Origin: Pseudanabaena frigida
Lineage (GTDB): Bacteria > Cyanobacteriota > Cyanobacteriia > Pseudanabaenales > Pseudanabaenaceae
Direction: 5' to 3'
Length of the DNA: 61,798 nt
NCBI GenBank assembly: GCA_003242085.1
Contig: QBML01000032.1
Location: 1 to 61,798, forward strand
The notes under the pieces are model-generated. The model searched no databases, had not been told where the DNA came from, and was given only the letters and a program-made list of their open reading frames with translations. Position 1 is the first letter of the stretch, and each line of letters begins with the position of its first letter. Both the position numbers and the translations under genes were made by a program. Positions 1 to 61,798 of the stretch are shown here, one piece after another.

Positions 1-82
1 AACCCAAATAAATAGAGGCGGCGCTTCGCGCCGCCTCTATTTATTTGGGTTTTATGTCTTAAGCAAAACTTGTATTGCTATA
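1..82. repeat. Right part of a modular hairpin repeat element
   Basis: Positions 1-51 are a perfect inverted repeat: two 24-bp arms around a TTC apex. It is followed by a flank (TTTTATGTCTTAA, then AGCAAAAC) and ends TATTGCTATA at 82. The same right flank and end recur at 61766-61798 and, partly, at 17605-17624 and 42140-42155. The left half lies outside the window. The end of the element supplies the stop codon of the fasciclin gene on the minus strand. A transcript would fold into a very strong stem-loop, so it may also terminate transcription. Confidence 0.8.
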
Positions 83-635
83 GATCTGGTGGCAGTAATA
101 CGGTATCGATGACATGAATAACGCCGTTGCTGGTCTTGACATCTGCTGCAATAACTTTTGCGTTATCAATTACAACATTTTTGCCCTTAGTAACTTTGAT
201 TGAACTACCCTCAACGGTTGGGACTAAGGCAGATCCAGCCTTAATATCCTTAGCATAGACCTTGCCTGAGACGACATGGTAGGTCAACACTTTGACCAAA
301 ATAGCTTTGTTCTCTGGCTTGAGTAGGGTTTCTACAGTTCCTTTAGGCAACTTTGCAAATGCTTCGTCAGTAGGAGCAAATACAGTGAATGGACCTTTAC
401 CAGATAGTGTATCTACCAATCCAGAAGCTTTTACAGCAGCTACTAAGGTTTTAAAAGAGCCATTAGCAACAGCAACTTGAACAATATTGCCAGTAGGCGC
501 TGCGGCTACTTTTTTGACGGTTGGAGTTGTCTGTTGCTCGTTAGCAAGAGCTGGAAGAGTAACTAGAAGACTAGCTGTTGCGATCGCTAAACCAGCAGTT
601 CTAACCAAAAAGTTAGAAGTTCGTTGCATTTTCAT
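78..635 (-). CDS. Secreted fasciclin (FAS1) domain protein
   Basis: The 185-residue product has a cleavable-looking signal peptide (hydrophobic residues about 12-30, ending ALANE) and then one FAS1 domain from about residue 48 to the end. The two family signatures are visible: an H1-like block with [15 protein letters not shown] and a C-terminal H2-like block [12 protein letters not shown], with TYHVVSGK between them. FAS1 proteins are extracellular or periplasmic and usually take part in adhesion or surface interactions; small single-domain versions are common in cyanobacteria and their exact role is unknown. The ATG at 635 is the only start that keeps the signal peptide. The stop codon is contributed by the repeat at 1-82. 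The gene appears monocistronic. Confidence 0.9.
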
Positions 636-742
636 GGGAGGATTTTGAAGATTAAATAAGTTTTATTACTTAATCTTAATAATACATCAACGAGATATTT
701 TGTAAGTATTCTGGACTGCCAAATCAGAATCCCAAAGAAAAT

Positions 743-1126
743 TTATAAAGGTGGTATTCTTGCAATTACGCCACTTTTTAATGGTTCGGGGCGTTCTTTC
801 CATGCCATCATCCCATCGGCGCGATCGCAATAGGTCTTAGCACAAGACAATATAGCGGATGCGGTTGTTGGTATATTTTCCGCATCTGAGGGCAAATCAC
901 CAAATAAATATGAATACTTGCCCTCAGATGCAAAAGTGACAACACACGCATGGCTGCAAGCGCTCATGCAAGAGACGGCGCGGATTTCAAAATGCGATCG
1001 CATTTCCCAGTCTTGATGCAATTGAGAAAGCTCTTTTAACAGTGTTTCCCCACCACTAACGCCTACCTTTTTACCATTTTGCCAAGTGCTAGCACAGGTA
1101 GTACAAACCAATAGCCGATGAGTCAT
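743..1126 (-). CDS. DUF1636 metal-binding protein
   Basis: The 127-residue soluble protein begins with a Cys-x2-Cys pair (LLVCTTCAS, residues 8 and 11) and has a second cysteine cluster (CMSACSHAC) near residue 52-60. This is the arrangement of the DUF1636 family, thioredoxin-fold ferredoxin-like proteins thought to bind a metal or Fe-S centre. Homologues often lie near cobalamin or metallochaperone genes, but no such neighbour is seen here. Assignment to the family is firm; the function is unknown. It is separated from the fasciclin gene by 107 bp and is probably transcribed alone. Confidence 0.75.
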   Translation of the reverse strand: MTHRLLVCTTCASTWQNGKKVGVSGGETLLKELSQLHQDWEMRSHFEIRAVSCMSACSHACVVTFASEGKYSYLFGDLPSDAENIPTTASAILSCAKTYCDRADGMMAWKERPEPLKSGVIARIPPL

Positions 1127-1193
1127 CCATACCTCAATAAATACAAGTCAACACTAGTTAAGCAGGCAATGCTTACTTACAGCTCAACATAAA

Positions 1194-1248
1194 AAATTAA
1201 GCCTGATGCTTTTAAGAAATGTCTTTAACCAGAATATCAGGCTTATTT
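1194..1248. terminator. Inverted repeat, probable terminator
   Basis: AAATTAAGCCTGAT is matched by ATCAGGCTTATTT across a loop of about 28 nt. It lies between the stop of the DUF2973 gene (1277) and the start of the DUF1636 gene (1126), both on the minus strand, so it fits a terminator for the former. Confidence 0.45.
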
Positions 1249-1276
1249 AATAGCAAATTGCTGCAACTCGTGTTTG

Positions 1277-1555
1277 TTATTTTTCACCACTAGGTGATGA
1301 GTTGTAGAGCGCATCAAGTCTTGATCGCGCATCATCAACGTTAATTGATTTAATTACCATTAACGGCTCATCAATATATTTGCCATCTTTATCCCATAAC
1401 TCAGGATGAGCAAATTGAGGAGCTACTCGGCGTTGGCGATTGTCTTGGTAGCTACGTGCTTCATTTTGAGAAAGCGATATCATACTTCGGATGAGATTGC
1501 TAATCGCAAAGATCGAGAGGATAGTAAAAGCGAGTATGTAAATAATTTGTATCAT
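1277..1555 (-). CDS. DUF2973 family small membrane protein
   Basis: The 92-residue protein starts with a strong hydrophobic helix (residues 3-25, IIYILAFTILSIFAISNLI) followed by a polar cytoplasmic or lumenal tail containing HPELWDKDGKYIDEPLM. This anchor-plus-tail layout and the tail motif match the cyanobacterial DUF2973 family. Function is unknown. It stands next to a DUF2605 gene in the same orientation, a pairing typical of cyanobacteria, which suggests a shared role. The intervening 181 bp contain no other gene. Confidence 0.7.
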   Translation of the reverse strand: MIQIIYILAFTILSIFAISNLIRSMISLSQNEARSYQDNRQRRVAPQFAHPELWDKDGKYIDEPLMVIKSINVDDARSRLDALYNSSPSGEK

Positions 1556-1736
1556 GTCTGCTTTCCTAAAAAATGGATGTAAATTAAGTGGATTAAATTG
1601 AGATTAGTTTGAAATTCAGAAGACTTAAAGGTTAGATGCGGTGACTTCGATCGGATCTAAACTCTTTAAATTTTCATGATAAAAATTTGTGGAACTACCT
1701 CTAGATTAATTCTCAAGAGTCAAAAATTAAAAAAGT

Positions 1737-2054
1737 TTAAATTGCCTGATTACGATAGTAGCGCATCCCTACGGCTTGGCATTCAATGAGTAGTTCGTGC
1801 CAAGGTTTCATTGTTAACATATCGATCCCAACTTGATGTCCTGTAACGCGGAATAAGGCGATCGCAACATGTACTTCTTTGAGAGCATTTTCTACTCGTT
1901 CCAACAGTTTTTGTTGATCTGCCTCATCCAAAAAATTTAAACGCTCGTTAGAGAGTAGTTTTTGAGCGCGATCAAACCAATAGATGAAATCTTCTAGTAA
2001 TGGCTCTAGAAGTTTCTTGAGCATTTCAGGGTCAGGGCTAGCAGTATTACTCAT
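1737..2054 (-). CDS. DUF2605 family protein
   Basis: The 105-residue, mainly helical, soluble protein contains the blocks LLEPLLEDFIYWFDRAQKLL and FRVTGHQVGIDMLTMKPWHE, which I recognise as the cyanobacterial DUF2605 family. There are no catalytic motifs and no membrane segment. It lies upstream of the DUF2973 gene on the same strand and is likely cotranscribed or co-regulated with it. It is divergent from mazG, so positions 2055-2174 must hold both promoters. Confidence 0.7.
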   Translation of the reverse strand: MSNTASPDPEMLKKLLEPLLEDFIYWFDRAQKLLSNERLNFLDEADQQKLLERVENALKEVHVAIALFRVTGHQVGIDMLTMKPWHELLIECQAVGMRYYRNQAI

Positions 2055-2174
2055 TAGGGTAAGTCTTAAGCAGCAATGTCAGTGCTACGTATAGTTGTTA
2101 AAAAGCAATTATTTTTTATACAAAGTATTATAGCATTTTGTTACTTTTCTTAACATTAAACTTAAACAAATCTT

Positions 2175-2984
2175 ATGAGTTTTGCATCTTCTGCTAATTT
2201 GAACGCACTTCAGCATTTGATTGATGTGATATCTAAGTTGCGATCGCCTGATAGTGGCTGTCCTTGGGATTTAGAGCAAACGCCAGAAAGCTTGATCCCT
2301 TATATCATTGAGGAAGCCTATGAGACTGTAGATGCAATCCAGAGTGGAGATACTAAAGCGATCGCTGAGGAGCTGGGCGATCTATTGATGCAAGTAGTTT
2401 TACAGTCACAAATAGCTAGCGAAACGAATAAATTTACGATCGCTGAAGTTGCTGAAGGAATTGCCCAAAAGCTGATCCGTCGTCATCCCCACGTTTTCGG
2501 TGATGTCAAACCTGAAAATATGGAGAAAATTCATCAGAACTGGGAAAGGATTAAGGCTGAGGAGAAGGGTGAGAATCTAGAGGCAACTCAAAAACTGAGC
2601 TATAAACTCAAACGCTATGCGCGATCGCTGCCACCACTGATGGCTGGCATGAAAATTTCCCAAAAAGCTGCCTCACAGGGATTTGAATGGGAAAATGCCG
2701 ATGGCGTATGGGCAAAATTTCATGAGGAGCTAGATGAATTACACCATGCCCTAGAACATGAATCCAAGGAAAACCAACAGGCGGAGTTAGGGGATTTACT
2801 ATTTACATTAATCAATGTCGCGCGTTGGTACGATCTCGATCCTTCAGAAGCTTTGCAGACTACTAATCGCAAGTTTATTCAGCGTTTAGAAACGATTGAG
2901 ACATTAAGCGATCGCCCGATCGATAGTTTTACATCTGAGGAGCTAGATAACCTCTGGAAGCAAGCGAAGGAAAAACTCAAATAA
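2175..2984 (+). CDS. mazG: Nucleoside triphosphate pyrophosphohydrolase MazG
   Basis: The 269-residue protein has the two-domain MazG layout of the all-alpha NTP pyrophosphatase superfamily. The N-terminal metal site is visible as EEAYE near residue 47 followed by EELGDLL; the second domain carries a related ELDELHHALEHE...ELGDLLF block near 190-210. MazG hydrolyses noncanonical and stress-related NTPs to NMP and pyrophosphate, cleaning the nucleotide pool. Length is normal for the full-length family (about 260-280). The ATG at 2175 is preceded by an A/T-rich leader without a clear Shine-Dalgarno sequence. A hairpin overlapping the stop closes the unit. Confidence 0.92.
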   Translation: MSFASSANLNALQHLIDVISKLRSPDSGCPWDLEQTPESLIPYIIEEAYETVDAIQSGDTKAIAEELGDLLMQVVLQSQIASETNKFTIAEVAEGIAQKLIRRHPHVFGDVKPENMEKIHQNWERIKAEEKGENLEATQKLSYKLKRYARSLPPLMAGMKISQKAASQGFEWENADGVWAKFHEELDELHHALEHESKENQQAELGDLLFTLINVARWYDLDPSEALQTTNRKFIQRLETIETLSDRPIDSFTSEELDNLWKQAKEKLK

Positions 2985-3010
2985 AATCCTCACAAAGCGA
3001 GGATTTTATT
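2980..3010. terminator. Bidirectional terminator between convergent genes
   Basis: AATAAAATCCTC and GAGGATTTTATT form a perfect 12-bp stem with a 7-nt loop and T-rich flanks on both strands. It lies between mazG (plus) and the small minus-strand gene ending at 3006, whose stop codon falls in the right arm. Confidence 0.8.
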
Positions 3011-3185
3011 TATTGCTAGTGGATTCTGGCGGTAGAAAACGAGAATCTGAAATTTCGATTAGCTTATCGATTGAGGTTTCAGCTAAAAATTTACGCGCTT
3101 TAGCAAGATGTTCTAGATGGGGGCATCGATCGCCTAGGACGCAGCCATTAGTGCATTCTTCTTGACAGTTGACTTGGCGGGACAT
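3006..3185 (-). CDS. Small cysteine-rich cyanobacterial hypothetical protein
   Basis: The preferred start at 3185 gives 59 residues beginning MSRQVNCQEEC. Four cysteines in a short N-terminal stretch (CQEECTNGCVLGDRC) followed by PHLEHLAKARKFL suggest a small metal-binding or Fe-S-like site, but no named family is recognised with certainty. Similar short proteins beginning MSR.V.CQ..C are common in cyanobacteria. An upstream in-frame start (3212) would add nine residues not resembling the conserved start. Function unknown. Confidence 0.55.
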   Translation of the reverse strand: MSRQVNCQEECTNGCVLGDRCPHLEHLAKARKFLAETSIDKLIEISDSRFLPPESTSNK

Positions 3186-3281
3186 GAAATTTAGGGATGA
3201 TAATCTATGCAATAGAATTCAAGGCTACTACAAAATAGTCAGCCACATTCAACCTTGTGAATCTTGTTTACGATCTGTTAT

Positions 3282-3320
3282 AGAAATAAAAAAGAGCGCT
3301 AAGCGCTCTTTTTTATTTCT
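3282..3320. terminator. Bidirectional terminator next to tRNA-Leu
   Basis: A perfect 19-bp stem with AAAAAAGAGCGCT and its complement around a single central A; T-runs occur on both sides. It lies 11 nt from the 3' end of the minus-strand tRNA-Leu and is its likely terminator. Confidence 0.8.
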
Positions 3321-3330
3321 TATCATCTAT

Positions 3331-3410
3331 GCGGTCAGAGAGACTCGAACTCTCACAGCTTTCGCCACCACCACCTCAAGATGGCGTGTCTACCATTCCA
3401 CCATGACCGC
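3331..3410 (-). tRNA. tRNA-Leu (GAG anticodon)
   Basis: On the minus strand the sequence folds as a class II tRNA. The acceptor stem is GCGGTCA/TGACCGC, the D arm contains TGGTAGAC, and the anticodon stem CCATC/GGTGG holds the loop TTGAGGT, giving anticodon GAG. A long variable arm (TGGCGAAAGCTGT) follows, then the T arm GAGAG-TTCGAGT-CTCTC. The 3' CCA is not encoded. The long variable arm and the anticodon both fit leucine. The tRNA is 80 nt, slightly short because the D loop is compact. Confidence 0.95.
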
Positions 3411-3547
3411 TATCGCGTTTTCAGTGCTTAACTATATTACAGCAATGGCGTAAATATGCAATATTTTTTCATAGATTAAAATCTAGAGGTTAGGAAACGT
3501 CTTCATGTTTTCTAACCCTAACTGACAATATAGAACCTCAAACTTCC

Positions 3548-4465
3548 ATGACTGAATCATCTTTAAACGAAGTGCAATACGAGCAGATCCCCAAGCGATC
3601 GCCTAAGCATTGGGTACGACCTGTTGCAATCGCAGGAATTACGATCGCTAGTCTTTATGGTGCAGTTTGTGCGGGCTTATGGTTTGGACAAACAAGATTG
3701 GTTTTTGCTCCCAAAAAAGAAATTACAACCACACCTGCCAAGTTTAATGCGAAGTACGAAGATGTTCTAATTCCTGTCAAGAATGCTAATGGTACGAGTG
3801 AAAACATTTCTGGTTGGTGGTTACCCAATGCAAAACAGGAAGAAAAAGCGATCGGCGATCGTAAGGTAATTCTATATTTGCATGGCAATGGCAAAAATAT
3901 TAGTGCTAATGCGTCCCATGCTAATCGCTTGATGCGAATGGGATTCTCAGTATTAGTAATCGATTATCGCGGTTATGGAAAAAGCGAAGGAGGATACCCT
4001 TCCGAATCCAGTGTTTATACAGATGCTCAAACGGCTTGGGACTATCTCATGCAAAAGGGATTTAAGCCCAGTCAGGTGATAATTTATGGTCATTCGTTGG
4101 GTGGAGCAATTACGATTGATCTTGCCACTAAACATCCTGATGTTTCTGGAATTATTGTCGATGCCTCGTTTACGTCAATGACTGATATGGCATCGCTCGA
4201 TCCTAAGTTTAGAGTTTTCCCAATCGATCTACTGATTCATCAAAGATTTGATTCGATCGGTAAAGTGCGATCGCTGACTAGCCCTGTACTTTATATTCAT
4301 GGAACTGCTGATGAGGTGATTCCTTCAGCCATGAGTCAGCGTTTGTATGATGCAACAACATCTAAAAAGAAACTAGTTTTCATTCCAAATGGTGGACATA
4401 ACACTACTGCCGAAACGAATGAATCACTATATCGAGATTCCATTTTGAGTTTCTTTACCCCATAA
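3548..4465 (+). CDS. Membrane-anchored alpha/beta hydrolase (Bem46/YqkD-like)
   Basis: The 305-residue protein has an N-terminal signal anchor (residues about 25-47, VAIAGITIASLYGAVCAGLW) and an alpha/beta hydrolase domain. Visible features are the oxyanion block YLHGNGKN, the strand VLVIDYRGYGKSEG, the nucleophile elbow GHSLGG with Ser as nucleophile, the acid block HGTADEVIPS and the catalytic His in NGGHNTT. The fold is that of serine esterases/peptidases of the Bem46 group; the substrate is unknown. A paralogue with the same layout lies at 24021-24899. The gene is monocistronic, followed by a long hairpin at 4485-4531. Confidence 0.88.
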   Translation: MTESSLNEVQYEQIPKRSPKHWVRPVAIAGITIASLYGAVCAGLWFGQTRLVFAPKKEITTTPAKFNAKYEDVLIPVKNANGTSENISGWWLPNAKQEEKAIGDRKVILYLHGNGKNISANASHANRLMRMGFSVLVIDYRGYGKSEGGYPSESSVYTDAQTAWDYLMQKGFKPSQVIIYGHSLGGAITIDLATKHPDVSGIIVDASFTSMTDMASLDPKFRVFPIDLLIHQRFDSIGKVRSLTSPVLYIHGTADEVIPSAMSQRLYDATTSKKKLVFIPNGGHNTTAETNESLYRDSILSFFTP

Positions 4466-4484
4466 AAAAGGTAATGCAAAGCCA

Positions 4485-4531
4485 AAGAAGTTTTTGAAAG
4501 TGTTGCTTCGCAACACTTTCAAAAACTTCTT
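4485..4531. repeat. Long perfect hairpin with GCTTCGC apex
   Basis: Two 22-bp arms beginning AAGAAGTTTTTGAAAG surround TTC; the centre reads TTGCTTCGCAA. It lies 20 bp after the hydrolase stop and can serve as its terminator. Related hairpins with a similar arm occur at 55593-55651 and 59914-59970. Confidence 0.8.
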
Positions 4532-4562
4532 GTACTACAGAAAGACTAAACAGACTGTATAA

Positions 4563-4595
4563 AAAAAGAGAAGGCACTTCACGCCTTCTCTTTTT
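4563..4595. terminator. Terminator of gatB
   Basis: AAAAAGAGAAGGC and GCCTTCTCTTTTT pair around ACTTCAC. It lies 9 bp beyond the gatB stop, with a T-run in the minus-strand transcript direction. Confidence 0.8.
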
Positions 4596-4603
4596 ATGGA
4601 TTA

Positions 4604-6082
4604 TTAAGCCAGTTTATCGGCAATCAATTTATTGGTTGATTGAGGTTCGGCGCGTCCTTGAGTTTTCTTCATAGTTTGACCGACAAAGAAGCCTAGGAGT
4701 TTTGTTTTACCAGCCTTATATTGCTCGACTTCCTTAGGATTAGCAGCAATAATCTCATCGATAATTTTCTCAAGTTCCGCACCTGCAAGAACTGTTAAAC
4801 CTTTAGATGCAACGAGTTCTTTGACAGATCCACCCTTGACGATTAGTTCAGGCAAGATATCCTTGGCGATTTTGCTACTGATAGTACCATCGGCAATTAA
4901 AGCAATCATTTCGCCCAAAACCGCAGGAGTTAGAGCTATGTCAGCAATTTTTAGCTTATTTTCATTGAGATAGGCAGTAATATCACCCATCACCCAGTTG
5001 AATACTTGTTTGGGCTCCGCACCTGTAAGAATTGTCGCATCAAAGAATTCCGCAATGCTGCGATCGTCGGCAATCAAAGCCGCGTCATAAGGAGTCAATC
5101 CAAACTCATCACGATAGCGATGACGATTTGCCACAGGCAGCGTGGGAAGTTCGGAGCGGTATTTTTCTAGAGTTGTTAAGGGAACCTCGATCGCCATTAG
5201 ATCGGGTTCAGGGAAATAGCGATAGTCACTGGCTCCTTCCTTAGAACGCATACTGATCGTGCGTTGAGTATTCTCTTCCCAAAGGCGAGTTTCTTGTTTG
5301 ATCGTTTCGCTACCAGACTCGATCGCTTCTACTTGACGATTAATTTCAAAATCGATCGCGCGTTGAATGGCATTGAAGGAGTTCATATTTTTAATTTCCA
5401 CCTTCGTACCAAACTTCTCTTGACCGACGGGGCGCACAGAAATATTTACGTCACAACGTAGCGAACCTTCTTGCATGTTGCCATCACAAACACCAAGGTA
5501 GCGCATAATCCGCCGCAGTTCCTGAGCATAGGCAGCCGCTTCTGCTCCCGATCGCATATCTGGTTCCGATACAATCTCGCACAAAGCTACGCCTGTACGA
5601 TTGAAATCTACGAGAGAGTGACTAGAACCTGATAGTCGATCGCTACCAGCATGGACTAACTTGCCTGCATCCTCTTCCATGTGCAAACGAGTAATGCCAA
5701 TGCGCTTAGTGCTGCCATCTTCTAACTGAATTTCGAGCCAGCCATGCTCGGCGATCGGCAAATCGTATTGAGAGACTTGATAGTTCTTGGGAAGGTCGGG
5801 ATAGAAATATTGTTTGCGATCGAATTTACTATGGGGGGCAATTTGGCAATTTAGCGCCAATCCAGCCTTGACTGCATATTCCAAAACTTTTTCGTTAAGT
5901 ACGGGCAACACCCCAGGCATTCCTAGACAAACAGGGCAAACATTTGTATTTGGGGTTGCACCAAACTGGGTTGAACAGTTACAAAAGATTTTGGAGTTTG
6001 TGGTCAACTGGCAGTGAGTTTCTAACCCAATAACGGCCTCATACTTTGTCGTAGCTGTTGTCTTGGTGGTGGTGGCAGTCAT
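4604..6082 (-). CDS. gatB: Asp-tRNA(Asn)/Glu-tRNA(Gln) amidotransferase subunit B
   Basis: The 492-residue protein is a full-length GatB. It shows the opening EAVIGLETHCQL, the zinc-site-like cysteines in CNCSTQFGATPNTNVCPVCLGMPG, and the kinase-fold motif FDRKQYFYPDLPKNYQVSQY, followed by the C-terminal helical/YqeY-like tRNA-binding tail ending in GFFVGQTMKKTQGRAEPQ. With GatA and GatC, not in this window, it transamidates Glu-tRNA(Gln) and Asp-tRNA(Asn), which cyanobacteria need because they lack glutaminyl-tRNA synthetase. The start ATG at 6082 precedes a short threonine-rich lead. It appears monocistronic. Confidence 0.96.
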   Translation of the reverse strand: MTATTTKTTATTKYEAVIGLETHCQLTTNSKIFCNCSTQFGATPNTNVCPVCLGMPGVLPVLNEKVLEYAVKAGLALNCQIAPHSKFDRKQYFYPDLPKNYQVSQYDLPIAEHGWLEIQLEDGSTKRIGITRLHMEEDAGKLVHAGSDRLSGSSHSLVDFNRTGVALCEIVSEPDMRSGAEAAAYAQELRRIMRYLGVCDGNMQEGSLRCDVNISVRPVGQEKFGTKVEIKNMNSFNAIQRAIDFEINRQVEAIESGSETIKQETRLWEENTQRTISMRSKEGASDYRYFPEPDLMAIEVPLTTLEKYRSELPTLPVANRHRYRDEFGLTPYDAALIADDRSIAEFFDATILTGAEPKQVFNWVMGDITAYLNENKLKIADIALTPAVLGEMIALIADGTISSKIAKDILPELIVKGGSVKELVASKGLTVLAGAELEKIIDEIIAANPKEVEQYKAGKTKLLGFFVGQTMKKTQGRAEPQSTNKLIADKLA

Positions 6083-6229
6083 AACGGGTACTTTTACGCG
6101 AAATATTTATAAAAGGCTTTAGGAGCTTAATGCTACTGATCGCATCACTACAAATCGTAGCACTTGTTTATCAGCCTTGATTTTTCAACCACAAACTAAC
6201 AATTCAGGAAGTTAAAAAGCTAGCCTTAT

Positions 6230-6793
6230 CTAACCACCCATTTTTAACCAGCTAAATACATTCTCAACTGTTAGCTCTAATGTCACCATTTCTAATGTTA
6301 TTAGGCGATCGCTATTTGCCATCAAGATTGGTTGTTGATTGGGCAGAAATATAAGAATACTGTGATCGCTAGGATCGAGAAACCAACCTAATTGACTACC
6401 ATGTTGGAGGCTAAGTAAAATTTTGCCTATTACTTTATTTGCGTTTTGCTCAGGCGAAAGAATCTCAATAATCCAATCTGGCGCAAGGTTAAACTGATCG
6501 GGAACTTCTCCATCTTCGAGAAATGGAATATTTTGCCATTGGAAAACTGCAATATCTGGAACGATTGAGCGATCGGCAAAGGTACATCTTAGCTCTGGAA
6601 AAGCATAGGCAATTTTTTGCGGTTTAGTCGATTGATTTATTGCATTACAAATTTCATACTGCAAGCAGCTATGTCGTCCTTTAGGCATAGGTTTTTGGAT
6701 GATTTGATTATCGATATACTCACTCGCAGGTTTAGTCTCTGGCATTTGCAGAAACTCTTCTAAGGTAAGCGGTTTAGCAATAGTTGCGACCAT
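6230..6793 (-). CDS. Uma2 family endonuclease-like protein (DUF820)
   Basis: The 187-residue protein has the Uma2 core: an N-terminal LTLEEFLQMPE block, SEYIDNQIIQKPM, a PDIAVFQW strand and a DWIIEILSPEQNANKV strand. These acidic residues on adjacent strands correspond to the PD-(D/E)XK-like fold. The family is hugely expanded in cyanobacteria and its biological role is unsettled, with suggested links to mobile elements. Four members, one broken, occur in this window (also 9783, 12512 and 46573). It faces away from the 5-formyl-THF cyclo-ligase gene. Confidence 0.85.
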   Translation of the reverse strand: MVATIAKPLTLEEFLQMPETKPASEYIDNQIIQKPMPKGRHSCLQYEICNAINQSTKPQKIAYAFPELRCTFADRSIVPDIAVFQWQNIPFLEDGEVPDQFNLAPDWIIEILSPEQNANKVIGKILLSLQHGSQLGWFLDPSDHSILIFLPNQQPILMANSDRLITLEMVTLELTVENVFSWLKMGG

Positions 6794-6868
6794 ATAGTTA
6801 ACAGCAGTAAGATCGGCTATCTGGTTTCTTGAGTTCAGATTTATACATTATATGCAGGTTACGATAAC

Positions 6869-7462
6869 GTGATTGAAACGATTACAGATACGCCACAAAG
6901 CAAACAACAACTCAAAAAGCAACTTAGAAAAGACTTACTTATTAAACGCCACCAGATCCCCTATAAAATTTGGCAGCAAAAAAGTCAAGCTTTAGGCGAT
7001 CACCTAAGTAATTGGCAAATTTTCCAGCAAGCACAAAATATTTTAGCTTTTACTAGTTTTCGACAAGAGCCAGATTTAAGCTCACTTTGGCAGAGATTTC
7101 CTGACAAAATTTGGGGATTTTCACGCTGTATTACAAAAGAATTGATTTGGCACCAAGTAGCGATCGCTGATTTTGAGAGCAATATGAGATCGGGAGCCTT
7201 TGGCATTCTTGAACCGCGTCATGACTCGCCAATCATGGATTTAGAGAATATCGATCTAATTTTGATTCCTGCGGTGGCTTGCGATCGACGAGGTTATCGA
7301 CTGGGCTATGGCGGTGGTTTCTACGATCGCTGGTTGCCTAACTCTTCAGGCCTTAAAGTCGGGATTGTTTTCGAAGAATTTCATTTAGAAGATTTGCCTA
7401 GGGATATCTGGGATGTACCACTAGAGGCAATCGTCACGGATAAATCAATACAGATCCCTTGA
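6869..7462 (+). CDS. 5-formyltetrahydrofolate cyclo-ligase
   Basis: The 197-residue protein begins at a GTG and has the family signatures: KQLRKDLLIKRHQI near residues 19-32, the central FTSFRQEPDL strand and the C-terminal motif GYRLGYGGGFYDRWL (residues about 140-155). The enzyme converts 5-formyl-THF to 5,10-methenyl-THF using ATP, salvaging a folate by-product. Length is normal. No ATG offers a better start, since residues just after the GTG already precede the conserved helix. The next gene downstream is the CIRCE-controlled groESL operon; 64 bp separate the stop from the operator. Confidence 0.9.
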   Translation: MIETITDTPQSKQQLKKQLRKDLLIKRHQIPYKIWQQKSQALGDHLSNWQIFQQAQNILAFTSFRQEPDLSSLWQRFPDKIWGFSRCITKELIWHQVAIADFESNMRSGAFGILEPRHDSPIMDLENIDLILIPAVACDRRGYRLGYGGGFYDRWLPNSSGLKVGIVFEEFHLEDLPRDIWDVPLEAIVTDKSIQIP

Positions 7463-7526
7463 GGGCAAGCAACTTAGTCAAATTGTACGGTAAGCCGATC
7501 TAGTCCCCTAACCATTTCGCAGTATA

Positions 7527-7553
7527 TTAGCACTCAGTGAGACAGAGTGCTAA
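7527..7553. promoter_or_regulatory. CIRCE operator (HrcA binding site) of groESL
   Basis: The sequence reads TTAGCACTC, nine spacer bases, GAGTGCTAA, an exact match to the CIRCE consensus. It lies 85 bp upstream of the groES start. HrcA repressor is known to bind CIRCE and release it on heat shock, so the operon is very probably under HrcA control. hrcA is not in the window. Confidence 0.97.
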
Positions 7554-7637
7554 AGCACGCAACTATTACTCAGATTTATAAATTGAGTAACTGCCTGCAC
7601 AGTCTGCTCTGATTAGATTTTAAGGAGGTATAGCATA

Positions 7638-7949
7638 GTGGCACCGTTAACCCTAAATACTGGTACATTACAACCCCTAGGCGATCGCCTATTGGTCAAA
7701 GTAGCAACTAAAGAAGAAAAAACTGTTGGCGGTATTTTTTTGCCAGACACAGCGCAAGAAAAACCCCAAGTAGGTGAAGTAACCGCCGTTGGACCTGGCA
7801 CACGCAATGACAAAGGTACTCGTGTTGCTCTAGAAGTCAAAGCAGGCGACAAAGTTTTGTACTCCAAGTATGCAGGCACTGAAGTCAAGATTGACGGCGT
7901 AGATTATCTGCTACTTGCAGAAAGAGATATTCTCGCGATCGTTGAATAA
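7638..7949 (+). CDS. groES: Co-chaperonin GroES
   Basis: The 103-residue protein starts at a GTG placed 8 nt after a strong AAGGAGGT Shine-Dalgarno sequence. Characteristic blocks are [12 protein letters not shown], the mobile-loop region [19 protein letters not shown] and the C-terminal [14 protein letters not shown]. GroES caps the GroEL ring in the cytoplasm. It is the first gene of a CIRCE-controlled operon, with 74 bp to groEL. Confidence 0.97.
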
Positions 7950-8017
7950 GTAAATTAACTTGTGCAGTGCTTAGCGCTACACATATCGAAATCATAAAAA
8001 CCAACTTACCAAATTAA

Positions 8018-9685
<1,668 letters not shown>

Positions 9686-9704
9686 TCATCGTCCAAACTC
9701 CCAT

Positions 9705-9743
9705 AAAAAGAAAAGGTCACGCTTCGCGTGACCTTTTCTTTTT
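9705..9743. terminator. groESL terminator
   Basis: An 18-bp perfect stem AAAAAGAAAAGGTCACGC with a TTC apex and a T-run, 20 bp after the groEL stop. The apex belongs to the GCTTCGC hairpin class seen throughout the window. Confidence 0.9.
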
Positions 9744-9782
9744 TGCGTTAAACTCAAATGAAGTTATTGCCACATATTTGCT

Positions 9783-10373
9783 ATGACTATTGCAAGAGAT
9801 CGCCTAAATTTTGCGGAGTACCTCAAGTACATTGATGGTACTGACCAGCGCTATGAGTTGGTAAATGGAGAATTAATTCCGATGAGTTTGGGAACAGGGC
9901 AACATGGCGCAGTAATCAAGTTTTTGGAAAGAACTCTCGAGGTCGATATTGTTGAGCAAGAGCAAGACTGGATTGTATTACCAGCATTAGTTGGCATTCG
10001 GAGTCCTAAAGGTGGTCGATGGGATACCTGTCGAATTCCAGATATCGTAGTCATGCCAAGGGAGCAATGGCAATCGCTGCAAACTTGTGAAGCAATTATC
10101 GAGATAAATCAACCACCTCCAATCTTAGTTATAGAAGTTGTGAGCGAGTCAACTAAAAGCACTGACTATCGATCTAAGCGTGCTGAATACAGCGTATTAG
10201 GGATTTTAGAATATTGGGTTGTCGATCCATTACTAAACAAAATCACCATCTTTAGGCTCGATGATGGCTGGTATGAGTCTTGTGAATTTATGGGTGATGA
10301 TATCGCGCGATCGCTAACTTTCCCTAATTTGAAATTGACAGCCAATCAAGTTTTCGGCAACCTGATAAGATAA
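9783..10373 (+). CDS. Uma2 family endonuclease-like protein (DUF820)
   Basis: The 196-residue protein contains the Uma2 features RYELVNGELIPM, RIPDIVVMP and PPILVIEVVSESTKSTDYRSKRAEY, followed by GILEYWVVDPLLNKITIF. The PD and E-V-V-S-E acidic residues are in place, so the fold looks intact. Function is not established for the family. It lies between groEL and the DUF1995 gene but has its own spacing after the terminator at 9705-9743, so it is probably separate from the chaperonin operon. Confidence 0.88.
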   Translation: MTIARDRLNFAEYLKYIDGTDQRYELVNGELIPMSLGTGQHGAVIKFLERTLEVDIVEQEQDWIVLPALVGIRSPKGGRWDTCRIPDIVVMPREQWQSLQTCEAIIEINQPPPILVIEVVSESTKSTDYRSKRAEYSVLGILEYWVVDPLLNKITIFRLDDGWYESCEFMGDDIARSLTFPNLKLTANQVFGNLIR

Positions 10374-10412
10374 TTTGCAACTTAATAATAACTTTAAAAA
10401 TAATTTGTTTTT

Positions 10413-11123
10413 ATGACTCAACTAACTGAGCAAATCTTGCTTCCTGATAATTTAGAAGATGCTACCGAACAGGCGATCGCTGCCACACATCAGGCGATCG
10501 CGGATGGAGCTAATCGTGTGATCGCGGATCTCAGATTTCCTGAACTCAAAGTTATGCCGATCGCCTATGAATTTGCGGCGAGCTTTAATCAGCGCTATGG
10601 CAAAGAATGGCAAGCTATCTTTTCGGATGCGGGGGCAGCCGCATTAGCAAGGCGCGAGTGGGCAGATCTCGATGTATCTGTACGTGGTGTCAATGAAGGG
10701 CGTAGGGCAATTCGCGAAGAAGACAAAGCATTTTTGTTGATCGAGCCGACATCGATCGAAGTTGAATTGGTAGAAAAATTAGCGCAGCTAGCAGGCGATC
10801 GCCCATTTGTGATACTCAATCCTCGCCTTGAAAATAGCGAGGTTGGCTTGGGATTAGCATCTCGTCAAATGCGCGATCGCTTTTTAAGTACTTTTGAGAC
10901 TGCTTATTACATCAAGCCCTTAGAACTCGGTGCATTATGGCGTTCCTATCCACAGACATGGCAGGTATGGCATCAAACTGAAGAAGGAATGCAACAACTC
11001 GCAGAAGTTGCCCAACGTCCATCCAGTGATGATATAGATCGCCTATTCCGTCAGAAAACTGGCAAGAAATCAGGTTCTTTTTTAGGACGTTTGCAAGAGT
11101 TATTTAATGCTTTAGGAAGATAA
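10413..11123 (+). CDS. DUF1995 family protein
   Basis: The 236-residue soluble protein matches the DUF1995 family of cyanobacteria and plastids. The N-terminal LPDNLEDATEQAIAATHQAI and ADGANRVIADLRFPE, the middle FLLIEPTSIEVELVEKLAQL and the block YYIKPLELGALWRSYPQTW are recognisable. Plant members include a factor needed for photosystem II accumulation (LPA3), but a role here is only inferred. It follows the Uma2 gene by 39 bp on the same strand and could be cotranscribed. Confidence 0.75.
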   Translation: MTQLTEQILLPDNLEDATEQAIAATHQAIADGANRVIADLRFPELKVMPIAYEFAASFNQRYGKEWQAIFSDAGAAALARREWADLDVSVRGVNEGRRAIREEDKAFLLIEPTSIEVELVEKLAQLAGDRPFVILNPRLENSEVGLGLASRQMRDRFLSTFETAYYIKPLELGALWRSYPQTWQVWHQTEEGMQQLAEVAQRPSSDDIDRLFRQKTGKKSGSFLGRLQELFNALGR

Positions 11124-11197
11124 ATCATCTATCTGTAGATTGTGTTTGTCAATTCTTTCCTGCATAGCAACACAATCTACCTAGACAAAAATCTCTA

Positions 11198-11408
11198 TCA
11201 TTCGTAATGCGTCCACATTCCGATCGCTTTAATCATTTCCTCTAATTCGATCGCCTCACAAACAAGTCGATGTTGGATATTTATTCTGCGTAAATATGCC
11301 CCAGCTAAATCACCAACCAATTTTTCATATGGTGGTAGATTTAGTTGCAGCAATTTTCTTTGCATTTTTTTGAGCTTGCTTGGTGTATACCAATTCCCAA
11401 TCCACCAT
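11198..11408 (-). pseudogene. Decayed RelE/YoeB-like toxin
   Basis: The minus-strand ATG at 11408 opens MVDWELVYTKQAQKNAKKIA, a normal start for this cyanobacterial toxin type, but that frame ends at a TGA after about 27 codons. The rest of the toxin is present in another frame, from PPYEKLVGDLAGAY through RRINIQHRLV to the terminal GMWTHYE. About 20 codons that usually join the two parts (the GLKPKA-type helix) are missing, so an out-of-frame internal deletion is the simplest explanation. The catalytic C-terminal half is well conserved, so decay looks recent. It is unlikely to make active toxin. Confidence 0.8.
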
Positions 11409-11643
11409 TCTAGTGTCTCGTTACACTCACTAATAGGAGTTGCTAAACCTTTCACAATTGAAGTTCCCACTTCAGGAATTGAAAGTAAATAGATTGTTTC
11501 TTGAATTTCTCCCAAGCTTCTTCAGAAACTAAGATCGCATTAGAGATAGTTCCTGAAATCAGTATAGGCTCATGAGACTGTAAAACTTCATTGATTAGAT
11601 CTTGAAGTTTAACTTGCACCTCAGTTAAAGTCACAATTGACAT
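11409..11643 (-). pseudogene. Frameshifted Phd/YefM-like antitoxin
   Basis: The first 45 codons encode a typical Phd-type antitoxin N-terminus (VTLTEVQVKLQDLINEV, PILISGTISNAILVSEEAW). The frame then leaves the family pattern. The expected continuation EIQETIYLLSIPEVGTS, through ISECNETLEW, is found in a different frame starting at about 11513. Loss of one base (or gain of two) after GCTTGGG would account for this. The second frame runs without a stop into the toxin remnant, so the usual antitoxin stop at the toxin start is also gone. Both partners are therefore inactivated. Confidence 0.78.
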
Positions 11644-11690
11644 TTTTTATCCCTAAATAATTGAGCATAGCTAGCTAAATACAACTATGA

Positions 11691-11734
11691 AGTAAGTTAT
11701 AAATATTCTGCTTCGTAAATATTTATAACTTACT
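11691..11734. terminator. Long A/T-rich hairpin with GCTTCG apex
   Basis: AGTAAGTTATAAATATT pairs with its complement around CTGCTTCGT. It stands between the minus-strand unknown gene ending at 11753 and the decayed toxin-antitoxin pair, so it probably terminates the former. Confidence 0.65.
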
Positions 11735-11752
11735 TTGATCCTAGACACAGCT

Positions 11753-12379
11753 CTAAAATTTTTTAATAAGTTTGTCAAGTGTAGTTCTAGTATCCATAAC
11801 ATCAATACGAGAAACATATGGATCGTTATGCCTATTAGCGTAGACTAAATTTCGATAGCCCCGAACCTTATTCATTATGGACTCTGTACCTGTATCAATT
11901 AGACTGCTTTGTCTTGCATTGGTAATTAGCTGATGGAATTTCGATCCATTAGGCTGTCCCAATTTTGCGAATAACATTCCCTCAAATATTGCCCCACACA
12001 TGAGCATAAAAGACAACCAAGCAGAATTCTCAAATGAAGTCTCAGCTTCACGATAAAAATTCCCTAGCCTTTCTTGTAAAGAAGCATCGACAATAAAAGG
12101 GAAGAGAAGTTTATAGTCACGAATACCGTGATAATGAATGACTAACTTGCTATCCAAACCCGTTAGTTCAGATTCCGTATGAATAGTTAGTTTGTCATTA
12201 TAAATTGAGTCATTCCCATCTGGGAAAGAAGATAAAACTCCAAATTGAAATGTAAAATATTCAATTGCAAAAGCGGGTAAAGTAGAGATAGTTAATTCAT
12301 AACGGTGACGATCATTAGGTAAATCTTGATGAATACAAGTTGGTGCTGAGAAATCAAGATCAAAAATTGTTGAATTCAT
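11753..12379 (-). CDS. Hypothetical protein with HEPN-like C-terminal region
   Basis: The 208-residue protein is not recognised as a named family. The N-terminal half (to about residue 100) is predicted beta-rich with FEYFTFQFGV-like strands. The C-terminal half is helical and reads like a HEPN/DUF4145-type domain: NSAWLSFMLMCGAIFEGML, then VRGYRNLVYANRHNDPYVSR near residues 165-190. A canonical HEPN would have R-x4-6-H; here RNLVYANRH places the His further away with Tyr at the usual site, so nuclease activity is doubtful. It lies in a region rich in decayed accessory genes. Base composition is more A/T-rich than that of the housekeeping genes around it. Confidence 0.5.
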   Translation of the reverse strand: MNSTIFDLDFSAPTCIHQDLPNDRHRYELTISTLPAFAIEYFTFQFGVLSSFPDGNDSIYNDKLTIHTESELTGLDSKLVIHYHGIRDYKLLFPFIVDASLQERLGNFYREAETSFENSAWLSFMLMCGAIFEGMLFAKLGQPNGSKFHQLITNARQSSLIDTGTESIMNKVRGYRNLVYANRHNDPYVSRIDVMDTRTTLDKLIKKF

Positions 12380-12511
12380 TATATAGACATTAATTGATTT
12401 GATAATTTGCTAAAAAGTTAATCCCAAAATTAGATTTATGCAACGATCTGTGGTTTGTAATCGTCTCCGTTTATAGATTTGTTTTCAATGGACTAGCGAT
12501 CACACTCATAT

Positions 12512-13207
12512 TTAAACTTCCATTTGCTGTAAATAATTAGCCTTCACCCATTCACGAAACTCCTTTAAGGTTTTACTTTCGCCTAAGACAAACCGCTTCT
12601 GCACATATTCCACAATAATTGCTGCGGGTAATGTCGGAAAAGATAAACTATTTTCAATGAGCACGTATTCCCCATTCTACAAAGCTAGAAACTCCAAGCC
12701 ATAGCCATCGTAACGCCAGACTTCAGGCACACCGAGAAGCGCATAGATTGGTAAATAGAGATCGCTAGGATTGGTGATATCTACTTCTAAAACAAGATCG
12801 GGCGGTGGATCTTGTCCGACAACGACATTCTCTTGAGCACGAATGGCAAACTCATTTTTGATGTAATAGCAAGAATCTGGCTCTCCTCCCACCTTTAACT
12901 CTGGTATCTTCATCAATAAAGAGCCAAGCCGTCTCATATCTATCTCTAACTCTTCAACAAACACACCAATTAAAGCTTCAGTAAAGCGATTGCTACCTTC
13001 ATGGAGTGACAAAGAAGACAGAATCTCTAAAGTACCGTTGATGTAATGAAATAAAGTTGAACGGCGATCGCCCACATCTGCAAGCAAACACTCAAAAGTT
13101 TCCCAGCTAACCCCATGTAGCAAGACCCGATTTTCAGATAGCGGTCTTAATTTCTCAACTACTGCTGTAGCAGATTGCTCTCTTGAGAAAGTTGAAAAAT
13201 TCATCAT
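12512..13207 (-). pseudogene. Uma2 family gene interrupted by one in-frame TAG
   Basis: The reading frame from 13207 gives 176 residues of a Uma2 protein (PPPDLVLEVDITNPSD, YALLGVPEVWRYDGYGLEFLAL) and then a TAG at 12677-12679. The same frame continues for 54 codons with typical Uma2 C-terminal sequence (NGEYVLIENSLSFPTLPAA, VKANYLQQMEV) to a TAA at 12512. A single C-to-T change of CAG to TAG explains the interruption. The truncated product keeps the catalytic core but lacks the last helices, so it is either a young pseudogene or a read-through case. Confidence 0.82.
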
Positions 13208-16274
<3,067 letters not shown>

Positions 16275-16315
16275 CCAATAAAGAATGTATGAGCCATGAT
16301 TCGTCTGGCTCACAC

Positions 16316-16370
16316 AAAACCCAGAAAGCATATAGGGGCGCTTCGCGCCCCTATATGCTTTCTGGGTTTT
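16316..16370. terminator. apcE terminator, 26-bp perfect hairpin
   Basis: Arms starting AAAACCCAGAAAGC pair perfectly over 26 bp around TTC, 41 bp after the apcE stop, and the right arm ends in TTTT. The outer AAAACCCA/TGGGTTTT and the GCTTCGC centre are shared with hairpins at 1-51, 43119-43173 and 61717-61769, while the middle of the stem differs. Confidence 0.85.
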
Positions 16371-16482
16371 AAGAAGATTAAAAGTTTTACCCGAAGAGAG
16401 AATAAATTGGTCACGATTTTTCGGTATCATAAGCATCAGATTAAAGTTAAATGTTAAATTTATATAAAGGGCGATAAGAGCA

Positions 16483-17496
16483 GTGACTATCAGGGTAGCG
16501 ATTAACGGATTTGGACGCATCGGACGTAACTTTCTCAGATGCTGGGCTGGTCGCAAAGAGACAAACATAGAACTAGTTGGGCTTAACGATACATCCGATC
16601 CCCGTACTAACGCTCACTTGTTAAAGTACGACTCCATGCTCGGCAAATTTGCTGGTGAAGTTAGTGCTGATGACACCACAATTACTGTCAACGGTAAAAC
16701 TATCAAAACCGTTTCAGATCGTAATCCTGACAATCTCCCTTGGAAAGATTGGGGCATTGACTTGGTTATCGAATCTACAGGCGTATTCATCGATAAGGTT
16801 GGCGCTGGCAGACATATTGGTGCAGGTGCGAAAAAAGTTTTAATTACCGCTCCTGGCAAGAATGAAGATGGTACTTTCGTGGTCGGCGTAAACGAAGACA
16901 AATACAACCACGACATTCACCACATCATTAGCAATGCTAGTTGCACTACTAACTGCTTAGCACCCGTAGCTAAAGTTATTTTAGAAAACTTTGGCATTGT
17001 GAAGGGTGTGATGACCACAACCCACAGCTATACAGGCGACCAACGCTTGCTTGATGCTAGCCATCGCGATCTTCGTCGTGCTAGAGCTGCTGCTTTGAGC
17101 ATTGTTCCAACTTCAACTGGTGCAGCTAAGGCAGTTGCCCTTGTACTACCCGAACTTGCTGGTAAGCTCAATGGGATTGCATTGCGCGTACCAACTCCTA
17201 ACGTTTCAGTTGTTGACTTTGTCGTTGAAGTTGAAAAGCATACGATCGCGCAAGAAGTTAATGAAGCATTCCGCGTTGCTGCTGAAGGCTCAATGAAGGG
17301 TATTTTGGAATATAACGAGTTGCCTTTGGTGTCGATCGATTATCGCGGTACTGATGCATCTTCTATCGTTGACTCTTCACTAACAATGGTGATGGGAGGC
17401 AACATGGTTAAGGTTGTAGCTTGGTATGACAACGAGTGGGGCTACAGCCAACGTGTTGTCGATCTAGCTGAAGTTGTTGCTAAGAACTGGAAATAA
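16483..17496 (+). CDS. gap2: Glyceraldehyde-3-phosphate dehydrogenase, photosynthetic type
   Basis: The 337-residue protein starts at a GTG. It has the N-terminal Rossmann motif [15 protein letters not shown], the catalytic block [12 protein letters not shown] with nucleophilic Cys154, [20 protein letters not shown] and the C-terminal [17 protein letters not shown]. The sequence resembles cyanobacterial Gap2 and plastid GapA/B rather than catabolic Gap1, for example [20 protein letters not shown]. Gap2 uses NADPH or NADH in the Calvin cycle. The start follows GGGCGATAAGAGCA without a strong Shine-Dalgarno. It is bounded on both sides by hairpin terminators. Confidence 0.95.
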
Positions 17497-17512
17497 TTTC
17501 TAACAAGTAAAC

Positions 17513-17551
17513 AAAAAATATAGGTGATGCTTTGCATCACCTATATTTTTT
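17513..17551. terminator. gap2 terminator
   Basis: AAAAAATATAGGTGATGC pairs perfectly with its complement around TTT and ends in a T-run, 17 bp after the gap2 stop. Confidence 0.9.
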
Positions 17552-18231
17552 TGGCAATTTTTAAAATGTATAGATATAGCAACGCAAGAGATAGCTAGGA
17601 CAAAGCAAAACTTACATTGCTATACATCCAATATGTTAGAAAAAATAAAATCCACAAGAGAATTGCATTGCAAAACTCCTGTGGATTTTAAATCTTAACT
17701 AAAATAGGTAAAGGTATAAATGTTGGCAATACTATATATAAATGGAATGAAAAAAGCTTCGACTACACTCAGCCAACACAACACGACCACCTAAGCATAG
17801 TGACTCTTGAGATGAGCCAAATCCTTTGACTGAGAGTAGTTAAACTCCTAAATCTCACGAATGATTTAGAACCGCTATAACTCGAAGTATTCTAGCTAAG
17901 ACATAAATTCGCAAGCAGGAAGTAACCATAATCGTTTATAAAGTTTGTTTTTATCCTAAACATTAGATTGAAAACTCGTACTAGTTTTTGTATTTTTTGA
18001 TAATAAAAATCCTTAAAAAATCCCGCTATTTCGCTGATGTATGAGAATAGATAGATGCAGTTAGATGAAGTAGAGTCTAAACAGCGTAGCTTTCCAATTA
18101 CTTTTTCAAAAGCTGATTTGTGAGGAAAAGTGAACTATTTTAACAATGATGTTCAGTTGCTATTGTTGTAGATAAATACCTCGATTTTTGACTAAAAAAC
18201 AAGCTAATACTTTTTCTCTTGGACAAGCGCA
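17552..18231. other. 680-bp gene-free region upstream of the cyclase gene
   Basis: The stretch holds a short repeat copy (17575-17624), a hairpin with arms AAAATCCACAAGAG/CTCCTGTGGATTTT (17647-17689) and a half copy of the GCTTCGAC(T/A)...CTCAGCC repeat at about 17756-17782. No conserved open frame or RNA was recognised on either strand. The cyclase promoter should lie in its A/T-rich right part. Confidence 0.5.
17575..17624. repeat. Core-less copy of the TATAGCAA...TTGCTATA element
   Basis: A 50-bp copy begins TATAGCAACGCAAGAG and ends CTTACATTGCTATA. Its inner AGGACAAAGCAAAAC matches the two flanks found around the hairpin in the longer copies (AGGACAAAAGC on the left, AGCAAAAC on the right), but the hairpin itself is absent. 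Confidence 0.7.
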
Positions 18232-20208
18232 ATGAAACTCCCTCCTTCTTTGATTAATTTTGGGGCGTTTTGCAAACGTAATCATCAGCAGCTAGTTGCG
18301 GGATTGATTACTTTTTCAGTGTCATTAGGAGTTTTGGCATTAAGAGAAAATGGTGCTTTCAAACAAGTTGAGCTATGGACTTACGACAGCTTGATGCGAT
18401 CGCAACTCAACGAACCAGTCGATCGCCGATTTGTCATCGTCGAGATTTCAGAGGCAGATATTCAAAAATTGAAGTGGCCATTTAGCGATCGCCTGTTTGC
18501 CAAACTGATTAATCAACTTTCAGTTGCGAAACCCGCAGTGATTGGCATTGATAAATATCTGGATCAGCCAGTTCTAGAAGGACGTAGCGAGCTAGTTGCC
18601 GCGATTAAAAATGCAGGTAATGTGATCAATGCAAAATTTGTGGCGATTGTGGAAGGTCGCAGTGGAGTAGAACCTGCCAGCGATTTAGAAAAAATTAGCC
18701 GTTATGGATTTGTAAATCTCTACACTGACAAAGGTGCTATCGTCCGTCGGTCGGCAGTAGTAGGTGATACAGGATCGTTTGCCTTCGAGATCGCAAATTT
18801 ATATTTACAAAAGATCCATAACCAGCAAATTGAGTTTAATCCTACGGCAATTCAGTTTGCGGCTGGAAAGCAAATTATTCCTAGGCTAACTCCAAATTAC
18901 GGTGCTTATCGTCAAGAAGATGATAGTGGCTATCAAATGATGATTCGCTATCGAGCAAGACCGCGTGGTTTTCAGCATATTCAGGCTAGTGATGTCCTCG
19001 ATGGGCGCATTGCTCCAGACCAACTGCGCGATCGCATAGTGTTGATCGGCGTGACTGCCGAAAGTCTCAAAGATAGCTATCCCACACCTGTTACTGTTGA
19101 TGGAGAGTTAATGTATGGGGTGGAAATTCATGCCAATATCGTCAGTCAGTTAATTAGCGCTACTTTAGATGACCGCCGCTTTATTCAAGTTTGGTCAAAC
19201 GATCTTGAAAACCTTTGGATTGCAATCTGGGCGATCGTTGGTGGTGGCATTGCCACATTTATTCCCAATGCGTTCAAAAATATTGGGTTTTTAGGTGTGC
19301 TAGCGTTTGGTTTGGTTGGTGCAGGTTATTTAGCATTTGGTCAAGCCTTGTGGATACCACTATTCCCATCACTATTGGGCTTAATTTCGGCAAATGTACT
19401 GGTTACTGCTTATCAATTAGCTATTCAGCAATCAGAGCGCAAAGTGCTAATGGGATTATTTTCGCGCCATGTCTCTAAAGAGTTAGTCGATATCATTTGG
19501 ACAAATCGCGAACAATTTATGCAAGAAGGACGTATTAAAGGACAAGAGGTATATGTCACCGTCTTGTTTACAGATATGCGGAACTTTAGTACGGCGGCGG
19601 AGGCTCAAGCTCCTGGAGAAACGCTGAATTGGCTCAATAATTATTTAGGTACGATCGCTAACGAGGTTTTGGCTCATGGGGGCATGGTCGATAAGTATAT
19701 CGGCGATGCGGTGATGGCAGTGTTTGGAGTGCCGATCCCCCACGGCAATGAAATTGAGCGAACCCATGATGCTCAACGGGCAGTCGATGCTGCACTGGCG
19801 ATCGCCCACAAATTAGCGCAGATGAATGAAGTATGGGTAGCAGAGGGGCTGCCGCCAGTTTCAACTGGGATTGGCATTAATTCTGGCATCGTGATTGCAG
19901 GAAGTTTGGGCAGTGCAGAGCGTTTGGAGTACTCAGTTTTGGGTGATACGGTGAATATTGCCGCACGTTTGGAAAGTTTTAATAAAGAAGTTGATGGTGG
20001 ACCACATCATATTTTAGTGAGTGAAGAGACTCATCAACGATTGGACAACAATTTCGAGACAGAGTTTGTCGGCAAATATGCTCTCAAAGGCAAAAAGCAA
20101 GAAACAGGAATTTACCGCGTGCTTGATATCAAGCACAAATCTGGTGAGGTCAATTATTTGCTTCCTCCCCAAACTCCTCTGCCAAAGGAAGAAGAACTAA
20201 AAACTTAA
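18232..20208 (+). CDS. CHASE2-domain adenylate/guanylate cyclase
   Basis: The 658-residue protein has a first membrane helix near 20-38, a periplasmic CHASE2 sensor domain (about 40-320, with RFVIVEISEADIQKL and RDRIVLIGVTAES), three more helices (about 325-400) and a class III cyclase domain (about 435-640). Catalytic features are the metal-binding Asp448 in LFTDMRNFS, Asp492 in KYIGDAVMAVFG and LEYSVLGDTVNIAARLE. The Lys before IGD and the Asp in GDTVN favour ATP as substrate, so cAMP synthesis is likely. CHASE2 cyclases sense an unknown external signal. It is monocistronic with a long leader and two hairpins downstream. Confidence 0.93.
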   Translation: MKLPPSLINFGAFCKRNHQQLVAGLITFSVSLGVLALRENGAFKQVELWTYDSLMRSQLNEPVDRRFVIVEISEADIQKLKWPFSDRLFAKLINQLSVAKPAVIGIDKYLDQPVLEGRSELVAAIKNAGNVINAKFVAIVEGRSGVEPASDLEKISRYGFVNLYTDKGAIVRRSAVVGDTGSFAFEIANLYLQKIHNQQIEFNPTAIQFAAGKQIIPRLTPNYGAYRQEDDSGYQMMIRYRARPRGFQHIQASDVLDGRIAPDQLRDRIVLIGVTAESLKDSYPTPVTVDGELMYGVEIHANIVSQLISATLDDRRFIQVWSNDLENLWIAIWAIVGGGIATFIPNAFKNIGFLGVLAFGLVGAGYLAFGQALWIPLFPSLLGLISANVLVTAYQLAIQQSERKVLMGLFSRHVSKELVDIIWTNREQFMQEGRIKGQEVYVTVLFTDMRNFSTAAEAQAPGETLNWLNNYLGTIANEVLAHGGMVDKYIGDAVMAVFGVPIPHGNEIERTHDAQRAVDAALAIAHKLAQMNEVWVAEGLPPVSTGIGINSGIVIAGSLGSAERLEYSVLGDTVNIAARLESFNKEVDGGPHHILVSEETHQRLDNNFETEFVGKYALKGKKQETGIYRVLDIKHKSGEVNYLLPPQTPLPKEEELKT

Positions 20209-20221
20209 ATTTTTGTTTAGT

Positions 20222-20266
20222 CCCAAAAACTAAAGGCATAGCAAAGCGCTGCCTTTAGTTTTCGGG
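20222..20266. terminator. Cyclase terminator hairpin
   Basis: CCC-AAAAACTAAAGGCA pairs with TGCCTTTAGTTTT-CGGG around a loop containing GCAAAGCGC; a T-run follows. It lies 14 bp after the cyclase stop. Confidence 0.75.
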
Positions 20267-20284
20267 TTTTGATTTGTTCTAGTT

Positions 20285-20333
20285 AACCAAAAGAGTAGTA
20301 GTGGTGCTAAGCATCACTACTACTCTTTTGGTT
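20285..20333. terminator. Second hairpin between convergent genes
   Basis: AACCAAAAGAGTAGTAGTG pairs perfectly with its complement around GTGCTAAGCAT and is followed by TTTTT. It lies 31 bp beyond the stop of the minus-strand lipoprotein gene and can act for both strands. Confidence 0.75.
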
Positions 20334-20363
20334 TTTACAAGGCGTTGGGTGTAGCGTTGGTAA

Positions 20364-22064
20364 TTATTTACCAGATTTGGTTAACACTTTAATCGGCGTT
20401 GATGTAGTCGTAGTCAAATCAGTCAAAGCTGGAGGATTTTCTGTAGGCTTCGATTCAGACTTAGCTTCTGAGGTCGATTTATTTACATCAAGCTCCTTAG
20501 CTTTGACTTCTATTTTTTCCACAGGCTTAGTCACTTCAGGTTGAGCAGGTATTGCTTTGCGAGAACTAAAACCAAAACTTTTTAAGTAATCTTTTGGAGC
20601 AGTTGGCACTTTCTCAGAAACAGCCTCTTTAACGGGTTCTGCCTTAGGTGTTACTTGATCTGGTGCTTTAGGAGCGATCGGCTTCACAGGCTCGCTAAGA
20701 GGTGTAGCTTTAAGCTTAACTGGTGCAACAGGTTTAACTGGTTCAACTAAGGGGGAGGCTTTTACTTTAATTGGTGCAGCCTTTACTGGCTCGGACATTG
20801 GTGCGACTTTAGTGATAACTGGAGGAACAACCTTCACAGGTGAGATCGCATCTGGGGTGGCTTTAACAGAAACTGGAGGCACTGGAACTACAGAAGTTGG
20901 GGCGGCTTTGTCAGTTTTACTAACTGACTTAGTCTCTTCTTTAGGCTTAGCTTGTTCTTTACTCTCAGTTACAGGACTGGTAATTACTGCTTTAGGTGTC
21001 TCGGTTGCTTTGGCTTCAGGAGTGACAGCAGGGGCTGGGCTAACGGACTCAACAGGAGCAGGTACAACCACTGGTGCAGGTGGTACATAGTTAGGATTAA
21101 CGATCGCTTCAATGTTGGCAATCTTTTCACCTCGGACTAGACGAGCGAGCGTATCTGTCCCATTTGGTTGAAAATCGATCACATGGGCAGTGCTGTTGAA
21201 GACATTAGGAATTGCGTCCCCATCATCTTCTAGTAATTCTAGCTTGACCCAATTTTTACCTTGCTTAAAGCCCTTGAGGTAAATTGGCTCCCAGCGATCG
21301 AAGGTGAAACTTTGACCATTTACCGTCGCGCGAACTTGCCAGTCATCAACCGATGTCTCTTCCTTTGCTAGTGAGTGTAAAGGTGCATTTTGCAGATAAA
21401 AATCAAGCAAAATCGGCTCAGCGCCATAGGTTCCTACAGGACGGCTATAGGTTAGCAAAGGCGTTTTTGCCTCGGGGGTATTTTCGCCAGTCTTGGTCAA
21501 GACATTGAAAGAGACCTGTGCGTAGGCTCCTTGATTTTTAAAGCTTTCATGCCAAGGACGAGAGGCAAAGGCTCGAATTGTATGGGTTCCTGGGCTGAGG
21601 CGATCGAACGTTATGGATTGCTTGAGATCGTAAAGAGCTTTGTATTCTTGATTATCCAAAGTGACGTGAATGTGAGGCCCTAGCCCAAAATCCGCATTTT
21701 TAAAAATTGGCAAATTTTTAACATCAAATTTCACAGCTACTTGAGAATCATTCAGCACCTCTTCAGGCTTAGGACTAACAATGCTGACCTGCGGTTCGTA
21801 GCTATCGAGCAGGCGGCTGAGCTTTTGAATTTCGGTAGGTGGCGAAACCTCAATGACTTTTGTAGTTGCTATATCAACTTTTTTGCCAGTGTCTTTTTTG
21901 CTAACTGGTTTGCTGTCACCGCCGCAAGCCGTGAGGTAAAAGCACAGGGCGATCGCCACCAACAAACTGGATAACTTTTTCCAAGGGATATTTTGCCAAT
22001 AAGCTTTAACTCGCGAAGTTTTTGGCTTGTCTTCGGGTTGGTTAGAGTTTGCGATCGCGCTCAT
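20364..22064 (-). CDS. Proline/alanine-rich lipoprotein of unknown function
   Basis: Starting at the ATG at 22064 the product has 566 residues. A hydrophobic helix (about 32-46, SLLVAIALCFYLTAC) ends in a lipobox LTAC-GG, so it should be a lipoprotein. The folded part (about 80-330) has an Ig-like beta domain with SIVSPKPEEVLNDSQVAVKF, GLGPHIHVTLDNQEYKAL and GTHTIRAFASRPWHES; related domains occur in other cyanobacterial surface proteins. The remaining 230 residues are low complexity, rich in Pro, Ala, Lys and Val with repeated PVKP.A.(I/V)K blocks, suggesting a flexible spacer. A TTG five codons earlier is a weaker start. It is divergent from trpC. Confidence 0.7.
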   Translation of the reverse strand: MSAIANSNQPEDKPKTSRVKAYWQNIPWKKLSSLLVAIALCFYLTACGGDSKPVSKKDTGKKVDIATTKVIEVSPPTEIQKLSRLLDSYEPQVSIVSPKPEEVLNDSQVAVKFDVKNLPIFKNADFGLGPHIHVTLDNQEYKALYDLKQSITFDRLSPGTHTIRAFASRPWHESFKNQGAYAQVSFNVLTKTGENTPEAKTPLLTYSRPVGTYGAEPILLDFYLQNAPLHSLAKEETSVDDWQVRATVNGQSFTFDRWEPIYLKGFKQGKNWVKLELLEDDGDAIPNVFNSTAHVIDFQPNGTDTLARLVRGEKIANIEAIVNPNYVPPAPVVVPAPVESVSPAPAVTPEAKATETPKAVITSPVTESKEQAKPKEETKSVSKTDKAAPTSVVPVPPVSVKATPDAISPVKVVPPVITKVAPMSEPVKAAPIKVKASPLVEPVKPVAPVKLKATPLSEPVKPIAPKAPDQVTPKAEPVKEAVSEKVPTAPKDYLKSFGFSSRKAIPAQPEVTKPVEKIEVKAKELDVNKSTSEAKSESKPTENPPALTDLTTTTSTPIKVLTKSGK

Positions 22065-22278
22065 AAAAACTATGCTCAACTCACATTACACAGGCAAATA
22101 TACCGAAAAATGACCGCATTACTTATAAAGAAACCTCATAATTTACAAAGCAGTTTACAAAAAGTCCCAAAATTGCTTTTGGTGTTGTCAGCACCACAGC
22201 AGAAAACAACACCAAAATCACCCACAATCGTTTTATGCTAAAGCTTGTGACCTTTTGTATTCAGAGCTATTTTCGTAA

Positions 22279-23148
22279 ATGCAAGTACGCCGCCAATCCG
22301 ATCTCGCTAGTAGCAAAGGCTATGCGATCGCTGCCCCCACTGATGCCCCAAAAAATATTTTAGAAAAAATTGTCTGGCACAAGGAGATCGAGGTCGCCCA
22401 GATGTATGCCTACGAGTCGCTAGATTCAGTTAAATCAAGACTTGCAAATATCCAGCCTTCGAGAGATTTTTATGGCAGTCTGAAAAATTCGCGCATTAAA
22501 CCTGCACTAATTGCTGAGGTCAAAAAAGCGTCGCCAAGTAAAGGTGTTTTTCGTGAAGATTTTGATCCTGTGGCGATCGCCCAAGAGTATGAGCATGGTG
22601 GTGCAAGTTGTCTCTCGATATTGACTGACGCACAGTTTTTTCAGGGTGGTTTTGTCAATTTGCAACTGGTGCGACAAGCTGTTGATTTGCCGTTACTTTG
22701 CAAAGAATTTATTATCGATCCCTATCAAATTTATCTGGGGCGATCGCATGGTGCGGATGCAGTTTTACTAATCGCAGCAATTCTCACCAATGAGGATTTA
22801 ACCTCATTGCAAGCGTTAATCCATCAATTAGGCATGACAGCGCTTGTTGAAGTGCATACTCAAGCAGAGCTAGACCGTGTCTTAAAAATTCCTGACGTGC
22901 GGTTAATCGGCATTAATAATCGTAATCTCGAAAATTTTGTCGTCGAGCTTGAGCAAACCAAAATTTTGATGGATAGACTAGATCCAGTAACTAGAAATAA
23001 ATATCTATGGGTGAGTGAATCTGGTATTTATACCCGTCAAGATTTAGATTTTGTCCAAAACTGTGGCGCAAGTGCGGTACTAGTAGGCGAGTCTTTAATC
23101 AAACAAAAAAATATTGAAGAAGCAGTTAAAAGTCTAATCACAGTTTAG
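22279..23148 (+). CDS. trpC: Indole-3-glycerol phosphate synthase
   Basis: The 289-residue protein is a beta/alpha barrel enzyme. Characteristic blocks are ILEKIVWHKEIEVAQM, the phosphate/catalytic LIAEVKKASPSKGVFR (about 78-93), SCLSILTDAQFFQGG, LLCKEFIIDPYQIY, GINNRNLENFVVEL, SESGIYTRQDL and GESLIKQ. It closes the indole ring in tryptophan biosynthesis. The N-terminus has about 20 extra residues before the barrel, normal in cyanobacteria. No other trp gene is adjacent, as is usual for the dispersed cyanobacterial trp pathway. Confidence 0.96.
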   Translation: MQVRRQSDLASSKGYAIAAPTDAPKNILEKIVWHKEIEVAQMYAYESLDSVKSRLANIQPSRDFYGSLKNSRIKPALIAEVKKASPSKGVFREDFDPVAIAQEYEHGGASCLSILTDAQFFQGGFVNLQLVRQAVDLPLLCKEFIIDPYQIYLGRSHGADAVLLIAAILTNEDLTSLQALIHQLGMTALVEVHTQAELDRVLKIPDVRLIGINNRNLENFVVELEQTKILMDRLDPVTRNKYLWVSESGIYTRQDLDFVQNCGASAVLVGESLIKQKNIEEAVKSLITV

Positions 23149-23184
23149 ATTCAAACTCGGTATAAAAAATAAGAGCTAAAGACG

Positions 23185-23838
23185 ATGGTAACGACATTAG
23201 CAATTTCTAAATATGTTACTAGTTTGCTGGAAGTAGAAACCAAGTTTTCGGCACAGCAAGCAATTAGCGATCGCTTTTTTAGTGAGTGGTATGAAGACTT
23301 ACCAGAGTTAACCAAAGCTGAAAAAGAACGTTGCGATCTATTAAAAGAACGCTATCTTTATCATCGTCATCATGGACATATTAGCGAAGGACTAGTTAAT
23401 CAAATAGCGATCGCCCCTTTGCTCGAAATGGCAAGTTTTTACGATCCGCCTTTTGACATCAGAGCAGAATATCCCGTTCAGATTGAATCGGTAGAGTTTG
23501 ATGACAATGAAGAAACTATCTATCAAGGTCGGATTGATACCCTTGTGATTCATAAAAAACTATTGGTGCTAGTAATTGAATCAAGAGGACAAACCTTTAG
23601 TATCGAATCAGGCATGGCTCAAGCACTTACCTATATGTTGGATAGCCCTAATCAATCACAACCAACCTATGGATTTATTAGCAATGGCGGATTCTCAATA
23701 TTTCTTAAAGTGCTGAAAGGAGAGATTACTCAATATCAATTTTCCAATGATTTCTCGCTTTATAATCGCACAACTAATGAACTCTGCTCTGTCCTTCAGA
23801 TTCTTAAAAAAATCTCTAGATTATTTCAACAAACTTGA
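23185..23838 (+). CDS. HSDR_N/PD-(D/E)XK-like restriction-type protein
   Basis: The 217-residue protein resembles the cyanobacterial proteins annotated as type I restriction enzyme R N-terminal-like. The likely nuclease core is YQGRIDTLVIHKKLLVLVIESRG (read as GRID... then VIESRG, residues about 112-136), with an acidic residue on one strand and E-x-R on the next, where a typical member would have E-x-K. Preceding helices include LTKAEKERCDLLKERYLYHR. No helicase or methylase is encoded nearby, so it is a stand-alone protein of uncertain function. It starts 36 bp after trpC, and cotranscription is possible. Confidence 0.6.
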   Translation: MVTTLAISKYVTSLLEVETKFSAQQAISDRFFSEWYEDLPELTKAEKERCDLLKERYLYHRHHGHISEGLVNQIAIAPLLEMASFYDPPFDIRAEYPVQIESVEFDDNEETIYQGRIDTLVIHKKLLVLVIESRGQTFSIESGMAQALTYMLDSPNQSQPTYGFISNGGFSIFLKVLKGEITQYQFSNDFSLYNRTTNELCSVLQILKKISRLFQQT

Positions 23839-23874
23839 TAGCTGATTGCTAATAAGTAGCTGGGCATATTTATT

Positions 23875-23987
23875 TGTAGTGGACTGTTTCATCTAAATTG
23901 ATGCAATAAAAAACTTGGTAAATTCAGTCTTGACAACTTTTTGATAGATCGACTATTGCACTATTTTAGATGAAACAGTCCACTACA
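23875..23987. mobile_element. 113-bp MITE-like element with 23-bp perfect terminal inverted repeats
   Basis: The ends TGTAGTGGACTGTTTCATCT-AAA and the exact complement at 23965-23987 are perfect over 23 bp. Pairing continues imperfectly inward (TTGATGCAATA against TATTGCACTAT). The interior is A/T-rich and non-coding. Clear terminal inverted repeats and small size fit a non-autonomous transposon. Its right end sits 33 bp before the hydrolase start at 24021 and contains an in-frame but unlikely ATG. Confidence 0.8.
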
Positions 23988-24020
23988 TTTGATTCCAACC
24001 ACCTACTTAATAGAGGAAAT

Positions 24021-24899
24021 ATGAGCCAGAATTTACAACCAGTATTTCAAATATTTCAGAAGTTTTTGCTGCCAGTAATTCGGGTTCTTATTTTCACTTA
24101 TATTGGCTTAACAATTGTTTTATATGTTGGGCAATCAAACTTAGTGTTTATGCCTAGTAAAGATGTTTTAGAAACGCCTGCAAATATTGGATTAAAGTTT
24201 GAAGATATTTTGCTAACTGCCAAAGATAATGTCAATTTATCTGCTTGGTTTGTGCCAGCAAAAGACAACGATCCGATTGGTAAAGGGGTGATTTTGTTTT
24301 GCCATGGCAACGGCGGCAATATTAGTAACCGAGTAAGTTATTTACCGATTTTTCAAGATTTGGGACTTTCGACCTTCTTGTTTGACTATCGCGGCTATGG
24401 CAAGAGCGAGGGTAATCCTAGTGAAGAAGGAACCTATGCCGATATCGAAGCAGCATGGCAATATCTCACGCAAGAGCGCAAGATATCACCAAAAAAAATT
24501 ATTATTTATGGTGAATCCTTAGGCGGCGCGATCGCCTCCTACATTGCCCAAGCCAATTCGCAGCCAGATTCTAAAAATTCCGCAGCAGGGCTAATCCTTG
24601 CCTCGACATTTACGTCAATTAGCGATCGCGCCTCAGAGCTATATCCATTTTTACCAATTCGCCTACTATCAAGGTTTTCCTATAACTCGGTTGAGCGGCT
24701 ACCTAATATCAAAATCCCTGTCTTAATTATTCACAGCATTGACGATGAAATTATTCCGTTTCAACATGGTGAGCGAAACTTTCAAGTAGCCAATGCACCT
24801 AAAAGGCTAATCAAACTGCGCGGCGATCATAATAGCGGCTTTTTAGACTCCCTCGAAACTTATCGCACAGGGATTAACAAATTTATTCAAGGGCTATAG
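24021..24899 (+). CDS. Membrane-anchored alpha/beta hydrolase (paralogue of 3548-4465)
   Basis: The start at 24021 is chosen because AGAGGAAAT lies directly before it; an in-frame ATG at 23970 lies inside the MITE end. The 292-residue product has an N-terminal anchor (about 18-38, VIRVLIFTYIGLTIVLYV) and a hydrolase domain with CHGNGGN, DYRGYGKSEGNPSEEG, the nucleophile elbow GESLGG, HSIDDEIIP and the His in RGDHNSGF. The same family and layout as the gene at 3548, including QSNLVFMPSKD against QTRLVFAPKKE, indicates an older duplication. Substrate unknown. Confidence 0.88.
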   Translation: MSQNLQPVFQIFQKFLLPVIRVLIFTYIGLTIVLYVGQSNLVFMPSKDVLETPANIGLKFEDILLTAKDNVNLSAWFVPAKDNDPIGKGVILFCHGNGGNISNRVSYLPIFQDLGLSTFLFDYRGYGKSEGNPSEEGTYADIEAAWQYLTQERKISPKKIIIYGESLGGAIASYIAQANSQPDSKNSAAGLILASTFTSISDRASELYPFLPIRLLSRFSYNSVERLPNIKIPVLIIHSIDDEIIPFQHGERNFQVANAPKRLIKLRGDHNSGFLDSLETYRTGINKFIQGL

Positions 24900-24924
24900 T
24901 GTAGATATAGCGACAAAGTGCACG

Positions 24925-25037
24925 TTATAGCAGTAGCCAGTTATGTTAGGACAAAAGCAAAACCCATAAGAGAGTTGCGGCGCAAAGCGACACAACTCTC
25001 TTATGGGTTTTATGGCTTAGCTTAGGCTGTATCTATA
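24925..25037. repeat. Modular hairpin repeat element
   Basis: The left end TATAGCAGTAGCCAGTTATG is shared with 61685-61704, then AGGACAAAAGCAAAAC leads into a hairpin (24959-25011) with arms AAAACCCATAAGAGAGTTG. The loop region GCGGCGCAAAGCGACA is imperfect. The right flank GGGTTTTATGGCTTAG is a diverged form of the flank at 44-61. The element ends near CTGTATCTATA. It lies 25 bp after the hydrolase stop. Confidence 0.7.
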
Positions 25038-25108
25038 TTTTGGCACCCAAAAATGCAATAGTAGCCAAGCAATTACCAACCATCAATACATAAATTAAGC
25101 AAATATCC

Positions 25109-25510
25109 GTGCTACTAGGTTTCGATCCAGGAAAACAAAAATGTGGTGTTGCTGTCATGGGCTTGGATCGCAAGCTGCATTTTCAGGCAGTTGTTCCCAG
25201 CCAAGAGGCGATCGCCAAAGTGGGTAATTTATTAGATAGCTGCCCCATTTCGCTAATGGTGATGGGCGATCAGACTGCATCTAAGCAATGGAAAGCAGAA
25301 CTGCAATCCATATTCCCCGACTTACGAATCATTACCGTAGACGAGCGTTATAGCAGTGAGGAGGCTCGACAAAGATTTTGGCAGATTTATCCTGCTAAAG
25401 GTTTGATGAGAGTAGTACCTCTAGGGATGCGATCGCCCGATCGTCCCATCGATGACATCGTCGCCATTATTCTGATCGAGCGCTATCTTAGTCGGCTAAT
25501 TAGTTCATAA
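25109..25510 (+). CDS. YqgF/RuvX-like RNase H-fold protein
   Basis: The 133-residue protein starts at a GTG with almost no residues before the first strand. The three acidic positions of the RuvC/YqgF RNase H fold are visible: LLGFDPGKQKCGVAVM (Asp6), the middle ITVDERYSSEEARQRFW and the final RPIDDIVAIILIERYL. Family members process pre-16S rRNA or resolve nucleic acid junctions; cyanobacteria usually have a second, more canonical YqgF, so this one may be a paralogue. A hairpin follows immediately. Confidence 0.72.
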   Translation: MLLGFDPGKQKCGVAVMGLDRKLHFQAVVPSQEAIAKVGNLLDSCPISLMVMGDQTASKQWKAELQSIFPDLRIITVDERYSSEEARQRFWQIYPAKGLMRVVPLGMRSPDRPIDDIVAIILIERYLSRLISS

Positions 25511-25511
25511 A

Positions 25512-25546
25512 AAAGAAAACATCACGCTTTGCGCGATGTTTTCTTT
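25512..25546. terminator. Terminator after the YqgF-like gene
   Basis: AAAGAAAACATCACGC pairs with GCGCGATGTTTTCTTT around TTT, starting 2 bp after the stop. Confidence 0.8.
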
Positions 25547-25663
25547 AAAAGTTTTATCAAGCTTCGTAAAGTAACGTTAAGTAAGCTTGAAGCATGGGTA
25601 TATAGAAATGATATCTTTGCAGTTGATAACAAAGGCGTATACGCAATTTGGGAGAACATCTCA

Positions 25664-26113
25664 ATGTCAGAAGAACAAGAAACAGCGACCTTTACTGCAC
25701 CTACCCCCACAGGGAAAACCCCAATTTGGGGCGGTAGCACAGGTGGTTTGCTCAACTCCGCCTTCACAGAAGAAAAGTACCTGATCTCTTGGAATAGCCC
25801 CAAAGAGCAAGTATTTGAAATGCCTACAGGCGGTGCTGCAACGATGGTCAAAGGCGATAACTTGCTTTACTTAGCTAAGAAAGAGCAAGCATTAGCTTTG
25901 GGTACACAGTTGCGTAAATTTAAGATCACCAACTACAAAATTTGGCGCGAATTTCCTAATGGCGACCAAGTTTATCTCCATCCTCTAGATGGCGTATTCC
26001 CTGAGAAGGTGAATGCTGGTCGTGTTGCCGCTAATAGCGTCAGCCGCAAGATTGGTGACAATCCTAATCCTATAAGCGTTAAGTTTACTGGTAAGGCAAC
26101 TTACGATGTCTAA
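25664..26113 (+). CDS. psaD: Photosystem I subunit II PsaD
   Basis: The start at 25664 gives 149 residues, the normal cyanobacterial length; an open frame 45 codons further upstream is not homologous. The protein shows [56 protein letters not shown] and [14 protein letters not shown], all diagnostic of PsaD. It is a peripheral stromal subunit of photosystem I that docks ferredoxin and stabilises PsaC and PsaE. GGGAGAACATC precedes the ATG. Monocistronic, closed by an inverted repeat at 26161. Confidence 0.98.
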
Positions 26114-26160
26114 TTAATAGCTTTGGCTATTACTATCGCTCTCATTTATTTTTATTTTTT

Positions 26161-26200
26161 ACAAAAGCCGCCGCGATCGCAAGATTAAGGTGGCTTTTGT
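26161..26200. terminator. psaD terminator
   Basis: ACAAAAGCCGCC pairs with GGTGGCTTTTGT (one G-T pair) across a loop that contains a HIP1 octamer, 48 bp after the psaD stop. Confidence 0.6.
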
Positions 26201-26227
26201 ATTGGGCAGCTATGGCAACCCAGAATA

Positions 26228-26256
26228 TAGTGGGCGGCACTTCGCGCCGCCCACTA
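26228..26256. repeat. Short hairpin with cTTCG-type apex
   Basis: TAGTGGGCGGC pairs perfectly with GCCGCCCACTA around ACTTCGC. It belongs to the same apex class as the terminators but lies between psaD and hli, beyond the psaD terminator. Confidence 0.6.
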
Positions 26257-26400
26257 CATTTATATAGGCTTTGGTAATAACTCTGATAGCTTTCTCGAAT
26301 CTATCTTTGGTAGTATGGACTGTTAAGAAATATAAAGTATTATTAATTCAAGCAAAGATTTTTAACGTCCAGAAATCAAAACACAAAGGAGATAATTGCA

Positions 26401-26547
26401 ATGTCTGACACTACAGAGCCTAAATTTGGTTTTAACAACTTCGCTGAAACTTGGAACGGTCGTCTTGCAATGCTTGGCTTCGTTATCGGTTTGGCGACAG
26501 AGTTGCTCACTGGTCAAGGTATTCTTTCTCAAATTGGTTTGCTATAG
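26401..26547 (+). CDS. hli: High-light-inducible protein (one-helix CAB-like, Hli/Scp)
   Basis: A 48-residue frame begins at an ATG 8 nt after AAAGGAGAT. It reads MSDTTEPKFGFNNF, then the chlorophyll-binding helix AETWNGRLAMLGFVIG, then LATELLTGQGIL. The E-x2-NGR-x-AM-x-GF pattern is the signature of high-light-inducible proteins, which bind pigments and protect photosystems or assembly intermediates under excess light. Length is typical for the short Hli class. It lies downstream of psaD but 287 bp away with a terminator between, so it has its own promoter, presumably light-stress regulated. Confidence 0.95.
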   Translation: MSDTTEPKFGFNNFAETWNGRLAMLGFVIGLATELLTGQGILSQIGLL

Positions 26548-26560
26548 TTTTTGACTAAAA

Positions 26561-26607
26561 CAATAAAAAAGTGGTGGGAAGCTAAGCTTCCCACCACTTT
26601 TTTATTG
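26561..26607. terminator. Bidirectional terminator between hli and ATP-grasp gene
   Basis: CAATAAAAAAGTGGTGGGAAGC pairs perfectly (22 bp) with its complement around TAA. The stop codon of the minus-strand gene lies in the right arm; T-runs occur on both strands. Confidence 0.88.
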
Positions 26608-27438
26608 TTGTGATTTTAAATATTCTAAAATCCTTTGAAAGAGATTAACGATCTCTTCTTCCCCATTATCTCTAATGAAAATATCAAAATTCGGATGCGA
26701 ATTTGCTTCGATTAACCAGTAATTCTCCCGATCGTCTAAAGCAACATCAAGACCAACATAAGCGATCGCCATTTTCTGAAAAATTGGTTTAATGAATTCA
26801 GCGATCGCATTAATAACTTCGCGATCGCTTACTTGTTTAGCGATCGCTCCTTCCCAATGTAAAGGACTGAGATTGCCAGTAAATTCTGCTTGCGAAAAAT
26901 CTTTGTCATACACAATCACTTGCTCTCCATTGAGACATACACAGCGATATTCTTTCACAATATTGATAGATTCTTGGGCAAGTGCAATATAGTCATAGCT
27001 TTTAGAATTGATATTAAATATATGCTCTAGAGCCTTTCGCATTTGCTGCGGATCGTGACATCTGAAAACATTGCTTCCTCCCGATCCCCGATTTCTTTTA
27101 AGAATAATGGGTAGTTCAAAATTCTTCTCAATTTCGATAATAATTTCATCAATGGAAGAGAATTGTAAGTACTCTTTATATTTCTCATCGCAATAGGGAG
27201 AAATAAAAGATAGAGTGCGTGGCATTTTTACTACATCTTGGAAGACTTGATAAAAATACTGCTTATCTTTAAAAATTTCAGCGACAGATTGAGGTGTTAA
27301 TGGCGTTGAATAGTTAGTGAAGTAATATTCGCGATCGCCAATTATGACTTTGACTAAGTTTTGATTGGGATGCAAAATTTCACATGCAATAGATAGCTTT
27401 TTGCAAGCCTCAAGCAACATCTTGATATTTGTCAGCAT
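26602..27438 (-). CDS. ATP-grasp domain protein (RimK-like)
   Basis: The 278-residue protein has a preATP-grasp lead (about 1-85) and an ATP-grasp fold. Visible are the ATP-binding LPIILKRNRGSGGSNVFRC (about 110-128), the purine-side segment IALAQESINIVKEYRCVCLNG, and the metal-binding end YVGLDVALDDRENYWLIEANSHPNF. The pattern matches small RimK-type ligases that join an amino acid or peptide carboxylate to an amine with ATP. The substrate is unknown and no peptide-precursor or export gene is adjacent. The true start could be a few codons downstream at the second Met. Confidence 0.78.
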   Translation of the reverse strand: MLTNIKMLLEACKKLSIACEILHPNQNLVKVIIGDREYYFTNYSTPLTPQSVAEIFKDKQYFYQVFQDVVKMPRTLSFISPYCDEKYKEYLQFSSIDEIIIEIEKNFELPIILKRNRGSGGSNVFRCHDPQQMRKALEHIFNINSKSYDYIALAQESINIVKEYRCVCLNGEQVIVYDKDFSQAEFTGNLSPLHWEGAIAKQVSDREVINAIAEFIKPIFQKMAIAYVGLDVALDDRENYWLIEANSHPNFDIFIRDNGEEEIVNLFQRILEYLKSQQ

Positions 27439-27463
27439 AGTTACTTAATTCTATTCGTTCACT

Positions 27464-27506
27464 TATTTTATTAGAGTGGGTGCTTTGCACCCACTCTAAT
27501 AAAATA
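27464..27506. terminator. alaS terminator
   Basis: TATTTTATTAGAGTGGGTGC pairs perfectly with its complement around TTT. It lies 3 bp beyond the alaS stop on the minus strand. Confidence 0.88.
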
Positions 27507-27508
27507 AT

Positions 27509-30145
27509 TTAGGAAAGTGCTGCCCTTAATTGAGCTTCGGCAGTTTCTAAAGCTTCTGGTAACTTGCTAGCATCCTTTCCACCTGCTTGGGCGAGATTCG
27601 GGCGACCGCCACCGCCGCCACCGCAAATCTTGGCGATCGCACCAATAAATTTGCCAGCTTGCAGACCCTTGGCATTAACTTCTTTACTGAAGGAGGCGAC
27701 GAGTGTAACTTTGCCATCGTCTGTAAAGGAACCAAGTACTACCGCACTATGTCCTAGTTTTGCCGAGAGTTTTTCTGCTGCTGCCTTCAGTGCTTCGGCT
27801 TCGATATCGGGAAGTTGAGCAACGAGGATTTTAAACTCGCCAACGGGTTCTGCTTCAGACAGGAGGCTGTCAGCTTTAACCAAAGCTAGTTGCTGCTTGA
27901 GGATTTCAATTTCTTTTTGAGAGTTTTTTAACTCGTTTTGTAGTCCTGTAATCCGATCGCTAATTTCTTCAGGCTTAATTTTAAAGCGATCGCTTAAGTC
28001 CTTAGTGATGTTGTCGCGAACCGTTAAATATTCCAGAACGGCTTGACCTGCGATCGCTTCGATCCGACGCACACCAGAGGCAACACCTGCTTCAGAAATG
28101 ATTTTGAACAAGCCAATTTCGCTGGTGTTTTTTACGTGAGTCCCACCGCAAAGTTCCATCGATACATTGGGAATATCGATTACGCGGACTTCAGCACCGT
28201 ACTTTTCACCAAACATGGCGATCGCGCCTTTGGCTTTTGCAGCAGCGATCGGTAATACTTCAATTACGGATTCGTGGGCTTCAGCAATCCAGTTATTGAT
28301 TTGCAGTTCGATTTGATGAATTTCTTCAGTAGTGACCGCACGATTGAGATTAAAGTCAAAACGGAGGCGATCGCTATCGACGAGAGAACCAGCTTGTGAA
28401 ACGTTAGGATCGACGATTTTCTTGAGCGCAGCTTGCAAGAGGTGCGTAGCAGTGTGATGTGCTTGAATGCGACGACGCTCGGATAATGCAATTTGAGCAT
28501 TAACATTATCGCCAATGGCAATTTCGCCGCGTTCAATTTGTCCAATGTGAATAAATAGATCGGCTTGTTTCTGCACATCAGTAATCTTCGCGATCGCTTC
28601 ACCAATGGCTAGATAACCAGTATCACCAACCTGTCCACCTGATTCTGCATAGAAAGGGGTTTTGTCTAATACGATTTGGACTTTGTTTCCTGCGATCGCA
28701 GTTTTTACTAGCTCACCGTTAACAAGAATCGCTTTGATCGTAGCGGTGCTACTGAGTTCTGTATAGCCAAGAAACTCCGTCTTACCAATTTCCTTAGCAA
28801 TATTTACCCAGTTGTCCTTTGCCATCAGATCTATATCTTCATGGGCAGCTTGCGATCGCTCTTGTTGCTTTTTCATCTCATTCTCAAATCCCTCTGCATC
28901 AACAGTAAAGCCTTCTTCTTCAGCAATTTCCTGAGTTAGCTCTAATGGAAATCCGTAGGTATCATAGAGAGTAAAAGCATCCACGCCCGAAATTGTCTTA
29001 CTAGACTGCACTTCAGCTTTTTCGAGAATCTCCTCAAGCAATTTCTCGCCACGCTCTAGAGTTTGTAAGAAGCGAACTTCTTCAATTTTAATTTCGTCTT
29101 TAATTACTTTTTCTCGTTCACGAGTATTGGTATACACATTTTCAGAAAGAGCGATCGCCACTTCCGCAACTTCCGACGCAAACGTTCCAGAAATGCCAAT
29201 CAAGCGACCGTGACGCACGACCCGCCGCAAGAGACGACGCATTATATATCCACGCCCAACATTGGAGGCATTGATTCCGTCAGCAATCATATGTACAACT
29301 GAACGCACATGATCGCCAATCACCTTGAGTGAAGTCTTTACTTTCTCATCACTCTTGTGATAATCAATTCCTGCAATATCCGCAGCTTTTTTGATGATCG
29401 GATAAATTAAATCTGTTTCGTAATTATTGGGAACTCCTTGCAAGACTTGCGCCATGCGTTCCAAGCCCAAGCCTGTGTCAATATTTTGCTTTTTGAGAGG
29501 AGTGAGATTACCATCAGCATCACGATTTAATTCCATGAACACAAGGTTGTAAATCTCTAAGAACCTTGAATCATCTTCTAAATTAATTGCATCATCACCC
29601 AATTCAGGATGGAAATCATAATAGATTTCCGAGCAAGGACCACAGGGGCCAGTCGCACCTGATGCCCAGAAATTATCGTCACCCATGCGCTGAATTCGAT
29701 GGGCAGGAATACCGATCGCATCACGCCAAATCGCAAAGGCATCTTCATCGGTGTAATACACGCTCACAACTAGGCGATCGGGCGGCAGTTGAAATACTTT
29801 AGTTACTAATTCCCAGCCCCAAGCGATCGCTTCTTTTTTGAAATAATCACCAAAGCTGAAATTCCCTAACATTTCAAAAAAGGTATGGTGACGCGCAGTT
29901 CTGCCCACATTCTCAATGTCATTGGTGCGAATACATTTCTGAGATGTGGTGGCGCGAGGTACTTCAGCCTCTTGCTGACCTAAAAAGATTGGCTTAAATG
30001 GCAGCATTCCTGCAATGGTGAGCAATACAGTTGGGTCGGCAGGTACGAGTGAGGCGCTAGGCAATACCTTATGACCGCGTTCCTCAAAGAAATTGAGAAA
30101 CTTCGCACGAATTTCAGCACCAGTAAGAGAAGGAAGGCTAGCCAT
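27509..30145 (-). CDS. alaS: Alanyl-tRNA synthetase
   Basis: The 878-residue protein is full length. The N-terminal catalytic domain (1-460) begins [20 protein letters not shown] and contains the class II motif 2 region [18 protein letters not shown] and [12 protein letters not shown]. The editing domain carries the zinc-site [11 protein letters not shown] and MELCGGTH. The C-terminal C-Ala domain ends with [17 protein letters not shown]. The enzyme charges tRNA-Ala in the cytoplasm and edits mischarged Ser and Gly. Nothing unusual; monocistronic. Confidence 0.98.
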
Positions 30146-30460
30146 GAACTTATGATTTTGGGTTTGATTTCAAGATTGATGTAAAAAGCGATCAGCCGCT
30201 AAAATTCTGTAAACGATATTACGAATTTGATTAATTGTCCATCTAGTATTATGCCATTAAGTTCAGACCGTCGGGGCAACTGATGAATTGCTTCTTTAGG
30301 GACTTGCTATTAATTAAAGTGCCTCTGGCTTCGACTCCGCTCAGCCAACGTTAGCTGAGCGAAGTCGAAGCTATACAACTTAGAAGGACATTTTCCTCAG
30401 CAAGTGACTCAAGCAAAAATTAGTAAAACTGTTAGGATCGATCGCAATAAGTTTTGAAAA
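30146..30460. other. 315-bp gene-free region between divergent alaS and yggT
   Basis: It must hold the promoters of both genes. It also carries the inverted repeat at 30328-30371. No open frame or RNA was recognised. Confidence 0.5.
30328..30371. repeat. GCTTCGAC...GTCGAAGC inverted repeat
   Basis: GCTTCGACTCCGCTCAGC pairs (one G-T) with GCTGAGCGAAGTCGAAGC around CAACGTTA. Related sequences lie at 17756-17782 (half copy) and 40239-40308 (longer, imperfect); a diverged form is embedded in 59790-59860. Confidence 0.7.
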
Positions 30461-30757
30461 TTGGTGACTATCGTGGATGCGATCGCTGTTAGCTCTCTTG
30501 CGCTCAATATTGTTTTGGGATTATTTATCCTGATGTATATTTTTCGGATTGTGATGACGTGGTATCCCCAGATTCCTCTCAAGCAATTTCCCTATAGCCT
30601 GATTACTTTTCCCACTGAGCCTTTACTATTTGTGCTGCGTAAGTTGATCCCACCCATCGGCGGCATCGATATTTCGCCTGTAATCGGAGTAGGTATTTTC
30701 AGTCTTTTACGCGAAATGTTACTAGGTCAGCAAGGTATTCTGACGATGATGCAATAA
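30461..30757 (+). CDS. YggT family membrane protein
   Basis: The 98-residue protein has two membrane helices (about 12-32 LALNIVLGLFILMYIFRIV, and 75-95) separated by WYPQIPLKQFPYSLI, PTEPLLFVLRKLIPPIGG and IDISPVIG, the diagnostic YggT (CCB3/Ycf19-like) signature. Plastid homologues assist cytochrome b6 haem attachment, and bacterial ones are linked to cell division or osmotic tolerance; the role here is not determined. The first codon is a GTG; a second in-frame GTG three codons on is equally possible. Confidence 0.85.
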   Translation: MVTIVDAIAVSSLALNIVLGLFILMYIFRIVMTWYPQIPLKQFPYSLITFPTEPLLFVLRKLIPPIGGIDISPVIGVGIFSLLREMLLGQQGILTMMQ

Positions 30758-30760
30758 ATA

Positions 30761-30789
30761 AATGTTCAACACATTCAGTGTTGAACATT
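30761..30789. terminator. Terminator after yggT
   Basis: AATGTTCAACAC pairs perfectly with GTGTTGAACATT around ATTCA, 3 bp after the stop. Confidence 0.7.
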
Positions 30790-30845
30790 ATATTGAGGAA
30801 AACTTGCTATAATTAAAAATTGTGATTATTTCAAGAGCGTAAGTT

Positions 30846-32141
30846 TTGATAGAGCGCTATACGTTACCCGAAATGGGTCGGTTATGGACAGATCGGCACA
30901 AGTACCAAACTTGGTTGCAAGTTGAGGTTGCCGTTTGCGAAGCACAGGCAGAACTAGGATATATTCCTGCCGATGCTGTCGAAGAAATTAAGGCGAAGGC
31001 AAACTTTGATGCCGATCGCGTCAATGAAATTGAGTTAACGGTCAAGCACGACATGATCGCGTTTTTGACCAACGTAAATGAATATGTAGGTGATGCAGGG
31101 CGATATATTCACCTCGGCTTGACTAGTTCCGATGTGCTAGATACAGCTCTAGCAGTACAATTAGTCGATAGTTTAGAAATCATCCAAGCCCAGTTAGAAG
31201 AAGCCATCCAAGCCATTCGCTACCAAGCCCAACAACATCGCTACACGATTATGTCGGGTCGGACGCATGGTATCCATGCGGAGCCAATTACCTTTGGATT
31301 TAAGCTCGCTGGCTGGTTAGCAGAAATGTTGCGCCATCGCGATCGCCTCTTGAACTTAAATAAAACGATTGCTGTAGGTAAAATTTCGGGTGCAGTTGGT
31401 ACTTATGCCAATGTCGATCCGCGTATTGAAGCGATCGCCTGTCAAAAGTTAGGACTTCAGCCCGACTGTGCATCGACGCAGGTAATTTCCCGAGATCGCC
31501 ATGCGGAGTTCTCGCAAGTATTAGCCCTGATCGGCGCATCGATCGAACGCTTTGCGGTCGAAATTCGTAACCTTCAGCGCACCGATGTCCTCGAAGTGGA
31601 AGAACATTTCACCAAGGGACAAAAAGGCTCCTCTGCAATGCCTCATAAGCGCAATCCGATCCGTTCGGAACGCCTAACAGGTATGGCGCGTTTATTGCGT
31701 GGCTATGCGACGACGGCTTTGGAAAATGTTGCCCTATGGCATGAACGCGATATTTCCCACAGTGCAGCGGAACGGGTATTGCTCCCTGATAGCTGCATTC
31801 TCACTCACTTCATGCTCCGAGAAATCACTGACTTGACCAAAAATCTGTTGGTGCATACCCACAACATGGAGCGCAATCTCTATTGTTATGGTGGTGTGGT
31901 CTTCAGTCAGCAGGTGTTGCTCGGACTAGTCACTAAGGGCTTGAGCCGTGAAGACAGCTATGCGATCGTTCAAAAAGCCGCCCACCTCGCATGGAATAAA
32001 ACCGACGGTGATTTCCGTAAGTTGATTAGCGAAGATGAAACTGTTCAGAAAACTTTCTCTGAAGAAGAGTTAGCCGCTTGTTTCGATCCCAATAAGCATC
32101 TCAAGAATCTTGACCAGATTTATCAACGTTTGGGGATTTAA
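30846..32141 (+). CDS. purB: Adenylosuccinate lyase
   Basis: The 431-residue protein begins at a TTG (no ATG precedes the conserved ERYTLPEMGRLWTD start). It shows GLTSSDVLDTA, SGRTHGIHAEPITFG and the fumarase/aspartase superfamily signature GSSAMPHKRNPIRSE (about 261-275). The enzyme acts twice in purine synthesis, cleaving SAICAR and adenylosuccinate with release of fumarate. Length is normal. The first 30 residues are part of the fold, so the TTG start is well supported. Confidence 0.97.
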   Translation: MIERYTLPEMGRLWTDRHKYQTWLQVEVAVCEAQAELGYIPADAVEEIKAKANFDADRVNEIELTVKHDMIAFLTNVNEYVGDAGRYIHLGLTSSDVLDTALAVQLVDSLEIIQAQLEEAIQAIRYQAQQHRYTIMSGRTHGIHAEPITFGFKLAGWLAEMLRHRDRLLNLNKTIAVGKISGAVGTYANVDPRIEAIACQKLGLQPDCASTQVISRDRHAEFSQVLALIGASIERFAVEIRNLQRTDVLEVEEHFTKGQKGSSAMPHKRNPIRSERLTGMARLLRGYATTALENVALWHERDISHSAAERVLLPDSCILTHFMLREITDLTKNLLVHTHNMERNLYCYGGVVFSQQVLLGLVTKGLSREDSYAIVQKAAHLAWNKTDGDFRKLISEDETVQKTFSEEELAACFDPNKHLKNLDQIYQRLGI

Positions 32142-32171
32142 GGTATATCGCGATTAGTTCTAAATTTAGGT

Positions 32172-32211
32172 AAAAAGGAGAAGCAACATTAAAACGTTAC
32201 TTCTCCTTTTT
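32172..32211. terminator. Terminator between purB and a convergent small gene
   Basis: AAAAAGGAGAAGCAAC pairs with GTTACTTCTCCTTTTT with one mismatch; it lies 30 bp after purB and 14 bp beyond the minus-strand gene ending at 32225. Confidence 0.75.
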
Positions 32212-32224
32212 AGTAAGGAGATGA

Positions 32225-32482
32225 CTAGCGATCGCCTTTTTCATTTTTGCTTTCAGAAAGCGCAGGTTTTGCTTTTTGCTTTTTGGGGTGCAAGTGTTTG
32301 AGAACTTCTTGCTGTACTGCTACGAAGGTACTTTTGCATACTATGTCTGATAGTTCTTCCCAATTTGGAAGAGTGCCATGAGCAGAGGCAGTAGTTACAA
32401 TGGCGATCGCGGAATTGATAGCAACTTTGCAGGCGAAGCGCTTGGTGAAGTTACAAACTGCTTTTGTAGAGAATTTAGACAT
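32225..32482 (-). CDS. Small hypothetical protein
   Basis: The 85-residue product is not recognised. It has two cysteines near the N-terminus (AVCNFTKRFACKVAINSAIA), a moderately hydrophobic segment (about 18-34), a middle block TLPNWEELSDIVCKSTFVAV and a basic hydrophilic tail (HPKKQKAKPALSESKNEKG). The gene lies between a terminator and the toxin-antitoxin-type operon. It could be a real cyanobacterial small protein, since the frame uses common codons and is bounded by a terminator. Function unknown. Confidence 0.45.
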   Translation of the reverse strand: MSKFSTKAVCNFTKRFACKVAINSAIAIVTTASAHGTLPNWEELSDIVCKSTFVAVQQEVLKHLHPKKQKAKPALSESKNEKGDR

Positions 32483-32668
32483 TTGAGAAACGCATTGAAA
32501 TCAATGAGTTAATTCAACAGCTTTTCCTCAAAGGCTTGTACCCAGAGACTTCCTAGCTTTGCACTTGTATTTCCTAATATTCCCGAAGTTGTCCTATTAT
32601 TTCCTAGATTGCCCTTATTATTGAAATTAATGTTTTGCTAACGCTCGATAAAAACATAATTTTGCAAG

Positions 32669-33010
32669 ATGAAATTAGCCGATCTGGATCTTGAAATCGT
32701 AAATGCAAATAGCACGGTGTTGTCTTGTGAAGAGGCGATCGCATTGTTGCAAGAACATCGTGAGGCGATCGCACAGTTTCATGTTTCAGCTTTGTTTTTG
32801 TTTGGCTCGGTGAGTAGAAATGAGGCAAATGTCAAAAGTGATGTAGATTTGTTGGTGGAATTTGAGAAGCCTGTAGGTTTGTTTACATTTGCACGGTTGC
32901 AGCGTTATTTGGAAAGGGTTTTAGGCTGTGCGATCGATTTAGGGACTCCAGATTCTTTGCAGCCTTATTTACGCGATATTGTTATGGGAGAATCAAAGCG
33001 TGTCTTCTAG
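32669..33010 (+). CDS. MNT-type minimal nucleotidyltransferase (MntA-like)
   Basis: The 113-residue protein has the minimal nucleotidyltransferase fold. The active-site pattern G-S-x10-D-x-D is exact: FLFGSVSRNEANVKSDVDLL (about residues 50-68), followed by the third-acid strand around LGCAIDLGTPDSL. MntA proteins paired with HEPN toxins act as antitoxins by adenylylating (AMPylating) a HEPN tyrosine. The N-terminal 35 residues, with a SCEEAIALLQEHREAIAQF helix, are slightly longer than in many members. The stop overlaps the HEPN gene start by 11 bp, indicating translational coupling. Confidence 0.9.
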   Translation: MKLADLDLEIVNANSTVLSCEEAIALLQEHREAIAQFHVSALFLFGSVSRNEANVKSDVDLLVEFEKPVGLFTFARLQRYLERVLGCAIDLGTPDSLQPYLRDIVMGESKRVF

Positions 33011-33350
33011 AACTTTAGAACAAAGGTTAAGAGATATTCTCAGTCAAGCAGAAGAAATTATGCAGTTTACGAGAGGTATGAATTTTTCTGATTTTGCTGA
33101 TGATGTGAAGACGGTTAAAGCTGTTTTGTATGATTTAGCGGTAATTGGTGAGGCGGCGCGAAGCCTTTTGCCTGATATTTTGGATGTATATCCTGATGTG
33201 CCTTGGGAAGATATGCGGTCTTTGCGAAATTTTACAGTCCATGAGTATTTTCGTGTTAATTTGAAAATTATCTGGGCAACGATCCAAGAAGATTTGCCAC
33301 CGTTGATTGAGCAAATTCGTGAACTTATTGCCAAAATTGAAATAGGGTGA
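33000..33350 (+). CDS. HEPN (DUF86) RNase-type toxin
   Basis: A GTG at 33000 inside the mntA-like 3' end is the preferred start and gives 116 residues; an earlier TTG frame is possible. The protein is a four-helix HEPN domain. The catalytic and regulatory motif is RNFTVHEYF near the C-terminus, matching R-x4-H-x-Y of HepT toxins, in which the Tyr is the site AMPylated by MntA. Other conserved segments are KAVLYDLAVIGEAAR and PWEDMRSLRN. It is predicted to be an RNase toxin held in check by the upstream nucleotidyltransferase. The next gene starts 3 bp after its stop. Confidence 0.9.
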   Translation: MSSRTLEQRLRDILSQAEEIMQFTRGMNFSDFADDVKTVKAVLYDLAVIGEAARSLLPDILDVYPDVPWEDMRSLRNFTVHEYFRVNLKIIWATIQEDLPPLIEQIRELIAKIEIG

Positions 33351-33353
33351 ATT

Positions 33354-35993
33354 ATGGAGTGGCGAGAGTTTTTAGCACAGCTTGCGGATGAGAATATTAA
33401 AAATCTTAAAGATTTAAGCTCTAACGTACCTACAGCAACTGTGCGAAAAACTTTTATTGAGTCATTCCCTGAACGTCATGGAGTTGCAGATAATCCTTTT
33501 AAAGGTGATAAAACAAAGGAAGCTCAGCAAACCTTGGTTTATAAGTGTTTTGAGGAAGTTTGTCCTGATTTGAAAGCTAAGAGTAAAGGTAAATGGCAAG
33601 TTTTAAGAGATTGGCTAAATGATGAGTTTGCATCACTAAGTTCACCTCAAAAGAAAGATCGATTTCGGGCTAATGAGCCTTTGCCGTCAATTCCTGTGTG
33701 GCATGGGCGGGAGTTGTTGCTCACTCAGTTGCAAGAGTTTTTGAAAGAGGCTACTTTGCGGGTGTTGGTGTTATTGGGGCAGGGGGGAATTGGCAAGACG
33801 AGTTTGGCGATCAAACTGATGGAAAAGATTGCGCCACAGTATAAGCAGGTGTTTTATTTTCGGGTGCGGGAAGGGAAGAGTTTTGATGATTTGGTTGCTT
33901 TAGTATTGGGTCAGGAAGCTTTGGCAGACCAAACCGTAGAAGCAAAAATTTTAGAGATCTTGAGATGCTTCCAGCAGCCGACTTTGCTGGTCTTGGATAA
34001 TTTAGAAGATGGGTTACATCCTGCTCATAGTGAAAATTTAGGCAAAGCAATCGATCCAGAGCTTGGTGTATTGATAAATCGTTTAGCATTTAGCCAGCAT
34101 CAAGCAAAAGTAATAATCACTAGCCGAGAACTCCCGCTAGATCTTGCAGATCCACGCACTAAAAGAACTAACCCAAAACTGGTTCGGGTGCATATTGTGG
34201 ATGGGATTAGTCAAGAAGCAAGCCTTGAAATTTTGCAAGAATATGGTTTTAGTGATAAACGTTTGGCAGACCTGAAAACAATTGCCGAACGGACGGGTGG
34301 ACATCCTTTGATGATGGAACTGCTATCTAACTATGTAGAGCAGGTAGATTATTTGCTCAAATATCCTGAAATCTTTGCTGAGGGAGCAATTTCCATTTTG
34401 CAAGATCAACTTTTGCGGCAACCAGAATCAGCTAGGGAATTGTTATTCCGCATGACTTTATTGCGTCATCCTGTTGAAGTAGGCGGCTTAAATTTTTTGC
34501 GACTCTATGATGATGGGTGGGAAAAAGATGGGCGCTACGAACAAGCATTAATGCTTATGCCGAGACAACAAACTCTTGAGTTTAGCGAATCTATAAAGCA
34601 TGAGACAAAGCAACTTTTACGTTTGTTAACAGAAGCAAATTTAGTCAAGCAGACCTACGACGAATGGAAAAGTGAATTTTTCTATAACCTACATCCTGTA
34701 GTAGTTGAAGGAGTGCAGACTGTTTCTAGCTTTGATAGCCTACCGAGTTTATTTCACCGCGTCTATAGGTATTATCAGTCTGACCGTAGTTTCCAAAGTT
34801 TTGATTTTCAAAGGGATACCCAACGCATAGGAGAAGCAATAGTTTTTGCTTGGCTATCAGGGGATCTAAGAGAGGCAGAAAGTTTAGTACAAATCCTGTT
34901 CAATTATTCTATAAGATTGGGTCAGGGTGATTTCTTAGAAACAGCCTTGTCTCAAGCAGCATCTATCAATGAAAATGTTAAGCAATCAGACTCGCTATTG
35001 TTACTGGCACGTTTTCATAGAGATATTGGTAACTGGAATGAAGCAGAATCCTATTGCTATCAAGCTTTATCAATAGCAGAAGAATTAGGCGATCGCGCGG
35101 GTAGGGCTATGATTTGGGGAGCATTAGGAGGCATCGAGCGCAATCGTGGCAACTGGGATGCGGCAGAAGCACTCTTTCAGCAATCTTTGCAATTGAGGAC
35201 TGAATTAGGCGATCGCGCGGGTATGGCAAATTCTTGGGGATTATTAGGAGACATCGAGCGCAACCGAGGCAACTGGGATGCGGCGCAATCTCTCTACAGA
35301 CAATGTTTAGCAGTTGAACAAGAATTAGGCGATCGCGCGGGTATGGCAAGTTCTTGGGGAGTATTGGGAGACATCGAGCGCAATCGTGGCAACTGGGATG
35401 CGGCGGAATCTCTCTACAGGCAATCTTTGCAATTGAGAACTGAATTAGGCGATCGCGCGGGTATGGCAAGTTCTTGGGGAGTATTAGGAGAAATCGAGCG
35501 CTACCGAGGCAACTGGGATGCGGCAATAGATTTTTATCTTAATGCACTTACATTTAAAGAAAATTTAATGGGACTTGATCATCCTGAAGTTGCTGACTTA
35601 CTTGTTAGTCTTGGTAGTACTTATCAGCAACAGAAATCTTACGATCAAGCAGAAGCATATTTTTCAAGATCACTGACGATCCGCGAGCAAAAGTTAGGTT
35701 TAAATCATCCAGAAACAAAAAAAGTTCGTATGATGTTGAATGGAATGCAGCAAATAAAAGATAGTCCACAAGCAGCAGATTTTATGACATCAATTTTGAG
35801 TTTAATGCAACAGAAACCAGAATTGGCTTCCACATTACAACAGTCTATAACTCAAAGATTAGCTACTACTCCTGATGCGGACATGGAAGATATTATGCAA
35901 ACGCTCCTATTTGAATTAGCTGAAAATGATTCTGATCTAAAAAATTTAATAACTCAATTTTCAGAGCTATCAGATACAAATACAGAAATATAG
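33354..35993 (+). CDS. STAND (NB-ARC-like) ATPase with C-terminal TPR array
   Basis: The 879-residue protein has an uncharacterised N-terminal domain (1-105), then a STAND NTPase. The latter has Walker A LLGQGGIGKTSLA (about 141-152), Walker B TLLVLDNLEDG (210-220), a sensor strand KVIITSRELP and the winged-helix-linked TGGHPLMMELL. A linker with winged helix (about 320-480) leads to TPRs from about 540 to 790. Residues 563-722 are four almost identical 40-residue repeats. STAND proteins switch from an ADP-bound closed state to an ATP-bound oligomer on ligand binding by their sensor repeats; several are antiphage sensors. It follows the HEPN gene by 3 bp, so it forms a three-gene operon with MNT and HEPN. 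The ligand and effector are unknown. Confidence 0.85.
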   Translation: MEWREFLAQLADENIKNLKDLSSNVPTATVRKTFIESFPERHGVADNPFKGDKTKEAQQTLVYKCFEEVCPDLKAKSKGKWQVLRDWLNDEFASLSSPQKKDRFRANEPLPSIPVWHGRELLLTQLQEFLKEATLRVLVLLGQGGIGKTSLAIKLMEKIAPQYKQVFYFRVREGKSFDDLVALVLGQEALADQTVEAKILEILRCFQQPTLLVLDNLEDGLHPAHSENLGKAIDPELGVLINRLAFSQHQAKVIITSRELPLDLADPRTKRTNPKLVRVHIVDGISQEASLEILQEYGFSDKRLADLKTIAERTGGHPLMMELLSNYVEQVDYLLKYPEIFAEGAISILQDQLLRQPESARELLFRMTLLRHPVEVGGLNFLRLYDDGWEKDGRYEQALMLMPRQQTLEFSESIKHETKQLLRLLTEANLVKQTYDEWKSEFFYNLHPVVVEGVQTVSSFDSLPSLFHRVYRYYQSDRSFQSFDFQRDTQRIGEAIVFAWLSGDLREAESLVQILFNYSIRLGQGDFLETALSQAASINENVKQSDSLLLLARFHRDIGNWNEAESYCYQALSIAEELGDRAGRAMIWGALGGIERNRGNWDAAEALFQQSLQLRTELGDRAGMANSWGLLGDIERNRGNWDAAQSLYRQCLAVEQELGDRAGMASSWGVLGDIERNRGNWDAAESLYRQSLQLRTELGDRAGMASSWGVLGEIERYRGNWDAAIDFYLNALTFKENLMGLDHPEVADLLVSLGSTYQQQKSYDQAEAYFSRSLTIREQKLGLNHPETKKVRMMLNGMQQIKDSPQAADFMTSILSLMQQKPELASTLQQSITQRLATTPDADMEDIMQTLLFELAENDSDLKNLITQFSELSDTNTEI
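35041..35520 (+). repeat. Four 120-bp tandem repeats encoding TPRs
   Basis: Four units with exact 120-bp period lie inside the STAND gene. Each unit ends GGCGATCGCGCGG (35088-35100, 35208-35220, 35328-35340, 35448-35460) and contains CATCGAGCGC and GGCAACTGGGATGCGGC at the same offset. Very high nucleotide identity implies recent expansion or gene conversion. A HIP1 octamer lies in every unit at the same place. Confidence 0.95.
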
Positions 35994-36002
35994 TTTTTTT
36001 AG

Positions 36003-36119
36003 AACTATCTGGACGGACTCATATTCGCACAGCAATATTATGATAAAGCCAAAACTATCTATCAAAAACTCGGCTCAATCAAAGACCTAGAAAGTATCGA
36101 AAAGGAATGGCAAACTTAA
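36003..36119 (+). pseudogene. TPR-like relic in frame with the STAND gene
   Basis: After the stop of the STAND gene (35991-35993) and a second in-frame TAG (36000-36002), the same frame stays open for 38 codons and reads like a TPR C-terminus: NYLDGLIFAQQYYDKAKTIY, then QKLGSIKDLESIEKEWQT and TAA. It looks like the tail of a longer ancestral TPR protein or of a related gene lost by deletion. It is not expected to be translated on its own. Confidence 0.55.
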
Positions 36120-36284
36120 AAACCTCTTGATATCCGACTTTTTTGGTGGATTGACAAGGGGATCTTAATCTCTGACTTTTCAGTTTTCTCACACCCAGCA
36201 ATATTTCGAAAAACAAGACGATCGCTACTTCTCACCAAAACTATTTCTAGGTTTTAATAGGACTAGTAAGCAACTATTTGATTT

Positions 36285-36941
36285 ATGCCTAATAAACTTG
36301 GATTTTGGTTGATTTGGATTTTATTTTCGGTCTATGCCTTCATCTTTGCGCCGCCCGATCGCCACGATACCTTGCAACTAATTCTCAAATTGAGTACAGG
36401 AGACTGGCAAGGCACAAACGCCCTCATCGTTGCCATGTTTAACCTTATGGGCGTATTCCCCTTCATTTATGCCTGTATGCTAGCCAGCGATGGATGCGGA
36501 CAAAAAGTACCCGCTTGGCTATTTGCCAGCCTCTCATTTTTGGTTGGAGCCTTCGCCCTACTTCCCTACTTCGCCCTGCGCGAACCAAACCCCACCTTTA
36601 TCGGCAAAAAAACGCGGCTGATTTCTGTATTAGAGTCACGCTGGACAGGGATTGGACTTGCAGCGATCGCCATTTACTTTTTAGTTTATGGATTCGCCAA
36701 TGGTAACTGGGCTGATTTCATCGAGCAATGGCAAACTAGTCGATTTATCCATGTGATGAGTTTAGACTTTTGTATGTTGTCACTACTATTTCCTTGGTTA
36801 CTCAGCGATGACATGGAAAGACGCGGCATGACCGATGATCGCTTTTTTACATTTATTGCCCTAGTTCCCCTAGTCGGCGCATTGATTTACCTCTGTTTGC
36901 GATCGCCTTTAATCGAAAGCGAACAAGAAGCAACCGCTTAA
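36285..36941 (+). CDS. Conserved cyanobacterial membrane protein (DUF2834-like)
   Basis: The 218-residue protein has about six membrane segments: 5-22 (FWLIWILFSVYAFIF), 45-65 (ALIVAMFNLMGVFPFIYACM), 75-95, 118-138, 152-172 and 190-208. Conserved-looking polar blocks are FAPPDRHDTLQLI, FALREPNP and LLSDDMERRGM. The arrangement resembles cyanobacterial/plastid proteins annotated as DUF2834, but I am not certain of the family name. It is probably in the thylakoid or plasma membrane; function unknown. A terminator shared with the convergent kinase gene follows. Confidence 0.65.
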   Translation: MPNKLGFWLIWILFSVYAFIFAPPDRHDTLQLILKLSTGDWQGTNALIVAMFNLMGVFPFIYACMLASDGCGQKVPAWLFASLSFLVGAFALLPYFALREPNPTFIGKKTRLISVLESRWTGIGLAAIAIYFLVYGFANGNWADFIEQWQTSRFIHVMSLDFCMLSLLFPWLLSDDMERRGMTDDRFFTFIALVPLVGALIYLCLRSPLIESEQEATA

Positions 36942-36945
36942 AATA

Positions 36946-36982
36946 CCAATAAGAAAGAGCGCAAAGCGCTCTTTCTTATTGG
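36946..36982. terminator. Bidirectional terminator
   Basis: CCAATAAGAAAGAGCGC pairs perfectly with its complement around AAA. The stop codon of the minus-strand fructosamine kinase gene lies in the right arm. Confidence 0.88.
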
Positions 36983-37833
36983 CAGATACTTTCAATCATC
37001 CGACTAGCTTGGGAACCATAGCCCCCACCAAAGAGATTGAAGTGATTGAGAATGTGATAGAGATTGTAGAGAGTTTTGCGCTCTTTGTAGCCAGCATCAA
37101 GGGGATAAGCCGCATTGTAGGCGCGATAAAACTGTGATGGAAAGCCGCCAAATAACTCTGTCATCGCTAAATCCACTTCGCGATCGCCATAATATAGCGC
37201 AGGATCAAAAATCACAGGCTCACCATTGATAAAGGCAGCATTTCCACCCCAGAGATCTCCATGCACCATCGAGGGTTGTGGTTGGTAATCACGAAAAAAT
37301 TTAGGTAGAGCCGCATAGATTTGCTCTTCGGGAATACTGCAACGCCAACCTTTGCGCTTAGCTAAACGAATTTGAAAAGCTAATCGATATTCTCGCCAGA
37401 AATCAATCCAACTATTTGTCCAATTATTAATTTGGGGAGTCGCGCCAATAGTATTGTTTTGATCCCACCCAAAACCGCGATCGCTCGTTATCCGATGCAT
37501 TGCTGCTAGATTTCTGCCCATTGCTTCCCAATCTTGATTACCACCCAATTCGAGGTTTTCCATCACTAGATAAGCTACTTCATCAGCGATACCCCAACAA
37601 ATTGGCTGCGGGATGCGAATTGTTTTAGTGGCAGACATTTGCTTCAGCGCGATCGCCTCGGCAATAAACATATCTAAACAATTTGCATTATTAGTTTTTA
37701 CAAAAAATTGGCGCTTACCATTAGAGAGTTTGGTTGTCTGATTAATGCATCCACCTGACTGCGCTTGACGGCGATCGCTGGTAAATCTCTCGCCTGTAGC
37801 TTGGGAAATAGCGATCGCAATTTCATCCCACAT
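36976..37833 (-). CDS. Fructosamine/ribulosamine 3-kinase family protein
   Basis: The 285-residue protein belongs to the fructosamine kinase family of the protein-kinase-like fold. It contains GGCINQTTKLSNGKRQFFVK (N-lobe, about 28-47), YLVMENLELGG in the hinge, the catalytic loop MVHGDLWGGNAAF (about 190-202) and the metal-binding IFDPALYYGDREVDLAM. Family enzymes phosphorylate sugar adducts on protein lysines, destabilising them, and so repair glycation. The start ATG at 37833 abuts a long hairpin that begins at the next base upstream. Confidence 0.9.
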   Translation of the reverse strand: MWDEIAIAISQATGERFTSDRRQAQSGGCINQTTKLSNGKRQFFVKTNNANCLDMFIAEAIALKQMSATKTIRIPQPICWGIADEVAYLVMENLELGGNQDWEAMGRNLAAMHRITSDRGFGWDQNNTIGATPQINNWTNSWIDFWREYRLAFQIRLAKRKGWRCSIPEEQIYAALPKFFRDYQPQPSMVHGDLWGGNAAFINGEPVIFDPALYYGDREVDLAMTELFGGFPSQFYRAYNAAYPLDAGYKERKTLYNLYHILNHFNLFGGGYGSQASRMIESICQ

Positions 37834-37902
37834 AAATTTCTAACCAAAATTGTGAATGGACACAAAGTGACCCTTCACAATTTTGGTTTTGGTTAGAAAT
37901 TT
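37834..37902. repeat. Long inverted repeat abutting the fructosamine kinase start
   Basis: AAATTTCTAACC...AAAATTGTGAA pairs with TTCACAATTTTGG...GGTTAGAAATTT; the right arm has six extra bases. Read on the minus strand, the hairpin ends exactly at the start codon and leaves no room for a normal ribosome binding site. Confidence 0.75.
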
Positions 37903-38019
37903 AGAGTGCGTTCTCAATAAAACGTAACCCTAAATTTTAAAGACGGTTCGTATACTGTGAATTAACACGATGAATTGATTTATTAATAGAGCTTTAAACA
38001 TTATCTTAATAGGTGAAAT

Positions 38020-38331
38020 ATGATGAACGATATTGGTAAGTACCGCTTTGTTTGCACCCTTACTCTTAGTGATATTTTGGGTCAGGTAATTGTTTGGTTA
38101 GGCGTAATTTTTTTAGCTCTTGCCTCAGCCCTCTCGCTGATGAGCAAGCCAATTTATTCATTTGGAGCAGTTGGCTTAATAGTTGTAACATCTTTACCTT
38201 TCTTACTATTTACCTTTGTCACAACATTATTCAATCACATAGATATTGTGCCTTTGACTGAGGAAGAAATTAAGCGTAATAACTCTAAAATATCTGGTGT
38301 ACGTAAAACTGCGACAAAAGCTTCGGCTTAG
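38020..38331 (+). CDS. Small membrane protein of unknown function
   Basis: The 103-residue protein has two membrane helices, about 20-42 (GQVIVWLGVIFLALASALS) and 50-72 (FGAVGLIVVTSLPFLLFTFV), then a polar C-terminal tail (PLTEEEIKRNNSKISGVRK). No family is recognised with confidence. The gene has its own intergenic region and a following terminator, and codon use resembles its neighbours, so it is very likely real. Confidence 0.55.
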   Translation: MMNDIGKYRFVCTLTLSDILGQVIVWLGVIFLALASALSLMSKPIYSFGAVGLIVVTSLPFLLFTFVTTLFNHIDIVPLTEEEIKRNNSKISGVRKTATKASA

Positions 38332-38348
38332 GAACCTTGCTTCAGGAG

Positions 38349-38395
38349 ACATGCAAAAGAGAGGAGGTGCTTTGCATCTCCTCTCTTTTGCATGT
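38349..38395. terminator. Terminator hairpin
   Basis: ACATGCAAAAGAGAGGAGGTGC pairs with its complement (one G-T) around TTT, 17 bp after the preceding stop. Confidence 0.85.
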
Positions 38396-38458
38396 AGACA
38401 TTGTGAGTATTGTTTGCTAAACCATTAGCTAAGAATTTAGAAATGAGGTTTAACCACT

Positions 38459-38806
38459 GTGCGTCAGCTCAATTTTGTTGTTATTTTTATCGTCGCTCTT
38501 GCATTAGTGTTGTTTGCATTGGAAAATACATCCCCAGCATCAATACAAATCATTCCTCAGCTTAAAGTCGCTGCACCAATCTCGGTTGAGTTGATTCTAG
38601 CTATGGGCTTAGGAGCAGTTTTGGCTTGGATATTCAGCGTATGGTCAGGGTTACAAAAATCAATCGATATGCGTAACAAAAATGTGCAGATCCAGAATCT
38701 GCAAGAAACCGTACAAAATTTAAGCGTTGAGATTGAGGAGCGCAAGCGCTTGGTTTCAGCTTCAGCGATCGACGTAGAAATTGATGAAGATAAGCCCAAA
38801 AGCTAA
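38459..38806 (+). CDS. LapA family (DUF1049) membrane protein
   Basis: The 115-residue protein begins at a GTG. It has two membrane helices (about 5-22 VVIFIVALALVLFALENTS and 42-64 VELILAMGLGAVLAWIFSV) linked by the hallmark ENTSPASIQIIP, then a coiled-coil tail (KNVQIQNLQETVQNLSVEIE). This is the LapA/DUF1049 layout; in E. coli LapA works with LapB in lipopolysaccharide assembly and quality control, while the cyanobacterial role is undetermined. The stop codon lies inside the left arm of a large hairpin. Confidence 0.82.
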   Translation: MRQLNFVVIFIVALALVLFALENTSPASIQIIPQLKVAAPISVELILAMGLGAVLAWIFSVWSGLQKSIDMRNKNVQIQNLQETVQNLSVEIEERKRLVSASAIDVEIDEDKPKS

Positions 38807-38860
38807 TCGATCGAAAAGAAGGGGCACGAAGCGCCCTTTATTTTCGATCGATTAGCTTTT
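38798..38860. terminator. 63-nt hairpin overlapping the lapA stop
   Basis: AAAAGCTAATCGATCGAAAA pairs with TTTTCGATCGATTAGCTTTT; inner segments GGGGC and GCGCCC flank ACGAA. The lapA stop (38804-38806) is part of the left arm, so coding sequence contributes to the stem. Confidence 0.85.
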
Positions 38861-38907
38861 TCACTGCAATCGATGATATTTTTAAGCATTCGCTTCTCGC
38901 AAGCTCC

Positions 38908-39744
38908 ATGACCATATCGATCGCTGAATCAGTTACAAAAGATGCCATTGCCCTATTAATCGACCTTGCAGAACGAGGTGAAATCGATCCTTGGGATGTG
39001 CAGGTGATCGATGTGGTCGATCGCTTTTTGTCGCGGCTGATTGTGAGCGATCGGCGAGATTTATATGATTCAGGGCAGGCAATGCTCTACGCTTCGATGC
39101 TGGTATTGCTCAAAGCGAACTCATTGTCAGACATCCAAACTGCCTATGAACAAGCTGAAGAGACCACCGATGATGAGATGGATGATTCGGGCGAAGTAAT
39201 TGCCGACTCCTTAAGATTACCAACAGACTTTGATAAACGCCTACGCCGCTTGCCAGTAGCACTACCCCCCAAAGCGCGACGGATCACTCTAGAGGAGTTA
39301 ATCACCCAGATAGAAGCGATCGCCGAAATTGTCGATCGTAAAACTAGTAAACCAGCTAAGCGTCCAATTCAGAGTAAAATGGCGCGTAAGGCAGCGATGA
39401 AAGCGATCGCCCAACTCGCCCACAAAGAGAATTTATCGGAGATGGTTGCAGAAATTGAGCGTTATTTTTTACTGCATCCTGATGAAGAAATTGAGATATC
39501 AGAATTAGCCGCAGTATTTAACGATCGTGTGGGAGTTTTTTGGGGATTATTGTTGATGTCTTCGCAGTCAAAGGTAGAGTTATTTCAAGAAGAGTTTTAT
39601 GGCAAGATCCAGATTGTTCCAACCATCAAAACTCCATCCATCCCATCTATAAAAGAAGTACCATTTATAAATAGCTCTGCCAATTCCACCCTAGATTCGA
39701 CTCAGCTACAATTAAAGTTCTCTGAATTAAAAGACGTTTCGTGA
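38908..39744 (+). CDS. scpA: Segregation and condensation protein A (ScpA)
   Basis: The 278-residue protein is a kleisin. It has the N-terminal VTKDAIALLIDLAERGEIDPWDVQVIDVVD start (read in parts, residues 8-37) and YASMLVLLKANSL, typical of ScpA, and a C-terminal winged-helix region with LHPDEEIEISELAAVF near 190-205. ScpA bridges SMC heads with ScpB in chromosome condensation. The acidic middle (EETTDDEMDDSGE) is a linker. The stop overlaps the next gene by 4 bp, coupling the two. Confidence 0.85.
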   Translation: MTISIAESVTKDAIALLIDLAERGEIDPWDVQVIDVVDRFLSRLIVSDRRDLYDSGQAMLYASMLVLLKANSLSDIQTAYEQAEETTDDEMDDSGEVIADSLRLPTDFDKRLRRLPVALPPKARRITLEELITQIEAIAEIVDRKTSKPAKRPIQSKMARKAAMKAIAQLAHKENLSEMVAEIERYFLLHPDEEIEISELAAVFNDRVGVFWGLLLMSSQSKVELFQEEFYGKIQIVPTIKTPSIPSIKEVPFINSSANSTLDSTQLQLKFSELKDVS

Positions 39745-40238
39745 AGTATCCAAAACTATCTGGCTATTACCGCTCTCGGCATTTTGTCACCAGTCTTATC
39801 ACTGGGATCATTATGGGAATGGGCACAATTACTATTTGCTTAACCAATTCCCCCCCTGAATCATTAGCACAGGTTCGTAACTCCGTATATAAACCGACTA
39901 CGCTCAGCAGTGGTGTGGATGTTAACGATATCCTGACGGACAAAGATATTCCCACAGGTCAGAAAGGCTTTGCCCGTGACTATACAATTGACGTACAAAA
40001 AGATGAGCGCCTAGAAATCACGGTCAGTTCTGGAAGTTTTGATACGGTTTTGAGTCTGTTAGATAGCAAGGGCGAGGTAATTGCCGAAAATGATGATGCT
40101 GTTGGTGATACTACTAACTCACTGATATTTTTTAAAGTGCGCCAATCAGGAACTTACACTATCCGAGTATCTTCCTTTGGTGGCAGTAGCGGCGGCAAAT
40201 TTACCCTAAAAGTCAATAAACTGCGCGTTGTAAATTGA
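39741..40238 (+). CDS. Secreted PPC-domain protein
   Basis: The 165-residue protein starts at a GTG that overlaps the scpA stop (GTGA). A signal peptide (hydrophobic about 17-36, ending ESLAQ) is followed by one bacterial pre-peptidase C-terminal (PPC) beta-sandwich domain: DYTIDVQKDERLEITVSSGS, FDTVLSLLDSKGEVIAENDD and YTIRVSSFGGSSGGKFTLKV. PPC domains usually flank secreted proteases; stand-alone ones are common in cyanobacteria and lack known activity. Coupling with scpA is positional and no functional link is evident. Confidence 0.82.
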   Translation: MKYPKLSGYYRSRHFVTSLITGIIMGMGTITICLTNSPPESLAQVRNSVYKPTTLSSGVDVNDILTDKDIPTGQKGFARDYTIDVQKDERLEITVSSGSFDTVLSLLDSKGEVIAENDDAVGDTTNSLIFFKVRQSGTYTIRVSSFGGSSGGKFTLKVNKLRVVN

Positions 40239-40308
40239 GGCTTCGACTACGCTCAGTCACCAGTTTACGGTGGCTGAGCGTAGCAATACTTGCCGAATTA
40301 TCGAAGCC
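40239..40308. repeat. GCTTCGACTACGCTCAG inverted repeat
   Basis: GGCTTCGACTACGCTCAG and TCACC pair with GGTGGCTGAGCGTAG and the distal CGAAGCC, the last after an inserted stretch of about 20 bp. It begins directly after the PPC gene stop. Same family as 30328-30371. Confidence 0.6.
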
Positions 40309-40463
40309 TGCCTGTCTAAGATATCGATATCCTTGGCATTCGAGATTCTATCTCTTCCCAAGTTTTTAGAGAAACGGCGATCACCACTTTTTTTGCATTG
40401 CACCATTATTTTGATCGTAGTTAGGTATATTTTTGTAGTAGGTTTACACTGGTAAGGAAGGTT

Positions 40464-41180
40464 TTGGGTACAGCATTGTCACTTAAAGGCAAAAGTATTG
40501 CGATTACGGGTGCTTCAGGCACAATGGGCAAAGCCTTAGTGTCTGAGCTTGGCAAGCGAGAGGCGCAGATAATCGCCCTAACAACTTCGCCTGATGCGAG
40601 CTTTGACACTGAAATTAATGGTAATCAAAAAATAGAAGTGCTGACATGGCAACTAGGTAATGAGTCTGCTCTTCGCGATCGTTTACAAACAGTTGATATT
40701 CTCATTCTCAATCACGGTATCAATGTATTAGGAGCAAGAGATTCTGAAGCAATTTATAAATCCTACGAAGTTAATACCTTTTCAGTTTTTCGTTGGATCG
40801 ATTTGTTCTTAGAATCTATAAATGAATCAAAACATATCGCAGCTAAAGAAGTTTGGGTAAATACTTCCGAAGCAGAAGTGAATCCTGCCTTCAGTCCTCT
40901 GTACGAACTTTCAAAACGGGCAATCGGCGATTTGGTTACATTACGCCGTCTTGATGCCCCTTGTCCGATTCGCAAATTGATTTTGGGACCTTTCAAAAGT
41001 AATCTCAATCCCTACGGCGTGATGTCTGCTAGTTTTGTAGCTTGGGCGATCGCAACTTTGGCGGAACTCGGATTTCGCGATATCATCGTCACTATCAATC
41101 CAATCACATTTATCGCTTATCCGATTAAAGAGTTTTGGAGATCGCTCTACTTTCGGATGTTTTCACGCTGCAAGCCATGA
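40464..41180 (+). CDS. Short-chain dehydrogenase/reductase family protein
   Basis: The 238-residue protein starts at a TTG 6 nt after AAGGAAGG. It has the SDR cofactor motif SIAITGASGTMGKALVSEL (about 11-30), the NHG strand ILILNHGINVLG and a modified active site (WVNTSEAEVN...YELSKRA, with Y-x3-K as YELSK). It resembles the reductase part of cyanobacterial proteins annotated as bifunctional sterol desaturase/short-chain dehydrogenase, but the desaturase part is absent here. A C-terminal amphipathic segment (FIAYPIKEFWRSLYFRMF) may contact membrane. Its stop overlaps the next start by 4 bp (ATGA). Confidence 0.8.
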   Translation: MGTALSLKGKSIAITGASGTMGKALVSELGKREAQIIALTTSPDASFDTEINGNQKIEVLTWQLGNESALRDRLQTVDILILNHGINVLGARDSEAIYKSYEVNTFSVFRWIDLFLESINESKHIAAKEVWVNTSEAEVNPAFSPLYELSKRAIGDLVTLRRLDAPCPIRKLILGPFKSNLNPYGVMSASFVAWAIATLAELGFRDIIVTINPITFIAYPIKEFWRSLYFRMFSRCKP

Positions 41181-42040
41181 TAAATACTCTTATAAATCCC
41201 ACATTACAAACTGAAATTTGCCAATTCATCCGTGAAATTGGTCAAAAAGCGATTCATCTGAGAGAATTAGGCTTTCAAGTTACTGAGAAAGGCTTTGATG
41301 ATTATGTGACTAATGTCGATCGCGAACTCGATCTACTTTTAAGTCAAAGATTTCAGGAATGGTTTCCTAATGATGTGGTGATTAGTGAAGAAAACTTGCG
41401 ATCGCAAGCACTTTGGCGACAGCAATCAGAACTTACTAAAAAGTTTTGGTTTATCGATCCCATCGATGGTACTGATGACTTTATTCATGGGCGTGAATTC
41501 TACTCCGTAATGGTAGGTGTTTTAGAAGCATTTCAGCCAGTGCTAGGTTGGGTCTATGCACCAAAGAGCGATCGCCTCTACTTTGGCGGGACTGCTATCA
41601 ATGGCTTATTTATAGTTACTAATGGCAATATCCCTGAAGTTTTACATCCGCAAGCACCAATTGGCTCTAGTCGAGATCGCGTAATCGTCAGTAAAAAAGA
41701 TGACCTCGCCTATGGTAATGCGATTCGTGCTGCTGTTCCAAATGTTGAATTTTATAGTCTCGGTAGTTTTGGATTGAAAGTAATGGAAGTTGTACTGGGT
41801 CGAGCCAGTGCCTACATCTATCTCAATCGCCGCGTTAAACTTTGGGATACCGTTGGGCCATTAGCGATCGCAAGGGCAGCAGGTTTAGTTTGTTGCGATC
41901 TCAATGGGCGTGAGATTGGATTTGGCTATGATGATATTAATCCTGACAACTTGACTCACAATCAAATGATTGTCATTGGCTGGCAAAAGTTTATTGACTT
42001 ATATCGTGAAGCGATCTCTAAAGAGTTAAACAATATTTGA
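41177..42040 (+). CDS. Inositol monophosphatase/CysQ-like phosphatase
   Basis: The ATG at 41177 overlaps the SDR stop and gives 287 residues; an earlier in-frame ATG lies within the SDR gene. Metal-site motifs are present: VISEEN (about 72-77), WFIDPIDGTDDFIHG (about 91-105) and the C-terminal KLWDTVGPLAIARAAG (about 227-242, the WD pair). Members hydrolyse inositol phosphates, sugar bisphosphates or 3'-phosphoadenosine phosphates with Mg2+; the exact substrate cannot be told. The gene is translationally coupled to the SDR. Confidence 0.88.
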   Translation: MINTLINPTLQTEICQFIREIGQKAIHLRELGFQVTEKGFDDYVTNVDRELDLLLSQRFQEWFPNDVVISEENLRSQALWRQQSELTKKFWFIDPIDGTDDFIHGREFYSVMVGVLEAFQPVLGWVYAPKSDRLYFGGTAINGLFIVTNGNIPEVLHPQAPIGSSRDRVIVSKKDDLAYGNAIRAAVPNVEFYSLGSFGLKVMEVVLGRASAYIYLNRRVKLWDTVGPLAIARAAGLVCCDLNGREIGFGYDDINPDNLTHNQMIVIGWQKFIDLYREAISKELNNI

Positions 42041-42044
42041 GATG

Positions 42045-42155
42045 TATAGCAATAAAAGAGATAGGACAAATCAAAGTCCAAATAAATAGAGGTGGCGCTT
42101 CGCGCCACCTCTATTTATTTGGACTTTTGCACTACACACAACTTGCATTGCTATA
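42045..42155. repeat. Complete modular hairpin repeat element
   Basis: A 111-bp unit with ends TATAGCAAT and ATTGCTATA. Inside, AGAGATAGGACAAATC leads to a near-perfect hairpin (42073-42127) with arms AAAGTCCAAATAAATAGAGG and a GCTTCGC apex, then a right flank ending CAACTTGCATTGCTATA. It starts 4 bp after the phosphatase stop. The middle of the stem is almost the same as at 1-51 (AAATAAATAGAGG). Confidence 0.85.
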
Positions 42156-42237
42156 GAACAGATCGAGAACTCTTTGTCTTCGAGCAACTTGAGAGTTTCT
42201 ATATTGATTCTATTTAGTGACAAATTAGAATAAAAAG

Positions 42238-42417
42238 TAGAAAAGCTTATAAATGAATCATTTACTCTTCTATTCTTATTCCCACACTGTGAGATAAGCT
42301 ATTTAGCTGATGTGAAAACGTAGCTTCTTTGAGAAGCTAAAAAAAGCAACATAGATGTTTCGTTAAGCCCATTTGTAGCGAGATTTAAACCTACCAGTTT
42401 AAGTCTCGCTATTTTTG
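42238..42417 (+). ncRNA. Candidate small RNA or transcribed leader with two hairpins
   Basis: TTGATT (42204-42209) and TAGAAT (42226-42231) with 16-bp spacing could form a promoter. About 90-140 nt downstream are a small hairpin TAGCTTC/GAAGCTA (42322-42340) and a stronger one TAGCGAGATTTAAAC/GTTTAAGTCTCGCTA (42377-42412, one G-T) directly followed by TTTTT, the form of an intrinsic terminator. No open frame fits. It could be a free-standing RNA of about 180 nt or an attenuated leader of the DUF3177 gene that begins 100 bp later. Confidence 0.4.
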
Positions 42418-42516
42418 TTGAAACAATCTAATTATTTAGCTACTTATTTGTAATTATTTATAGCGAGTTAGTATAGTAACATAACTTGAAAGATCTGGTC
42501 AGAATTTTTTGCTTTT

Positions 42517-43107
42517 ATGGATGCATCCCTTATTCGTCAACTTGTATGGCTAGACTATCGATTAGCTCTGCTATTTATTGTGCTTATACCTTTCGGATTG
42601 CTTTGCTGGGCTTTTCAGAGTAAAAGCGAAGCGATCAAGCGATCGCTGCTTTTATACTGGCGTGTTGCTAGTTTAGTACTTATTACTATTTATTTAGCAA
42701 TCGGTAGTTTAGCGATCGCTTTTATATCGGGTATTGTTGCCGAGATCTTAATTGTTTTAGCTCTTTGGTTTTGGCAAGATTTAAATGAAGATATTGAAGC
42801 TTCGCGTAAAAGTCTTCAACCAATTTATTTGGGATGGCGTTGGGCAGTGACTGTTTATTGCTTCTTTAGTGTTGGCTTACGGATATTATTTGCTAACTGT
42901 GCATTTGTAAAAGCAGAGCAACTAAGTGATATTTGCAAAACTTGGTTTGAGCCTCCGCTAAGTTTTAGTGACTTATTTCATCATGGCGTACCAGTTGAGA
43001 ACTTAGCATTTTTTGGAGCCGTTGGAGGTATTGTTTATTGTTTATACTTCTTCTCTTTTGTTGCCTTTAGCCTACCAAAAACGGGCAGAATTGCATTTCG
43101 TGACTAG
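42517..43107 (+). CDS. DUF3177 family membrane protein
   Basis: The 196-residue protein matches the cyanobacterial DUF3177 family: MDASLIRQLVWLDYRLALL, then a helix LLFIVLIPFGLLCWAFQ, QSKSEAIKRSLLLYWRVASL, and two to three further helices (about 45-80 and 95-120), ending with a helix YCLYFFSFVAFSLPKTGRIA. Four to five membrane segments are visible. Function unknown. The upstream region contains a transcription-terminator-like hairpin. Confidence 0.8.
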   Translation: MDASLIRQLVWLDYRLALLFIVLIPFGLLCWAFQSKSEAIKRSLLLYWRVASLVLITIYLAIGSLAIAFISGIVAEILIVLALWFWQDLNEDIEASRKSLQPIYLGWRWAVTVYCFFSVGLRILFANCAFVKAEQLSDICKTWFEPPLSFSDLFHHGVPVENLAFFGAVGGIVYCLYFFSFVAFSLPKTGRIAFRD

Positions 43108-43118
43108 CTTTTAAGATC

Positions 43119-43173
43119 AAAACCCAAATAAATAAAGGCGGCGCAAAGCACCGCCTTTATTTATTTGGGTTTT
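43119..43173. terminator. 26-bp hairpin, terminator of the DUF3177 gene
   Basis: Arms AAAACCCAAATAAATAAAGG... pair over 26 bp around AAA (one mismatch near the apex). The outer 15 bases equal those at 1-51. Confidence 0.85.
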
Positions 43174-43175
43174 CT

Positions 43176-43318
43176 CTATAGCAATCCTAATTGAGATATG
43201 AGAAGCTTCAAAACTTCTGCAATCTCAGTGCATCGCAAAGCTCAGCCAGCAATAATAATCGTTGGCTGAGCTTTGAGCTTAACCAACGCCCAAATTCTTA
43301 CATCTCATTTAGGACTAC
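43176..43318 (+). repeat. Dispersed repeat with terminal inverted repeats, copy A
   Basis: Begins CTATAGCAATCCTAATTGAG and ends CTCATTTAGGACTACC. The interior contains CAGTGCATCG, AAGCTCAGCCAGCAATAATA and TTGGCTGAGC. Reading 59752-59878 on the minus strand gives the same order of blocks, so these are two copies of one element. Confidence 0.78.
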
Positions 43319-43320
43319 CC

Positions 43321-43365
43321 CATAAACAAAGAAAGCTTCGCATTTCGAAGCTTTCTTTGTTTATG
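43321..43365. terminator. nadK terminator
   Basis: CATAAACAAAGAAAGCTTCG pairs perfectly with its complement around CATTT/TT; the nadK stop (43361-43363) lies in the right arm. Confidence 0.85.
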
Positions 43366-44293
43366 TTGCTCTATGTTGATTGGGGTAACGCACTCTTGCG
43401 CCTGCCCACAAAAGCTTTTGACGTAATGCTTGATAGTAAGAATAGTCTTCTCGCAAAACAATAAATTGCGCCTGACAATCCGACATCCGAATATCTACTC
43501 TTTGTCCTGGGAAAATTGAAGTTGCAATTACCCCATCTGTCCATAGCTTTAAACTAAAGTCATCCGTAGAGAGCGGCCAAATGCTGACCGTTAATTTTGG
43601 CGGAATCACGATCGCTCGACTCGACAGACTCAATGGACAAATAGGCGTAATTGCGATCGCGTGCATTCCCGAATGTACGATGGGACCATTGGCAGCCACT
43701 GTGTAGGAGGTCGATCCAGTTGGGGTAGCCACGATGAGTCCATCACCATGATATTGATCGACAACTTCGCCCTCAATCTCTAATTCCAAGGATGCAGTAA
43801 CCATGCGATCGGGAGATGCAGGCTTTACACACATCTCGTTTAAGCACAAAAAAGGGCCACTGGGCTGACCTAACCTGTCACCTAAACCACGATCGACATT
43901 AATAATTTTTGCTTCCAGCATCATCCGCCGTTCGATCGCAAAGCGATCGGATAACAGTCGCTCCCATATTTCAACAGTATTTCCACATTCCTCAATGGAG
44001 TGAGTGAGAAAGCCCAAATGCCCACCCACATTAATTGCTAAAATTGGCACCCCAAGTTTTGCTAAATATCTGGCTGCGCCTAAGGTAGCCCCATCTCCGC
44101 CTAAGACAACTGCGAGATCGATTTCTTGATGCATCGATTCTAAAAAAACAGGATAGGGATTGTCATTTGCCCCCGTTGGTCCGATTAATACTTTGACCCC
44201 AAGCTCTTCTAGCTCGCAACTACATCGCTCTGCCCAGCTTTTGCCAATTTGACTGCCCGACTTATACGCAATTATGGCTTTACGAATTTTCAC
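43361..44293 (-). CDS. nadK: NAD kinase
   Basis: The 310-residue protein has the NAD kinase signatures DLAVVLGGDGATLGAARYL (GGDG, about 60-78), INVGGHLGFLT (NxGxxGFL, about 86-98) and GDGLIVATPTGSTSYTVAAN (about 183-202). It phosphorylates NAD to NADP using ATP. Cyanobacteria commonly have two NAD kinases; which of the two groups this belongs to was not determined. Monocistronic, with a large gene-free region upstream. Confidence 0.95.
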   Translation of the reverse strand: MKIRKAIIAYKSGSQIGKSWAERCSCELEELGVKVLIGPTGANDNPYPVFLESMHQEIDLAVVLGGDGATLGAARYLAKLGVPILAINVGGHLGFLTHSIEECGNTVEIWERLLSDRFAIERRMMLEAKIINVDRGLGDRLGQPSGPFLCLNEMCVKPASPDRMVTASLELEIEGEVVDQYHGDGLIVATPTGSTSYTVAANGPIVHSGMHAIAITPICPLSLSSRAIVIPPKLTVSIWPLSTDDFSLKLWTDGVIATSIFPGQRVDIRMSDCQAQFIVLREDYSYYQALRQKLLWAGARVRYPNQHRAT

Positions 44294-44833
44294 GGATGCC
44301 TCTCAAATTGGAATTAATTATTAACGAGAGCGGTAGCCCGAAGCACTGCCCCGTGAATCTTTAAGATTGGATATCCCTACTTGGATATCCCTACAATGTT
44401 ATAAGCAGGTAGTCACAATTAAATATAAAACCTTGAAACCTGCACCGCTAGAGAGCGCAACGGGCTGCGCAGGTTTTGGGTTTAGGTTTTAATTATGCCG
44501 AGTTACTTAGCGATCTCCGTATCACCGTCATTTTCTAGCTTTGCATTTTGGCATTTACCGTAAATGCTCGACATAAAATTGGGATATTTAGGCTTGAACC
44601 ATTTTCATATTTGTAAACAAATGTCAAGCTCACTTTGCGCTACGCGAGCTTAATATCTAAAAATTTTCACAATCAAAATTGCTGTCAGTTAACGCGATAA
44701 ATGGCGTAATTTGTCTTTTTTGAGCCAGTATTGTCATGGATTTTTCTAAATTCAAGAAAATTAATGATACAAAAAGCAAATTTTTGAGATAAGATTTGAC
44801 ACTAGGTAAAATTCTTTGTGTGAAGGGTAAGTC
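44294..44833. other. 540-bp gene-free region
   Basis: It separates divergent nadK and the coiled-coil gene. It contains a 14-bp perfect tandem duplication, TTGGATATCCCTAC at 44367-44380 and 44381-44394. There is also an inverted repeat AAACCTGC...GCAGGTTT (about 44434-44480) enclosing CGCTAGAGAGCGCAACGG. No conserved open frame was recognised. The promoters of both genes should be here. Confidence 0.5.
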
Positions 44834-45868
44834 ATGAGTCAGGCAGGATTTGGCGATTCATCACCACAAGAGAGCATTAATCCACCGTTCCCAGAACCGC
44901 AATCCCAGTCTCAGAGTGTATCTTCAAATGTTGTTGGAGAGTCAAATACACTCTTGAATGTCTTGCCCAGACAAGTATTAGAGCAAGAACTACAGTTTTG
45001 TAATGAGCGCAGTCAACAAGCTCAAGTATTGTTACGTCAAGCGCAGGAGCAGTTACAGCTCTCTCAGTTAGTCATCCAACGCCAAGAGACTTTAACGCAA
45101 ACTCTGCAGTCTCGGATCGACCAACTAGAACGCGAGTTGCAGGATGTCCATACCAATTGTGACGAATTGCGCGATCGCCTTAAGCGCCAACAACATCACA
45201 CATCACAATTAAAAGCCGCCCTCGAACGTTGCCTCGATACATCGACACCTGCGCCCAAGGATATGGCAATTTCGGCGCTGGAGTCTTGGTCAGTTGCTAA
45301 GCTTGCAGATGAAAAAATTTCTCCAGTTGAAACGATCGCCGACTCACCTCTCCAAAATGTTGTCAAGATCGTGCCTGCACCGCAGCCAATTGATTTACCT
45401 GAGGCTCATGAGACAGAAAATTTCAGAGATGAAATTCAGCAACCTGAAGCAATAGACGAGCCTATCCAACTGTCGATTCCTGCTAGGACTCAGCCGATTT
45501 CACCGTTGATAGTTCGTCCTCACCGAGCTTCTCAAGGTTCTCCAATTTCACCAAATCTTAATAAGGTGCAACAAACTGCGATCTCTGCGACCAACAGTCA
45601 ACTAGAAAATGACGCAAACAATCCTAGTTTGGCTGGCTCGGATGAATCTCAAACCTCTTCAAATTCAGCAGTAAAGAGTTCAGCGATGGTTTCTACTGTC
45701 GCAGCACCTAAGTTCATTCAGGCTTTGTACGGTAATACCAATAGTAGCTCTAACGAGGAACGAGAAGAACCCGCTCAATTAGCGATCGCTAATTCTAGTC
45801 CTCGTAAAGCTGTTACCTCTCTTGCTGCTGTTCAACTTCCGCAGTTTCCACCGTTACCGCGCCGATGA
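44834..45868 (+). CDS. Coiled-coil protein of unknown function, coupled to ruvA
   Basis: The 344-residue protein has a disordered Ser/Gln-rich start, a long coiled coil (about 50-135, with EQELQFCNERSQQAQVLL and QSRIDQLERELQDVHTNC) and a disordered Ser/Pro/Ala-rich second half. It ends in AVQLPQFPPLPRR. No enzymatic motif is seen. Proteins of this build directly upstream of ruvA are seen in other cyanobacteria. Its stop overlaps the ruvA start (ATGA), so translation is coupled; a role near DNA repair is only inferred. Confidence 0.65.
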   Translation: MSQAGFGDSSPQESINPPFPEPQSQSQSVSSNVVGESNTLLNVLPRQVLEQELQFCNERSQQAQVLLRQAQEQLQLSQLVIQRQETLTQTLQSRIDQLERELQDVHTNCDELRDRLKRQQHHTSQLKAALERCLDTSTPAPKDMAISALESWSVAKLADEKISPVETIADSPLQNVVKIVPAPQPIDLPEAHETENFRDEIQQPEAIDEPIQLSIPARTQPISPLIVRPHRASQGSPISPNLNKVQQTAISATNSQLENDANNPSLAGSDESQTSSNSAVKSSAMVSTVAAPKFIQALYGNTNSSSNEEREEPAQLAIANSSPRKAVTSLAAVQLPQFPPLPRR

Positions 45869-46509
45869 TTGGTTATCTGCGTGGTGCGATCGCAGCTTGC
45901 AAAGCTGCCGACAGCTCTCGAAAAAATACACCTACTTATTGGCTGACCCTTGACGTACAGGGGATTGGTTACGATATTCAAATTACGGCAAGTACCGCCA
46001 ATAAGTTACCACTCGTCGGTCAAGAGACACAGATTTATACGCATTTAATTGTCCGCGAAGATCAAATGGTTTTATTTGGTTTTCCTACTTTGGCGGAGCG
46101 CGAACTATTTCGGCAATTAATTAGTGTTTCAGGTATTGGGACTCAGGTAGGCTTAGCTCTCTTAAATAGTTTAGGCATTCAAGACTTAGTTAAAGCGATC
46201 GTCTCAGGTAATACCAGAGTATTGAGCTTAACCCCTGGAGTAGGAACAAAAACGGCGGAAAGGCTTGCTTTAGAATTGAAGACTAAACTGGCAGATGGCA
46301 GATTGGCTCAGGTTGGCGCAACTCGTTCTGTTGGCAGTATGGTCAGTGTCGCTGTGCAAGAAGAATTGGAAATGACTTTGCTAGCACTTGGTTACACACC
46401 AGCAGAAATTAGCAATGCCCTAAATGCGATTGCCAGTTTACCAATTCTCACAAAAACTCAAGATATCGAAGCATGGATTAAAGAGGCGATCGCTTGGCTA
46501 TCTAGATAA
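45865..46509 (+). CDS. ruvA: Holliday junction branch migration protein RuvA
   Basis: The 214-residue protein has the N-terminal OB fold (MIGYLRGAI..., YWLTLDVQGIGYDIQI), two helix-hairpin-helix motifs (RQLISVSGIGTQVGLALL and LTPGVGTKTAERLALEL) and the C-terminal RuvB-binding domain (VAVQEELEMTLLALGYTPAE). It binds four-way junctions and loads RuvB for branch migration in recombinational repair. The cyanobacterial OB fold has an insertion (KAADSSRKNTPT) between the first strands. Coupled to the upstream coiled-coil gene. Confidence 0.96.
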   Translation: MIGYLRGAIAACKAADSSRKNTPTYWLTLDVQGIGYDIQITASTANKLPLVGQETQIYTHLIVREDQMVLFGFPTLAERELFRQLISVSGIGTQVGLALLNSLGIQDLVKAIVSGNTRVLSLTPGVGTKTAERLALELKTKLADGRLAQVGATRSVGSMVSVAVQEELEMTLLALGYTPAEISNALNAIASLPILTKTQDIEAWIKEAIAWLSR

Positions 46510-46572
46510 CCTAGAGGCTACTTCTCATTTTTGTTAAAATAATATAGCCAAGCGGTGAGCAAGAATATCATC

Positions 46573-47178
46573 ATGCAAGCACCTGTAATTGAAACAGAAA
46601 TCGAACAAGAAATCGAACCACAAATACATCTCTGGACGGTCGCTGATTATCACCAAATGATTGAAGCAGGAGTTTTGGATGAGGACGATCGCGTAGAACT
46701 GTTAGAGGGAAAAATTGTTTGTATGAGTCCTCAAAGACCATTTCATGCTGCAAGTGTGCAACGTAGTAGTAGATTACTGTTTAAATTGTTAAGCGATCGC
46801 GCCGAAATTCGCGTACAGTTACCGATCGTTTTAGGAAATGATTCGGAACCAGAGCCAGATATTGCCGTTGTGCGCCTTGATGCTAATGAATATTCCTTTA
46901 GACATCCTGAAACTGCTGATATTTACCTCTTGATAGAAGTCGCTGATTCAACCATTAATAAAGATCGCAAGCAAAAAGCGCGTATTTATGGCAAAAATCA
47001 CGTTTTAGAATATTGGATTCTCGATCTACAAAAGCGACAAGTGTATATTTTTCGTCAGCCAGAGGAAGGTACTTATCGTGAAGAATTGATTTTGAATAGT
47101 ACTGATAGTGTTGCTCTACAGGCTTTTCCTAATGTGGCGATCGCTTTAGAGGCAATGTTTCCAATCGTCCAGATCTAA
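46573..47178 (+). CDS. Uma2 family endonuclease-like protein (DUF820)
   Basis: The ATG at 46573 gives 201 residues; a GTG six codons earlier is possible. Family features are LWTVADYHQMIEAGVLDED, DRVELLEGKIVCMSPQRPFH, EPEPDIAVVRLDANEYSF, DIYLLIEVADSTINKDRKQK and VLEYWILDLQKRQVYIFRQP. All usual acidic residues are present, so it looks intact. It is a typical member of the large cyanobacterial Uma2 group and the best-conserved one of the four in this window. Confidence 0.9.
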   Translation: MQAPVIETEIEQEIEPQIHLWTVADYHQMIEAGVLDEDDRVELLEGKIVCMSPQRPFHAASVQRSSRLLFKLLSDRAEIRVQLPIVLGNDSEPEPDIAVVRLDANEYSFRHPETADIYLLIEVADSTINKDRKQKARIYGKNHVLEYWILDLQKRQVYIFRQPEEGTYREELILNSTDSVALQAFPNVAIALEAMFPIVQI

Positions 47179-47281
47179 ATGCTATTTTTTCAATGCGACA
47201 ACTTAAAATATTGAACATAGATTAAAGAGGTGATCGCACTTTTGCAAAGTGTTAGATAGCGATGCCACTGCACAGAATAAT

Positions 47282-48124
47282 TTATTTGTTCGTGAGCCAA
47301 ATCTGTTGCTTGGGTATTTGTATCGTTATACCGTGTGCAAGTTCAACTTTTTCAGGAATCTCACGCCATTCAGACTCGTTCACAAAATCGTTTTTCATCC
47401 AACGACTTAGATCTTTCATGTCCCTAAGTCTCAGCAAATTTTGATTATTATTAGCAAACCATTGGGCATCCGCAGTAAAAGATGTATTTGTTACAATCAT
47501 ACCCATATGAAATGGTGACACTCGTGAAGTAAGCACTCCATGAAAATCACGGACATCAGGAGAGCCTGTTTTACGGTTTGAGCGATGATGTTTCGCTTGA
47601 ATAGCTAACAAAAAAGGGAAAGCGCAGCCTCCATTTGGATAAGCAATAATGTCTACTCCTCCATCTTTACGGTAGACATCACCAACTAGCTGCACACTCA
47701 ATCCCATATTCTCAAGTCGATCAGCAACCAAGTATTGGAACTTATCAGGTGGTAATTGTTTTAGACGCTCTGTATCCTCAAGAAACCAAGCAAGAAGAGA
47801 GCTAGAAAACTCAATAAGTTCTACGGTATAAGGTTCAGCACTTCCCCATTTTTTCTTGGAAAGTTCTTCAACTTGATTCAGTAGATATAGCTGCATCGGA
47901 GCAGCCTTTTTGTAATAGGGATTATCAACTTCATGTACACCGAGCGATTCTAGTTCATTAGGTTTGAGGCGATACTCACCTATTGCTCGTGTTTTAGTTA
48001 TGTATTGATACTTATTTTGATTCTGACGCTGACAATTAGCACACAGATACATATCAAGAATTGGGTGCTTGCGAATTGTACCTTTGCCGCATTCATAGCA
48101 GGGAAATTTAGTCTTTGTCGCCAT
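47282..48124 (-). CDS. Zinc-ribbon plus Mrr-type restriction endonuclease
   Basis: The start at 48124 (MATKTKFPCYECG) gives 280 residues. The N-terminus has a zinc ribbon with two C-x2-C pairs (CYEC and CANC, about residues 9-31). The C-terminal half is a Mrr_cat PD-(D/E)XK domain: LPPDKFQYLVADRLENMG, then DGGVDIIAYPNG and FLLAIQAKHHRSNRKTG, with D and Q-x-K as probable catalytic residues. Mrr-type enzymes cut modified DNA or act on foreign DNA. No partner methylase is adjacent. A start nine codons earlier is less likely. Confidence 0.8.
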   Translation of the reverse strand: MATKTKFPCYECGKGTIRKHPILDMYLCANCQRQNQNKYQYITKTRAIGEYRLKPNELESLGVHEVDNPYYKKAAPMQLYLLNQVEELSKKKWGSAEPYTVELIEFSSSLLAWFLEDTERLKQLPPDKFQYLVADRLENMGLSVQLVGDVYRKDGGVDIIAYPNGGCAFPFLLAIQAKHHRSNRKTGSPDVRDFHGVLTSRVSPFHMGMIVTNTSFTADAQWFANNNQNLLRLRDMKDLSRWMKNDFVNESEWREIPEKVELAHGITIQIPKQQIWLTNK

Positions 48125-48147
48125 TGTTAAGAATTGATAGGCTAATG

Positions 48148-48240
48148 TCAATTTGTAATTGATTCTAAGAGATCGCCTAAATACAAAAAACTCATAGTCG
48201 CTTTACCAATTACATTGTTTATTGAAGTAAAACGACTCAT
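48148..48240 (-). pseudogene. Relic of a third signal peptidase I 3' end
   Basis: On the minus strand, INNVIGKATMSFLYLGDLLE resembles the LepB end ENVIGKATIRFFPFGDRLGA. At the DNA level the first 24 bases (AATGTAATTGGTAAAGCGAC...) differ from the intact gene at only a few positions. It lies just downstream of the first lepB in the same orientation and stops at a TGA (48148). A partial tandem duplication or the remnant of a third paralogue is the likely origin. Confidence 0.6.
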
Positions 48241-48308
48241 TTGTTTTAGCCCCACTCTAGCGATAACTTTTTCTGCGATCGCATACAGTTCTCTTGCTGT
48301 TTTAGATA

Positions 48309-48887
48309 TTACTTACTCGTTGTAATTGCACCTAAGCGATCGCCAAAAGGAAAGAACCTAATAGTCGCTTTACCGATGACATTCTCTTTTGGCAAAAATC
48401 CCCAAATGTGAGAATCATTACTGTGATTGCGATTGTCGCCCATCATCCAGTAGTGACCTTTGGGCACAACCACAGGACGCATCATATATTTAGGAGCTTC
48501 CGCAATATATGGCTCATCGAGTGCTTCGCCATTGCGATAGACTTTGCCGCCACGTACTGCAATGCGATCGCCTTCCACACCAATCAAGCGCTTGATATAT
48601 GCTTTGCTCGTATCCTCGATCGCAGGAGATTTGGGAGGATAGAAGATTAAAATATCGCCGCGTTGTGGTTCTTGCCAATGTTGGGAAATTTTATCAACGA
48701 GAATGCGATCGCCCACTTGCAAAGTTGGCTCCATTGAGCCAGAGGGAATAAATCGCGGTTCGACAATATAAGCTCTAAGAAAGAAAGCGATCGCAAGGGC
48801 AACAACAAAAATTCGAATCGTTTCTCCATGTTTTTGCCACCAAGGTTTGACTGGTACTTGCGGATCGAGCTTAGTTTCTGTAGTCAT
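48309..48887 (-). CDS. lepB: Signal peptidase I
   Basis: The 192-residue protein has one N-terminal membrane anchor (about 23-40, IRIFVVALAIAFFLRAY). Its catalytic Ser51 is in IPSGSMEPTL, and its general base Lys99 in AYIKRLIGVEGDRI. The C-terminal box YWMMGDNRNHSNDSHIWGF is complete. It removes signal peptides of exported proteins at the plasma or thylakoid membrane. It is preceded by a second lepB on the same strand with 69 bp between, and the two may be cotranscribed. Confidence 0.96.
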   Translation of the reverse strand: MTTETKLDPQVPVKPWWQKHGETIRIFVVALAIAFFLRAYIVEPRFIPSGSMEPTLQVGDRILVDKISQHWQEPQRGDILIFYPPKSPAIEDTSKAYIKRLIGVEGDRIAVRGGKVYRNGEALDEPYIAEAPKYMMRPVVVPKGHYWMMGDNRNHSNDSHIWGFLPKENVIGKATIRFFPFGDRLGAITTSK

Positions 48888-48956
48888 GAAATCTATATTT
48901 ATATAGTATTTATTTTGGCGAAATCTCTCACAGGAGAGGCTGGGGATGAAAGGCTA

Positions 48957-49664
48957 CTAGTTGTATTTCGGCACGCTTAAATTACCTGCACGATTGTCAA
49001 ATGGCCAGTAACGAAACATCGCGCGTCCGACTAGATTCTCCTCTGGCATGAATCCCCATGCATGAGAATCTAAGCTGTTATTGCGATTGTCGCCCATCAC
49101 CCAATATTTACCATTGGGTACGGTAAAAAATGGGAAGTCTTTGCCAGATTGGACATTGTCAGGACGGAAGCAATTGGGACAGAGCGCATCGTCTTGAGTT
49201 GGCAGAGTATAGTTTGGCGGCGCAGCAATGTATGGCTCATTTAAGGGGGCATCATTTACAAACACTTTGCCATCATGAATACTAATGCGATCGCCTGGCA
49301 AACCAATTACGCGCTTGATGTAAACCTTAGTTGCATCAGGAACAACGGGACTATTGGGCGGATTAAAAACAACAATTTCGCCGCGTTCTGGTTTGCGCCA
49401 ACGAAAAGAGATCTTGTCGATAATTAGACGATCGTCAATTAGTAAAGTTGGCTCCATTGAGCTAGAGGGGATAAAGCGCGGCTCAGCCACAAATATGCGT
49501 ACCCCAACCGCCAACAAGATTGCCACTGTGACAGTGGGCAAATTGTCAGCCAAGAAACTTTTGATTGAATTCTCTTTCTCAGGCACGGGTGGAGCATGCT
49601 TAGGATCGGTCGGGGGATTCGATGGTGAATTATTAGAGCGATCGCTTGAATTATCAGATGACAT
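48957..49664 (-). CDS. lepB: Signal peptidase I (second paralogue)
   Basis: The 235-residue protein has an extended polar N-terminus (about 1-40, Ser/Asn/Pro-rich), an anchor (about 43-60), the catalytic Ser69 in IPSSSMEPTL and Lys117 in VYIKRVIGLPGDRI. The box YWVMGDNRNNSLDSHAWGF is intact. Compared with the downstream copy it has an insertion of about 25 residues with two cysteines (DALCPNCFRPDNV) before the GDNR box. Tandem type I signal peptidases suggest division of labour between membranes or substrates, but this is inference. Confidence 0.95.
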   Translation of the reverse strand: MSSDNSSDRSNNSPSNPPTDPKHAPPVPEKENSIKSFLADNLPTVTVAILLAVGVRIFVAEPRFIPSSSMEPTLLIDDRLIIDKISFRWRKPERGEIVVFNPPNSPVVPDATKVYIKRVIGLPGDRISIHDGKVFVNDAPLNEPYIAAPPNYTLPTQDDALCPNCFRPDNVQSGKDFPFFTVPNGKYWVMGDNRNNSLDSHAWGFMPEENLVGRAMFRYWPFDNRAGNLSVPKYN

Positions 49665-49744
49665 AGAAATGCTCGCGGGATATGTACTTATCTTAAAGCC
49701 TGCTTACAGGATTTTAGGATATAGGGCACTAAGCGCTACATATC

Positions 49745-51571
49745 CTAACTCTTTATTGCACTGGGAACTTCGATCGTGCGATCGCCCGACAGGTTGAATT
49801 CTTGATGAATAAGTTTCAGAGCTTGTTCGGCTTGATTATCGTGAACCACACAGCTCACTTTAATTTCGGATGTAGCGATCATTTCAATATTAATGCCTGC
49901 ATCCGCAAGTGAGGTAAACATTCTTGCCGCGATCCCTGACTGATGAATCATTCCCGAACCAACAATGCTGACTTTACTTATGTTGCCATCACAGGATACT
50001 GCCCCATAGCCCAAAGTTTTCGCCACCTCCGAGAGTGCCGTTTCGGCTTTAGCCATGTCCGCGATCGCCACCGTAAAAGCAATTTCATTAACACCGCGAT
50101 CGGATTGTGACTGCACGATCGTATCCAAACTAATATTTTGCTCGGATAATTGATTGAGAATTTTTGCTGCCATTCCAGGGCGATCGGGAACTTGCTGAAC
50201 AGCGATTCGGGCGCGATTGCGATCTAAAGCGACACCACGTACAGAAGGAGTTTTGGTGATATCAACCAAGCCAGTAAAGGGTTGATGCAATTGCACTGGC
50301 ACATCAAATGCTTTTTGAATCGCTGCGATCGCCGCTTCACCATCAGAAGCCGCAATCACGCAACTAATTTTAATTTCGGAAGTCGAGATCATTTGAATAT
50401 TGATCCCTGATGCCGCTAGAGCCGAGAACATTTGGGCGGCAACACCAGGTCTACCGATCATACCTACGCCGATAATGCTGATTTTGGCAACATTGGCATC
50501 AACGGTGACTGAATTTGCACCAATTTCCAGACTACGGGTAACTACTTCGGCTAATTGCAATTGTGCTTGGGGGATCGTAAAGGCAATATCATTGACCCCT
50601 TCAGTTTCCTGAACTGCTTGGATAATCAAATCAACATTGATCCCTTGCTGAGCAAGAGGTTTAAATAATTGGGAGGCAATCCCAGGGCGATCGGGGACTT
50701 GCAAAAGGGCAATTTTGACTTGATCGTAATCAATCGAAACAGCTTCAACAAAGCGATTAACTTCCAATGCTTTGAGGTTGCCCGTGCCAACGCGCGGTGA
50801 CGTAATCACAGTACCAGCGTCATCGAGCCAGCTCGATCGCACGCACATCTTCACCCCAAAATTTCTGGCAATCTCGACCGATCGCGGATGCAAAACTTTT
50901 GCTCCTAAACTGGCAAGTTCTAGCATCTCATCGCAAGTAATTTCGGCAAGCATTTGCGCCTTGGGGACAATACGCGGATCGGTGGTCAAAATCCCAGGAA
51001 CATCGGTATAAATTTCACAAATATCAGCCTCAATCGCCGCCGCGATCGCTACAGCCGAGGTATCTGAACCGCCACGCCCCAACGTAGTGATTTCCGTGCT
51101 TGGTAAGCCTGTTTTCTCATCGATTGCTACGCCTTGAAACCCCGCAATCACTACGACTTTGCCAAGGGCAAGCGCTTCTTGAATTTGATTGGGTTCTACA
51201 TATAAAATTCTGGCACAGGTGTGATTTGGCTCTGTGACTACACGCACTTGGCTTCCACTCATGGCGATCGCAGGTTGACCTACTGCTTGCAATGCCATAC
51301 TGAGCACTGCGATCGTTACCTGTTCACCTGTTGCCAAGAGCAGATCCATTTCACGCTCTTTGGCGGCAATTTCCGCAAGGGTCAGATCCTGATTTGCTGA
51401 CACTGATGCAGCAAGGGCAACTAGACCATCAGTGGTTTTGCCCATCGCAGACACCACAACTACAACTTGATTGCCCTCATCTACTGTCCGTTTAATGCGA
51501 TCGCGTACTGCTTTAATGCGATCGGCATCGGCTACGGAAGAACCACCATATTTCTGAACTATTAACGCCAT
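49745..51571 (-). CDS. lysC: Aspartate kinase with four ACT domains
   Basis: The 608-residue protein has the amino acid kinase domain (1-245; start LIVQKYGGSSVADADRIKAV, TTLGRGGSDTSAVAIAA) and two pairs of ACT domains (about 265-420 and 435-595). The second pair repeats the first: QVPDRPGIASQLFKPLAQ and QVPDRPGMAAKILNQLSE; IQMISTSEIKISCVI and IEMIATSEIKVSCVV. Four ACT domains are typical of cyanobacterial aspartate kinases, which are feedback-inhibited by lysine and threonine. It makes aspartyl phosphate for Lys, Thr, Met and Ile synthesis. Confidence 0.97.
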   Translation of the reverse strand: MALIVQKYGGSSVADADRIKAVRDRIKRTVDEGNQVVVVVSAMGKTTDGLVALAASVSANQDLTLAEIAAKEREMDLLLATGEQVTIAVLSMALQAVGQPAIAMSGSQVRVVTEPNHTCARILYVEPNQIQEALALGKVVVIAGFQGVAIDEKTGLPSTEITTLGRGGSDTSAVAIAAAIEADICEIYTDVPGILTTDPRIVPKAQMLAEITCDEMLELASLGAKVLHPRSVEIARNFGVKMCVRSSWLDDAGTVITSPRVGTGNLKALEVNRFVEAVSIDYDQVKIALLQVPDRPGIASQLFKPLAQQGINVDLIIQAVQETEGVNDIAFTIPQAQLQLAEVVTRSLEIGANSVTVDANVAKISIIGVGMIGRPGVAAQMFSALAASGINIQMISTSEIKISCVIAASDGEAAIAAIQKAFDVPVQLHQPFTGLVDITKTPSVRGVALDRNRARIAVQQVPDRPGMAAKILNQLSEQNISLDTIVQSQSDRGVNEIAFTVAIADMAKAETALSEVAKTLGYGAVSCDGNISKVSIVGSGMIHQSGIAARMFTSLADAGINIEMIATSEIKVSCVVHDNQAEQALKLIHQEFNLSGDRTIEVPSAIKS

Positions 51572-52099
51572 TCGTTAGGAAAATTTTTATATTAAACCTG
51601 AGAGACTTTCTTGCGATGCTTTACTAAATGACGAATTTGAGTATTTGACGCAAAGCAATACAGCCTATCTATCATACATTCCATATAGCAATCACTATAA
51701 TTAAACCTAGGATCGAAACTTAAAACAGTTTGATTGAGTAAATCTCAGCAATTTACATTATAAAAACCGCTTTTTCGAAAGCCTGCCTTAGGCTAATTTT
51801 CAAAAAAGCTGTTTTGTTGTTGTCAGTGCTTATAACGCTGAAAACCACGAAATCGGTTTCATAATAAGAATTGCGGCAATCTCGTTTAAACAGTTTTTGG
51901 GTTTACTGAATTTGATGTCCTAGAGATTCACAGGGGGCAAAAAGTATCTTTGGCAATCTTTATATTTTAATAAAAGTTTTTTAAGATACATTGCGCTCTT
52001 CGTGATTGCCAAGTATTGTTAAGATTATCCGTAGTTTTGCTCTGATGCTATGATTGCCGAGTAAGGAGTGAACGTGTATTTAACAAGGAACTATCTTTT
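51572..52099. other. 528-bp gene-free region between divergent lysC and gpmI
   Basis: It contains an imperfect inverted repeat AAAACCGCTTTTTCGAAAGC...TTTTCAAAAAAGCTGTTTT (about 51765-51816) but no recognisable gene. The promoters of both genes must be here. No T-box or lysine riboswitch core was recognised upstream of lysC. GCAACAAGGAAC-type sequence (AACAAGGAACTATC) precedes the gpmI start as a weak Shine-Dalgarno. Confidence 0.45.
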
Positions 52100-53704
52100 A
52101 TGCAAACGGGGTCTGTTTCTCCACTGGTTCTGATCATTTTGGACGGCTGGGGATATAGAGAAGAAACCGAGGGCAATGCGATCGCCGCAGCAAATACTCC
52201 CGTCATAGATAGTCTGTGGAGTACTTACCCTAAAACTCTCCTCCAAGCCTCTGGTAAAGATGTTGGCTTGCCAAAAGGTCAGATGGGCAACTCAGAGGTT
52301 GGGCATCTGAATATTGGTGCAGGCCGTGTCGTCCCCCAAGAATTAGTTAGAATTTCTGATGCTGTAGATGATGGCTCTTTGCTGTCAAACCCTGCGCTAG
52401 TAGCAGTTTGTGAAAAAGTCAAGGCTAATAACGGCAAATTGCATCTGATTGGTCTTTGCTCTGATGGTGGTGTGCATTCACATATCGATCATTTGTTGGG
52501 ATTGGTAGATTTAGCCAAGCTACAAGATGTCCAAGATGTTTGTATCCATGCCATTACTGATGGTCGTGACACTTTGCCACAGTCAGGGATCAACTTTATT
52601 AAGTTGTTGCAAGCACATCTGACTAAAATTGGCACTGGACGGATCGTTACGATTAGCGGTCGCTACTTTGTCATGGATCGCGATAAGCGCTGGGATCGCG
52701 TCCAAAAAGCCTATGAAGTTTTGACAAATGACGAAATTACCACAGAGCTAACTTCGACTGTTGATGTACTTGAAGCCGCCTATAAAGAAAAAGTTACTGA
52801 TGAATTTTTGCCACCAACGCGAGTTGCTCATGGCGCGATCGCCGCGGGTGATGGCGTAATTTGCTTTAACTTCCGCCCCGATCGCTCTCGCGAGATCACC
52901 CAAGCACTCGTTGCTGAAAACTTTACAGGCTTCGAGCGCAAACTCATTAAGCCTCTTGCCTACGCCACATTTACGCAGTACGACAGTTCGCTTCCCGTGC
53001 CTGTTGCGTTCACTCCACAAAATTTGACAAATTTGCTAGGCCCAGTGGTAGCAAGTCATGGACTTAAACAATTACGTTTAGCCGAAACTGAAAAGTATGC
53101 CCATGTCACCTATTTCTTTGATGGTGGCTTAGAAGAAGCCAGTGAAGGTGACGATCGCTTGTTGGTCAACAGTCCGCGTGTCTCGACCTACGATCAACAA
53201 CCAGAGATGTCCGCGACTGAAGTGACAAGAGTTGCATCAGAAGCGATCGCCAAACGCATTTATTCGCTGATCGTCATTAACTATGCCAATCCTGACATGG
53301 TGGGACATACTGGCAACTTTGACGCTACAGTCACGGCACTAGAGCATGTCGATCGATGTTTGGGCAATTTGCTATCTAGTATTGCCAATGCTGGTGGTAC
53401 AGCTCTCATCACTGCCGATCATGGTAATGCTGAATATATGTGGGACGAGCATGGCAACCCTTGGACAGCCCACTCTAACAACCCAGTACCATTTATTTTG
53501 GTGGAAGGCGAAGGGCGCAAGATCTATGGACACGGTGCGGATGTCAAGCTCAAGCTATCTGGCGGTCGCTTGGCAGATATTGCACCCACGATTTTAGAAA
53601 TCCTGCAAATCCCTCAACCCGCAGAAATGACTGGAGTATCGCTACTCGAACCTGCTACCTATGAGGTGAAAACTCTTAAAACCCCAGTCAAAATTGGCAA
53701 ATAA
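52100..53704 (+). CDS. gpmI: 2,3-bisphosphoglycerate-independent phosphoglycerate mutase
   Basis: The 534-residue protein is full length. Its alkaline-phosphatase-superfamily phosphatase domain is split by the transferase domain. Motifs are LVLIILDGWGYREETEGN (metal), GNSEVGHLNIGAGRVV (the Ser nucleophile), HAITDGRDTLP, FNFRPDRSREI, NYANPDMVGHTG and ALITADHGNAEYM. It interconverts 3- and 2-phosphoglycerate with Mn2+ in glycolysis and lower carbon flow. The C-terminal 25 residues beyond the domain are a short extension. Confidence 0.97.
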   Translation: MQTGSVSPLVLIILDGWGYREETEGNAIAAANTPVIDSLWSTYPKTLLQASGKDVGLPKGQMGNSEVGHLNIGAGRVVPQELVRISDAVDDGSLLSNPALVAVCEKVKANNGKLHLIGLCSDGGVHSHIDHLLGLVDLAKLQDVQDVCIHAITDGRDTLPQSGINFIKLLQAHLTKIGTGRIVTISGRYFVMDRDKRWDRVQKAYEVLTNDEITTELTSTVDVLEAAYKEKVTDEFLPPTRVAHGAIAAGDGVICFNFRPDRSREITQALVAENFTGFERKLIKPLAYATFTQYDSSLPVPVAFTPQNLTNLLGPVVASHGLKQLRLAETEKYAHVTYFFDGGLEEASEGDDRLLVNSPRVSTYDQQPEMSATEVTRVASEAIAKRIYSLIVINYANPDMVGHTGNFDATVTALEHVDRCLGNLLSSIANAGGTALITADHGNAEYMWDEHGNPWTAHSNNPVPFILVEGEGRKIYGHGADVKLKLSGGRLADIAPTILEILQIPQPAEMTGVSLLEPATYEVKTLKTPVKIGK

Positions 53705-53807
53705 GATCGCATGGGAGGCAGTGCTATGTTGGCGCTTTATGTCGAATCCCCATTTTGATTGTCCTTAAGGCGATGTCTTCTATACATCCATTTTTGTTTT
53801 CAAGATG

Positions 53808-53855
53808 CAAAATATAGATGGCGGTAAGCAATGCTTACCGCCATCTATATTTTTG
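53808..53855. terminator. Hairpin between gpmI and dienelactone hydrolase gene
   Basis: CAAAATATAGATGGCGGTAA plus GC pairs perfectly (22 bp) around AAT. It lies about 100 bp after gpmI and 13 bp before the next ATG, so the same structure may influence the leader of the following gene. Confidence 0.75.
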
Positions 53856-53868
53856 AGAGATAACTTGA

Positions 53869-54702
53869 ATGTCAAAACTTACAAGACGCGAGTTTATTGC
53901 AGTGAGCAGTCTTACGGCTGGTTTTGCGATCGCCGTACAGCCAATTTCGGCAAACGTAATTACTACTGATAGTAAAGGACTAATCGCAGGTGAAGTCAAA
54001 ATCCCCGTAAGTGACGGCACAATTCCAGCCTATCGAGCTATGCCTGCTCTAGGTAAAAATTTTCCAGTGATTTTGGTTGTCCAAGAAATATTTGGCGTTC
54101 ATGCCTATATTCAAGATGTTTGCCGCCGTTTGGCGAAATTAGGTTATGTGGCGATCGCTCCTGAAATGTTCTATCGTCAGGGGGACGTATCCAAGCTAAG
54201 TGATATTGCTCAGATTCGTCCTATAGTTAGTAAAGTACCTGATGCCCAAGTGATGTCCGATCTCGATGCAGCAGTGACATGGGCAGCTAAATTTTCTAAA
54301 GGTGACAGTCAAAAACTTGGTATTACAGGCTTCTGTTGGGGAGGCAGGATTACGTGGCTCTATGCCGCCCATAATCCGAAGGTGAAGGCTGGTGTAGCTT
54401 GGTATGGCAGATTAGTTGGCGAATCAACGGAATTGACACCTAAGCACCCGATTGATATTGCCCAAAATTTGCAAGTACCTATTCTTGGTTTATATGGTGG
54501 CAAGGATACAGGAATTCCTTTAGATACAGTCGAGCAAATGCGAGAAAAGCTAAAGGGTTGCAGTATGAATTCCGAGATTGTGGTTTATCCCGAAGCACCT
54601 CATGCTTTCCATGCCGATTATCGTCCCTCCTATCGTCAAACTGAAGCGAAAGATGGTTGGAAACGACTACAAGCTTGGTTCAAAAAGAATGGGGTTGCCT
54701 AA
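53869..54702 (+). CDS. Tat-exported dienelactone hydrolase family protein
   Basis: The 277-residue protein starts with a twin-arginine signal, [14 protein letters not shown] then [13 protein letters not shown], so export in a folded state is predicted. The mature part is a dienelactone hydrolase-type alpha/beta hydrolase: [20 protein letters not shown] (with the family's EIFG), the nucleophile elbow GFCWGGR with Cys as nucleophile, YGGKDTGIP with the acid and [12 protein letters not shown] with the His. Such enzymes hydrolyse lactones or esters; the substrate is unknown. Confidence 0.9.
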
Positions 54703-54707
54703 ACAAT

Positions 54708-54739
54708 AAAAGAAGGGGCTTCGCGAAGCCCCCTTCTTT
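54708..54739. terminator. Terminator hairpin
   Basis: AAAGAAGGGG and CTTCG pair with CGAAG and CCCCTTCTTT, 6 bp after the hydrolase stop. Confidence 0.8.
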
Positions 54740-54780
54740 CTGCTATATCATGTAAAGGAAAGTAAAGTATTGTAAATAGA

Positions 54781-55494
54781 ATGCAAGATAAAGTTGTTGT
54801 TGTAGTCGGTGCAACAGGTGGGATTGGTTCGGCTCTTGTACCGAAATTAGCAGAAGCAGGTGCAAAGTTAGTGCTTGTAGCTAGAGATGTGAATAAATTA
54901 GATGAACTTGTTGATGTTGTAGAAGATCGTGATTCGGAAGCGATCGCAATTCCTACGGATATTACTAAATACGAACAAGTTGAAGTGATGGTACAAAAGG
55001 CGATCGCACAATTTGGACAGATTGATGTATTGGTAAACGCCGCAGGTGCGGGGGTGATGAAGCAATTCAATCGCATTGAGCCACAGGAACTTGACCAGAT
55101 GCTCGATCTCAATCTCAAGGGGAATTTTTATACCAGTCAAGCAGTGGCAAATGTGATGAAGGATCGCAAGATCGGACATATCTGTAATGTAATTGGCATT
55201 CTTGGCAAACATCCAATGGCAATGGCAGCAGCTTACTGTGCATCAAAATTTGGTGCGGTGGGTTTTAGTAAATGCATGGCGGATGAACTCCGCCGTTTTG
55301 GGATTAAAGTGACTCTGTTTTATTTTGGAGGAATTGATTCGCCATTTTGGGATAACGTCAGTCTAAAAGTCGATCGCAGTAAAATGCTCTCTCCAGAAAC
55401 TGCCGCGAATGCGATTATGTTCGCTCTCTCAGCCGATCCTCAAGCAGTCCCGATGGAAATTAATATCCAACCTGAAAGCCATTTATTCTTTTAA
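54781..55494 (+). CDS. Short-chain dehydrogenase/reductase
   Basis: The 237-residue protein is a classical SDR with the NAD(P) motif VVVVVGATGGIGSALVPKL (about 5-23), DVLVNAAGAGV (NAG motif, about 88-98) and the active-site Y-x3-K as AYCASKFGAVGFS (about 152-164). The usual catalytic Ser position is in CNVIGILGKHP, where Ser appears replaced by Ile-Gly, which may lower or alter activity. The Arg after the first beta-alpha-beta unit (VARDVNKL) suggests NADPH. Substrate unknown. Confidence 0.85.
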   Translation: MQDKVVVVVGATGGIGSALVPKLAEAGAKLVLVARDVNKLDELVDVVEDRDSEAIAIPTDITKYEQVEVMVQKAIAQFGQIDVLVNAAGAGVMKQFNRIEPQELDQMLDLNLKGNFYTSQAVANVMKDRKIGHICNVIGILGKHPMAMAAAYCASKFGAVGFSKCMADELRRFGIKVTLFYFGGIDSPFWDNVSLKVDRSKMLSPETAANAIMFALSADPQAVPMEINIQPESHLFF

Positions 55495-55520
55495 CGTCCG
55501 TTGAGTCATTCAAAATATCG

Positions 55521-55569
55521 CAAACTAAAAAGAGAGACAGCACTAATTGCTGTCTCTCTTTTTAGTTTG
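55521..55569. terminator. Terminator hairpin after the SDR gene
   Basis: CAAACTAAAAAGAGAGACAG plus CA pairs perfectly with its complement around CTAAT, 27 bp after the stop. Confidence 0.85.
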
Positions 55570-55592
55570 ACAACGCTTTGCGCTCAAACCAA

Positions 55593-55651
55593 AACCAAGA
55601 AAAATCTTGAAAGCACTTCTTTGCAACGCTTTCAAGATTTTTCTCATGGTT
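55593..55651. repeat. Hairpin of the AACCAAGAAA...TTGCAA family
   Basis: GAAAAATCTTGAAAGC pairs perfectly with its complement around ACTTCTTTGCAAC, and outer AACCA pairs with TGGTT. Similar to 59914-59970 and, in the inner arm, to 4485-4531. Confidence 0.65.
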
Positions 55652-55826
55652 CATTTAATCGGTGATTGTCGCATGTTATTTGGCGATAGATTTCTGTCTG
55701 ATTATTTTTTGTTGCAAGTTACTGAGAAGTATATCTGTCTCACCTAAATCACGTTTAATAGTAAAAGAAAAATATTATTTAGACTTCTTTCAGTTTGCCC
55801 AGAGTAGAACTAATTTGGAGACCAAT

Positions 55827-58190
55827 ATGCAAAAGCGATATCTATATATATTGTCCATATTCATTACGATCGCCTCATTTGGTGTAGCACTCAAAGCAGC
55901 AGAAGTTTTTCAATCGCGCACCGTCAAAATACCTAGTCCTGCCGAAATGTCGAAGTTGGCAGATTCTTTCAGTCCTGAAGAAATTTCACAATTAGAAATC
56001 GATGATGTCCTGCGCGATCGCCTTCGCTTCGATCCACAATGGCAAGAAATTGTGCAAGCAGTCCGCCAAGATATTATTGTCCAGAAATGGGGGAAAGATC
56101 CTGTTGCAAATCCTGTCTGGAAACGTTACGGAGCTAAAGCTTATCCTCTACTTAGTTATTACGCACGCTCTCGTGATGAAGCTCGACAGAAGTATGGTCT
56201 TGAAGGAATTCGCAGTCTGGGCAAGCCTTACACAACTCTGTGGCTGCGCGGACAGATTAAAAGACGTTTGACTTATCCCAGTTTGTATGAAATCGCACCC
56301 TATATCTCAGAAACACAGAGCAAAGACTGGGAGAAAGAATTTGGCTTAGACGATCCAAAATTGCGAGAGGAGTTAATCAATTTAGCCAAAGCCAATCTCG
56401 AACCTAAAAATTCTCCTCAATATTACAGTCAGTTCAACTTGGAGTTTTTGACGAGGCTGCTAGGTTATGAAGCCGTTTATGGTAAATCTCCCTACGAAAA
56501 AGGTAAGAATTTTGCAGGTCTATCGGAATGGCTTCAGTTTGAGCAGTTGCAGCAACCGACAGATAGCCAAGTAAAAGCAGCGATCGCCCTCTATCAAAAA
56601 CTATCTAGCGATGCCCAAGAAAACATTTTAGTCGAGCGTCTCGGTGCGCTTAAAGCAGGAGAGATTACTCCCTTCGGTCGAGCCTTCTTCCGTTTTTTGA
56701 TTAACGAACCAAATTCTAACGATCGCATCTGGGCGATCGCCGAACTAGATCGTCATGGAGATGCTTTAGGGACAGAACTCCTTAAGAACATCTTGAATAA
56801 CGATCTGTCACAACTTCATTCGCTCTCTCGCATTGTCAGTTACGAAAATTTTGCGCCAAAGGGGGATTATGCTTACTACTTGCTCTTAGGAATGGTGGAG
56901 AAATATCCCCAATCCAAATTTGCCAAGGCATGTCGCGAATATGGCGATTTGACTGGGCGTTCTTATTTTGATGGACAGCCACGCAGTCAAGCGATCCTCG
57001 ATCGTAATGCCAAACGCTCTGAGAAAGAACGCCTCAATGCTTGGCAAGACTGGCTCAAGCGCTATGCCGATCATTCTGGAGCTGATGATGCTTACTACTT
57101 CCTTGCCCTAAGTTTGCAAGATAATAATGACGTGGTTGGAGCAATGCGTCTCTGGATCAAAATTATGGCGCAACCAATGGGCGATCGCGATGCTCTTTAC
57201 CTTGCTTTTCCCCATATTCGTGCCTTGTTGGATGTTGGTCTTTCTATCGAGCAGATGCAAACACTCCTACAAGAACCTGAGAATCAACCCTTTGCGCCTC
57301 TCTTACAATATGCGCTCGCTATCCAATACGCGAGATCGCACGACTATGCCAAAGCTCTAGAGATTTCGGAAAATGTGCAATTAGAATCACTTCCCGATCG
57401 CATCCTCATAGCCTATTACCATCCCCAAGGTCGCTGGTGGCAAGAGGACGATCGAGCTGCTGACTTTAAGAAAGAAGCACAATCTCTGCTGAACGAACAA
57501 AAACTACGTTGGCAAAAACTACGCCAGTGGCAAATCGAAAATACTCTCGAATCACGATATCAAATTGCTTCGGACTGGGCAGGTATCGGTGGATGGAAAA
57601 ATGGTTATCTACCTGTCTGGGACGGGATTCGGGCTTATCTATTACCTACGGACTGGAGCTGTCGCGAGCGTTGGGTATGTGATGAATCAAAACGAACTAG
57701 CTCGGAGATTTTAGCGAGCTATCAAGGCGGCAGTCAAAATGCGATCGCCCTTTCGCTCTATCAGAATTTGCTCGAAGACAAAAGTCTACCTAAAGCAATT
57801 CGAGAAAAATCGCTATATATGGTTGCCATGACCTTACTTGAGCAGTGGGAAAACCACACTTTCGCAGAAACCCAAATTATCCATCCTCCCGCAGGAGTGA
57901 CTGCCAGTGGAGCGTATCGCCAACTTAGTGCCAGCAGACGTAGCTATTCTTACCAAGATTACGAACTTCGAGAAAAGAGTATGCAGTCTGACTATCAGCG
58001 ACGGATTGATGGCATTATCACGGAGTTACAGGTTAAGTTTCCTCAGAGTCAATATATTGATGACTTGCTTTTTTCGAGCTTCTTTCTCAGTGAGCAGCCA
58101 CGATATTTACAAAGTTTACTTGAGAGATATCCCAACAGCGATCGCGCGGCTGAGGCTAGATTTCTCCTAGAGAATGTAGTGAAAAAATAA
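55827..58190 (+). CDS. Large membrane-anchored, tetratricopeptide-like protein of unknown function
   Basis: The ATG at 55827 follows TTTGGAGACC and gives 787 residues; the frame upstream lacks protein character. An N-terminal helix (about 7-27, LSIFITIASFGVALKAAEVF) anchors or exports it. The remainder is almost wholly helical with repeat-like segments, including HGDALGTELLKNILNND, DDAYYFLALSLQDNNDVVGA and a final LLERYPNSDRAAEARFLL, which is TPR/SEL1-like. Two cysteines in DWSCRERWVCDES (about 612-624) may form a disulfide. No catalytic motif or named family is recognised. The location is likely periplasm or thylakoid lumen. Confidence 0.6.
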   Translation: MQKRYLYILSIFITIASFGVALKAAEVFQSRTVKIPSPAEMSKLADSFSPEEISQLEIDDVLRDRLRFDPQWQEIVQAVRQDIIVQKWGKDPVANPVWKRYGAKAYPLLSYYARSRDEARQKYGLEGIRSLGKPYTTLWLRGQIKRRLTYPSLYEIAPYISETQSKDWEKEFGLDDPKLREELINLAKANLEPKNSPQYYSQFNLEFLTRLLGYEAVYGKSPYEKGKNFAGLSEWLQFEQLQQPTDSQVKAAIALYQKLSSDAQENILVERLGALKAGEITPFGRAFFRFLINEPNSNDRIWAIAELDRHGDALGTELLKNILNNDLSQLHSLSRIVSYENFAPKGDYAYYLLLGMVEKYPQSKFAKACREYGDLTGRSYFDGQPRSQAILDRNAKRSEKERLNAWQDWLKRYADHSGADDAYYFLALSLQDNNDVVGAMRLWIKIMAQPMGDRDALYLAFPHIRALLDVGLSIEQMQTLLQEPENQPFAPLLQYALAIQYARSHDYAKALEISENVQLESLPDRILIAYYHPQGRWWQEDDRAADFKKEAQSLLNEQKLRWQKLRQWQIENTLESRYQIASDWAGIGGWKNGYLPVWDGIRAYLLPTDWSCRERWVCDESKRTSSEILASYQGGSQNAIALSLYQNLLEDKSLPKAIREKSLYMVAMTLLEQWENHTFAETQIIHPPAGVTASGAYRQLSASRRSYSYQDYELREKSMQSDYQRRIDGIITELQVKFPQSQYIDDLLFSSFFLSEQPRYLQSLLERYPNSDRAAEARFLLENVVKK

Positions 58191-58509
58191 TGCCCTCCCT
58201 AATTTTAGGGATTGCCAAGTGTAGGAGTGAAATATGTGAGGGTAATCATCTGTATCAGTAGTCCAAATGCTTATGGGGTAGGCACCAAGATATTAATTCG
58301 ACAAATCAATCATCTTTCTGTTTGGCAATACTTTTGAGTAATTTCCTAAGTCAAAAAGCAAAGAATAGTGAGAATTCTTTCTAAACTATTGCGAGTTCTC
58401 TCAAAACGTGATAGAACGAAATGATGAGTTTATTCCATCATAAGCAAAAGTATGAGGAAACAAACCAATCAAATCAATTAATCCTTACTATCAATTTGGT
58501 TTCCATAAT
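58191..58509. other. 319-bp gene-free leader region
   Basis: No gene or clear hairpin is seen. It should contain the promoter of the gene at 58510. A short frame MMSLFHHKQKYEE from 58422 is too short and lacks support. Confidence 0.4.
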
Positions 58510-59658
58510 ATGAGTACAGATCTACCTGTAAGTCTACAGCCAGACGGTTTTGGCGCGTCTCTACAAGCTTTGCAATCCCATTTGCAAGGCTTCCTCTCAG
58601 AGTACGAAGATAAAGTTGCTCAAGCTCGCGCTCAACTCGCTCACGTTGAAGCTCTTCTCGGAAGTTTGCCTGCCGAAACTCCTAAAGCCAAAAGTAAAAA
58701 GAAAGAAGTCGCTCCAGCTCCTGTAGCTGCTCCAGCCCCTGTAGTTGCTCCCGTAGTCGTTGAAGTTCCACCCGCCCCCGCTAAAGGTCGCAAACCCAAA
58801 GCCGTCGCTAAGCCTGAAGCAGCTCCTGCCGCTACACCCGCTGCTAAAGGAAGAGGGAGAGGACATCGTCGTGGTTCTTTGACAATGCGTCCTTCCTACG
58901 ATGGTCTCACCCTGACAGAAGCGATCGAAAAGATTTTGAACGAACGCCAAGGTCAAGCAGTTAATGCTGACGATGTAGTAAACATTCTTTACGGTGAGCT
59001 TCCTGAGACTGTTTTCAGAGTTGCTAAAGAGCGAGTCACTAAAAACCTATCTAAAGGTAAGGGAGAAAATAGATGGAAGCGCGTTCCTACCCAACTTGGC
59101 TACTACACCCTATCCCTCGAAAACTTGAAGACAGTTCCAACCTCGACTATTAAGAGAGGTAGAGGCGCAGCCAAAGCTGAGACTGTTACTAAGGTTGAGA
59201 AAGTAGCAGCAACCAAGGTAACCAAGGCTCCTAAAGTGACTAAAGTGACTAAAGCCCCTAAGGTGACTAAAGCTGCTCCTAAGGCTGCTGCTAAGGTTGT
59301 TTCAGCGCCTTCTGTAAAGGCATCACCTAAAGCCTCAAAAAAGGCTGAGCCTTTAGCAGCTAAGGCTGCTCAACCTAAGAAGTCTGGTCGTATGAGTTCT
59401 CTAGTCATGCGTCCTCTTTATCAAGGAAATACTCTGACCGACGCGATCGAGAAGGTATTACAGGAGCGTAAAGGTGAATTTGTCAATGCTGATAGCGTTG
59501 TCAAAGCTCTATATGGCGATCTCTCAGTTGAGAATTTTCGTCAAGCTAAGGATCGTGTCACCAAGAATTTGTCTAAGGGCAAGCTTGATGGCAAGTGGGA
59601 GAGAGTTCCTAATCAGCTAGGTTATTACACTTTGTCGATGTCTGCGGTCAAAGCATAA
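58510..59658 (+). CDS. Histone-H1-like basic protein with two HARE-HTH-like domains
   Basis: The 382-residue protein has a short helical N-terminus (about 10-58), an Ala/Pro/Lys-rich linker (60-117), a globular domain (118-207), a Lys/Ala/Val-rich linker of repeated KVTKAPKVTK-like units (208-290) and a second copy of the domain (292-380). The two domains share LTxAIEKxLxER, NADxVVxxLYG, RVTKNLSKGK and RVPxQLGYYTLS. Helix-turn-helix spacing and the final WxRVPxxxGYYTL wing resemble HARE-HTH winged helices, which are nucleic-acid binding. A DNA-compacting or regulatory role is inferred, not shown. Monocistronic. Confidence 0.65.
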   Translation: MSTDLPVSLQPDGFGASLQALQSHLQGFLSEYEDKVAQARAQLAHVEALLGSLPAETPKAKSKKKEVAPAPVAAPAPVVAPVVVEVPPAPAKGRKPKAVAKPEAAPAATPAAKGRGRGHRRGSLTMRPSYDGLTLTEAIEKILNERQGQAVNADDVVNILYGELPETVFRVAKERVTKNLSKGKGENRWKRVPTQLGYYTLSLENLKTVPTSTIKRGRGAAKAETVTKVEKVAATKVTKAPKVTKVTKAPKVTKAAPKAAAKVVSAPSVKASPKASKKAEPLAAKAAQPKKSGRMSSLVMRPLYQGNTLTDAIEKVLQERKGEFVNADSVVKALYGDLSVENFRQAKDRVTKNLSKGKLDGKWERVPNQLGYYTLSMSAVKA

Positions 59659-59684
59659 AACTCTAAGCGCTGTAAGGCGGAGCT

Positions 59685-59726
59685 AACAAAAAAGAAAGGG
59701 TACAAGATACCCTTTCTTTTTTTGTT
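59685..59726. terminator. Terminator hairpin
   Basis: AACAAAAAAGAAAGGGTA pairs with TACCCTTTCTTTTTTTGTT around CAAGA, 26 bp after the stop. Confidence 0.85.
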
Positions 59727-59751
59727 TGTTGAAAGTATTAAGGTTTTTTGA

Positions 59752-59878
59752 TACAGCGTTCCTAAATCATTTGTGAGAATCTTGGGCTTTGCTCAGCCAA
59801 AGATTATTATTGCTGCTTAGCAAAGCGATGCACTGAGCTTGACGAAGTGTCGAAGCCTCTCATTTAGGATTGCTATAG
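59752..59878 (-). repeat. Dispersed repeat with terminal inverted repeats, copy B
   Basis: Read on the minus strand it begins CTATAGCAATCCTAAATGAG and ends ATGATTTAGGAACGCTGTA. It contains the blocks CAGTGCATCG, CAGCAATAATAATC and TTGGCTGAGC in the same order as copy A at 43176-43318. A GGCTTCGACACTTCGTCAAG segment near its start belongs to the GCTTCGAC repeat family. Confidence 0.78.
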
Positions 59879-59913
59879 TTACTCGAAGACTACAGCAATT
59901 CCCTATCGAACCA

Positions 59914-59970
59914 GAACCAAGAAATTTTTAAAAATATCGTTTTGCAACACTTTTAAAAATTTCTTGGTTC
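59914..59970. repeat. 20-bp perfect inverted repeat with TTGCAA centre
   Basis: GAACCAAGAAATTTTTAAAA pairs perfectly with its complement around TATCGTTTTGCAACAC. It lies between copy B and tRNA-Ser and is not adjacent to a gene end, so a terminator role is less obvious. Confidence 0.75.
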
Positions 59971-60066
59971 CGATTTAGTCGTAAAGCGCTGTAAAAGAGA
60001 TTGTTTTATGGCCTCTCTTATCTTTTTACTTGTGTTGTGCGTATTGATGCTTTAAAATAACCGACG

Positions 60067-60151
60067 GGAGAGATGGCAGAGTGGTCGAATGCGTTCGACT
60101 TGAAATCGAATGTTGCGAAAGTAACCGAGGGTTCGAATCCCTCTCTCTCCG
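60067..60151 (+). tRNA. tRNA-Ser (UGA anticodon)
   Basis: An 85-nt class II tRNA: acceptor GGAGAGA/TCTCTCC with discriminator G, D arm GCAGAGTGGTCGAATGC, anticodon stem TTCGA/TCGAA with loop CTTGAAA (anticodon TGA), long variable arm TGTTGCGAAAGTAACC and T arm GAGGG-TTCGAAT-CCCTC. CCA is not encoded. Anticodon, discriminator G and long variable arm all fit serine. A terminator follows at 60159. Confidence 0.97.
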
Positions 60152-60158
60152 TAAATAA

Positions 60159-60204
60159 ACAAAAAAGAAGAGTGGTTATTTATTTGACCACTCTTCTTTT
60201 TTGT
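60159..60204. terminator. tRNA-Ser terminator
   Basis: ACAAAAAAGAAGAGTGGT pairs perfectly with its complement around TATTTATTTG; a T-run ends the right arm. Confidence 0.88.
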
Positions 60205-60249
60205 ACATAACAAAATAAGATACGGGGCTTTGCCTCACCTCTCATTTTG

Positions 60250-60999
60250 TTAATCGTTTTCACTCGATCGCGTAATCATTATTTTGTCTTCTACGATAGG
60301 CAAAACGACAGCGGACTCTTTCGCCGATTGAAGCTGTGGATGTCCTGATTTAGATGCTTGATGCTTATTTTCGCGACTAGCCTCATATCTTTGCTTGAGC
60401 CATCTAAATGCAGGCGGTGTAGCGAACCATATCAGCACGCAACTCAAGATGATCGAGCTAATTCTAACCACTCCAGATACTAATGTTTCTAACGGGATTA
60501 AAGTGCCAGCAAAATACGCAACTCCAGTAGTTACAGCACCCCAAACCAATGCACCTGTGGCGTTAAAAAATAGAAATCGCGAGTAAGGCATCCCCGACAA
60601 ACCTGCCATTGGCCCTGCAAAAATTCGGAGTATGGCGATAAACCGTCCAAAAAAAACTGCGCGATCGGCACTGCCACGAAATTTTTCACGAGCGATCTCA
60701 ATTTCATTGATGGGCATTCGAAACAACTTGCCAATTTTTTCTAGTGCTGGTAGCCCGCCCCATCGTCCTAGCCAATACCCTGCACTATCTCCCAAGATTG
60801 CCCCTGAAACAGCACATAGTAAAACTAATGGATAGCTCAATTCGCCATTCCCTGCCAAAAAACCACCTACTAAGGTGATAGTTTCCCCTGGTAATGGGAT
60901 ACCTGCGTTCTCCAGCATAATGCCAAAGAAAACAATCCAGTATCCATACTGTTGCGTCCATTCTTGAATGATTTCTAGCGAAAAAAACTCAAAATGCAT
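60250..60999 (-). CDS. DedA family membrane protein
   Basis: The 249-residue protein has the DedA/VTT domain. It contains GIMLENAGIPLPGETITLVG (conserved E near the re-entrant loop), AILGDSAGYWLGRWGG and FFGRFIAILRIFAGPMAGLS (the F-x-RF-x-P/A-x2-R motif), and four to five membrane segments (about 18-60, 105-160, 170-205). DedA proteins are flippase-like membrane transporters for lipid carriers and support envelope integrity. The C-terminal 45 residues (ASRENKHQASKSGHPQLQSA) are polar and variable. Confidence 0.92.
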   Translation of the reverse strand: MHFEFFSLEIIQEWTQQYGYWIVFFGIMLENAGIPLPGETITLVGGFLAGNGELSYPLVLLCAVSGAILGDSAGYWLGRWGGLPALEKIGKLFRMPINEIEIAREKFRGSADRAVFFGRFIAILRIFAGPMAGLSGMPYSRFLFFNATGALVWGAVTTGVAYFAGTLIPLETLVSGVVRISSIILSCVLIWFATPPAFRWLKQRYEASRENKHQASKSGHPQLQSAKESAVVLPIVEDKIMITRSSEND

Positions 61000-61173
61000 G
61001 AGTTACAACTCAAAGTTTAGTGGGTTAAATTTTTTATGAAAATTGTTACTTTTTGTATCATTATAGGCGGTTACAAGCCAAAAAATAGGTTTATCGATCG
61101 GCAATCCCACTGTTTTTTTGAATCATGAGCACAAAGTGACGACGAGATTTTTAAATCTATTTTTAAGCTGAGG

Positions 61174-61578
61174 CTATAAATTAATAGAAATGGCATTGAC
61201 AGGACAAGCGGCAATGCACTGTTCGCAAACAACACAGCGCGATCGCAAAAAGTTGAGTTGAAAAGTTTTAGGATCGAGGGTCAGAGCTTCAGTAGGACAC
61301 ACACCCGTACATAACCCACAATCAACACAGGCAGTATCATCGATCACAATTTCACGTCCATGTAATGAAACCTCGATATCTTGCGATCGCATCCAGTCCA
61401 TCGCTTCTTCAAGTTGATCGATATCGCCCGATAGCTCCAGCACCATCTTGCCTACTTTATTTGGAGCAACTTGAGCGCGGATGATATTTGCCGCAATATT
61501 AAAATCTTTGGCAAGCCGATAAGTAATCGGAATGCTGATCGCGCGTTTGGGGAAGGTAAGATTGACTCTTTTTTTCAT
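61174..61578 (-). CDS. NIL domain plus 2[4Fe-4S] ferredoxin
   Basis: The 134-residue protein has an N-terminal NIL domain (about 1-75, VNLTFPKRAISIPITYRLA, the ACT-like module named after methionine-transporter ATPases). Two 4Fe-4S motifs follow: CVDCGLCTGVCPTEAL (about 84-99) and CVVCEQCIAACPVNAI (about 114-129). The NIL-ferredoxin fusion is widespread in cyanobacteria and related to proteins linked to sulfur/homocysteine metabolism in other bacteria; the role here is inferred only. No neighbour clarifies it. Confidence 0.92.
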   Translation of the reverse strand: MKKRVNLTFPKRAISIPITYRLAKDFNIAANIIRAQVAPNKVGKMVLELSGDIDQLEEAMDWMRSQDIEVSLHGREIVIDDTACVDCGLCTGVCPTEALTLDPKTFQLNFLRSRCVVCEQCIAACPVNAISINL

Positions 61579-61683
61579 AATTTATATTTTTTGATAGCTC
61601 CCCACCTGAATAAATCAGCAACTCTAATTATGAAACTAATGTTGAGCTTTTTACCATCGAATATAGCGATCGCTGACGCTTTA

Positions 61684-61798
61684 TATAGCAGTAGCCAGTT
61701 ATGTCAAAACAAAAGCAAAACCCAGAAGAGAGTTGCGGCGCTTCGCGCCGCAACTCTCTTCTGGGTTTTATGTCTTAACTTATTTGGCTATAGCTATA
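61684..61798. repeat. Modular hairpin repeat element
   Basis: Left end TATATAGCAGTAGCCAGTTA (shared with 24925-24944), then AAAACAAAAGCAAAACCC, a perfect 25-bp-arm hairpin (61717-61769) with GCTTCGC apex, right flank TTTTATGTCTTAACTTATTT and end GGCTATAGCTATA. The right flank equals that at 48-61, although the stem middle (AGAAGAGAGTTGCGGC) is different. Confidence 0.82.

What the first reader, a model, noticed from the sequence alone, without database searches (positions are those of the whole stretch)
42045..42155. Modular repeat: conserved ends and flanks, exchangeable hairpin core
Copies at 1-82, 24925-25037, 42045-42155 and 61684-61798 share TATAGCA-type ends and the flanks AGGACAAAAGCAAAAC (left) and TTTTATGTCTTAA (right). 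The long stem in the middle differs in sequence between copies while remaining self-complementary. Conserved flanks around a variable but always perfect palindrome are unusual for a simple MITE. They suggest a process that renews or swaps the palindrome, such as template switching or gene conversion at a cruciform.
Basis: partly seen in the sequence, partly recalled or inferred. Interest (0 to 1): 0.75.

Follow-up and report, generated by a model that had tools for sequence, protein, structure and literature searches.

The report
Self-renewing, flipping hairpins in cyanobacterial repeats
Short repeats in this cyanobacterium carry long DNA hairpins whose loop often turns round in place and whose two arms come to share each other's mutations, so the hairpin stays nearly perfect while its sequence drifts; the cause is probably a known copying slip, seen here at unusual speed.

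Summary
The hairpins are real: 20 perfect inverted repeats with arms of 15 bp or more in the window, none in 20 simulated sequences. The four copies belong to two repeat families: A (24926-25037, 61684-61798) and B (1-82, 42045-42155). Most stems within a family descend from one stem; true core swaps exist but are few.

Between two genomes 0.69% diverged (G005/G006), 58 of 136 hairpins with arms of 10 bp or more have the loop inverted in place, against 1 of 682 with arms of 6-9 bp; for arms of 16 bp or more it is 47 of 93, i.e. saturated. In 54 B copies, 82 stem pairs changed on both arms and stayed complementary and 50 changed on one arm; the flank rate predicts 5 and 269.

Best explanation: template switching between arms, giving spacer inversion plus arm homogenisation, as described in yeast and resembling chloroplast minute inversions. 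The novelty is rate and scale in a bacterium. No reads were available, so assembly artefact is argued against, not excluded; cruciform recombination would leave the same marks.

The parts
42045..42155 (-). Family B repeat (the finding), hairpin 42073-42127 with 26-bp perfect arms and loop TTC on the + strand
   Evidence: model R2 match; lies just after an ORF that ends at 42040
1..82 (-). Family B repeat cut by the contig start, hairpin 1-51
24926..25037 (+). Family A repeat, hairpin 24959-25011 with two mismatched pairs; orthologue in G023 shows a two-sided stem change and the same loop
61684..61798 (+). Family A repeat at the contig end, hairpin 61717-61769
43119..43173 (.). Family B type core without recognisable B flanks; low flank score in the B scan
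26559..26609 (.). Hairpin without A or B flanks; against G023 the one-base loop is inverted (A to T) and several stem pairs differ on both arms (by my reading of the alignment)
27463..27507 (.). Hairpin without A or B flanks; loop TTT here, AAA in G023

Best explanation
Families A and B are short, dispersed, non-coding, MITE-like repeats (about 115 bp, TATAGC..GCTATA ends) whose centre is a hairpin with 25-26 bp arms and a 3-base loop. Similar hairpins without these flanks lie between many genes. When DNA is copied through such a hairpin the polymerase switches to the complementary arm and back. A switch that spans the loop turns loop and inner stem round in place. A switch within one arm copies that arm onto the other, erasing a mutation or spreading it to both arms; if it runs past the stem end it copies a flank. 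So the stem stays self-complementary and drifts, while the flanks mutate like ordinary DNA. Shown by sequence comparison: loop inversion in place, its dependence on arm length, the excess of two-sided changes, a few extended stems. Inferred: that the step is replication template switching rather than cruciform recombination, and that the differences arose in the cell and not in sequencing or assembly.
For: Loop inversion: G005/G006, 234,658 aligned columns, 0.69% substitutions; inverted loops 1 of 682 for arms 6-9 bp, 11 of 43 for arms 10-15, 47 of 93 for arms 16 or more (intervals and tests). Of the 58 inverted at arms 10 or more, 50 have nothing else changed in the hairpin and 8 bases either side, 8 have further changes. 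Stretches chosen by position alone: 36 of 81. Short loops invert more: loops of 5 bases or less 44 of 81, 7 or more 6 of 27, arms 15 or more. Second pair G011/G015 (7.5% diverged): 4 inverted, 7 same, 5 other, of 16 scored. Two-sided changes: B in G000 82 against 5 expected; A in G007 9, each in a single copy, against 0.07; A in G000 16 against 0.39, 9 of them one shared variant. Stem extension: L047, L041, L056. The yeast study reports the same two outcomes and inversion only for arms above 9 bp (PMC8604942).
Against: In G005/G006, one-sided arm changes (17) are near the background expectation (23.4) and two-sided are 1 (expected 0.03), so arm correction is slower than loop inversion. A one-rate model that fits the one-sided B changes predicts 125 two-sided against 82 seen. 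The B copies were collected with an arm pattern and a model that rewards pairing, and the count requires both arms within 8 substitutions, which favours paired stems. In G011/G015 short arms (6-9 bp) also show 4 inverted loops of 275, and a second scoring of G005/G006 gives 2 of 535, both one-base loops. Template switching and cruciform recombination leave the same products. The hairpins sit at gene ends, so selection for pairing may contribute.
Confidence: 0.68

Rival explanations
1. Recombination at an extruded cruciform, or between arms on different chromosome copies (cyanobacteria are polyploid, recalled), inverts the core and converts the arms, without a polymerase switch.
For: Same products and a similar dependence on arm length would be expected; some inverted cores carry an inner mismatch along, e.g. 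L370/L371.
Against: Inversions occur with arms of only 10-15 bp, 11 of 43, short for RecA-type pairing (recalled); one-arm copying and copying of a flank (L047, L056) fit a polymerase switch more simply. No direct test was possible.
Confidence: 0.2
2. Selection for a working 3'-end hairpin (terminator or RNA stabiliser) keeps arms paired by ordinary compensatory mutation; loop changes are neutral.
For: 25 of 26 window hairpins lie outside ORFs (two of them at the window ends), 20 of them between tandem + strand or convergent genes, 1 between divergent genes.
Against: Does not predict exact loop inversion in 58 of 136 hairpins at 0.69% divergence with few other loop changes, nor 9 private two-sided changes in repeats whose flanks differ by 2.1%.
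Confidence: 0.06
3. Sequencing or assembly artefact: assemblers choose loop orientation at random where arms exceed the word length.
For: G005 is in 160 contigs and several G000 contigs end inside these repeats. Reads were not available.
Against: Arms of 10-15 bp, shorter than usual assembly words (recalled), are inverted in 11 of 43, and the rise with arm length is gradual. G006 is one contig of 4.53 Mb. It does not explain two-sided stem changes.
Confidence: 0.05
4. Ordinary MITE families with diverged copies and subfamilies; the variable stems are inherited from several source copies.
For: 54 of 57 B copies keep one stem lineage; some two-sided variants are shared by many copies (one A variant in 9 of 17 copies).
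Against: 15 of 30 two-sided B variants and all 9 in G007 are private, and loop inversion is seen at one and the same site in two genomes.
Confidence: 0.01

Closest known systems
Template switching between short inverted repeats in Saccharomyces cerevisiae (Abraham and Hazkani-Covo 2021, PMC8604942)
   Same: Spacer inversion and arm homogenisation; inversion seen only with arms above 9 bp; short spacers favoured (sections read).
   Different: There ten spacer inversions in coding sequence across 50 strains; here 58 of 136 hairpins between two genomes, in a bacterium, by the counts mostly in repeats and gene-end hairpins of the kind mapped.
Minute inversions in chloroplast hairpin loops (trnH-psbA and others; PMC2903610, passages; Kelchner and Wendel 1996 seen only as a reference there)
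   Same: Loop between inverted repeats flips within species; recurrent; non-coding DNA.
   Different: Organelle; loop of 25-27 bp with 18-bp arms in the case read; here loops are mostly 1-7 bases, and arm co-variation is measured as well.
Template switching that creates and maintains RNA hairpins (PMC8794818, abstract and discussion); quasipalindrome mutations in E. coli (PMC7202029, search listing only)
   Same: One arm templates the other; compensatory changes in one step.
   Different: Complete loop inversions are called very rare in the rRNA data of PMC8794818; here they are the commonest loop change.
MITEs and REP/REPIN repeats (PMC3733652, PMC3116915; search listing only)
   Same: Short, dispersed, non-coding, inverted ends (A, B) or palindromic.
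   Different: Target duplication and parent transposase were not established here; REP-type tags were not tested.

Membership tests
Template-switch products at inverted repeats | Spacer replaced by its exact reverse complement at an orthologous site | tested here: met
   58 of 136 hairpins with arms of 10 bp or more, 50 of them with no other change
Template-switch products at inverted repeats | Needs arms above about 9 bp | tested here: met
   1 of 682 at 6-9 bp against 58 of 136 at 10 bp or more
Template-switch products at inverted repeats | Arms homogenised beyond the background rate | tested here: met
   Met in repeat copies and weakly in G011/G015 (5 against 0.53 expected); in G005/G006 only 1 two-sided against 17 one-sided
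Template-switch products at inverted repeats | Arises during replication by a polymerase switch | not testable with these tools
   needs genetics or in-vitro work
MITE | Short non-coding element with terminal inverted repeats, many dispersed copies | tested here: met
   about 115 bp, TATAGC..GCTATA ends, 36 places (A) and 132 recovered cores (B) in G000
MITE | Target-site duplication at an empty/filled site pair | tested here: inconclusive
   intergenic DNA around two young copies could not be aligned across the site
MITE | Ends match an autonomous transposon | not tested
   no parent transposase was searched for
Known RNA family (Rfam) | Match at gathering score | tested here: not met
   only two tRNAs in the window
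Intrinsic terminator | Position after stop codons, G+C-rich stem, T run | tested here: inconclusive
   20 of 26 hairpins between tandem + strand or convergent genes; termination itself cannot be tested here

The most novel reading that the evidence does not exclude
In this genus hundreds of gene-end hairpins are two-state sites that flip in place much faster than bases are substituted, as a by-product of how cyanobacterial replication handles hairpins. The same inherited habit would underlie chloroplast minute inversions, so plastids would have kept an ancestral cyanobacterial mutational property.
Probability: 0.3. Interest if true: 0.82.

Novelty: new variant of a known kind. Interest (0 to 1): 0.62.

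Why it matters
It turns an odd-looking repeat into a measured mutational process: roughly 52 inversions (arms 10-15 bp) and at least 117 (arms of 16 bp or more, from the lower confidence limit) per hairpin for each substitution per site (rough). It warns that covariation in bacterial hairpins is not by itself proof of selection for RNA structure, and that strain comparisons will misread such sites as clustered substitutions. It offers a culturable bacterial system for chloroplast minute inversions.

Tried and rejected
Rejected: one modular family (two families). Rejected: free core exchange as the main process (54 of 57). Rejected: loss of SbcD as the cause (family found in 24 of 24 genomes). 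Uninformative: the ExoI C-terminal domain is absent from 24 of 24, but among the 14 control genomes it is found in E. coli alone.

Led nowhere: the empty-site test. The E. coli control is too weak: a 50-kb MG1655 stretch has no arm above 13 bp, and at arms 10-12 two strains give 0 inversions in 8 comparisons of the same few hairpins. G014/G022/G025 stretches gave one usable hairpin with arms of 10 bp or more, in G014/G022, not inverted. My first impression that core AAAAGATGAGTGG goes with a GCGTTGCTATA right end is weak: 3 of 8 such cores against 2 of 106 B1 cores.

Print: my searches listed no title or opening abstract about loop inversion at hairpins in cyanobacteria; the library lacks most subscription journals and one hit was not shown.

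Dropped rows: 75 of 132 B cores lack two well-preserved flanks and 3 of the other 57 fall outside the B1 set; 27 of 47 (G007), 28 of 45 (G000) and 9 of 13 (G023) A cores were dropped likewise. B cores had to have a 3-base loop and no more than 8 substitutions per arm, 14 in all. Palindromic loops were left out of orientation counts. 5 of 36 fetched G005 loci had no partner among 38 G006 loci. In G011/G015, 7 hairpins were dropped for poor flanks and 7 of 23 had indels; an earlier run counted one locus twice and was replaced. The first orthologue scan of the window missed reverse-strand loci and was redone.

Full report
What is there. The window is contig C25 of a 5.39-Mb draft genome (G000, 67 contigs). 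The four copies belong to two families of about 115 bp. Family A (24926-25037, 61684-61798) and family B (1-82, 42045-42155) share TATAGC..GCTATA-type ends and AGGACA..AAAACCC next to the stem, but differ in the rest. A covariance model of each was built; the B model finds both B copies of the window (150 matches, the most it scores, some elements on both strands). The A left end is at 36 places in G000; a longer piece of it is in 21 of 26 genomes of the genus, most in G007 (74) and G023 (64).

Chance and setting. The window holds 20 perfect inverted repeats with arms of 15 bp or more; 20 dinucleotide-Markov sequences hold none. Of 26 hairpins (the 25 perfect ones with arms of 12 bp or more, plus 24959), 1 lies inside an ORF of 100 codons or more, 2 are at the window ends, 10 lie between tandem + strand genes, 2 between tandem - strand genes, 10 between convergent and 1 between divergent genes. 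That is where terminators sit. Rfam finds only two tRNAs.

Stem covariation. In 22 A copies that I picked to be diverse, 11 of 25 stem pairs have changes on both sides, against 3.1 in shuffles. Less selected: 54 B copies of G000 with both flanks preserved. Of 1404 pairs, 1269 are unchanged, 82 changed on both sides and complementary, 50 on one side (28 of them G-T), 3 on both sides and unpaired. The flank rate of 10.7% predicts 269 one-sided and 5 two-sided changes; arms shuffled between copies give a mean of 9.2 and at most 25 two-sided. Of 30 two-sided variants 15 are private. These B copies came from an arm pattern and a model that rewards pairing, so stems that fell apart are under-represented. 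The A copies came from the left flank, though the count still asks for both arms within 7 substitutions: G007 (20 copies, flank divergence 2.1%) 9 two-sided, all private, 13 one-sided; G000 (17 copies, 5.2%) 16 and 10, with 9 of the 16 one shared variant; G023 (4 copies) 4 and 7.

Loop inversion at the same site. L034 (G005) and L035 (G006) have the same surroundings and arms, but loop GAA in one and TTC in the other. To see whether this was general I took 31 orthologous pairs from a model search (that pair among them), one pair from another search, and ten pairs of 20-kb stretches chosen by position. Together: 234,658 aligned columns, 0.69% substitutions; arms of 6-9 bp, 1 inverted loop of 682; arms of 10-15 bp, 11 of 43; arms of 16 bp or more, 47 of 93 (95% interval 40-61%). 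Of the 58 inverted at arms of 10 bp or more, 50 show no other change and 8 do. The position-chosen stretches alone give 36 of 81, the model-chosen pairs 22 of 56. Seven of the 136 fall in the class 'loop or inner arm changed'; of the six printed, at least two contain an inversion too. A second scoring of the stretches gives 37 of 86 for arms of 10 bp or more and 2 of 535 for arms of 6-9 bp. Another pair, G011/G015 (7.5% diverged), gives 4 inverted, 7 same and 5 other of 16 scored, and 4 of 275 for arms of 6-9 bp. In the window itself, seven hairpins lie inside an alignment with G023: loops are inverted at 26559 (one base) and 27463, unchanged at 24959, 25512 and 30761, and 16316 and 26228 are too diverged to score.

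Stem extension and core swaps. Of 124 distinct sequences with an A left flank and a stem, 9 have a stem reaching into the flank. L056 is listed on both strands and L077 is an unrelated hairpin. The clearest is L047, where a 34-bp stem includes left-flank sequence and the usual right flank is gone; L041 and L056 are similar. Core replacement is rarer: L003 joins the A left flank to a B stem, and among 132 B-type cores 8 carry AAAAGATGAGTGG and 18 neither that nor the main stem, by a loose match.

How it most likely works. The polymerase leaves its template in one arm, copies the complementary arm, and returns. Across the loop this inverts the spacer; within one arm it homogenises; past the stem end it copies a flank. 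The yeast paper (PMC8604942; abstract, introduction and one results section read) reports these outcomes, with inversion only for arms longer than 9 bp, which is also the limit here. PMC8794818 (abstract and discussion) proposes the mechanism for compensatory changes and calls complete loop inversions very rare. Chloroplast loop inversions are described in PMC2903610 (passages). Rough rates: about 52 inversions per substitution per site for arms of 10-15 bp and at least 117 for longer arms; arm correction of the order of 40-80. Slower arm correction fits the 17 one-sided and 1 two-sided changes in G005/G006 stems (expected 23.4 and 0.03). The one-rate model predicts 125 two-sided B changes where 82 are seen and 4 in G007 where 9 are seen, so it gives only an order of magnitude.

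What is not settled. Reads could not be inspected, so artefact is argued against only: arms of 10-15 bp invert, the rise is gradual, one of the two genomes is a single contig. Cruciform recombination gives the same products. Selection on gene-end hairpins may help keep arms paired but does not predict loop inversion. The E. coli control is too weak to say that the rate is special. Whether A and B are true MITEs is open (no parent transposon was sought). SbcD-family genes are in 24 of 24 genomes tested.

Verdict. It is a known kind of mutation at a scale for which my searches listed no report in bacteria.

Noticed in passing
window 35028-35507: Direct repeats with a 120-base period, 74-83% alike over 240-base copies.
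   Followed up: no
window 43198-43271 and 59791-59863: Inverted copies of another short repeat, two adjoining matched pieces of 49 and 25 bases (80% and 96% complementary), seen in the repeat scan.
   Followed up: no
window 1 and 61798; G000 contigs C27, C30, C46, C57, C60: Several contigs of the draft genome begin or end inside family A or B copies, so copies at contig ends may be unreliable.
   Followed up: partly
L430 2113-2259 (G023): Perfect 72-bp inverted repeat with loop AAA that ends at the end of the locus, so it may be a contig-end fold-back artefact.
   Followed up: partly
G005 and G006: Held as two species, yet only about 0.7% diverged in the stretches compared.
   Followed up: no
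G000:C6:96085-96861 and G000:C34:197-958: Two SbcD-family genes per genome in 23 of 24 genomes of the genus (one in G010); three matches in G017, one of them below the cut-off.
   Followed up: no
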